DNA of 33,328 nucleotides from a virus. A program made the position numbers and the translations under genes. Of the stretch, positions 1 to 33,328 are shown piece by piece. A model generated the notes under the pieces. The model did no database searches and was not told the DNA's origin. It worked only from the letters and a program-made list of their open reading frames with translations. Within the stretch, counting starts at the first letter, position 1; each line of letters opens with the position of its first letter. The stretch covers positions 1 to 33,328 of the IMG/VR virus record IMGVR_UViG_3300008459_000194. One strand, 5' to 3'.

Positions 1-1
1 A

Positions 2-754
2 ATTATCGATACTGATAGTGATGCATTTAACTTTCTAACAGCAGCAGGAATAACAAATACTACACAAAGAAATGCTATAAATAAATTAGTTATTGATTTA
101 AAGTATTATAATTTGTGGACTAAGATGAGAGCTCTTTACCCAGTAGTCGGTGGAGTTGCTGCTAGTCATGCTGTGAATCTAAAGACTCCTGGTACTTATA
201 ATTTGAGTTTTACTGCGGGATGGGTACATAGTAGTACTGGAATGACTCCGAATGGTACTAGTGATTATGCTAATACTAATTTGATGCCATCAACTGCACT
301 TGCTGGAAAATTAAATGATAGCCATTTATCATTGTATAACAGAACAAATGCAACATCATATTTTAATGCAACTAAAATAGATGCTACAAATTTAACCTAT
401 ATATCAATGGCATTAACAACAAATACAACAGAATATGGTGGTAGGTTTATGGATGACACTTTTAATAGTGTTTTAACCCCAAATGCTTTGGGTTTTTTAA
501 TTGGTAATAGAACATTAAGCACACAAAAAAAATATTATAAAAATGGAGTTTTAAGTGGAACATTTAATGTTAATTCTATTGCTTTGCCGGACAGAAATCT
601 ACTCATAGCTGGAATTTTCAGCAATGGGTTTACAGTTTACTCAAGTGGTCAATGTGCCTTCGCCTCAATCGGTGACGGTTTAACTGATCAAGACGCACTA
701 AACTTCTATAGGATAGTACAACAGTATCAAACTAATCTAAGTAGACAAGTGTAA
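2..754 (+). CDS. Tail fibre/adhesin-like protein, LamG-like C-terminal part (5' truncated)
   Basis: The frame is open from base 2, so this is the 3' part of a longer gene whose start lies outside the window; the first in-frame ATG (125) is internal. About 250 residues are visible. The text is rich in N, T, S, G and aromatic residues, with motifs such as VGGVAASHAVNLK, GWVHSSTG and TPNGTSDYANT, ending in a helical segment (YRIVQQYQTNLSRQV). This pattern recalls LamG/concanavalin-like jelly-roll modules common in structural proteins of Bacteroidetes phages, where they probably bind surface glycans. Position just ahead of the neck genes fits a virion protein. Assignment to fibre or other decoration protein is inference; no catalytic motif is seen. 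Confidence 0.5.
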   Translation: MIDTDSDAFNFLTAAGITNTTQRNAINKLVIDLKYYNLWTKMRALYPVVGGVAASHAVNLKTPGTYNLSFTAGWVHSSTGMTPNGTSDYANTNLMPSTALAGKLNDSHLSLYNRTNATSYFNATKIDATNLTYISMALTTNTTEYGGRFMDDTFNSVLTPNALGFLIGNRTLSTQKKYYKNGVLSGTFNVNSIALPDRNLLIAGIFSNGFTVYSSGQCAFASIGDGLTDQDALNFYRIVQQYQTNLSRQV

Positions 755-776
755 TAAAATAAAAGTTAATTCTTCT

Positions 777-790
777 TGCCATATTTATAA
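777..790 (+). promoter_or_regulatory. Candidate late promoter motif (TGCCATATTTATAA)
   Basis: The string TGCCATATTTAT precedes the gp13-like start at 804 and recurs exactly at 3351-3362 ahead of the sheath gene. Its core, TATTTATA, recurs in most of the few longer gaps of the late region. No -35-like element is apparent, as in T4 late promoters. The role is inferred from position and recurrence only. Confidence 0.4.
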
Positions 791-803
791 TAAAATTTAA
801 TCA

Positions 804-1940
804 ATGGCAAATATACCTATCTACCCAGGCTCATCATCATTTTTTCCAGGAAATACTCCTTTTGGATTTTATGATAATGATTATCAATTTCAAGTAGATG
901 CTGATAAAGTAGTCACTTTTTGTGCTCGAAGATTGGGGTATCCAATCATGGATGTAGAACTACAGGATTTAAATTTTTATACTGCTTTTGAAGAAGCTAT
1001 TACTACTTACGGAAATGAATTATATGCTTTTCAAGTAAGAGATAATTTATTAAATGTAATAGGATCACCTACATCCTCAAACATGAATCATGCTATTGTA
1101 ACTCCATCAATGGCTGGTGTTATTAGGATATCTCAACAATATGCTAGTGAAGCAGGTGTAGGAGGAAACATAAACTGGTACAGTGGTTCAATTTCAATGT
1201 CAGCTTATAATCAGGACTATGATTTAGAACAGTGGGCTAAAAGTAATAACATTACTGGAGGAATAGAAATTAAAAGAGTATTCTATGAACCTATTCCTGC
1301 AATTAACCAAGTATATAACTTAAATATGTTTTCTGGGTTAGGAGGAGTTCCTGCTGTTGGAACTTATGGTTTATTTGGTTCAACTGGATTTTTAATGTAT
1401 CCAACAAGTCTATTAGTTCAAACAACTCAAGCAGTTGAAATACAAAATCAAATATCACTTCCTGCATTTTCTTTTGAACTTATAAATAATAAATTAAGAA
1501 TATTTCCTATTCCTACTCAAGATGGGGATAAAATTTGGTTTCAATATCTTAGTATAGAAGAAAGATTTAAAGGAACTATAGGACAAGCTCCTGGAGCTGT
1601 AACTAATGTTTCAAATGCTAATTTTGCAAACCCAAAATACTGTCAAATCAACTCAATTGGTAGACAATGGATTTTTGAATATACTTTAGCATTATGTAAA
1701 GAAATGTTAGGATATATTAGAGGAAAATATACTCAAGTACCTATTCCTGGAGCAGAAATTACATTAAATCAATCTGATTTGATTACAGCTGCGACAGCAG
1801 AAAAAACTGCTTTACTTGAAAGATTAAGAACATATATGGACGAAACTTCTCGTCAATCTTTATTAGCAAGAAAACAAGCAGAAAGTGACTCAGCAATGAG
1901 TGAATTAGGTAAATCACCAATGACAATTTATATAGGATAA
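804..1940 (+). CDS. Neck protein, T4 gp13-like head completion/adaptor
   Basis: This 378-aa protein opens the neck/tail block. After a Gly/Pro/Phe-rich N-terminus, residues about 30-75 (VVTFCARRLGYPIMDVELQDLNFYTAFEEAI) show the pattern of phage neck/adaptor proteins: a short helix, a predicted contact with the portal, and an 'AFEEAITTYGNE' helix. The centre is beta-rich, and the C-terminal 100 residues are a long helix followed by an Arg/Lys-rich segment. T4 gp13 is about 310 aa, so this version is somewhat longer. Gene order (followed at once by gp14-, gp15- and gp18-like genes) is the main support. Start ATG is in an A/T-rich leader without a Shine-Dalgarno site. It would sit at the portal/tail joint in the finished virion. 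Confidence 0.6.
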   Translation: MANIPIYPGSSSFFPGNTPFGFYDNDYQFQVDADKVVTFCARRLGYPIMDVELQDLNFYTAFEEAITTYGNELYAFQVRDNLLNVIGSPTSSNMNHAIVTPSMAGVIRISQQYASEAGVGGNINWYSGSISMSAYNQDYDLEQWAKSNNITGGIEIKRVFYEPIPAINQVYNLNMFSGLGGVPAVGTYGLFGSTGFLMYPTSLLVQTTQAVEIQNQISLPAFSFELINNKLRIFPIPTQDGDKIWFQYLSIEERFKGTIGQAPGAVTNVSNANFANPKYCQINSIGRQWIFEYTLALCKEMLGYIRGKYTQVPIPGAEITLNQSDLITAATAEKTALLERLRTYMDETSRQSLLARKQAESDSAMSELGKSPMTIYIG

Positions 1941-1941
1941 A

Positions 1942-2448
1942 ATGGCAATATTTGGATCTTCAAGAGACGCATCATTTGTAAGAAGTCTTAATAAAGAACT
2001 TTTAGGAGATGTTATTACTCAACAATGTACTTTTTATAAAGTAAATCTTGAAAAAACAGTATCAAATATATATGGTGAATCAACAGGAAAAAGATATTTC
2101 TCTGAACCAACATTATTGAATTGCAGAATTACTAGAACAGATCCAAAATTTGATAATACTGATTTAGGTAGAGATTATAGTAGAACTGTTACTTTCTCAT
2201 TCTTAAGAGATGATTTAACATCTTCAAAGGTATTTCCTGAATTAGGAGATATTATAATGTATTATGAAGGATATTATGAAATAGAACAATCATATGATAA
2301 TCAGTTATGGGCAGGTAAAGATCCAGATTATCCATATAATGTAAATCCTTTAAATCCAGGTTTAGAAGATTTTGGATACTCAGTATCAATAAATTGTGTA
2401 GCTCATTACATACCTGCTGATAAAGTGAATTTAACTAGAGAAAGATAA
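1942..2448 (+). CDS. Neck protein, T4 gp14-like
   Basis: A 168-aa protein one base after the gp13-like gene. Visible hallmarks are the N-terminal FGSSRD...LNKELLGDVI, the central 'TVTFSFLRDDL' followed by 'FPELGDIIMYYEGYYEIEQSYDNQLWAGKDPDYPYN'-type region (about residues 90-132), which matches the gp14 family: a short loop stating what the protein binds, then W-GKDPDYPY. T4 gp14 is about 256 aa, so this is a shorter form. With gp13 it would seal the filled head and receive the tail. Translationally coupled to its neighbours by tight spacing. Assignment is by motif plus synteny. Confidence 0.65.
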   Translation: MAIFGSSRDASFVRSLNKELLGDVITQQCTFYKVNLEKTVSNIYGESTGKRYFSEPTLLNCRITRTDPKFDNTDLGRDYSRTVTFSFLRDDLTSSKVFPELGDIIMYYEGYYEIEQSYDNQLWAGKDPDYPYNVNPLNPGLEDFGYSVSINCVAHYIPADKVNLTRER

Positions 2449-2449
2449 T

Positions 2450-3319
2450 ATGGCTAACATTAAACCAACTCCGAAAACACAACGAGAAATAAGTATTTCT
2501 CAACAGGAACCATATAATCAAGAGGGACCAGGGTTTCAACCTGTAGGAAATCCAAATGATAGTGATTTCGATAGATTGAATAGAGGAAATCAATTGAGTT
2601 TTAAAGGAGATACTGTAAAGCCATTCTCAGTAGGGATTCAAGACATTGATGAAACTATATATTATTATTTTACTGAAGTTATAAAACCTTTTGTTATTCA
2701 AAATGGTCAAAGAATCCCAGTTCCTATAGTATATAGCAACCCAGAAAAATGGAAACAAGTCCAAAAAGATGGATACTATAGAGATAAAAACGGAAAAATA
2801 ATGTCTCCATTATTGGTTTTTAAAAGAGATGATTTAACTAAAAATAGAAGTATAGGAAATAAAGTTGATGCTAATCAACCCCATTTATATAGTTCATTTA
2901 CAAAAACATATTCTAAAAGAAATTTCTATGATTCATTTTCTGTTTTAAATAATACTAGACCAGAAAAAGAACAATACGCTATAGTAATTCCTGATTATGT
3001 CACTATAAAATACAGTTGCGTTATATATACTTACTATGTAGAGCAAATGAATAAAATTGTTGAGGCAATTAACTATGCCTCAGATTCATACTGGGGAGAT
3101 CCAGCTAGATTTAAATTCAATGCTCGAATAGATTCATTCAATACTATAATAGAAGTAGCGGACGGACAAGATAGATCAATAAAAAGTACTTTTGATATAA
3201 AATTAAACGGATATATTATACCAGATGTTTTACAAAAAGATGTATTAGCTATTAAGAAAATTCCAGATGTAATTCCTAAAATTACAATTCAAGAGAATTC
3301 TTCAAATACTATAAAATAA
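2450..3319 (+). CDS. Tail completion / sheath stabiliser, T4 gp15-like
   Basis: This 289-aa protein has the size of T4 gp15 (272 aa), the terminator that caps tail tube and sheath and joins the tail to the head. A flexible polar N-terminus (about 50 residues) leads into TIYYYFTEVIKPFV, then IPVPIVYSNPEKWKQ, the block 'SPLLVFKRDDL', and IPDYVTIKYSCVIYTYYVEQMNKIVEAI; the last part includes 'YWGDPARFKFNARIDSF'. These are typical for the family that also includes gp3-like terminators. It starts one base past the preceding stop. A 74-base gap follows, containing a small palindrome and the promoter motif for the sheath gene. Confidence 0.65.
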   Translation: MANIKPTPKTQREISISQQEPYNQEGPGFQPVGNPNDSDFDRLNRGNQLSFKGDTVKPFSVGIQDIDETIYYYFTEVIKPFVIQNGQRIPVPIVYSNPEKWKQVQKDGYYRDKNGKIMSPLLVFKRDDLTKNRSIGNKVDANQPHLYSSFTKTYSKRNFYDSFSVLNNTRPEKEQYAIVIPDYVTIKYSCVIYTYYVEQMNKIVEAINYASDSYWGDPARFKFNARIDSFNTIIEVADGQDRSIKSTFDIKLNGYIIPDVLQKDVLAIKKIPDVIPKITIQENSSNTIK

Positions 3320-3324
3320 AATAC

Positions 3325-3338
3325 AATTTTATAAAATT
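3325..3338 (+). terminator. Perfect AT palindrome, possible weak terminator
   Basis: AATTTTATAAAATT is a perfect 14-base palindrome just after the gp15-like stop and is followed by more T residues. Its all-AT stem is weak and such strings arise easily in this base composition, so a terminator role is uncertain. Confidence 0.2.
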
Positions 3339-3350
3339 TTTAATAGACTC

Positions 3351-3362
3351 TGCCATATTTAT
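3351..3362 (+). promoter_or_regulatory. Candidate late promoter motif ahead of sheath gene
   Basis: Exact second copy of TGCCATATTTAT (first at 777-788), 32 bases before the sheath start. Sharing of 12 bases between two non-coding leaders of highly expressed structural genes is the evidence; function is inferred. Confidence 0.4.
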
Positions 3363-3393
3363 CAATAAACAATAAATTAAATTATACAAACAA

Positions 3394-5451
3394 ATGGCAG
3401 AAACATTATTATCTCCTGGAGTACTAACTAGAGAAAACGACCAATCACAAATTAGTCAAAATCCAGTTCAGGTGGGAGCAGCAATTATAGGACCAACTGT
3501 AAAAGGTCCGGTAGAACTACCAACAGTAGTTACTTCATACAGCGATTATGTAGATAAATTTGGTGATGTATTGGTTAGTGGTAGTGATACTTACTCATAT
3601 TTTACATCTATAGCAGCTTATAATTACTTCAACGAAGGGGGAGATACATTATTGGTAGCTAGAGTAGTATCTGGATCATATACATCTGCAACTAGTACTA
3701 CTATTAACTCAAATTTAGTAGCTACAACAGCTTCTTCAACTTTGGGTGTTACTTCATTTCATACTGAAGCAGCAACAAATGGTTCAAGTTCATTCTCTCT
3801 TAATGGAATTACTTTTACATTAACAGGAAGTGCAGGTGCTCCTAACACGGCGACTCAAATTTTCGTAGCGTCTGGTTCTTCAGCAGCTAACTCAGCAGCA
3901 GCGTTAGTATTAGCTATTAATAGTAGTTCATCTGTAGCTCCATATAGTACTTCTTTGAGTAACATCAGCTCTAGTAATTCTACAGCGACATTAAATTTAT
4001 ACTCAACTAACGGAATAACTGGTAATTCATATTATACAGTTTCTGGAAGTACAACAGTATATTTTACTGGTGGTACTAATCAAAATGCTTTTATTTTAAA
4101 AACTATCTCTGAAGGAGCTATAATGAATAGTTCAAGTTCATTAGATGCAGCAGGTGCTTTAGCTAATGGTTCAAAAGATAATATTCGTTTTGAGATAGTA
4201 AGTCCTAACTTATCTAATGGAACATTTACATTATTAGTTAGACAAGGTAATGATATTACTAATAGTAAAGCAGTACTAGAATCATTCACTAACTTATCTT
4301 TAGATCCAAAATCTCCAAACTTCATATCTAAAAGGATTGGTGATTATGTTTACAACTATAACTCAGCAACTAATCAAATAGAAATAACTGGTAATTACGC
4401 TAATAACTCAAGATATATCTATGTTGACTCAGTAGCTTTATTAACCCCAGATTATTTAGATAATAATGGAGTAGCTAAACCTCAATACACAGGATCTATT
4501 CCTTTAGCAGGTAGTGGTTCATTTAGTGGAGCTACAGGTACTGTAATGGGTGGAGCTAATTTCTATAACAATGTAGATAGTAGTAATACTCAAGGTGTAG
4601 TAGCAGCTGATTATGATAACATGGTTGATTTATTATCTAATAAAGATGATTACCAATTCAATGTTTTAGTAACACCAGGTTTAATTAACTCAATTCATAC
4701 TAATTCTGTTTCAAATATTATTAACAATACTCAAGATAGAGGAGATAATATTTACGTAGTTGATCCTGTAGCTTATGGTTCATCTTATGGAGACGCAGTT
4801 ACACAAGCTTCTTCAAGAGATAATTCATATGCTGCTATGTACTGGCCATGGTGTCAAATATTAGACCCAGGAACTGGTAAAAATGTTTGGGTTCCTGCTT
4901 CAACAATGATTATAGGAGTTTATGCTTATAATGATAGAGTAGGTGAGCCTTGGTTCGCACCAGCAGGTATTAATCGTGGTGGATTAGGAACAGTAATACG
5001 TGTTGAACAAAAATTAAATCAAGCAACTAGAGATGCTTTATACATTGGTAAAGTAAATCCAATCGCTTCATTCCCAGGTCAAGGAATTGTAGTTTATGGT
5101 CAGAAAACATTACAAACTAAACCATCTGCTCTTGATCGTGTAAATGTAAGAAGATTATTAATTGAACTTAAATCATATATCTCTCAAGTAGCTAATACTT
5201 TAGTATTTGAACAAAATACAATTGCTACTAGAAATATTTTCTTAAGCCAAGTAAATCCTTACTTATCATCAGTACAACAAAGACAAGGATTATATGCGTT
5301 TAAAGTAGTAATGGATGAAACTAATAATACTGCGGATGTAATTGATAGAAATCAATTAATTGGAGCAATTTATATTCAACCTACAAAAACAGCTGAATTC
5401 ATCTACTTAGACTTCAATATCACTCCAACAGGAGTAGCATTCCCAGCATAA
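3394..5451 (+). CDS. Contractile tail sheath protein, gp18-like
   Basis: A 685-aa protein with the clear ends of the T4 gp18 family. The N-terminus (LLSPGVLTREND...GAAIIGPTVKGPVELPTVVTSY..Y...FG) is the handshake-arm region. The C-terminal third (RDNSYAAMYWPW, WFAPAGINRGGL, RDALYIGKVNPIASFPGQGIVVYGQKTL, then a helix, FVVMDETNN-like and IQPTKTAEFIYLDF) is the conserved contractile core. Residues about 100-230 form an S/T/N/G-rich beta-type insertion, presumably exposed on the sheath surface. Length is close to T4 gp18 (659 aa). A strong hairpin terminator follows. The protein polymerises round the tube and contracts at infection. Confidence 0.93.
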   Translation: MAETLLSPGVLTRENDQSQISQNPVQVGAAIIGPTVKGPVELPTVVTSYSDYVDKFGDVLVSGSDTYSYFTSIAAYNYFNEGGDTLLVARVVSGSYTSATSTTINSNLVATTASSTLGVTSFHTEAATNGSSSFSLNGITFTLTGSAGAPNTATQIFVASGSSAANSAAALVLAINSSSSVAPYSTSLSNISSSNSTATLNLYSTNGITGNSYYTVSGSTTVYFTGGTNQNAFILKTISEGAIMNSSSSLDAAGALANGSKDNIRFEIVSPNLSNGTFTLLVRQGNDITNSKAVLESFTNLSLDPKSPNFISKRIGDYVYNYNSATNQIEITGNYANNSRYIYVDSVALLTPDYLDNNGVAKPQYTGSIPLAGSGSFSGATGTVMGGANFYNNVDSSNTQGVVAADYDNMVDLLSNKDDYQFNVLVTPGLINSIHTNSVSNIINNTQDRGDNIYVVDPVAYGSSYGDAVTQASSRDNSYAAMYWPWCQILDPGTGKNVWVPASTMIIGVYAYNDRVGEPWFAPAGINRGGLGTVIRVEQKLNQATRDALYIGKVNPIASFPGQGIVVYGQKTLQTKPSALDRVNVRRLLIELKSYISQVANTLVFEQNTIATRNIFLSQVNPYLSSVQQRQGLYAFKVVMDETNNTADVIDRNQLIGAIYIQPTKTAEFIYLDFNITPTGVAFPA

Positions 5452-5460
5452 TATAAAATT

Positions 5461-5492
5461 TCTTCCCTCTGAAAATGGGGGGAAGATTTTTT
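5461..5492 (+). terminator. Rho-independent terminator after sheath gene
   Basis: TCTTCCC (5461-5467) pairs with GGGAAGA (5480-5486) and is followed by six T (5487-5492). It stands ten bases after the sheath stop and probably separates sheath and tube transcript levels. Confidence 0.8.
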
Positions 5493-5531
5493 AAATTTTA
5501 AATATGTATAATAAAATAAAATAAAATAAAA

Positions 5532-6020
5532 ATGGCAGTATTATCACCAAACGAAATATTTTTCACAGCATTTGAACCTAAAGTAGCCAATAGGTTTGTA
5601 ATGTATGTAGATGGAATCCCCTCATATATGATTAAAGGAATTGCTCCTGTAACTGTAGATATGGGAGAAATTGTATTAAACCACATTAATGTTTATCGTA
5701 AAATTAAAGGTAAAGCAAAATGGGGTGACATGCAAATGACTTTATTTGATCCAATTACCCCATCTGGTGCTCAAGCTGTAATGGAGTGGGTACGTTTACA
5801 TCATGAATCAGTTACTGGCCGTGATGGTTATTCTGATTTCTATAAAAAAGATGTAACTATCAATGTGTTGGGACCTGTAGGTGATATTGTTAGTGAATGG
5901 ATCATTAAAGGAGCATTCATTAAATCAGCTAATTTTGGTGAATATAATTATGATACTGAAGCATCTGCTGTTAACATCCAGTTAACTTTAGGTATGGATT
6001 ATTGTATTTTAAATTACTAA
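5532..6020 (+). CDS. Tail tube protein, gp19-like
   Basis: 162 aa, the size of T4 gp19 (163 aa). The N-terminal 'PKVANRFVMYVDGIPSYMIKGI' (about residues 15-37), a central 'GKAKWGDMQMTLFDPITPSGAQAVMEWVRLHHES' region and 'GDIVSEWIIKGAFIKSANFGE' are the recognised tube-protein pattern, forming a hexameric beta-barrel ring through which DNA passes. It lies right after the sheath gene, as in T4, and is bracketed by two hairpin terminators, so it probably has its own short abundant transcript. The leader repeats ATAAAAT four times directly before the ATG and has no Shine-Dalgarno site. Confidence 0.92.
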   Translation: MAVLSPNEIFFTAFEPKVANRFVMYVDGIPSYMIKGIAPVTVDMGEIVLNHINVYRKIKGKAKWGDMQMTLFDPITPSGAQAVMEWVRLHHESVTGRDGYSDFYKKDVTINVLGPVGDIVSEWIIKGAFIKSANFGEYNYDTEASAVNIQLTLGMDYCILNY

Positions 6021-6044
6021 AAAATATAAAAAAAGAAGTAAATT

Positions 6045-6072
6045 AAGCTTGCCTTATTGGTAAGCTTTTTTT
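6045..6072 (+). terminator. Rho-independent terminator after tube gene
   Basis: AAGCTTGCC (6045-6053) pairs with GGTAAGCTT (6059-6067; one G-T pair), loop TTATT, then a T run to 6072. Placed 25 bases after the tube stop. Confidence 0.82.
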
Positions 6073-6094
6073 ACATTTATGAAAAATAAAATTT

Positions 6095-6346
6095 ATGCAA
6101 ACAAAAAAGCTCACCTTTGAAGAAGTAAAAGCATTATCTGACTTTCAAATTAAAAATCAAGAATTGATAATTAAATTTGGCCAGTTAGAATATGAATTTC
6201 AAAATCTGTCTTCTCAAAAACAACTATTAATCGATGAATTTAACAGTATAAAAGAGTCAGAAATACTATTAAGTAGATCTCTTAGAGAAAAATACGGAGA
6301 AGGAAACATAAATTTAGAAACAGGAGAAATTATTTCTTTTATCTAA
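6095..6346 (+). CDS. Small coiled-coil protein of unknown role
   Basis: An 83-aa, highly charged protein that I do not recognise. Nearly the whole length is predicted alpha-helix with heptad-like spacing of I/L/F (FQIKNQELIIKFGQLEYEF, LLIDEFNSIKESEILL), ending in KYGEGNINLETGEIISFI. It sits between the tube gene and the gp26-like gene, so a role in tail assembly or as a minor tail component is a guess from position. There is no signal peptide, membrane segment or cysteine. The start has a standard A-rich leader just after the terminator. Confidence 0.6.
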   Translation: MQTKKLTFEEVKALSDFQIKNQELIIKFGQLEYEFQNLSSQKQLLIDEFNSIKESEILLSRSLREKYGEGNINLETGEIISFI

Positions 6347-6375
6347 AAATTAAATAAAGTTATTAAATAAAAATT

Positions 6376-7128
6376 ATGGAACAAATCGAAAATCAAGAAT
6401 CTTCAAAATTCAATTTCCCAACAGAAACAATTGAATTACCATCAAAGGGATTATTATATCCTAAAGATAATCCTTTAGCGTCAGGAACAGTCGAATTAAG
6501 ATACATGACAGCAGCGCATGAAGACATTTTAACAAATCAGTCTTACATCAGTAAAGGAGTAGTATTAGATAAGTTAATGCAGGCATTAATAGTGTCTCCA
6601 ATTAATTACGATGATATAATCACCGGAGATAAAAATGCTATAATGATTGCTTCACGCATTTTAGGTTATGGTAAAGATTATAGTTTTACTTATGGTGGAG
6701 AAGAACAAACAGTAGATTTAACTGCATTAAATAATAAACCATTTGATGAAAAATTAATTACTCCTGGAACAAATGAGTTTGCTTATACTTTACCTAATAC
6801 CGGAGCTATTATTACTTTTAAAATTTTAAATCATGGGGATGAGAAAAAAATAGAAAAAGAATTAGAGGGTCTTAAAAAAATTAAAAAAGATTCTTCTCCT
6901 GAATTATCAACTAGATTAAAATATATTATAACATCGGTTAATGGAGATTCTAATACCAAAACAATTAGAGATTTTGTTGATAATCAGCTCTTAGCAATGG
7001 ACTCCAGGGCATTGAGAGAATATATCAAACAAGTTCAACCAGATGTTGACCTAACTTTTTTTCCCGACGGGAGTGAAAAAGCCGTTAATATTCCCATTGG
7101 ACTTAACTTTTTTTGGCCTGACCTCTGA
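6376..7128 (+). CDS. Baseplate hub assembly / tail chaperone, T4 gp26-like
   Basis: A 250-aa protein with the pattern of the T4 gp26 family: 'IELPSKGLLYPKDNPLASGTVELRYMTAAHEDILTN' near residues 19-55, then KLMQALIVSPINYDDIITGDKNAIMIASRILGYG, and the C-terminal 'NIPIGLNFFWPDL' that usually ends these proteins. Position between tube and tape measure is where contractile and flexible tailed phages keep tail assembly chaperones. The last 74 bases are also open in the +1 frame, which continues into a 98-residue extension (next entry). T4 gp26 is classed as a baseplate hub assembly protein; the chaperone reading is my inference from location and the overlap. Confidence 0.65.
   Translation: MEQIENQESSKFNFPTETIELPSKGLLYPKDNPLASGTVELRYMTAAHEDILTNQSYISKGVVLDKLMQALIVSPINYDDIITGDKNAIMIASRILGYGKDYSFTYGGEEQTVDLTALNNKPFDEKLITPGTNEFAYTLPNTGAIITFKILNHGDEKKIEKELEGLKKIKKDSSPELSTRLKYIITSVNGDSNTKTIRDFVDNQLLAMDSRALREYIKQVQPDVDLTFFPDGSEKAVNIPIGLNFFWPDL
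7051..7117 (+). other. Candidate programmed frameshift region: two AACTTTTTTT runs
   Basis: Two near-identical strings, CTAACTTTTTTT (7051-7062) and TTAACTTTTTTT (7103-7114), lie in the only stretch where both overlapping frames are open. In the gp26 frame the second reads AAC TTT TTT TGG; a +1 or -2 slip on the T run gives TTT GGC and enters the downstream frame before the gp26 stop at 7126. A small CCC-GAC-GGG hairpin (7063-7071) follows the first run. Confidence 0.45.
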
Positions 7129-7420
7129 TTTAGCTCCTCAAGCTAGATTAGCTTTATTTAATCAAATACATCAAATAGTATTTTATGGTAAGGGAGGATA
7201 TGATTGGAATACTATATATAACATGCCTATTTGGTTAAGAAAGTATACATTTTCTCAAATAAAAGAATATTATGATAAAGAAAATGAAGCCAATAGTAAA
7301 GCTTTAAATAACAACAAAAATGTTGCTATTGATAGTGATGGTATGGTTAGAGATAAAACATTATTCCAAAATCAACCAAAATCTTCTACTCCTATTAAAA
7401 AACCTGTTAGCTACAAGTAA
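7073..7420 (+). CDS. Overlapping downstream chaperone-like ORF, probably reached by frameshift
   Basis: An open frame that overlaps the end of the gp26-like gene by up to 74 bases (open from 7055 after a TAA at 7052) and runs to 7420. The only early start is a GTG at 7073 buried in the upstream gene; no ATG occurs for about 50 codons and there is no A-rich leader, unlike all neighbours. The body (SDLAPQARLALFNQIHQIVFYGKGGYDWNTIYNMPIWLRKYTFSQIKEYYDKE) is helical and charged with a disordered tail, recalling T4 gp51-like or GT-type chaperone extensions. I infer expression as a gp26-frameshift fusion; independent GTG initiation cannot be excluded. The stop lies in the loop of a terminator hairpin. 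Confidence 0.55.
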   Translation: MKKPLIFPLDLTFFGLTSDLAPQARLALFNQIHQIVFYGKGGYDWNTIYNMPIWLRKYTFSQIKEYYDKENEANSKALNNNKNVAIDSDGMVRDKTLFQNQPKSSTPIKKPVSYK

Positions 7421-7433
7421 TTCTTGTAGCTTT
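7409..7433 (+). terminator. Hairpin terminator overlapping stop codon
   Basis: AGCTACAAG (7409-7417) pairs perfectly with CTTGTAGCT (7423-7431); the loop TAATT holds the TAA stop of the preceding frame. The T tract after the stem is short, so termination may be partial. Confidence 0.65.
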
Positions 7434-7435
7434 CA

Positions 7436-7443
7436 ATATTTAT
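7436..7443 (+). promoter_or_regulatory. Late-type motif ATATTTAT before tape measure gene
   Basis: ATATTTAT sits directly after the terminator stem and 18 bases before the tape measure ATG, matching the motif ahead of other structural genes. Function inferred. Confidence 0.35.
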
Positions 7444-7460
7444 TACAAAAATACATTTAA

Positions 7461-9932
7461 ATGGCTTTAGATCCTAAACAAGCTGCTGAATTAGAAGCAA
7501 AACTAAGAGAAATAGAAAGACTTTCTAATAAGTTTGGAGAAAATATTAACGTTATTAATCTTCAACCTTTAGAAGATAATGTTGGAGCAATAAATACTCT
7601 TTTTGAATCATTAATTAAAAAAGAACAAGAATTAGGAGCTGAAACAGATCATTTAATTTCTAGTTTTCAAGAATTATCTAATAAAATTAAATCTAGTACC
7701 GCGGGCATTCAGGAATCTAATAAAGCATTAAAAAATCTATCCAGTATAGCTGAACAGCTAAATAGTCATCAAAAAGGCTACAATGAATTATCAGCTAAAG
7801 AATTAGCTACCCTTCAGCAAAAAGCAAAAATGGAAGGAGATCGTTTAAGTAGATCTAGAGATACATTGCAAACTGAAAAAGATTTATTAGCTACTGAAAT
7901 ACAACAACTTCAACGACAAGGAGCATCAAATAGTGAAATAGATAAAGCCCAAAAGAAATTAGATAAAGTAGAAGCCCAATATAGTAAAATAAATAATCTA
8001 TTAGCAGTTAATGATACTACTTTAGCTGATGTTAATACCCAACTACAAAAAGAACTAGATCTACAAAAAGACGTAGAAAAGCAATTGGGTGTTACAGGTG
8101 TAGCTCTTAAAGGAATCAGTAAAATTCCTTTTTTAGGAGACGCAGTTAACACTAAAAAAGCGTTAGAAGATGCTACTGCCGCTATTAAAAGTGGAGGAGG
8201 GGCAATGGGGGGTATGAAAGCGGCTGTTAAGTCTGTAGGATCAGACATAGCATCATCTTTAAAAGATCCTTTAGTTATAACTTCATTCTTTATAACTCAA
8301 ATGGTAGATGCCTTTAAAAATCTAGATAAAGGTATAGGTGAATTTGCTAAAGGAATGAATCTTACTTATGAGGATGCCGCTAAATTAGATCAAAAATTTA
8401 ATAGTATAGCCAATTCATCTGGTGATATAGCAGTTACTACTAAAGGAATTAGAGATACTATGCTTGCTATGGGGCAAGCAATGGGTAGTAATGCTGTATT
8501 GAATGAAAAGGACGCGGTTACTTTTACTAAATTACGAGAACAAGCGGGATTAACTAACGATGAGTTAGCCCAAATGGAAAAATTATCTTTAGCTACTGGA
8601 AAAAATCTAGAAGATAATGTTGCTAATACTATATATGCTGCTAAAACAACAGCATTAAACAATGGAGTTTTATTAAATGAAAAAATGATAATGCAAGAAG
8701 TAGCCAAAGCATCCGCCGCTACTAAATTATCATTAGCAAATAATCCAGAATCATTAGCCAAAGCTGCTGCTCAAGCTAAATCTTTAGGTATGAATTTAGA
8801 ACAAGTAAATTCAATAGCTGATAAAATGCTTGAGATTGAGTCATCTATAACAAACGAATTAGAAGCTGAATTATTAATTGGAAAAAATTTGAATTTAGAG
8901 CAAGCTCGTTTATATGCTTTAAATAATGATATGGCTGGGTTATCAAAAGAAATAGCTAAAAACTTTGGTAGCGCAGCTGATTTTTCCCAAATGAATAGAA
9001 TACAGCAAGAAGCTGCTGCTAAAGCTGTAGGTATGTCTCGTGAAGAATTAGCTAAAACCTTAACTGATCAAGAAGCATTAAAGGGACTATCGGGAGCTCA
9101 AGCTAAAAATGCTCAGGCTGCTTTAGATGCTGCTCGTGCTAGGGGAATGAGTGAAGAAGAAATTAAAAAACAAGGAGTAGATGGTTTAATGCAACAACAA
9201 TCTATCCAAGAAAAATTAAATAATTCTGTTGAAAAATTAAAAGAAATATTTGTTAGTTTAGTTGAACCGTTAATGCCTGTATTAGATGCTTTAAGTTCTA
9301 TTCTAAGTGTAGTAGGTTTAATACTTAAACCTATTGGATTATTATTTGATCTTTTTGGAAAAATAGGTTCTGCTATATCAAATTTGGTGGGTCCTTTAGG
9401 AATGGTAGGAAAAATCATAAAAGGATTAGCTGGAGCCACAATTGTATATGCTGCTTATAAGGCGTTTGCAGCTGCAGCAGCAATTCCGATAGCTGGGGCA
9501 GTATTAGGTCCATTGGCAGCCGCCGCTACTTTAGCTGCTGGTTTTAGTGCTTTAAACAAAATAAAAACTGCCGATGACATGGTCTCCCCAGGTTACGGTA
9601 AACGTACTTTAATGGGTCCTGAAGGCGCAATTGCTTTAAATGATAAAGATACAGTAATAGCAGGTACAAATTTATTTGGAAATGATGTAGTATCTGAACC
9701 AGGAAAAAGTACTACTTTTAAAGGAGAAAACGAAATAAGATCATCTTCTGGAACTGATATGTCTGGTGTTATAGCTAGATTAGATGCCTTAACAGCTGCT
9801 GTTCAATCATTTGGAACTAAACCAGTACAAGTAGCAGTAACAATGGATGGTAAAAGAGTAGCAGAAGGATTAGGAAACCATGCTACACAATTAGGTACTT
9901 CAGCCAATGTTGGAACTTCTAAAGTTCAATAA
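7461..9932 (+). CDS. Tail tape measure protein
   Basis: An 823-aa protein, the second longest of the window, in the canonical place after the chaperone-like pair. Residues 1-200 are coiled coil (long E/K/Q/L heptads), about 215-300 contain a glycine-rich and hydrophobic stretch, 300-590 are alanine-rich helices (for example KAAAQAKSLGMNLEQVNSIADKML), and about 595-700 carry several strongly hydrophobic helices (LVEPLMPVLDALSSIL, IYAAYKAFAAAAAIPIAGAVLGPLAAAATLAAG) of the kind that enter the host membrane. The C-terminal 120 residues are polar and glycine-rich. The protein would set tail length, be ejected ahead of the DNA, and help form the channel. At roughly 1.5 angstrom per residue a tail near 120 nm would be expected. 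Confidence 0.85.
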   Translation: MALDPKQAAELEAKLREIERLSNKFGENINVINLQPLEDNVGAINTLFESLIKKEQELGAETDHLISSFQELSNKIKSSTAGIQESNKALKNLSSIAEQLNSHQKGYNELSAKELATLQQKAKMEGDRLSRSRDTLQTEKDLLATEIQQLQRQGASNSEIDKAQKKLDKVEAQYSKINNLLAVNDTTLADVNTQLQKELDLQKDVEKQLGVTGVALKGISKIPFLGDAVNTKKALEDATAAIKSGGGAMGGMKAAVKSVGSDIASSLKDPLVITSFFITQMVDAFKNLDKGIGEFAKGMNLTYEDAAKLDQKFNSIANSSGDIAVTTKGIRDTMLAMGQAMGSNAVLNEKDAVTFTKLREQAGLTNDELAQMEKLSLATGKNLEDNVANTIYAAKTTALNNGVLLNEKMIMQEVAKASAATKLSLANNPESLAKAAAQAKSLGMNLEQVNSIADKMLEIESSITNELEAELLIGKNLNLEQARLYALNNDMAGLSKEIAKNFGSAADFSQMNRIQQEAAAKAVGMSREELAKTLTDQEALKGLSGAQAKNAQAALDAARARGMSEEEIKKQGVDGLMQQQSIQEKLNNSVEKLKEIFVSLVEPLMPVLDALSSILSVVGLILKPIGLLFDLFGKIGSAISNLVGPLGMVGKIIKGLAGATIVYAAYKAFAAAAAIPIAGAVLGPLAAAATLAAGFSALNKIKTADDMVSPGYGKRTLMGPEGAIALNDKDTVIAGTNLFGNDVVSEPGKSTTFKGENEIRSSSGTDMSGVIARLDALTAAVQSFGTKPVQVAVTMDGKRVAEGLGNHATQLGTSANVGTSKVQ

Positions 9933-9941
9933 TATTTATAA
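9932..9941 (+). promoter_or_regulatory. Late-type motif ATATTTATAA
   Basis: ATATTTATAA begins on the last base of the tape measure stop codon and ends 23 bases before the next ATG. Same core as at 781 and 18196. Confidence 0.35.
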
Positions 9942-9963
9942 TCACAAGTAAAACTAATTAATC

Positions 9964-10236
9964 ATGAGTTTAATAGACAAATTAACAACAAAAGGATCTA
10001 AATTATCTGTAGCTAACGGAGGTCCAATAAGTGTAAACCCATTAGCTACACAACAATCTAAATTGCATGCTGACGGCGACAAACCTGGGTACTCAGTAGA
10101 TGGAGCTAATGCTTCTACAGTAAACAGTCAATATCAACAGTACAATGATGGTACAACTAATATTTTACCTAGACCATCAAATTTAGATTTAAACGGAAAA
10201 AAACCAGCTCAGTATATTAATAATTTACCAAAGTAA
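9964..10236 (+). CDS. Small structural-region protein, unknown
   Basis: A 90-aa polar protein that I do not recognise. The first 15 residues (MSLIDKLTTKGSKLS) resemble the N-terminus of the next gene (MGLIDLKTNLKNLK), suggesting a common docking helix. The rest is low in hydrophobics and rich in N, G, S, Q and P (NSQYQQYNDGTTNILPRPSNLDLNGKKPAQYI), likely extended in the assembled structure. Its stop overlaps the next start (TAATG), so the two are translationally coupled. A baseplate or tube-initiator role is inferred from location only. Confidence 0.55.
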   Translation: MSLIDKLTTKGSKLSVANGGPISVNPLATQQSKLHADGDKPGYSVDGANASTVNSQYQQYNDGTTNILPRPSNLDLNGKKPAQYINNLPK

Positions 10237-11072
10237 TGGGATTAATTGATTTAAAAACTAACCTAAAAAATCTTAAATATGGTAACGATCGTCCTGGAGG
10301 AGGATCGTCAAATCAACCATATATTAAGAATCCACTTAATATAAATTTACCACCAAGTGTGAATTTTTTAGGTAATGATTTTTTATTAAGAGGAGGACCA
10401 GTAGGTGCTCCTCAATCAGCAGCAAATGATGTTGCTCGATTAGCCAAATACTTTGCAGACTTTAAAACTCCTGCTGGGTTATTATTTGTTGCTAAACAAA
10501 ATTTACTTTCTAGAAACGCTGTTAGAACTGAGGCTAGTGGATTTTTAAATGAATCTATTTATTTACCTACTAGTACCTTAGCTCAAGCTGGAGTAAATTT
10601 TGCAGGAATACATCTTAATAAGCAAGGTTTAAATCCAATTCCTAATTCATTTGGTTCTATAGAAACATATGAACATGAAATGGAATCGAAAAAATATACA
10701 GCTGTTGCTGTTGGGGATTCACCTTTATATAATACTAATAGATTAGTAGCATTATATAAGGTAAAAATTACTGGAGAATTAGATAGTAAAAAATTAAATA
10801 GAATATCAACTGAAAAGTCAGATACTGTACATCTTTTATCTTATCCTGGTGGACCAGGTTCAATATTAGGGATAGGAAAAACGCGTTTTAAATTTGCTAC
10901 TGACATACCAATTAATGTTACTGAAGAAGATAGATTAGGATTCTCTAATAGAACAGATAGAACAGATGTTACGTTTGAGGATGATATGATTGAGCCTCAT
11001 TTTACAACAAGTTTATTTAACAAAAGCAATAAACGTAAAAAAAGATCATCAACAAGTAGACCTATGTACTAA
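10236..11072 (+). CDS. Baseplate-region structural protein, unknown family
   Basis: A 278-aa protein coupled to the 90-aa gene by TAATG overlap. A Gly/Asn/Pro-rich N-terminus (GNDRPGGGSSNQPYIKNPL) is followed by NFLGNDFLLRGG and ARLAKYFADFKTPAGLLFVAKQNLLSRNAV, then a beta-rich half (ESIYLPTSTLAQAGVNFAGIHL) and a very basic tail (KSNKRKKRSSTSR). The text resembles uncharacterised proteins that accompany baseplate genes in Bacteroidetes phages; the basic tail could contact DNA or an acidic partner. No enzyme motif is visible. I assign it to the baseplate from its neighbours (gp48/54-like and gp53-like genes downstream). Confidence 0.55.
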   Translation: MGLIDLKTNLKNLKYGNDRPGGGSSNQPYIKNPLNINLPPSVNFLGNDFLLRGGPVGAPQSAANDVARLAKYFADFKTPAGLLFVAKQNLLSRNAVRTEASGFLNESIYLPTSTLAQAGVNFAGIHLNKQGLNPIPNSFGSIETYEHEMESKKYTAVAVGDSPLYNTNRLVALYKVKITGELDSKKLNRISTEKSDTVHLLSYPGGPGSILGIGKTRFKFATDIPINVTEEDRLGFSNRTDRTDVTFEDDMIEPHFTTSLFNKSNKRKKRSSTSRPMY

Positions 11073-11081
11073 AATAAAATT

Positions 11082-12395
11082 ATGGGAATTATTATAAAAA
11101 AACCACTAGGAGCTTCAACAAAATACAATGAGTTAATTGACGACGCTAATAGAGAAATTGATGATAGTCTAAATCATTATCATATTTCTGGCAGCCCAGA
11201 AAGTGGTGACTTTAAACATTACTCATTAAATAATGAAGATGAATTACTAGGAAAACAAGTATATGTTCCTGGATCAAATTTTACTGGTTCTTCAGGTATA
11301 GCTAATTCCAAAACTACTAGAAGAGAAGAACAGAACACCTCAGAAGATTCTAGTTTTACTACAAATGCCTTACCTACATATACGAATAGATATGGAAATG
11401 CTTCCCCATATGATAAAGGTAATTATTTAGGTTCTAATAACTATGTTACATATGATAACAAACAAATAAGTGCCTCAATTAATATAGGTCCTGGAGACAT
11501 AACAGCAAATAATTTTACAGACTTCAGGTCTAAATTAAAAGATAGTAGTTTTTATAATTCTCTTTCAAAGAAAAGCAAAGATCTAATTCCTAATACTAAT
11601 GTAATTTACTCAGATAAAAAAATAGAAGATCGAGTTTTATTAGGAGACCCAGGTAACGCAACTGGTAAAAATCTTAATTCATATGTAGTAGGTAAAATAG
11701 ATGGAGCAGCCTCTGAGAACTCATATGACAGAATAACAACTGCTCCAATATATTCCTCAGAAAGAGCTAACTTTGCTACATATAATGATTTAGTTAAATT
11801 TGGTATTGGAGCAATAGACCCAGGAACAAATATAAAAAATTATATACATTTTAGAGCATTTCTAAACAGTATAAGTGATAATTATACAGGAAATTGGGAC
11901 TCAGTAAATTATATAGGAAGAGGAGAAAATTTCTATAATTACACTGGATTTGATAGAAAAATTTCTTTATCTTTCACAGTAGCAGCTCAATCAAAAATTG
12001 AGTTAATTCCAATGTATAAAAAATTAAATTATTTAGCTTCCAATTTAGCCCCAGACTATAGTAATGCTGGAAACATGAGAGGTCCTTTAGTTACTTTAAC
12101 TATAGGTGGATATCTTTATGAACAGCCTGGATTCATAACTGGATTAAATTATGAAATATCTGAAGAGTCACCTTGGGAAATAGGAATACCAGATAGTAAT
12201 GAAGATCCATTCTATGATGGTACTGTAAAAGAATTACCACATATGATTAAAGTTAGTACTTTTAGTTTTACTCCAATTCATACATTTGTGCCTAGAAAAG
12301 TTACAGGTGATGCTTCATTCGCAAAAGAAAGATTTATAGCTTTACAAGCAGGAGGTACCAATTATGACAATGCTTGGCCTAATGTAAAATCATAA
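11082..12395 (+). CDS. Baseplate/tube-junction protein, gp48/gp54-like (tentative)
   Basis: A 437-aa protein whose first 150 residues are polar and low in complexity. The C-terminal half has a strongly patterned structural domain: GRGENFYNYTGFDRKISLSF (about residues 286-305), AAQSKIELIPMYKKLNYLASNLAPDYS, GPLVTLTIGGYLYEQPGFITGLNYEI, SPWEIGIP and FTPIHTFVPRK. This set is what I associate with tail-tube initiator or baseplate proteins that sit between the hub and the first tube ring, as gp48/gp54 in T4 or gpU-like proteins elsewhere. A LysM gene follows, as in many contractile systems. The exact T4 counterpart is uncertain. Confidence 0.55.
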   Translation: MGIIIKKPLGASTKYNELIDDANREIDDSLNHYHISGSPESGDFKHYSLNNEDELLGKQVYVPGSNFTGSSGIANSKTTRREEQNTSEDSSFTTNALPTYTNRYGNASPYDKGNYLGSNNYVTYDNKQISASINIGPGDITANNFTDFRSKLKDSSFYNSLSKKSKDLIPNTNVIYSDKKIEDRVLLGDPGNATGKNLNSYVVGKIDGAASENSYDRITTAPIYSSERANFATYNDLVKFGIGAIDPGTNIKNYIHFRAFLNSISDNYTGNWDSVNYIGRGENFYNYTGFDRKISLSFTVAAQSKIELIPMYKKLNYLASNLAPDYSNAGNMRGPLVTLTIGGYLYEQPGFITGLNYEISEESPWEIGIPDSNEDPFYDGTVKELPHMIKVSTFSFTPIHTFVPRKVTGDASFAKERFIALQAGGTNYDNAWPNVKS

Positions 12396-12400
12396 AATAA

Positions 12401-12697
12401 ATGAATCGATACCAAAATATACCTCAAACAAAGATAGATAAAAAACGAATTTATCAAACCTCTTATTATCCTGAGATTCCTTTAACAGAAAATGATATAT
12501 ATGTTTATACAGTTCAAGGAGATAGATTTGATTCATTATCTTATGATTATTATAATGATTCATCATTGTGGTGGGTAATTTCTATAGCTAATAGTTCTTT
12601 ACCTCAAAATTCACTTGTAATACCTGAAGGAATTCAAATAAGAATTCCTGCTAATTATGTTAATGTAGTACAAAATTTTACAAAAATAAATTCATAA
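12401..12697 (+). CDS. Baseplate wedge/hub protein with LysM domain, gp53-like
   Basis: A 98-aa protein. Residues about 31-85 form a single LysM-like module: YVYTVQGDRFDSLSYDYYNDSSLWWVI, then IANSS...NSLVIPEGIQIRIP. This two-helix/two-strand pattern with 'P.G..I.IP' near the end is seen in T4 gp53 and the small LysM proteins (gpX, Pvc7-type) that clamp spike and hub in contractile machines. T4 gp53 is about twice as long, so this is a minimal form. It lies directly ahead of the large hub gene, four bases apart. In the virion it would link wedges to the hub. Confidence 0.7.
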   Translation: MNRYQNIPQTKIDKKRIYQTSYYPEIPLTENDIYVYTVQGDRFDSLSYDYYNDSSLWWVISIANSSLPQNSLVIPEGIQIRIPANYVNVVQNFTKINS

Positions 12698-12700
12698 GTT

Positions 12701-15700
12701 ATGGCAAATATAGTAGGCGAACCGTTTGAAGAATGGGTCTCTAAACAGATAAATGATAGACAAAAACTTCATGGATCTCAGAATAGAACTCTAGAACAAA
12801 TATCTTACGTAAATTCTAGAACTCCATATTTAAAATTAACATCTGGGGTCTTAGTAGTAGACAAAGAAAGATTAACTAGAATTGGTCTTAGTAGAGACAG
12901 ATTTATGGATATAGGTTTAGCTGAAAATTTTATTTTATCTGGAGGAGTACATAGTCAAGATTCTGTTTTCAATAGTGATAATAAATTAAATAGTGGTCTA
13001 CAAGGTATCAAACCGTCTGAAATTACTGGGACAGAAATGGACCAAAGCATATTGAATCTTACAGCTTATGGGTTAGGAGGAACTGAACAAGGACTAAAAC
13101 CTATGGCAGGTATAATTTCAGCTGATACTAAATTCAGAAATAGAGGATCAATTCGTGAAGGTAATATTCAAATAAAAGCATGGAATAAAGGTCAATTTGA
13201 AGTTATTAATTTAATTTATTTAAGATTAGGTTTTCCAATGTTATTAGAATGGGGACATTCAATTATTATTGGTGAGGATGGTAAAATTGATTCTAATCCT
13301 AATTTTAGTGTATCTAGTGATTTTTTAGGTAAAAAATTTAAAACAGACAACGACGTACTAAAAGCAATATCTGAAAAACGTAAACAATCAGCTGGAAACT
13401 ATGATGCGATGTATGGTAAAGTAGTTAATTTTGATTGGACATTTAATAAAGATGGTTCATATGACATTACTTTAAAATTAATAAGTATAGGAGCAGTAGT
13501 TGAATCTCTTAAAATGAATGTATATCAAAAAGATGTTATTCAAGGACTAGACAAAAGTAAACAAACTGATAATGGAGATACTGAACCCGAAAATGATGAG
13601 GATTGGATAACAAAATTTCAATTTTCACATACTTTAGGTTCTATTTTTTGGAAAGCAATGAAATTATTGTTTGCTAAAAATCCTGTAAGTAATGATACTA
13701 TAACATACATTAACAGCTCAGAATTAGAACCATTTATAAATAACTTTAGATATCCAACAGATAATAAAAACAATAAAGACTATATTTTATACGGCTCAGA
13801 TACTGGATTTTTTGGAGTAAATGAATTTTTTCTAGTTAGATTTGGAACATTACTTAAATTATTAAAAAATATATTACCTTGTAATGGTATAGATCCTAAT
13901 AATCCTTCTCCTATTGTAGATATAATTGATTTAGATGATAGTAGTAAAATTTTTTCTAACTTTATATATACTACTGATTATCAAGTTTCTGGAGATCCAA
14001 GAAAATGTTTAGTTGGAGGATTTACATACCCTAGTAAAACAAAAAATATACCCCCATATGATAAAACATCATATTTTATAGGAGAACTAGCTACAAATAT
14101 GTATAAAGTTCCTTATAAAGGATATACTTATGGAATGTTAAAAAATGTTTATGTGAATATGGCTTTTATTCTCCAAATACTTCAAGAAAAAACAGATAAA
14201 GATGGAAATATAAGTTTTATAGATTTAATGCAAGCTGTATTAGATGGAGTCAATAGTTCTTTAGGAAATATAAATAAAATTGAGTGTGTAGTTGATGAAG
14301 ATAGTAATACTGTAAAATTTGTAGAAGGTACTCCAATGCCTGGATTTGATGATATTACTGGCATCACAGATAAATTTGATCAAGCTGCTACACTTCAAGT
14401 ATATGGTTATAATGATTCTTTTACTTCTGCAGGATTTGTTAGAGATTTTTCTTTAAAAACAGAAATAACTAATGATTTAGCCGCAATGATGACTATAGGA
14501 GCTACAGCTAACAAAAATGTAGTGGGGGAAGATGCTACTGCTTTTTCTAAATGGAATAAAGGATTACTTCCAATAGTTGGAGAAAATATTATAGCAGGAT
14601 TTAGTGATCCAAAAAATAAATCTCAATACTCAGCAGCCAGAGAAGTAGCTGAAAAAATGGTTAAATTAGAAACAGATAATGAACAATTAGTCCAAGATTA
14701 TTCTAGATATGTTTCTAAAGCTAATATGTTTATGTTAGCTGAAGATGATGTAGACAGTGGTTCTCAGTTAGTAGCTAATATATTAGCTTACCAAACCGAA
14801 ATGGATAATTTATTTAAACAATGGAATAATTTAGCATCTCCACAAAATAATACATCTACATCGGGAGTATCAGCTACTAGTAGTAGAGGATTTTTACCTA
14901 TCAATCTCTCAGTAACAGTAGATGGATTATCAGGAGTAGTTATTTATCAACAAATAAAAGTAGATACTACTTATCTTCCTTCTGACTACCCAGATACTTT
15001 AAAATTTATTATAAAAGGAGTAAGTCATAAAATAAATAAAGGAGGATGGTTAACTACTTTAGACACAGTTTCGATTCCAGTAATTGATAAATTAGTTCTT
15101 ACACCTCCAAATAGTGTTACAAATACAAATGCCGCAGGAGCTAGTCAATCTCCAAATACTAAACAATCATATAAAAGTAATGGTCCTGTAACATATATGT
15201 CTAATGATTGTAGTCAAGATGCTACTATTAGAGTTTCTACTAATTATAATTTAGCCCAACTATCATGTCAAGCTCCAGCTGCCAAATATTCTGTTCCTAA
15301 AGAAGGAGAAACAAAATATGTAGGTCCGTTAGTTCTTACTAGACAAAATATAATAAATAATTTAAAAGGAGTAGCTGAAAACATTATAGAACCTATTCGA
15401 AAAAAATTCCCATCCGTAATAGCTACTAACGCATATAGGAATAAAGGAGGAACAAGTCAACATGAAAAAGGAGAAGCAGTTGATTTACAATTTGGTGATA
15501 TTTCAGGAACTATAGAAAATCAAAATACTTTAATGGTTAAAAGAGCAGAAGAAATAAAGACACTACTTGGTGGAGTAAAAGGGTTTGATCAATTTTTATT
15601 AGAATATACAACAACAGGTTCTAAAAGACCATGGATTCATATCTCATACAAATCCTCAGGAACAAATAGAAATGAAATAAGAACATTTTTAAATAAGGTT

Positions 15701-15745
15701 ACTGCTCCTCAAGGTAATGGTAAATTTTTCAATCCAGTAAAATAA
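12701..15745 (+). CDS. Baseplate hub with C-terminal M15-type peptidase (tail lysin)
   Basis: A 1014-aa protein, the longest of the window. The N-terminal 800 residues are hub-like: GSIREGNIQIKAWNKGQFEVINLIYLRLGFPMLLEWGHS (about 155-190), repeated beta-structure, and a middle section with ISLIDLMQAVLDGV-type helix and GTPMPGFDDI. A Ser/Thr/Asn-rich linker (about 800-880) leads to a peptidase domain, residues about 885-1005: ATNAYRNKGGTSQH, with H921 and D928 in SQHEKGEAVDL, and H980 in PWIHISY. H-x6-D ... W-x-H is the zinc triad of M15/VanX-like D,D- or L,D-peptidases. The fusion would cut peptidoglycan during tail penetration, replacing the lysozyme of T4 gp5. Confidence 0.8.
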   Translation: MANIVGEPFEEWVSKQINDRQKLHGSQNRTLEQISYVNSRTPYLKLTSGVLVVDKERLTRIGLSRDRFMDIGLAENFILSGGVHSQDSVFNSDNKLNSGLQGIKPSEITGTEMDQSILNLTAYGLGGTEQGLKPMAGIISADTKFRNRGSIREGNIQIKAWNKGQFEVINLIYLRLGFPMLLEWGHSIIIGEDGKIDSNPNFSVSSDFLGKKFKTDNDVLKAISEKRKQSAGNYDAMYGKVVNFDWTFNKDGSYDITLKLISIGAVVESLKMNVYQKDVIQGLDKSKQTDNGDTEPENDEDWITKFQFSHTLGSIFWKAMKLLFAKNPVSNDTITYINSSELEPFINNFRYPTDNKNNKDYILYGSDTGFFGVNEFFLVRFGTLLKLLKNILPCNGIDPNNPSPIVDIIDLDDSSKIFSNFIYTTDYQVSGDPRKCLVGGFTYPSKTKNIPPYDKTSYFIGELATNMYKVPYKGYTYGMLKNVYVNMAFILQILQEKTDKDGNISFIDLMQAVLDGVNSSLGNINKIECVVDEDSNTVKFVEGTPMPGFDDITGITDKFDQAATLQVYGYNDSFTSAGFVRDFSLKTEITNDLAAMMTIGATANKNVVGEDATAFSKWNKGLLPIVGENIIAGFSDPKNKSQYSAAREVAEKMVKLETDNEQLVQDYSRYVSKANMFMLAEDDVDSGSQLVANILAYQTEMDNLFKQWNNLASPQNNTSTSGVSATSSRGFLPINLSVTVDGLSGVVIYQQIKVDTTYLPSDYPDTLKFIIKGVSHKINKGGWLTTLDTVSIPVIDKLVLTPPNSVTNTNAAGASQSPNTKQSYKSNGPVTYMSNDCSQDATIRVSTNYNLAQLSCQAPAAKYSVPKEGETKYVGPLVLTRQNIINNLKGVAENIIEPIRKKFPSVIATNAYRNKGGTSQHEKGEAVDLQFGDISGTIENQNTLMVKRAEEIKTLLGGVKGFDQFLLEYTTTGSKRPWIHISYKSSGTNRNEIRTFLNKVTAPQGNGKFFNPVK

Positions 15746-15746
15746 T

Positions 15747-16325
15747 ATGTATTATCCTAAATCTCAAATAACTACTAATTTATATAGTAATGGTGATTTT
15801 GTTTTGAAATCTACCAACAAAGTTTATACTGGATTTTATTGGAAAACACTATCTGGAAAATATTATACTGGAAAAACTCCCCAAGATAATATTATTGAAG
15901 AATTAATTCTACCTTCTGCAGATATTATATCTACTGATGACATTGAAGAAGCTAATTCAGTTGGTTCAATGATATATCAAAGTTTAACTAAAGTAACAAC
16001 ATCCGGCAAGATTCCAGTGTATTCAGCTACTATACCTGCGTCTTCAGATTATGATATAGGAGAATTTACAAGATATTTTTGTAAAAAATCTAATGAAATA
16101 ATTTATATTGAGATAAATGAAGATACTTTTAATAAGTTAAAAAATAACGACCCAACATATTTATACCAGTTATACAGCCCATTTAAATTTCAGTGGGTAA
16201 TATCTGGTGAAAAAGAGAAAGTATATAAAGCGAATAAAAATATTACTAGGTATATGATTGAAAAATTTAAATTACCAATGTTAAATAAATATCTTAAAGA
16301 AGATTATTTAAAATATTATAAATAA
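15747..16325 (+). CDS. Last gene of the late block, unknown
   Basis: A 192-aa protein starting one base after the hub stop. It is rich in Y, K, I and T, with an N-terminal beta-like unit (YTGFYWKTLSGKYYTGKTPQDNIIEELI) and a basic C-terminal segment (NKNITRYMIEKFKLPMLNKYLKEDYLKYYK). I do not recognise a family; similar-looking text follows hub genes in other Bacteroidetes phages as I recall, so a baseplate component is plausible. No signal peptide or membrane span. A GC-richer structured non-coding stretch follows and ends the late block. Confidence 0.55.
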   Translation: MYYPKSQITTNLYSNGDFVLKSTNKVYTGFYWKTLSGKYYTGKTPQDNIIEELILPSADIISTDDIEEANSVGSMIYQSLTKVTTSGKIPVYSATIPASSDYDIGEFTRYFCKKSNEIIYIEINEDTFNKLKNNDPTYLYQLYSPFKFQWVISGEKEKVYKANKNITRYMIEKFKLPMLNKYLKEDYLKYYK

Positions 16326-16340
16326 AGACATACGGATTAG

Positions 16341-16400
16341 GACCGTTATAGCTGCGGCTATGAAAGCACCCCACGACTCGCTATCTAGGGTGCTTTCTTT
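16341..16400 (+). ncRNA. Structured RNA at late/early junction
   Basis: About 60 bases, much richer in G+C than anything nearby, hold two stems. Hairpin 1 is ATAGC (16348-16352)-TGCG-GCTAT (16357-16361). Hairpin 2 is a perfect 10-bp stem (16362-16371 with 16388-16397) with a 16-base loop. The loop carries GCTAT (16380-16384), which could instead pair with the 5' arm of hairpin 1, giving an alternative fold. It may be the end of the late transcript, a small RNA, or both. No tRNA cloverleaf is seen. Confidence 0.5.
16362..16400 (+). terminator. Terminator of the late structural block
   Basis: GAAAGCACCC pairs over 10 bp with GGGTGCTTTC; the stem is followed by TTT only, so a classic U tract is weak. 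Position after the last late gene and before an early promoter supports termination. Confidence 0.6.
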
Positions 16401-16402
16401 AA

Positions 16403-16434
16403 CTTGGATTACTAAGTTCTTTTTCTTATATTTA
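16403..16434 (+). promoter_or_regulatory. Early-type promoter: CTTG-N20-TATATTTA
   Basis: CTTG (16403-16406), 20 bases, TATATTTA (16427-16434). The layout is the same as at 18262, 22742 and (N19) 29899, and fits the Bacteroidetes RpoD boxes (-33 TTTG, -7 TAnnTTTG). It would drive the polymerase gene 18 bases downstream. Confidence 0.6.
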
Positions 16435-16451
16435 AACAAATTAAAAAGGTT

Positions 16452-17735
16452 ATGTTTTATATTGTTGAAACTAATGAACAATTAGAAGAGTTATTTGATA
16501 AAAATTATAATAAAGTTTTTATTGAACCCATTTATTTTAATGATAATATTCATCCTGCATTAAATCATTTATCATTACTATATATTAAACCATTGAATAA
16601 TGATAAAGGTTACATGGTATGTCTTAATCATTCTGAGGCTTTATCTTTAAATAAAACGCCTATAAATAACTTACTCTCATCATTTAATGAAATATATGTT
16701 AGGAATAGAAAATTTTTTATTTATTTTTTTCCTTTAAAAAATGCGATAGATATTTCATTTAATATTTATGGTTATACTGAGCCTACTACTCATACTCATG
16801 AATTTTTTTATCGAAAATATAATAATGTTGAAAATATAAATTTAATTATTCCTATAGTTAAACATTATGAAAAATGTGAATTAATATTTGATAAAGTAAA
16901 AGATAATTGTATTAAACTTGATAAATCAAAATTTGATATTAAATTAACAAATGCGTTTTTCGCTATTGAAAGAAATGGAATTAAAATAAATAAAGATATC
17001 TTTTATAAATTTTTTGAACCAAACAATGAAATATTTTCTATCCAAAATAATCGAATCTACACCCAGTATAATTTGTATACTACAACCGGAAGGCCCTCTA
17101 ATAGGTTTAATGGTATCAATTTTGCCGCGTTAGAAAAAGATAATGGATGTCGAGAGGCATTTATATATGATAATGATCATCTTATTGAAATAGATGTAAG
17201 TTCTTATCACCCAACATTGGCTGCTCATTTAGTAGGTTATGATTTTAAAGACGAAACCCCATATCAACATTTTGCTAGAGAAGCCTCTATTGAATTAGAA
17301 GAAGCAAAAATATTAATGTTTAGGCAGCTGTATGGAGGTATATATAAAGAATACCAACATATAAAATACTTTCAGCTTATACAAAAATATATAGATAATA
17401 TGTGGGATAATTTTACTACAAATGGATTTATAGAATGTCCCATATCTGGTCATGTATTTACAAATGAGTTAAAAAATATAAACCCGCAAAAACTATTTAA
17501 TTATTTACTCCAGAACTTGGAGACTTCAACTAATGTGTTTATATTATGGGATATTATAAAAATATTAAAAGGTAAAAAAACAAAAATAATATTATATACT
17601 TATGATTCAATTTTGCTTGATCACAATGAAGAAGATGATGTATTAGAACAAATAGAATCTGTATTTAAGAAATTTAGATTAAAAATAAAAACAACAAAAG
17701 GATTTAATTACAATAAAATGACTATATCAAAATAA
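16452..17735 (+). CDS. Family A DNA polymerase, small form
   Basis: A 427-aa protein with the three polymerase motifs of family A: motif A with D248 in IDVSSYHP (where most members have DYSQIELR), motif B K286-x3-F290-x3-YGG (helix O region), and motif C with D385 in TYDSILL (usually HDE). A T210-T-T-G-R motif precedes motif A, as in other Pol A proteins. The first 190 residues have the size of a small exonuclease domain, but the expected acidic exonuclease motifs are not evident. T4-type phages normally use a family B polymerase, and Pol I is over 900 aa, so this is an unusual compact replicase or repair enzyme. It follows an early-type promoter and overlaps no neighbour. Confidence 0.75.
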   Translation: MFYIVETNEQLEELFDKNYNKVFIEPIYFNDNIHPALNHLSLLYIKPLNNDKGYMVCLNHSEALSLNKTPINNLLSSFNEIYVRNRKFFIYFFPLKNAIDISFNIYGYTEPTTHTHEFFYRKYNNVENINLIIPIVKHYEKCELIFDKVKDNCIKLDKSKFDIKLTNAFFAIERNGIKINKDIFYKFFEPNNEIFSIQNNRIYTQYNLYTTTGRPSNRFNGINFAALEKDNGCREAFIYDNDHLIEIDVSSYHPTLAAHLVGYDFKDETPYQHFAREASIELEEAKILMFRQLYGGIYKEYQHIKYFQLIQKYIDNMWDNFTTNGFIECPISGHVFTNELKNINPQKLFNYLLQNLETSTNVFILWDIIKILKGKKTKIILYTYDSILLDHNEEDDVLEQIESVFKKFRLKIKTTKGFNYNKMTISK

Positions 17736-17737
17736 TT

Positions 17738-18196
17738 ATGGGACACATCGCGTTTGAACCGTCAGTCGATATTTATAACCAGTATGATTTTACAACTGAT
17801 GGTGACTTTATGAATAATAGACTATTTGCTACTTTTACACAGCAAAATACTTTAGATGAATTAATTATTGATTTATCTTCCACATATAATATAATGTATA
17901 AAAAAATGTTTGTTCTTTTTGTTAAGAGTACAAATGAATATGTTGTGACTTACAATGTGGAACAAGGAAATGTTAACACTATTCCTACAAATACAATATT
18001 AGTACATCGTAAAAAAGAATCAAATACATTATATACAATTAATGCTTTAAATGATTTAATTAAAAAATTAAATGGAGGAGTAGTTGATCCTGGATATAGG
18101 ATAGATTGGCAACATTATAAAAACTGTATCTTATTAACTCAACATGGAGAAATAAAACAACTTAATACAAAGATTTTTAAGATTGTAGATCTTTAA
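17738..18196 (+). CDS. Unknown protein downstream of DNA polymerase
   Basis: A 152-aa protein two bases after the polymerase stop, thus in the same operon. It is rich in N, T, I and Y and beta-prone, with NTLYTINALNDLIKKLNGGVVDPGYRIDWQHYKNCILL as the most structured part. I do not recognise a family and see no enzyme motif, membrane span or signal peptide. Coupling suggests a replication or regulation role, but this rests on position only. The stop abuts a late-type motif that opens the next gap. Confidence 0.5.
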   Translation: MGHIAFEPSVDIYNQYDFTTDGDFMNNRLFATFTQQNTLDELIIDLSSTYNIMYKKMFVLFVKSTNEYVVTYNVEQGNVNTIPTNTILVHRKKESNTLYTINALNDLIKKLNGGVVDPGYRIDWQHYKNCILLTQHGEIKQLNTKIFKIVDL

Positions 18197-18205
18197 TATT
18201 TATAA
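18196..18205 (+). promoter_or_regulatory. Late-type motif ATATTTATAA in the gp32 leader
   Basis: ATATTTATAA begins on the last base of the preceding stop. Together with the early-type promoter at 18262 it would give the gp32 gene both an early and a late start. The 125-base gap also holds a weak AGGC...GCCT pairing (18236-18239 with 18266-18269). Confidence 0.35.
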
Positions 18206-18261
18206 CATATACTAGAACAACATTATTAATAAAAGAGGCGTTCGAGAGCTTTGATAGCTAA

Positions 18262-18293
18262 TTTGGCCTATAAAAAATAAAATAATATATTTA
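18262..18293 (+). promoter_or_regulatory. Early-type promoter: TTTG-N20-TATATTTA
   Basis: TTTG (18262-18265), 20 bases, TATATTTA (18286-18293), 28 bases before the gp32 ATG. Exact match to the Bacteroidetes -33 box and to TAnnTTT of the -7 box. Confidence 0.7.
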
Positions 18294-18321
18294 AGTAATA
18301 ACCAATAAAATAAAATAAATC

Positions 18322-19173
18322 ATGGATTTAAAATCAATCAAATCAAAATTAAGCGCCTTACAAACATCAGGGCAAAAGAAAGACAAGGTAGATTATTCAA
18401 AATACCTATGGAAGCCAAAACAAGAAGGTAAGTATCAAATCAGAATTGTTCCATCTAAATTAGACAAAAACAACCCATTTAGAGAAGTATTTTTACATTA
18501 TGGTATGTCTAAATTTCCAATGTATGCTCTTACTAATTGGGGTGAAAAAGATCCAATTGTAGAATTTACAAAACAGTTACGTTCAACAAATGACAAAGAA
18601 AATTGGAAATTATCTAAAAAATTAGAACCTAAAATGAGAGTATTTGCTCCTGTAATTGTTAGGGGTGAAGAAGATAAAGGTGTTCGTCTTTGGGAATTTG
18701 GTAAAGAAATTTACATGCAATTATTAGGTATCGCTGATGATGAAGATTACGGTGACTACACTGATATAAATGAAGGTCGTGATTTTACTGTTGAAGCAGT
18801 AATAGGTGATATTGGTGGTCGTCAAGGGTTAAAATCGTCAATTCGTATTAAACCAAAAACATCTCCATTAAGTACCGACAAAACAGATATCAAATCTTGG
18901 TTAGATGAACAACCAGATATCTTAGAAATTCAGTCAGCGTATAAAATGACTTTTGATAAAATGAAGGAAGCACTTCAAAATTGGTTAAACCCAGAAGCAG
19001 AAGGTGAAGTAGAAGAAAATAATGATGAAGAAGAAGAAACAGAAACAACTGCTAAAAGTGATTTACCTTGGGAAGAAACATCTCCTAAAAAAGAATCAAA
19101 TTACGCTTTAAAAACAACAAGTAAAGTATCTAGAGCAGATAAATTTGATGCTTTATTTGAAGACGAAGACTAA
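18322..19173 (+). CDS. Single-stranded DNA-binding protein, gp32-like
   Basis: A 283-aa protein close in size to T4 gp32 (301 aa). The N-terminal basic region (LKSIKSKLSALQTSGQKKDK) is followed by a zinc-free OB-type core: YLWKPKQEGKYQIRIVPSK..NPFREVFLHYG, PIVEFTKQLR, VFAPVIVRGEEDKGVRLWEFGKEIY and FTVEAVIGDIGG. The C-terminus is strongly acidic (EGEVEENNDEEEETE) and ends SRADKFDALFEDED, the protein-docking tail of the family. No cysteine or histidine cluster corresponding to the T4 zinc site is visible. It opens an operon with uvsX, the FEN-like nuclease and the helicase, and would coat single strands at replication forks and recombination sites. Confidence 0.9.
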   Translation: MDLKSIKSKLSALQTSGQKKDKVDYSKYLWKPKQEGKYQIRIVPSKLDKNNPFREVFLHYGMSKFPMYALTNWGEKDPIVEFTKQLRSTNDKENWKLSKKLEPKMRVFAPVIVRGEEDKGVRLWEFGKEIYMQLLGIADDEDYGDYTDINEGRDFTVEAVIGDIGGRQGLKSSIRIKPKTSPLSTDKTDIKSWLDEQPDILEIQSAYKMTFDKMKEALQNWLNPEAEGEVEENNDEEEETETTAKSDLPWEETSPKKESNYALKTTSKVSRADKFDALFEDED

Positions 19174-19194
19174 AATCTAAAAAATTAATTTAAA

Positions 19195-20283
19195 ATGGCT
19201 AAATCAAACGACAAAGATTCGTTAATGGAAGCAGTCTCTAAAGAATTGAAATCAAAATTTGATTTAAATAAATTCAAAGAGAAGAAATCATTAGGCGGAA
19301 ATGTAAAATTCAAAGAACAAAAATGGATTCCTTTTTCTCCAGCGATGCAAGAAGCACTTTCAATTCCAGGAATAGCTGCAGGTCATATAAATATAGTGCG
19401 TGGTGCCAGTAATACTGGCAAAACCACCACATCTATAGAAGCTGCTGTATCTGCTCAAAAAATAGGTATACTGCCGGTTCTTATTATTACTGAGATGAAA
19501 CATAGTTGGGATCATTGGAGAACTATGGGTTTTGAAATGAATGAAGTAAAAGATAGTGATGGTAATATTATTGACTATGATGGATTTTTTATTTATAAAG
19601 ATAGAGGCAAATTAGCTTCAATTGAAGACGTGGCTGACTTTATGATTGATCTTTTAAATGAACAAGACAAAGGTAATTTACCATATGATTTACTATTCTT
19701 GTGGGACTCAGTAGGGTCAATTGCTTGTAGAATGAGTATTGAACAAGGTAAAAATAATCCAATGTGGAATGCAGGAGCAATTGCAACTCAATTTGGTAAT
19801 TTTATTAATCAAAGAATTATTTTATCTAGAAAAGAAGAAAGTAAATACACAAATACATTTTTGATTATTAATAAAACTGGAGTAGCACCTGCTGAGAATA
19901 TATTCTCACAACCAAGAATGACTAATAAAGGTGGAAATACATTTTATTATGATGCATCGTTATGTTTAACTTTTGGTAATGTCACTAATAGTGGAACATC
20001 AAAAATTAAAGCACAAAAAGACGGTAAAGATGTAGAGTTTGCTTTAAGAACAAAAGTAGCGTGTGATAAAAATCATGTAAACGGAATTACCACTAAAAAT
20101 ACAGTTATCAGTACAGTACATGGTTTTATACCTGACGATCCTAAAGAAGTTACTAAGTATAAAAAAGAACATTCACATGAATGGGCTAGTATATTAGGAG
20201 AAGGAAATTATAAAACTGTTGAAGATAATAGCGAGTGGAATGAAAAAGAAGATATTTCTGATATTGTAGAATCTGAAGATTAA
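19195..20283 (+). CDS. uvsX: Recombinase UvsX (RecA/Rad51-like)
   Basis: A 362-aa RecA-type recombinase (T4 UvsX is 391 aa). Walker A is GASNTGKT at residues 70-77; Walker B is LLFLWDSVGS at about 165; an EMKHSWDHWR segment after strand 2 and NKTGVAP are further family markers. The N-terminal 45 residues are a charged helix, the C-terminal 30 are acidic (EWNEKEDISDIVESED). It lies 21 bases after the gp32 gene, its functional partner, and 7 bases before the nuclease gene. It would drive strand exchange and recombination-dependent replication. Confidence 0.92.
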   Translation: MAKSNDKDSLMEAVSKELKSKFDLNKFKEKKSLGGNVKFKEQKWIPFSPAMQEALSIPGIAAGHINIVRGASNTGKTTTSIEAAVSAQKIGILPVLIITEMKHSWDHWRTMGFEMNEVKDSDGNIIDYDGFFIYKDRGKLASIEDVADFMIDLLNEQDKGNLPYDLLFLWDSVGSIACRMSIEQGKNNPMWNAGAIATQFGNFINQRIILSRKEESKYTNTFLIINKTGVAPAENIFSQPRMTNKGGNTFYYDASLCLTFGNVTNSGTSKIKAQKDGKDVEFALRTKVACDKNHVNGITTKNTVISTVHGFIPDDPKEVTKYKKEHSHEWASILGEGNYKTVEDNSEWNEKEDISDIVESED

Positions 20284-20290
20284 AAAAGTT

Positions 20291-21346
20291 ATGGATAATA
20301 AAGATTTACTTAAACTTCTTGATGGGATTAAAGAAGATATAGTGCCTATTCCTAAAGAAACTGGAGAAAGAATATTAATAGTAGATGGTTTAAATTTATT
20401 TTTAAGAAACTTCGCAGTATTAAATTATATAAATAACGAAGGTACTCACATTGGTGGTTTAGGTGGATTTTTACGTTCATTAGGATCTTTAGTTAAACAG
20501 TTAAAACCAACATCAATCTATGTTGTATTTGACGGAGTAGGTTCTTCCATTAATAGGAAGAATTTACTCCCTGAATACAAATCAGGAAGAAATGTTAATC
20601 GGGTTAATAAAAATTCTTTTGATAGTGTTGAAAAAGAAAATGAATCTAAAACAGATCAAATCATTCATTTAATTCATTACTTACAATGTTTACCTATTAA
20701 ATTACTATCACTAGATGGAGTTGAAGCGGATGATATTATAGCATTTTTAAGTAAAGAACTTACCCAAAATAAAAAGAATAAAGTATATTTAGTATCAGCA
20801 GATAATGATTTTCTTCAATTAATAGATGAAAATATTTTAATATATAGATCTGTAGAGAAAGAATTTATTACACCTAAAGATGTAAAAACAAAATATGGTG
20901 TTTATCCTCATAATTTTTTAGTTTATAAAACATTAATGGGAGATAAATCTGATAAAGTGGGTGGTGTAAAGGGGTTAGGTCAAAATAAATTTGAAAAGTA
21001 TTTTCCTGAAGTGATGGGTGAAAGAAAAATTTCACTTGATGAAATATATGATATTTGTGCTTTAAAATTTAAAGAACATGTTATATATTGTAGAGCATTA
21101 GAAGATTTTGACAATTTGAAAAAAGCACATAAGATTATGAACTTAAGTAATCCTATGTTGGATGATCAAGAAAAAGAATATATATTAGAACAAGTAAAAG
21201 AATCTCCATATGAATTAAATATAGAAACGTTTTTAAGATTTTATCATAAAGATGGATTAGGTAATGTTTTAAAAAATGTGGATTATTGGCTTAGGGACAA
21301 TTGGAGTACAATTGACAAATATAGTAAAGTAAAAACAAATAAATAA
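20291..21346 (+). CDS. RNase H / 5'-3' flap nuclease, T4 Rnh-like
   Basis: A 351-aa member of the 5'-nuclease (FEN/PIN) family. Metal-site motifs appear in order: ILIVDGLNLFLRNF near residue 27-40, VVFDG near 79, GVEADDIIAFL at about 150, VSADNDFLQLIDE at about 170, and GDKSDKVGGVKGLG (helix-hairpin-helix) at about 217-230. T4 Rnh is 305 aa. The enzyme would remove RNA primers and flaps on the lagging strand, cooperating with gp32. Tightly packed between uvsX (AAAAAGTT leader) and the helicase gene. Confidence 0.88.
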   Translation: MDNKDLLKLLDGIKEDIVPIPKETGERILIVDGLNLFLRNFAVLNYINNEGTHIGGLGGFLRSLGSLVKQLKPTSIYVVFDGVGSSINRKNLLPEYKSGRNVNRVNKNSFDSVEKENESKTDQIIHLIHYLQCLPIKLLSLDGVEADDIIAFLSKELTQNKKNKVYLVSADNDFLQLIDENILIYRSVEKEFITPKDVKTKYGVYPHNFLVYKTLMGDKSDKVGGVKGLGQNKFEKYFPEVMGERKISLDEIYDICALKFKEHVIYCRALEDFDNLKKAHKIMNLSNPMLDDQEKEYILEQVKESPYELNIETFLRFYHKDGLGNVLKNVDYWLRDNWSTIDKYSKVKTNK

Positions 21347-21355
21347 GTTATAAAA

Positions 21356-22729
21356 ATGACACTCAATTCAATTGAAAGCTACGGTATAGGATTCCAGATC
21401 AAAGTTATATCAAGTTTATTAACTGATAAACCATTTCTTCAAAACATCAATGATGTATTAACAGAAGAATATTTTTCAAATACCGCCCATAAATGGATTA
21501 TAGATGAGGTACTTAAGTATTATAATAAGTATCATTGTCCTCCAACCATGGATGTTCTTAAGGTAGAAATGAAAAAAATTGATAATGAAGTACTACAACT
21601 TTCCATCAAAGAACAATTAAAAGAAGCATATAAATCTTCTGACGAAAGTGATTTAACTTACGTAAAACAAGAATTTGCTAATTTTTGTAAAAACCAACAG
21701 TTAAAAAAAGCATTATTAAATTCAGTTGATTTATTAAAGGCAGGAGATTATGATTCTATTAGAACATTAGTTGACAGCGCTTTACGTTCAGGTCAAGACA
21801 AAAATATAGGCCATGAGTATAATAAAGACGTTGCATCTCGATATTTAGAAGATGATAGAAAACCAGTACCTACACCATGGAATTTATTTAATGATATAAT
21901 GCAGGGTGGTTTAGGAGAAGGAGATTTAGGACTAATATTTGGTAATCCAGGTGGTGGTAAATCATGGTCATTAATTTCTATGGGTGGATATGCTGTCCAA
22001 TTAGGATATAATGTTATTCATTATACATTAGAATTAGGTGAAGGATATGTAGGAAGAAGATATGATGCATTTTTTACAGGAATACCGGTTGATAAATTAA
22101 AAACAGAAAAACAAAGAGTAGAAGAAGTAACATCTGAATTACCTGGAAATTTAATTGTTAAAGAATTTCCAATGGGTAAAGCAACAATTTCCACTATAGA
22201 ATCACATATTAAAAAATGTATTGATTTAGATTTCAAACCTGATTTAATTATTATTGATTATATCGATTTACTTTCATCAAAGAAAAAGAATCGTGAACGT
22301 AAAGATGAAATTGATGATATTTATGTAGGCACAAAAGGCTTAGCACGAGAATTAAAATTACCAATTTGGAGTGTATCTCAAGTAAATAGAGCGGGTGCTA
22401 AAGATAATATTATTGAAGGTGATAAAGCTGCTGGATCTTATGATAAGATTATGATAGCAGACGTTGCTATGTCGTTATCAAGACAGAAAAAAGATAAAGT
22501 TAGCGGAACTGGTCGTTTCCATATTATGAAAAATAGATATGGAATGGATGGTATGTCGTATAACGCAAAAGTAGATACTTCAAACGGACATATAGAAATA
22601 TTAAACGAAATGAGTGAAGAGGAAGAAGATGCACAAATTAAATCAAAACCAAAACAAAATAGTATTGGTTTAGATAGTTTAGATAAAGAATATCTACAAC
22701 AACAGTTTTTTGCATTAAATAATGTTTAA
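21356..22729 (+). CDS. Replicative DNA helicase, gp41/DnaB-like
   Basis: A 457-aa hexameric helicase (T4 gp41 is 475 aa). An N-terminal helical domain (about 1-150) precedes the RecA-like motor: PWNLFNDIMQGGLGEGDLGLIFG, Walker A GNPGGGKS at 196-203, HYTLELGEGYVGRR (H1a region), Walker B LIIIDYIDLL at about 297-306, SVSQVNRAGA and the arginine-rich VAMSLSRQKKDK and HIMKNRYGMDG near the end. The C-terminal tail is acidic and polar. It is the last gene of the gp32 operon. It would unwind DNA on the lagging strand; the primase partner is not in this window. Confidence 0.92.
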   Translation: MTLNSIESYGIGFQIKVISSLLTDKPFLQNINDVLTEEYFSNTAHKWIIDEVLKYYNKYHCPPTMDVLKVEMKKIDNEVLQLSIKEQLKEAYKSSDESDLTYVKQEFANFCKNQQLKKALLNSVDLLKAGDYDSIRTLVDSALRSGQDKNIGHEYNKDVASRYLEDDRKPVPTPWNLFNDIMQGGLGEGDLGLIFGNPGGGKSWSLISMGGYAVQLGYNVIHYTLELGEGYVGRRYDAFFTGIPVDKLKTEKQRVEEVTSELPGNLIVKEFPMGKATISTIESHIKKCIDLDFKPDLIIIDYIDLLSSKKKNRERKDEIDDIYVGTKGLARELKLPIWSVSQVNRAGAKDNIIEGDKAAGSYDKIMIADVAMSLSRQKKDKVSGTGRFHIMKNRYGMDGMSYNAKVDTSNGHIEILNEMSEEEEDAQIKSKPKQNSIGLDSLDKEYLQQQFFALNNV

Positions 22730-22741
22730 TCTATAAGTACG

Positions 22742-22773
22742 TTTGGAAATATAAAATTTAAATCATATATTTA
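22742..22773 (+). promoter_or_regulatory. Early-type promoter: TTTG-N20-TATATTTA
   Basis: TTTG (22742-22745), 20 bases, TATATTTA (22766-22773), 12 bases before the nrdB ATG. Same spacing and sequence as at 18262. Confidence 0.7.
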
Positions 22774-22785
22774 AAATAAAAAATT

Positions 22786-23739
22786 ATGCCGTTAATTGAA
22801 CCTAGATTATTTTATAAACCATTTGAATACCAACAAGCATTTGATTTTTATAAAGATCAACATAGAGCACATTGGTTAGCAGATGAAGTACCATTAGCAT
22901 CAGATTTAAATGATTGGAAACTTAAATTAAGTGAACCAGAAAAAAATCTAATTGGTAATATTTTAAAATCGTTTGCCCAAACAGAAGTTCATGTGAATGA
23001 TTATTGGTCAACTAAAGTATCAACATGGTTTCCAAAACCTGAAGTTCAAGCAATGGCTCGTGTATTTGCAGATTTTGAATCAATACATGCTGAAGCATAC
23101 GCTAGATTAAATGAAGAATTGGGATTAGATGATTTTCAAGCATTTCTAGAAGATGAAACATCAAGAAATAAAATAGAACGATTAGTAGAAATACCTGGTG
23201 ATACATTAGAGGAAAAAGCAATTTCATTAGCTATATTCTCAGCATTTACTGAAGGTGTTAACTTATTTTCTTCATTTGCTATTTTAATGTCTTTTCAATT
23301 AAGAAACTTAATGAAAGGTACAGGTCAGATAGTTGAATGGTCAGTAAGAGATGAATCATTACATTCAAAAGCAGGATGTTGGTTATTTAGAAAATTATTA
23401 GAAGAACAACCAGAATTAAATACTCCTGAATTAAGAAATAAAATTATTGAAGCATGTGAATTATCTGTAAAATTAGAATATGATTTTATTGAAAAAGCAT
23501 TTGAAATGGGAGATATAGATGGTTTAACAAAAGAACAGTTAAAAGCATTTATTAAAGCAAGAGCAAATGAAAAATTAATTGAATTAGGATATCAAACAAT
23601 TTATAATGATATTGATCCTAATTTATTAAAACAAATGGAATGGTTTGGTCATTTAACAAGTGGTAAAACACATCAAGATTTCTTCGCGGGAAGAGTAACA
23701 AATTACGCCAAATCAGTAGCTGATTGGAGTGATCTATAA
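22786..23739 (+). CDS. nrdB: Ribonucleotide reductase class I, small subunit
   Basis: A 317-aa radical-generating subunit. Iron ligands are placed as in E. coli NrdB: E67, E98 and H101 (ESIH), E156 (TEGVN), E190 and H193 (DESLH); the radical tyrosine is Y105 in HAEAY. The C-terminal tail (RVTNYAKSVADWSDL) is the part that docks on the large subunit. With nrdA, about 1.2 kb further on, it would make deoxynucleotides from host ribonucleotides. Its 3' end is duplicated 647 bases downstream (see repeats), indicating that the following gene was inserted at this point. Confidence 0.94.
   Translation: MPLIEPRLFYKPFEYQQAFDFYKDQHRAHWLADEVPLASDLNDWKLKLSEPEKNLIGNILKSFAQTEVHVNDYWSTKVSTWFPKPEVQAMARVFADFESIHAEAYARLNEELGLDDFQAFLEDETSRNKIERLVEIPGDTLEEKAISLAIFSAFTEGVNLFSSFAILMSFQLRNLMKGTGQIVEWSVRDESLHSKAGCWLFRKLLEEQPELNTPELRNKIIEACELSVKLEYDFIEKAFEMGDIDGLTKEQLKAFIKARANEKLIELGYQTIYNDIDPNLLKQMEWFGHLTSGKTHQDFFAGRVTNYAKSVADWSDL
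23691..23727 (+). repeat. Direct repeat, copy 1 (within nrdB 3' end)
   Basis: 37 bases (AAGAGTAACAAATTACGCCA...GATTGG) identical to 24338-24374. After the repeat this copy reads AGTGATCTATAA, encoding S-D-L-stop in nrdB. Confidence 0.97.
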
Positions 23740-23741
23740 AA

Positions 23742-23749
23742 TATTTACT
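23742..23749 (+). promoter_or_regulatory. Late-like motif TATTTACT before the inserted gene
   Basis: TATTTACT within AATATTTACTATAAAATG resembles the late core TATTTATA but ends only five bases before the ATG, too near for a standard -10 box of this gene. Weak. Confidence 0.15.
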
Positions 23750-23754
23750 ATAAA

Positions 23755-24339
23755 ATGAAAAAAGAACAACTTAAACAAATCATTAAAGAAGAAATACAAA
23801 ATGTATTGAATGAAAATACTAACATAGACCAAATTTTAGATAAAATTTCATCTAAAGGAATAAATAGTTTATCCCCACATGATAAACAATATTTAGATGC
23901 TTATTCTCAAGAAAAAGAATTACCTCCTATGGATGAATGGTTTTTAGATAATGGGACCTTAAGAGATGCTTTTTTTATTAGTGGAGACAAAGATCTTGAA
24001 ATAGATAAAGATATATTTATAAATTATGTTCTTACCCATAAAAATAAACTTAAAAAAATGTGGAATGAAACTGGAGGAAATTGGGATCAAGATCAAATTA
24101 CTGATGATGAAATCAGACAAGCAGCAGATAAATTTTACGAATTATATCCAGAACGTTATGATCATTTCTTTTATGACAGAGAAAAAAAATATAGAAATAG
24201 TAATGCGAGGCACTTACGATCTCTTTATTATTCATCACCTAGAGGAATTTTTGCTCAAAACGTAATGCTACTTTTTGATGAAGATATAGAAAATTTATGG
24301 TTAGAAATATTTCTAAATGATCTTGAAAAGGTAATTTAA
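23755..24339 (+). CDS. Inserted gene of unknown function with capsid-targeting-like leader
   Basis: A 194-aa protein placed between two copies of the nrdB 3' end. Its N-terminus, KEQLKQIIKEEIQNVLNE, is an amphipathic charged helix ending in LNE, the L-x-E form cut by T4-type prohead proteases; the following residue is N, so the match is less good than in the next gene. Residues about 24-50 (NIDQILDKISSKGINSLSPHDKQYLD) match a short helical motif common at C-termini of Bacteroidetes rhomboid-family proteins. The rest is acidic, aromatic and helical with no enzyme motif. Its stop codon overlaps repeat copy 2. It may be a cargo protein packaged in the head; this is inference. Confidence 0.6.
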   Translation: MKKEQLKQIIKEEIQNVLNENTNIDQILDKISSKGINSLSPHDKQYLDAYSQEKELPPMDEWFLDNGTLRDAFFISGDKDLEIDKDIFINYVLTHKNKLKKMWNETGGNWDQDQITDDEIRQAADKFYELYPERYDHFFYDREKKYRNSNARHLRSLYYSSPRGIFAQNVMLLFDEDIENLWLEIFLNDLEKVI

Positions 24340-24374
24340 GAGTAACAAATTACGCCAAATCAGTAGCTGATTGG
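24338..24374 (+). repeat. Direct repeat, copy 2 (displaced nrdB tail)
   Basis: Second 37-base copy. It continues TCTGACCTTTAA, again S-D-L-stop but with different codons from copy 1, and the reading phase is that of the nrdB tail. It is a non-translated remnant between two genes. Confidence 0.97.
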
Positions 24375-24395
24375 TCTGACCTTTAAAATAAAAAT

Positions 24396-24935
24396 ATGAT
24401 AAAATTAATTGACTTATTAAATGAAGGAAAACAAGTAGGTATACTATATCATTTTACATCATTAAGTGGAGGAGAAAGCATTATAAAATCAAATACTTTA
24501 AAACCCATAAATTATGATTTTATATCTCTAACTAGAGATAAAAATCTATACAAAACCTCTGACCATATAGAAGGAGGATTAGTTAGATTAACTTTAGATG
24601 GAGATAAACTATCAGATAATTTTAAAATTAAACCATATGATGAAGATCAAAGAAAAATACATGGTAGTTTTGAATCTGAAGAAAGAATTAATAAACCTAT
24701 AAAAAATATTAAGGATTATATAATTAAAATTGATATAATTTTAGATTTTTATAAATATGTTAATAGTAATTATCCTGAATTATTATTTTATGAACCCCAA
24801 GAAATAAAAAACGCTATTTCTATTTTTGAGTCATCTGGAATACCATTTAGTATAATATTAAAGGATAATAAAGTAGATTTAAAAACATGGTTAAAAATTT
24901 CTAAAAATTTTATACAAGCTAATAAAGATTACTAA
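24396..24935 (+). CDS. ART-like protein 1 with capsid-targeting-like leader
   Basis: A 179-aa protein. Residues 1-10 (MIKLIDLLNE) followed by G11 look like a T4 capsid-targeting sequence with an L-x-E|G prohead-protease site. The body carries YHFT at 18-21 with a helix ending ILKSN-like (here IIKSNTLK), ISLTRD at about 43-48, a VRLTLDGDKLS strand pair and ESEERI near 94-99. The order H-F-T / S-x-T-R / E-E is the pattern of small ADP-ribosyltransferase folds, but it is too divergent to be certain without structure. It shares leader and core with the gene at 26738, and has an extra C-terminal 55 residues. I infer an injected effector like T4 Alt. Confidence 0.5.
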   Translation: MIKLIDLLNEGKQVGILYHFTSLSGGESIIKSNTLKPINYDFISLTRDKNLYKTSDHIEGGLVRLTLDGDKLSDNFKIKPYDEDQRKIHGSFESEERINKPIKNIKDYIIKIDIILDFYKYVNSNYPELLFYEPQEIKNAISIFESSGIPFSIILKDNKVDLKTWLKISKNFIQANKDY

Positions 24936-24945
24936 GATAAAAATT

Positions 24946-26670
24946 ATGAGTATACAAGTAGACACAAGTAAATGGGTTAAAGGAAAAAATTACCCAACAT
25001 GGATGGATGATATTGCTGTTAGTATGATTTCAAAAGGTTATTTATTACCTGATGAAGATGTATTTGACGCATATAAACGAGTAAGTAGAGCAGCAGCACG
25101 TCGTTTAAGACGTAAAGATTTGCAACCTATTTTCTATGAAGCATTAGTAAAAAATTGGTTGTGTTTAGCATCACCTGTTTTATCTAATATGGGAACAGAA
25201 CGAGGAATGCCTATTTCATGTTTTGGTATTGATGTTGGTGATTCAATTGAAGGAATAGCAGACGCAAATTCTGAATTAATGCGTTTATCATCTCAAGGTG
25301 GTGGAGTTGGAATCGGAGTATCTCGTATTAGAGGTAGAGGTAAATCAATTAAAGATAACGGAATATCTGAAGGAGTGGTACCATGGTGTAAAATTTATGA
25401 TTCAACTATATTAGCTACTAATCAAGGTTCAGTACGTAGAGGAGCAGCATCTGTTAATTTAAATATTAACCATCCAGATATTGAAGAATTTTTAATGATT
25501 CGTCGTCCTAAAGGAGATGTAAATCGTCAATGTTTAAATTTACATCAATGTGTTGTTATTGATGATGAGTTTATGGATAAGTTAGAAAATAAAGATCCTA
25601 AAGCATTAAAATTATGGGGTGAAATATTAAAAACACGTCTTGAAACAGGTGAACCTTATATTATGTTTGGAGATAATGTAAACAATGCTAATCCTGAGGC
25701 CTATAAAAAGAATAATTTACAAGTATCAATGACTAACATTTGTACTGAAATTGCTCTTTATACAGATGAATTACATTCATTTATATGTTGTTTATCTTCA
25801 TTAAATTTAGCTCGTTGGGATGAATGGAAAGAACATAAATTTGAAAATGGAATGACATTACCTGAACTATCAGTTTGGTTTTTAGAAGGTGTACTTCAAG
25901 AATTTATAGACAGAGCTAAAAATATTAGATTCTTAGAAAACACAGTTCGCTCAGCAGTTAAAGGTAGAGCAATTGGTTTAGGTGTTTTAGGATGGCATAC
26001 GTTTTTACAAGCAAAAGGAATTCCATTTGTGGGTATTCAAGCAAATGCTTATACAAGAATTATATTTGAATTTATTGAAAAAGAAGCTCTTAAAGCATCT
26101 AAAGCTCAAGCAGAAATATATGGAGAACCAGAATGGTGTAAAGGTACAGGATTAAGACATACTCATCATTTAGCGCCTGCACCTACAGTATCTAACGCTC
26201 ATATTTCGGGTGGTGTTTCTCCTTCAATTGAACCGATTCCAGCTAACGTTTATAATTTAAAAACCGCAAAAGGTGTTTTTATTAAACGCAATAGAATTTT
26301 GGAAGACTTATTAGAGAAAAAAGGATACAATATTGATAGCGTTTGGGAACAAATTCTTAAAGACCAAGGGTCAGTTTTAGGCCTACCAGAATATATATTA
26401 TCAGATGAAGAAAAAGAAGTATTTTTAACATTCAAAGAGATAAATCAGTTAGAGATTGTTCGTCAAAATGCAATTCGTCAGAAATATGTTGATCAAGCTA
26501 TTTCATTAAATTTATGTTTTGATCCAAATGACACACCAAAATGGATATCTCAAGTACATAAAGAAGCTCATAAATTAGGTATTAAAACTCTATATTATTT
26601 ACGAACTGAAAGTGTATTAAGAGGAGATAATTTACAACGTTTATCAGAGTGTATTAGCTGTGAAGGATAG
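24946..26670 (+). CDS. nrdA: Ribonucleotide reductase class I, large subunit
   Basis: A 574-aa catalytic subunit, much shorter than E. coli NrdA (about 760 aa). All catalytic residues are visible: C92 (SCFG), N264-x-C266-x-E268 (TNICTEI), C281/C282 opposite C92 for the redox pair, Y550-Y551 (TLYYLRT) of the radical path, and the C-terminal CISCEG (C569, C572) reduced by thioredoxin-like proteins. The chain starts directly at the catalytic region, with no N-terminal ATP-cone, so allosteric overall-activity control by dATP is probably missing. A strong terminator follows. A phage thioredoxin at 31117 is a likely reductant. Confidence 0.94.
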   Translation: MSIQVDTSKWVKGKNYPTWMDDIAVSMISKGYLLPDEDVFDAYKRVSRAAARRLRRKDLQPIFYEALVKNWLCLASPVLSNMGTERGMPISCFGIDVGDSIEGIADANSELMRLSSQGGGVGIGVSRIRGRGKSIKDNGISEGVVPWCKIYDSTILATNQGSVRRGAASVNLNINHPDIEEFLMIRRPKGDVNRQCLNLHQCVVIDDEFMDKLENKDPKALKLWGEILKTRLETGEPYIMFGDNVNNANPEAYKKNNLQVSMTNICTEIALYTDELHSFICCLSSLNLARWDEWKEHKFENGMTLPELSVWFLEGVLQEFIDRAKNIRFLENTVRSAVKGRAIGLGVLGWHTFLQAKGIPFVGIQANAYTRIIFEFIEKEALKASKAQAEIYGEPEWCKGTGLRHTHHLAPAPTVSNAHISGGVSPSIEPIPANVYNLKTAKGVFIKRNRILEDLLEKKGYNIDSVWEQILKDQGSVLGLPEYILSDEEKEVFLTFKEINQLEIVRQNAIRQKYVDQAISLNLCFDPNDTPKWISQVHKEAHKLGIKTLYYLRTESVLRGDNLQRLSECISCEG

Positions 26671-26678
26671 AAAATAAT

Positions 26679-26700
26679 AGCCACCTATGGTGGCTTTTTT
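26679..26700 (+). terminator. Rho-independent terminator after nrdA
   Basis: AGCCACC (26679-26685), loop TAT, GGTGGCT (26689-26695), followed by a T run to 26700. Eight bases after the nrdA stop. Confidence 0.88.
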
Positions 26701-26719
26701 ATTAAACCTATTTAATTAA

Positions 26720-26729
26720 ATATTTATAA
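26720..26729 (+). promoter_or_regulatory. Late-type motif ATATTTATAA before ART-like gene 2
   Basis: ATATTTATAA lies directly after the nrdA terminator and ends 8 bases before the ATG. If it is a promoter the message would be nearly leaderless. Placement after a terminator supports a new transcription start here. Confidence 0.35.
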
Positions 26730-26737
26730 CATATATT

Positions 26738-27163
26738 ATGATAAAATTAATTGATTTATTAAGTGAAGGAAAACAAGTAGGTCCTTTATATCATTTTACA
26801 AGGACCGGAGAATTAATTAGCATTCTCAAAAGTAACATTTTAAAAGCAAGTGATCAATGGGCTACTAATGATGATCTTAGACCCTTTAATTCTTTTACTC
26901 GAAATAAAAATGGGTGGGATGTAGGAGGATTCCCAACAGATGTACGAATAACAGTTGATGGTGATAAATTATCTTATAAATATAAAATTCAACCTTTTGA
27001 TATGGGTTATGGAGTAGATGAGATGGAAGAGAGAATTTATAAAGATATCCCTAATATAAAAGATTATATTTTAGATATAACTATTAATACTAAAACTAAA
27101 GGAAATTACGATATACATAAAGATATATTAAAAGATCTTTATCCTAAATTTAAAATTATATAA
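26738..27163 (+). CDS. ART-like protein 2 with capsid-targeting-like leader
   Basis: A 141-aa paralog of the gene at 24396. The first 45 bases differ at two positions only, giving MIKLIDLLSE|GKQVG against MIKLIDLLNE|GKQVG, while the rest has diverged. Conserved blocks are LYHFT (17-21), ILKSNILK, NSFTRNK at about 51-57, VRITVDGDKLS, MEERI near 93-97, and NIKDYI. This is the same H-F-T / S-x-T-R / E-E-R order. It is shorter than paralog 1 at the C-terminus. Lying after a terminator and next to a late-type motif, it may be expressed late, which would fit packaging in the head. ADP-ribosyltransferase function is inference. Confidence 0.5.
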   Translation: MIKLIDLLSEGKQVGPLYHFTRTGELISILKSNILKASDQWATNDDLRPFNSFTRNKNGWDVGGFPTDVRITVDGDKLSYKYKIQPFDMGYGVDEMEERIYKDIPNIKDYILDITINTKTKGNYDIHKDILKDLYPKFKII

Positions 27164-27177
27164 AATAAATTAAAAAC

Positions 27178-27441
27178 ATGCCCTTAAAACCTCAATCAAT
27201 CAGAAAAGGAGTAAAAATTACTTTAAATGGTAAAGAAGCAGAAAAACAGGAAATCATAACATTAAGTAATGATTGGACTGATGCTCAAATAAATTTCTTT
27301 AAAAAATTACTACAACAGGGTGGAGCAACTAAAATTAATGGAAGTTCATTTGTTGTTACACCGCAGGATAAAATAGTAAATTCAACTGGAGAGAAAGATC
27401 CAGGTATATTAGTAGCACCAGGAATAGACCAAAGATTTTAA
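27178..27441 (+). CDS. Small protein, unknown
   Basis: An 87-aa basic protein that I do not recognise. The first half is a short strand/helix unit (VKITLNGKEAEKQEIITLSNDWTDAQINFFKKLLQQGG), the second is loop-rich with FVVTPQDKIV and ends PGILVAPGIDQRF. No membrane span, signal peptide or cysteine. It stands 14 bases after ART-like gene 2 and one base before the membrane protein gene, hence in one operon with both. Function unknown. Confidence 0.5.
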   Translation: MPLKPQSIRKGVKITLNGKEAEKQEIITLSNDWTDAQINFFKKLLQQGGATKINGSSFVVTPQDKIVNSTGEKDPGILVAPGIDQRF

Positions 27442-27442
27442 A

Positions 27443-28411
27443 ATGAAAAAATATTTTTTACCAATACTTATAGCACTGTCTGCATTATCAATTAGTGCAG
27501 CAGCTGCTTTTTATAGCGTTACAGGTTTAGCTAAACTTTTTGTAGGAGTAGAAATTGCTGTAATATGGATGGCTACTTCTCTTGAAGTAGCAAAACTAGT
27601 AGTAGCGTCTTTACTTTATCAATACTGGAAAGATTTATCATGGGGTTTAAAAACATACTTTACAACAGCTTTAGTAATATTAATGATCATTACCTCAGCA
27701 GGAATATATGGTTATCTTTCTTCAGGATATCAAGATACTACAAATAAAACAAATGTTGTAAATAAAGAAATTGTTTTAGTTGATAATAAAATAAAAACAC
27801 AAGAATCAAATAAAGAATTTACTTTACAACAATTAAAACAAACCCAACATAGTGTTGTTCAATTAAGAGAAGCGTTAGGTAATAATAATCAAACATATAA
27901 AGACAAATCAGGAAATATTTTAACTACTACATCCTCAGCAAATAGAAAGTCATATGAAAAACAACTTGAATTTGCTTTAAATGAAGAAAAAATACTTAGT
28001 GATAAATTAGATGTTTTAGATTCTACATTATTAGTTTTATCTGAGGAAAAATTAAATAAAGAATCAAATATAGAAGTAGCTGGTGAATTAGGTCCGTTAA
28101 AATATATTTCTAAATTAACTGGAGTAGAAATGGATAGAATTATTAATTGGTTTTTATTAGTTATTATATTTGTATTTGATCCTTTAGCTATAAGTTTAGT
28201 TATAGCGGCTAATTTTGCCTTCAGTAAACTAAGTAATACATCAAGCGTACCTGATGAAAAACCAGTTAGTGCAAGACAATTACTTACAGAACACAAAATT
28301 GATGATTCAATGATTCCACCGCCTCCACCACTTATTAAATCATGGTATAATTATGTTCCTCCAATTTTGAAGAAAAAGAAAAAAGATGAAGATGAAATAA
28401 TAACTTATTAG
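27443..28411 (+). CDS. Four-span membrane protein with central coiled coil
   Basis: A 322-aa integral membrane protein. Hydrophobic spans lie at about 4-26, 30-58, 71-96 and 233-260; between the third and fourth spans residues about 105-215 form a Q/N/K/E/L-rich coiled coil. The C-terminal 60 residues are soluble, with PPPPP and a Lys-rich stretch (KKKKKDEDE). The combination of three N-terminal spans (with WMATSLEVAKLVVASLLYQYW) and a long coiled coil recalls conserved proteins of marine T4-like phages, whose role is unknown. It would sit in the inner membrane; superinfection exclusion or a lysis-timing role are guesses. It is followed by an early-type promoter overlapping its end. Confidence 0.6.
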   Translation: MKKYFLPILIALSALSISAAAAFYSVTGLAKLFVGVEIAVIWMATSLEVAKLVVASLLYQYWKDLSWGLKTYFTTALVILMIITSAGIYGYLSSGYQDTTNKTNVVNKEIVLVDNKIKTQESNKEFTLQQLKQTQHSVVQLREALGNNNQTYKDKSGNILTTTSSANRKSYEKQLEFALNEEKILSDKLDVLDSTLLVLSEEKLNKESNIEVAGELGPLKYISKLTGVEMDRIINWFLLVIIFVFDPLAISLVIAANFAFSKLSNTSSVPDEKPVSARQLLTEHKIDDSMIPPPPPLIKSWYNYVPPILKKKKKDEDEIITY

Positions 28412-28439
28412 GCTTCCTAAATATTAATTCATATATTTA
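28408..28439 (+). promoter_or_regulatory. Early-type promoter: TTAG-N20-TATATTTA
   Basis: TATATTTA (28432-28439) with TTAG (28408-28411) at the same 20-base distance; one mismatch to TTTG. It overlaps the preceding stop and lies 16 bases before the lipoprotein ATG. Confidence 0.5.
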
Positions 28440-28455
28440 GATAAATTAAAAGGTT

Positions 28456-29091
28456 ATGAAAAATTTAATAATATTATTAGCATTAACTACTTTAGTTAGT
28501 TGTAAGAAAAAATCAATTGAACCTACAGAAGTATGTCCGGGTGGATGTAATAGTGAATTTGTAGTTTCTTCATCATCCGCTTCTCTTCACTCAGATGGAT
28601 ATTGGCATGTGAAATATGTTGGAGCAAATTATTTTACTATTAAAGGTAATTTAACTCAACTTGATCCAAAATATGTAGTTAATAAGGTTCCGTTAGTAGA
28701 AGTAAATTTTGACTCGAATTATTGGGTATTATTTGACACTATTCAATATGTTGTTCCAATGTATTCTTATTTAAGTTGGTATACTGATAAACAGTTTAAT
28801 AATCCAATTCCTGTAGGAACTTATACTTATACTTTAAAAAATATTGCTAATGTTCATCCTCCATTAAACATAGTAGGATACCAAATAAGTCCTCATATGT
28901 GTTGGGATTGTCCCTATACTGAAACTTTACTAGGTACAAGTAGTAGATATACTTATACACCTGAACAAAAAATATTTTTTGATAGAGAGATGATAGGAGA
29001 TACTGCTACTATATTTATACAAACTATTTTTAATAGTGATATAGGAGAAAGAGAAATAAATAATAAACAATTAAAAGTTATATTTGAATAA
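28456..29091 (+). CDS. Phage-encoded lipoprotein
   Basis: A 211-aa protein with a bacterial lipoprotein signal: M-K, hydrophobic LIILLALTT, and lipobox LVSC with C16 as the lipidated cysteine, followed by KKKS. The mature part is beta-rich with VCPGGC and MCWDCP cysteine pairs and many aromatic residues. It would be exported and anchored in a host membrane. Small phage lipoproteins often block adsorption or DNA entry of related phages, so superinfection exclusion is plausible, but nothing in the body identifies it. It has its own early-type promoter; its leader (AAATTAAAAGGTTATG) resembles that of the polymerase gene. Confidence 0.65.
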   Translation: MKNLIILLALTTLVSCKKKSIEPTEVCPGGCNSEFVVSSSSASLHSDGYWHVKYVGANYFTIKGNLTQLDPKYVVNKVPLVEVNFDSNYWVLFDTIQYVVPMYSYLSWYTDKQFNNPIPVGTYTYTLKNIANVHPPLNIVGYQISPHMCWDCPYTETLLGTSSRYTYTPEQKIFFDREMIGDTATIFIQTIFNSDIGEREINNKQLKVIFE

Positions 29092-29095
29092 AGTT

Positions 29096-29896
29096 ATGGA
29101 AAAAATAAAAGTATCACATGAAGTACCTCTATGTTTATTAGAGGAAAGTTTACAATTTAATGATTATGATTACTGTCTTCCTCATTTGCTAGATCAAAAT
29201 GAAGAATATAAAAATTTCTTCTTTAAATCTAAAGAAACAGGTCGTCATATAATGATGGATAATAGTTTACATGAACTTGGAGTCCCATATGATGAAGATA
29301 GATTATTATATTGGTTACAAGTATTACATCCTCAAGAATTTTTTGTAGCTGATTATTGGGAAGATAAAACTCAATCTATAGTTTCAGCTAAAAAATGGGC
29401 TTCAATTCAACATGGTTTTCCTAAAACTACTTTTATAGCTGTAGTACAAGGCAAATCATATTCTGAAGTACTAGAATGCTATCAGACATATAAAGATTTA
29501 GGTTATAAAAAAATAGCATTTAGTTATGGAGCTTCCTATTATAATGAAATATGTCCTCACCCAAATAAAAACTTAGGTAAAGCATTAGGACGTATTCAAG
29601 TAATTTCTAAATTATTAGATCAAGGTATTATTTCTAAAACTGACTCAATTCATCTTCTTGGATGTGCTGTTCCTCAAGAATTTGGATGGTATCAAGATAT
29701 GCCTTTTATTAAATCATTAGATACATCTAACCCTATTATGGCCGCTTTAGATAATACTTTTTATGAGTATTGGGGATTAAATTCTAAACCTAAAGCAAAT
29801 ATGAATGATTTTTTTAATATAGATAGAAAAAAAGTTTACCTATCAGAAATTATGACTAATGTATCTAAATTCAGAAAAATGAATAATTTAGATTAA
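29096..29896 (+). CDS. tRNA-guanine transglycosylase-like protein, DpdA-type DNA transglycosylase
   Basis: A 266-aa protein. I choose the ATG at 29096 (AATAAAGTTATG leader) rather than the TTG at 29084 in the end of the lipoprotein gene. The TIM-barrel TGT pattern is visible: HIMMDNSLHELG (about 53-64), D86 in FVADYWED, FIAVVQGKSYSEV, KKIAFSYGASYY, IHLLGCAVPQEFG, and D209 in KSLDTSNPI, a likely nucleophile position. It lacks the zinc-binding tail of bacterial TGT and is shorter, as in phage DpdA proteins, which exchange guanine in DNA for preQ0 or a derivative. Its neighbours queC, queD and queE make that substrate. DNA rather than tRNA as target is inferred from context. Confidence 0.7.
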   Translation: MEKIKVSHEVPLCLLEESLQFNDYDYCLPHLLDQNEEYKNFFFKSKETGRHIMMDNSLHELGVPYDEDRLLYWLQVLHPQEFFVADYWEDKTQSIVSAKKWASIQHGFPKTTFIAVVQGKSYSEVLECYQTYKDLGYKKIAFSYGASYYNEICPHPNKNLGKALGRIQVISKLLDQGIISKTDSIHLLGCAVPQEFGWYQDMPFIKSLDTSNPIMAALDNTFYEYWGLNSKPKANMNDFFNIDRKKVYLSEIMTNVSKFRKMNNLD

Positions 29897-29898
29897 GT

Positions 29899-29929
29899 TT
29901 TGAAAACATAAAAATAATTAATATATTTA
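29899..29929 (+). promoter_or_regulatory. Early-type promoter: TTTG-N19-TATATTTA
   Basis: TTTG (29899-29902), 19 bases, TATATTTA (29922-29929). The box also reads as the late motif ATATTTATAA (29923-29932), so early and late reading may overlap here. Confidence 0.6.
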
Positions 29930-29943
29930 TAAAAAATAAAGTT

Positions 29944-30192
29944 ATGACGCAAAAAGATCAATTTTTATCATTATTTGATTACTTAGGCCACGCCGCTGGT
30001 CAAGAATTAGGGAAAGCAGTATTTTCTAAAGCTCAAGAAAAAAATCAACCTATACAATATAGGCATGTATCTAACAAAAAATATACAGGTAAAATTACCT
30101 TATATACTCAAGAGTTTTTAGATGTTTATTTTAAACCTGAAATCATACTAAATTACATTAGCAGTTCATCAGATGATGAGTTACCATTTTAA
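29944..30192 (+). CDS. Small protein with SSB-like C-terminal tip
   Basis: An 82-aa protein of unknown family. The body (FLSLFDYLGHAAGQELGKAVFSKAQ, then YRHVSNKKYTGKITLYTQEFLDVYF) has a helix and a short beta unit. It ends SSSSDDELPF (73-82), almost the same as the acidic tip of bacterial SSB (DDDIPF or DDLPF), which recruits PriA, RecQ, RecO, ExoI and others. No OB fold is visible, so it is unlikely to be an SSB itself. It may mimic or compete with host SSB. The second gene after dpdA, it opens the queC operon behind an early-type promoter. Confidence 0.6.
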   Translation: MTQKDQFLSLFDYLGHAAGQELGKAVFSKAQEKNQPIQYRHVSNKKYTGKITLYTQEFLDVYFKPEIILNYISSSSDDELPF

Positions 30193-30203
30193 TAAATAAA
30201 AAC

Positions 30204-31109
30204 ATGAAAAAATACGCAGTATTAAGTTTATCAGGAGGAATGGATAGTAGTACTTTACTATTACATTTATTAGCAAATGATTATGAAGTAACAGCTTTAT
30301 CATTTGATTATGGACAAAAACATAAAGTAGAATTACAGTGTGCTTCTAATTTAGTAGAATATCTAAATAGTAATCATGAGAAAACAGTTGAAAAATTTGG
30401 TTTGTTTTCTATGTTTCCTAAAGTTACACATCAAATTATTAAACTAGATGGTTTATCTCAATTATTAAATTCTACATTAGTAGAAGGAGGAGCAGAAGTA
30501 CCTGAAGGACATTACGCTCAAGAAAACATGAAAGATACAGTAGTACCTAATCGTAATAAAATATTTAGTTCTATTATTCAAGCAGTTGCTTTATCAATTG
30601 CTGATAAAAATGGAACAGATTGTGTTATGGCTTTAGGAATCCATTCAGGTGATCATGCTATTTATCCTGATTGTACTGAAAATTTTAGACAAGCAGATTT
30701 ACATGCTTTTAAAGTAGGTAATTGGAACTCAGAAAAAGTAGATTTCTATGCTCCATATATGGAAACAGATAAAACAGGTATCTTAAAAGATGGTATTACA
30801 TGTTGTGAAAAATTAGGTCTAGATTTTAATGAAGTATATAAACGCACTAATACGTCTTATAAACCACTCAAAATTGTAAAATTTGAAAAAAGATTTGAAG
30901 GAACAGAAGATGAAATAAGAGTATTATCTGAAGTTTGGTATAGTGATTATAAATCAGCTAGTTCAGTAGAACGTATAGAAGCATTTTTAAATATAGGTCG
31001 TAGAGATCCTGTTAGTTATGCTGAAGTAATTCCAAATGGAGAAGTTATCCCACGCACTTGGGATGAAGTATTAGTGCATGTTAAACCAGTATTAAAAACC
31101 AATAAATAA
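30204..31109 (+). CDS. queC: 7-cyano-7-deazaguanine synthase QueC (zinc site lost)
   Basis: A 301-aa PP-loop enzyme that turns CDG into preQ0 using ATP and ammonia. The PP-loop SGGMDS lies at 10-15, followed by LSFDYGQKHKVEL (QueC-typical), VPNRNKIFSS, ALGIHSGDHAIYPDC and the C-terminal TNTSYKP and SSVERIEAF...GRRDP. Standard QueC has CGxCxxCxxR at the last position; here it reads K250-S-A-S-S-V-E-R, so the cysteines that bind structural zinc are replaced. The chain is also longer than E. coli QueC (231 aa). It begins 11 bases after the small SSB-tip gene. Confidence 0.85.
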   Translation: MKKYAVLSLSGGMDSSTLLLHLLANDYEVTALSFDYGQKHKVELQCASNLVEYLNSNHEKTVEKFGLFSMFPKVTHQIIKLDGLSQLLNSTLVEGGAEVPEGHYAQENMKDTVVPNRNKIFSSIIQAVALSIADKNGTDCVMALGIHSGDHAIYPDCTENFRQADLHAFKVGNWNSEKVDFYAPYMETDKTGILKDGITCCEKLGLDFNEVYKRTNTSYKPLKIVKFEKRFEGTEDEIRVLSEVWYSDYKSASSVERIEAFLNIGRRDPVSYAEVIPNGEVIPRTWDEVLVHVKPVLKTNK

Positions 31110-31116
31110 ATAAAAT

Positions 31117-31368
31117 ATGAAACAAGTAATCTATTTCTCAACAGCATGGTGTAGTGCCTGCAAAACAACATCTCCAATAGTAGATCAATTAAGCAAATCA
31201 GATATAGCACAAGTAGCAAAAGTAGATGCTGATTATGATGTATCTTTAGTAGAACAATATAAAATTAGAAGTATTCCAACTATTGTAGTTTTAGAAAATG
31301 GAAGTGAAGTTAAAAGACATGTTGGAGCAATAAGTTATGATCAATTAACCAAATTAATTAATGGATAA
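31117..31368 (+). CDS. Thioredoxin-like protein
   Basis: An 83-aa minimal thioredoxin fold. The N-terminus is VIYFSTAWCSACKTTSPIVDQL with active site W11-C12-S-A-C15 (CSAC rather than CGPC); later KVDADYDVSLVEQYKIRSIPTIVVL contains the cis-proline S-I-P before the central strand, and the end has GSEVKRHVG. It is shorter than bacterial thioredoxin (about 108 aa), like T4 glutaredoxin/thioredoxin. It probably reduces the C-terminal cysteines of NrdA and may help keep QueE or QueC active. Seven bases separate it from queC and two from queD. Confidence 0.85.
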   Translation: MKQVIYFSTAWCSACKTTSPIVDQLSKSDIAQVAKVDADYDVSLVEQYKIRSIPTIVVLENGSEVKRHVGAISYDQLTKLING

Positions 31369-31370
31369 AA

Positions 31371-31847
31371 ATGGGAAGGTATATCTCAACTAAATTATTT
31401 GACAATTATTCAGTAGCTATACGCCAATGGAAAGCACAGCATTCACACTGTCAGTTATTACATGGTTATGCTTTAAAATTTAAAGTATGGTTTGCATCTA
31501 ATGAACCGTTAGAAGAAAATCAATTAGATGATATGAATTGGATTGTAGACTATGGTGGATTTAAAGACGCACCTAAAGGTAATGGATTAAAATCATGGAT
31601 GGACCATATGTGGGATCATACTTTATTAATCCAAAAAGATGATCCATTTGTAGATATATTTGAACAGATGGGTCAAATGGGTTTAGCTAAAGTACATTTA
31701 CTAGATAAAATGGGAGCTGAAAGTAATGCTAAGTTAGTATTTGATAAATTTAATGAAGTTTTATCTAAAACAGATGCGGGTAGATGTAAGTGTATTAAAG
31801 TAGAATGTTTTGAAAACGATAAAAATAGTAGCATTTATGAAGGATAA
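31371..31847 (+). CDS. queD: 6-carboxy-tetrahydropterin synthase QueD-like (variant zinc site)
   Basis: A 158-aa member of the QueD/PTPS family, which converts dihydroneopterin triphosphate to 6-carboxy-tetrahydropterin. The catalytic cysteine is C27 (SHCQLLHGY) and D-H occurs in MWDHTLLI; E in VKVECFE-like closing strand. In E. coli QueD zinc is held by H16, H31 and H33; here H31 is kept, Y33 replaces the second His of HGH, and residue 16 is A. A nearby H24/H26 could substitute. RQWKAQHSHC...HGY looks like a separate phage branch. The stop overlaps the queE start by 11 bases, so the two are coupled. Confidence 0.75.
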   Translation: MGRYISTKLFDNYSVAIRQWKAQHSHCQLLHGYALKFKVWFASNEPLEENQLDDMNWIVDYGGFKDAPKGNGLKSWMDHMWDHTLLIQKDDPFVDIFEQMGQMGLAKVHLLDKMGAESNAKLVFDKFNEVLSKTDAGRCKCIKVECFENDKNSSIYEG

Positions 31848-32613
31848 TTTAGATTATAATAAAGTACAACCTATAATAGAAGCATATGTTTGTGTGCAGA
31901 CTGAAGGTTCAAGAGCAGGATATCCTCATTTTTTAGTTCGTACTACTGGATGTACTCATAGATGCTATTTTGGTGAAGGAGGGTGGTGTGATTCTTGGTA
32001 TACAAGTATCCACCCTGAAAAGGGTACTTGGACATTAAATGCCATTAAAGAATTATTTGAAGCAAATCCTCAAATCAATCACTTAATGATATCAGGTGGA
32101 TCTCCAACTATGCATCCTGAGTTAGTCGATGAATTAATCAATATGGCTAAACAAATGAGAGGGATGTATGTTACAATAGAGACTGAAGGTAGTCATTATA
32201 TTGAAACTAATTATAAAATTGATTTAATATCTTTATCTCCTAAATTCTCAAATTCAGTACCTAAACTAGGAACTAAAACACCTGCGGATAAAGATGTAGA
32301 TCAGAAAATGATTAATCAACATAATAAATTTAGAATGAAACATGATGAAATAAAAAAACTTTTAAATTATCATTTAGATTACCATTTTAAACCTGTTGTA
32401 GATAGAAATGAACCTGAAATATGGAACGAGATTGAAGAATTTATTAAAATACATGATATTCCAAAGAATAAAGTATGGGTTATGCCTGCTGGAGATACTT
32501 TAGATAAATTACAACCTAACTATCCTTATGTAATGGAAGAATGTATTAAACGAGGATATAATTTTACAGGTAGAGCTCATATTGTAGCATATAATGATAA
32601 ACGTGGAGTATAA
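31837..32613 (+). CDS. queE: 7-carboxy-7-deazaguanine synthase QueE (radical SAM)
   Basis: A 258-aa radical SAM enzyme making CDG from 6-carboxy-tetrahydropterin. I take the ATG at 31837 over a TTG at 31810 that lies deeper in queD. Motifs: Q-T-E-G-S (QueE substrate region), TTGCTHRC with C39-x3-C43, then F-G-E-G-G-W and C51, giving CX3CX7C for the iron-sulfur cluster instead of CX3CX2C; WCDSWYTSIHPEKG follows; LMISGGSPTMHPEL carries GGxP; VTIETEGSHY and ISLSPKFSNS complete the barrel. Length is near E. coli QueE (223 aa) plus a helical insertion. Located between queD and the phosphoribosyltransferase. Confidence 0.82.
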   Translation: MKDNLDYNKVQPIIEAYVCVQTEGSRAGYPHFLVRTTGCTHRCYFGEGGWCDSWYTSIHPEKGTWTLNAIKELFEANPQINHLMISGGSPTMHPELVDELINMAKQMRGMYVTIETEGSHYIETNYKIDLISLSPKFSNSVPKLGTKTPADKDVDQKMINQHNKFRMKHDEIKKLLNYHLDYHFKPVVDRNEPEIWNEIEEFIKIHDIPKNKVWVMPAGDTLDKLQPNYPYVMEECIKRGYNFTGRAHIVAYNDKRGV

Positions 32614-32625
32614 ATAAAAATAGTT

Positions 32626-33120
32626 ATGGAAATATTATATAGTAAAGAGCAAATCGAAACAGTAGTTAATTATATTGCTAACCAAATTGACAAAGATAAT
32701 ATTGATGCAGAGCCACCAGTAATGGTTTGTGTATTGAATGGTGCATTTATGTTTTTTTCTGATTTAGTAAAAAATTTAACTATTGATTGTAAAGTAGATT
32801 TTATTCGAGCCCACTCATATCAGGGAAAAACTCAATCTGAGTTAAAAATTACTAAGTCTATTGATACTTGTATTTTCAATAAAACAGTTTATTTAGTAGA
32901 TGATATCCTAGATTCAGGAGTTACCATAAATAAACTTACAGAACATTTACAATTACTTAATCCTAAAAAAGTAGTTCCTGTTACTTTATTTAAAAAAGTA
33001 TCAACTCCTACAAATGGAATTTATGGAATTGATCTTCCTGAAGGTGTTTGGATTTACGGATATGGATTAGATGATGAAAATGGTTATAAAAGAAATCTTC
33101 CAAATATTTTTAAAGGATAA
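32626..33120 (+). CDS. Hypoxanthine/guanine phosphoribosyltransferase-like
   Basis: A 164-aa type I phosphoribosyltransferase, close to bacterial Hpt length (about 180 aa). VMVCVLNGAFMFFSDLVKNL has the phosphate-binding loop I, DFIRAHSYQG matches the flexible loop, and VYLVDDILDSGVTI is the PRPP-binding signature with the two acidic residues. The end (YGIDLPEGVWIYGYGLDDENGYKRNLPNIF) resembles the purine-contacting hood of HPRT proteins. It would convert hypoxanthine or guanine to IMP or GMP. Adjacent to queC/D/E and dpdA it may salvage guanine released by base exchange, or feed GTP to the pathway. Confidence 0.82.
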   Translation: MEILYSKEQIETVVNYIANQIDKDNIDAEPPVMVCVLNGAFMFFSDLVKNLTIDCKVDFIRAHSYQGKTQSELKITKSIDTCIFNKTVYLVDDILDSGVTINKLTEHLQLLNPKKVVPVTLFKKVSTPTNGIYGIDLPEGVWIYGYGLDDENGYKRNLPNIFKG

Positions 33121-33121
33121 A

Positions 33122-33259
33122 ATGCATGAATTTATTCATTTTATAGGAATTTGCCCAGATAGCTTGGGCCACCTAGATCTTTTAGATATATTCATCTCAA
33201 ATTATCAAGATATTATAAATTTAATAAATCGTACTTATAATAAAATTAAAAACATATGA
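33122..33259 (+). CDS. Small 45-aa protein, unknown
   Basis: A 45-aa ORF starting ATG at 33122, one base after the hpt-like stop. I prefer this start to one at 33071 inside the preceding gene. Composition is aromatic and Ile/Leu rich (HEFIHFIGI, LGHLDLLDIFISNYQDIINLINRTY), two short amphipathic helices, with a single C. Its stop (TGA) overlaps the next ATG in ATGA, a translational coupling signal, so it belongs to the same operon. Function unknown. Confidence 0.5.
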   Translation: MHEFIHFIGICPDSLGHLDLLDIFISNYQDIINLINRTYNKIKNI

Positions 33260-33328
33260 AATATATAGAAAAAGCAAACGAAAACCAACCCCGCGATCCT
33301 AAAGAAATTGAAAAAATGATTAAAGAAG
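33256..33328 (+). CDS. Start of next gene, possibly GTP cyclohydrolase I (3' truncated)
   Basis: Only 24 codons are visible (KYIEKANENQPRDPKEIEKMIKE), starting in an ATGA overlap with the 45-aa gene. The D-P-K-E-I-E-K helix resembles the N-terminal helix of folE-type GTP cyclohydrolase I, the one step of preQ0 synthesis not otherwise seen here, but the length is too small to be sure. The reading is a context-driven guess. Confidence 0.4.
   Translation, partial: MKYIEKANENQPRDPKEIEKMIKE

Follow-up and report, generated by a model that had tools for sequence, protein, structure and literature searches.

A repeated nrdB gene end in a phage genome suggests cargo swapping by breaking and re-copying of gene ends

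Why should a phage carry the end of its ribonucleotide reductase gene nrdB twice, with another gene lying between the two copies? This question is raised by a 33.3-kb IMG/VR record (GC 29%), which was analysed over its whole length of 33,328 nt and is hereafter called the window. Its gene order of ssb, recA-like, exonuclease, DnaB, nrdB, and nrdA is that of Flavobacterium phage immuto, the nrdB of which is also the best relative of the window nrdB in the annotated phage collection, with 58% identity. The sequence AAGAGTAACAAATTACGCCAAATCAGTAGCTGATTGG is found at 23691-23727 and again at 24338-24374 with 37/37 bases equal, and the following 12 nt read AGTGATCTATAA in copy 1 and TCTGACCTTTAA in copy 2, each encoding S-D-L-stop. 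Thus, the 37-base repeat and the recoding of its S-D-L-stop ending, as described in the earlier note, were confirmed, and over the 49 nt through the stop the two tails match at 45 positions and specify the same residues from 16/16 codons. An exact pair of 37-mers is expected by chance at ~1.6e-11 in the window, and the second-longest exact repeats are 19 bp or shorter, making the 37-nt repeat the sole longer one. As listed in Table 1, the host gene end is present once fused to nrdB and once displaced downstream, and the 194-aa ORF sits between the two copies, with its stop codon TAA completed by the first two bases of copy 2. Downstream, copy 2 is followed by a 179-aa cargo gene and then by nrdA.

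Table 1. Features around the repeated nrdB end, in positions of the window
Feature	Coordinates	Strand	Evidence or remark
nrdB, ribonucleotide reductase small subunit, 317 aa; 3' end duplicated	22786..23739	+	PF00268, E 1.6e-65
Tail copy 1, last 49 nt of functional nrdB	23691..23739	+	23728-23739 (AGTGATCTATAA) recoded
Inserted cargo gene, 194 aa	23755..24339	+	PF20216, E 8.7e-12
Leader of 194-aa protein, capsid-targeting-like, final residues L-N-E	23755..23814	+	
Tail copy 2, presumed leftover nrdB end with TCTGACCTTTAA ending	24338..24386	+	
Second cargo gene, 179 aa, leader MIKLIDLLNE and predicted ADP-ribosyltransferase-fold protein	24396..24935	+	AlphaFold model, Foldseek
nrdA, ribonucleotide reductase large subunit, 574 aa	24946..26670	+	PF02867, E 1.4e-96

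Judged from their sequences, both 12-nt endings look like natural alleles. L071, L036, and L045 natively end as copy 2 does, and copy 1 is nearest to L006, L004, and L005. Among 5390 native nrdB pairs differing at three or more of the last 12 positions, just 5 are identical over the 37 nt upstream, and this rarity argues for a recent common ancestry of the two window copies up to the TGG codon. The near-identical phages L007 and L139, which have the 37 nt in common, differ by a whole serine codon (TCA vs AGC) at the third codon from the nrdB stop, beside an invariant TGG. This pair was considered as a case of cargo-linked recoding and rejected, since both phages carry the same cargo; a serine codon switch alone is therefore not evidence of import.

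The site at which the 194-aa gene lies is variable among relatives. IMG/VR searches yielded 291 nrdB-bearing loci, which were reduced to 179 distinct junctions once identical ones were merged. When a junction was scored as empty if nrdB was followed by nrdA with a gap of no more than 100 bp, 114 of the 179 were empty and 65 contained an insert. In the first locus set, inserts were found at the nrdB-nrdA junction in 45/137 loci versus 0/92, 6/98, 11/108, and 27/125 at four neighbouring core-gene junctions, and the nrdB-nrdA junction is thus a hotspot, the most often occupied of the five compared. The earlier note had called for relatives with an empty site or a single tail and for other cargo at the same point. 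Both kinds exist: besides the 114 empty junctions, L030 carries an orthologue of the 179-aa gene (91% identical) directly behind nrdB, with a single tail and without the 194-aa gene, and the cargo in the 65 occupied junctions is varied. The two-tail form is therefore not an old stable arrangement lacking an empty-site version.

HNH-type genes occupy 15 of the 65 filled junctions and fall into two clusters of 11 and 4 members. Pfam HNH matches were above or near the cut-off for L032 and L079 and weak for L027, and Pfam gave no HNH confirmation for L014 and L036, though both cluster with L032. The non-HNH inserts include a cluster of 20 to which MIKLIDLLNE-type tagged proteins belong, 10 encoding an 83-87-aa MLKPQSIR-type protein, 10 of another family, and singletons, and many of the inserted proteins bear an N-terminal capsid-targeting-like tag. 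The locus thus has the pattern of a free-standing homing endonuclease locus, with a nuclease in some relatives and an empty site in others. In L065 (1176-2126) the normal end of nrdB is lost, and its final 16 residues look like the C-terminal end of ART-like cargo proteins (L093/L094/L118), as if a deletion had fused nrdB with a cargo gene; the small subunit may be impaired in this phage.

The origin of the two tails can be followed in a relative. A search for nrdB tails among relatives retrieved one further two-tail genome, L124, the nrdB of which tracks that of L053 up to ~80 nt before the stop and then diverges abruptly. Its second tail is identical to the native tail of L114 at 37/37 nt, and the nrdA behind this tail is, over its first 780 nt, 91-97% identical to that of L053/L114, and at its start 94-97% L053/L114-like. 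Nine codons of an MLKPQSIR-type gene are present at the join, where the old tail truncates the gene. The mosaic nrdB, the L114-like second tail, and the cut gene together indicate that a cargo gene and a fragment of another gene were imported along with ~80 nt of a foreign nrdB end, and the old nrdB end of L124 stayed behind as a scar before nrdA. The suggestion in the earlier note that the inserted DNA brought its own version of the gene tail and left the old one behind is thus visible directly in L124. That the downstream copy belongs to the resident lineage and the upstream copy is foreign is clear in this genome, whereas the available relatives of the window are too distant for the same assignment. 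In L124, an intein-like insert that contains additional ORFs also appears to interrupt nrdA (5522-8446), and an HNH-like gene that has no Pfam match lies between DnaB and nrdB (2961-3731).

The same scar is present at other genes. Each of 3018 gene ends was checked for a repeat of its final 36 nt in the following 2.5 kb, with a cut-off of at least 27 matches plus an aligned stop and with the opposite strand and reversed sequences as nulls. The scan gave 16 matches with an aligned stop versus 0 in both nulls, and these were sorted into seven scars and nine matches taken as tandem paralogues. The matches set aside as paralogues include those of L326, L352, L390, L335, L394, L371, and L312 and a second match of L360; the call was based on inspection of neighbouring full-length genes for L352, L390, L335, and L360, and on position and gene content for the others. 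Together with L124 and L313, which are below the automatic cut-offs, there are nine scars in total, located at nrdB (window and L124), nrdA (L017), thyA (L313, L345, L360, and immuto), and a gene of 151-153 aa that precedes ssb (L275 and immuto). Two of the nine are thus carried by immuto, a cultured and sequenced phage, the thyA scar of which is the weakest of all (24/25 nt). In the scar copies the protein sequence mostly agrees and the DNA differs by synonymous changes, as expected of alleles that have been functional in different lineages.

The second copies start 25-87 nt from the stop across the nine scars, the cargo gene is often truncated, and no core sequence is common to the nine joins. 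The cargo ORF of L345 is fused in frame with the old tail and an ORF of L017 enters the old tail out of frame, which argues that the right-hand joins are non-homologous. The L017 scar has a one-tail counterpart in L018 with the same leader. In L360, the gene between the two thyA tails begins in a GIY-YIG-like manner and contains NUMOD3 motifs (E 1.3e-9), and this is the only endonuclease within a bracketed insert; no recognised nuclease lies between the tails in 7/9 scars, and the insert of the window consists of a leader and DUF6576 without a nuclease domain. Leader-tagged genes are bracketed in the window, L017, L275, and L313, and no clear tag was seen on the bracketed genes of L124, L345, and the thyA scar of immuto.

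The occurrence of the same scar at four genes, in one case enclosing a homing endonuclease, suggests that cargo genes are exchanged among these phages when gene ends are broken and copied anew. For the window, the repeat is probably the scar of cargo import between related co-infecting phages by break, copy, and join. In such an event, the nrdB 3' end of the resident phage would be broken during co-infection, within the last 25-90 nt of the gene. The left end would pair with the donor nrdB, and copying would take in the donor nrdB end, the spacer, and the 194-aa gene. The right end, having no partner in the cargo, would be joined where copying stopped, inside its own leftover nrdB tail. The product would be an nrdB with imported last codons, followed by the cargo, the old tail as copy 2, and the resident downstream genes. 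NrdB would stay whole because the import supplies a complete tail, and the codons would differ because the two tails are alleles of different lineages. We infer that homing endonucleases resident at such gene ends probably cause the breaks; with nuclease genes found at this site in relatives, they are the likely trigger. The earlier note was right that no endonuclease gene lies within the cassette, and the window cassette would accordingly be a passenger without its endonuclease, relatives having such genes at this site. This lack of an endonuclease in the cassette counts against the import model, as does the failure to find a donor of the 194-aa gene. Moreover, since all differences between the two window tails fall within the final 12 nt, the 37 nt before them being equal, the simple order of events would require that the donor was locally identical, that both copies were resident with a template switch just after TGG, or that conversion took place later.

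The main rival, which we consider rather unlikely, is unequal recombination without an endonuclease, in which two phages with different nrdB-linked cargo would recombine out of register via short matches during recombination-driven replication and thereby stack their cargoes around the tail. Two cargoes are indeed stacked around the second tail in the window and L017, the joins are ragged, and a RecA-like recombinase is encoded in these phages. However, cargo is present on just one side of the second tail in L124, L275, L345, and L360, and unequal recombination alone leaves the clustering of nucleases at the same gene ends unexplained. It is very unlikely that the second tail is retained for a function of its own, as a regulatory element or as homology for precise loss of the cassette. 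Direct repeats would permit such a loss while leaving nrdB intact, and the residues of copy 2 are unchanged; but second tails are scarce, occurring at only 2 of the 65 occupied nrdB junctions, and the copies of L313 and L360 show the divergence that a lack of selection would produce. An assembly artefact joining two strains at a common 37-mer is even less credible. Although the window is a metagenomic contig and k-mers of 37 nt are of a size used in assembly, the single-copy 194-aa gene joins a tail at both sides, its junction with copy 2 offers no overlap for an assembler to use, and the same architecture is found in other samples and in the cultured phage immuto. Least probable of all is site-specific integration, in which the cassette would be an integrative element using the nrdB 3' end as its attachment site and rebuilding it as at tRNA ends. 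In its favour, a direct repeat of the gene end brackets the insert; against it, no integrase was found among the bracketed genes examined, the repeat edges spread over 25-87 nt with cargo genes truncated at the join, and the tails of L124 are from different lineages. Origin by target-site duplication or an integrase was rejected on the same grounds of ragged edges and absence of a recombinase. Thus, of the two possibilities joined in the earlier note, homing gains support from the HNH genes at the junction and the bracketed endonuclease of L360, and integration as at tRNA ends is not supported, given the ragged edges without a core.

If the repeat is a scar of import, the nature of what was imported becomes of interest. 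The 194-aa protein has a 20-residue leader (MKKEQLKQIIKEEIQNVLNE) and a DUF6576 motif at residues 19-52; its C-terminal part is without known relatives, and a single-sequence model had a mean pLDDT of 46. The leader is 62-75% conserved in unrelated proteins, and siblings in L037 and L139, encoded behind nrdA, combine leader and DUF6576 with different C-terminal parts. The annotated phage collection contained no match for the 194-aa or 179-aa protein. When the AlphaFold model of the 179-aa protein was searched with Foldseek, the top 14 matches were all Tpt1/KptA or DarT (best E 5.7e-5), and Y18, H19, T46, R47, E95, and E96 are invariant in ten members of its family. The modelled structure thus identifies the 179-aa product as an ADP-ribosyltransferase (ART) fold with conserved catalytic-like residues. 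A paralogue of this gene with the same leader (MIKLIDLLSEGKQVGPLYHFT) lies behind nrdA in the window (26738-27163), and the DNA of the two ART leaders has exact stretches of 18 and 19 bp in common.

In L128 (8171-8842), the same ART body (GKQVGTLYHFT) is found behind the other leader type (MKKSELKQLIKEETHKILNE) with the junction exactly at LNE, which indicates that the leaders are swappable modules. The leader pattern is present in 19/37 hotspot cargoes versus 74/1151 other proteins. An S77 prohead protease is encoded in 8/8 relatives tested, the window record itself being without the head-gene region. In L085 (802-2865), which belongs to another phage group, a run of small genes, each with a KEQLKxxIKEE-type leader, adjoins a gp21-type prohead protease and also lies beside apparent capsid genes, and this neighbourhood supports a head-related role of the leader. 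By analogy with Alt and the internal proteins of T4 (PMC9026906), packaging of the cargo into the head, followed by injection, is probable.

Two further features of the window were observed. The motif ATATTTATAAYA occurs three times (781, 18196, and 26720; 0.29 expected), preceding ssb, a head-tail adaptor-like gene, and the ART paralogue that follows nrdA. Since L275 and L360 have similar motifs upstream of cargo as well, a phage promoter may be represented. The region 30204-32613 contains putative QueC, QueD, and QueE homologues, judged by position and comparison with immuto, which additionally encodes DpdA, hinting at 7-deazaguanine DNA modification.

It is tempting, albeit speculative, to extend these observations to a general mode of cargo loading in Bacteroidota T4-type phages, where homing endonucleases would cut essential genes such as nrdB, nrdA, and thyA near their 3' ends, the breaks would be repaired with donor DNA that supplies a recoded end plus cargo, and cargo with swappable leaders would be packaged and injected as counter-defence or host-takeover protein. 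If true, this general route would amount to a natural form of home-and-rescue put to use for effectors. The join lies at the left edge of each leftover tail, so that the sequence itself reveals the import step, and the scars record the places and the manner of cargo entry into phage genomes. They also tie homing endonucleases at essential genes to the turnover of genes probably acting at injection. Furthermore, a downstream repeat of a gene tail that differs from the original by synonymous changes provides a signature for recently imported phage genes, and the presence of two scars in a cultured phage makes the model open to testing.

Several known systems share parts of this architecture. In T4, nrdB and td are targets of homing endonucleases, and mobE, located between nrdA and nrdB, encodes an HNH homing endonuclease that targets nrdB (PMC2988022); the scar-marked genes described here likewise include nrdB, nrdA, and thymidylate synthase. 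Like the free-standing homing endonucleases of T4-type phages, HNH genes occur here at the nrdB-nrdA junction, and breaks in the T4 nrdB are accompanied by co-conversion of flanks. Unlike the mobE locus, the gene order is nrdB-nrdA and most of the cargo is of kinds other than nucleases, and the scanned T4 region yielded no leftover gene tail. Nuclease genes have also been reported at the boundaries of genetic exchange between phages, with homing endonucleases near essential genes including ribonucleotide reductase (PMC10448857). In both cases neighbouring DNA is exchanged near such endonucleases, but those islands are >10 kb and nuclease-flanked, in contrast to the single genes and duplicated gene end seen here. 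With respect to the cargo, T4 Alt and the internal proteins carry capsid targeting sequences (PMC9026906), and the proteins described here similarly have a short N-terminal leader with an L-x-E type end before a variable cargo including ADP-ribosyltransferase, although the leader sequences differ and the cargo lies behind replication genes. The gene structure itself is known from the mobile ORFs (mORFs) in atp6, atp9, cox2, and nad3 of fungal mitochondria (Allomyces and Glomus), in which the insert encodes an endonuclease (PMC3630166). Our limited literature search, which does not prove absence, returned no description of this architecture in phages. In the phages as in the fungal mORFs, the host gene receives a coding end from the insert, its native end comes to lie farther downstream, and most of the differences are synonymous. 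Unlike in fungi, the host is a phage, and the insert of the window and most of the others are cargo without a recognised nuclease. Thus, what is new here is probably a mORF-like architecture in phages, loaded with cargo that is probably packaged in the virion.
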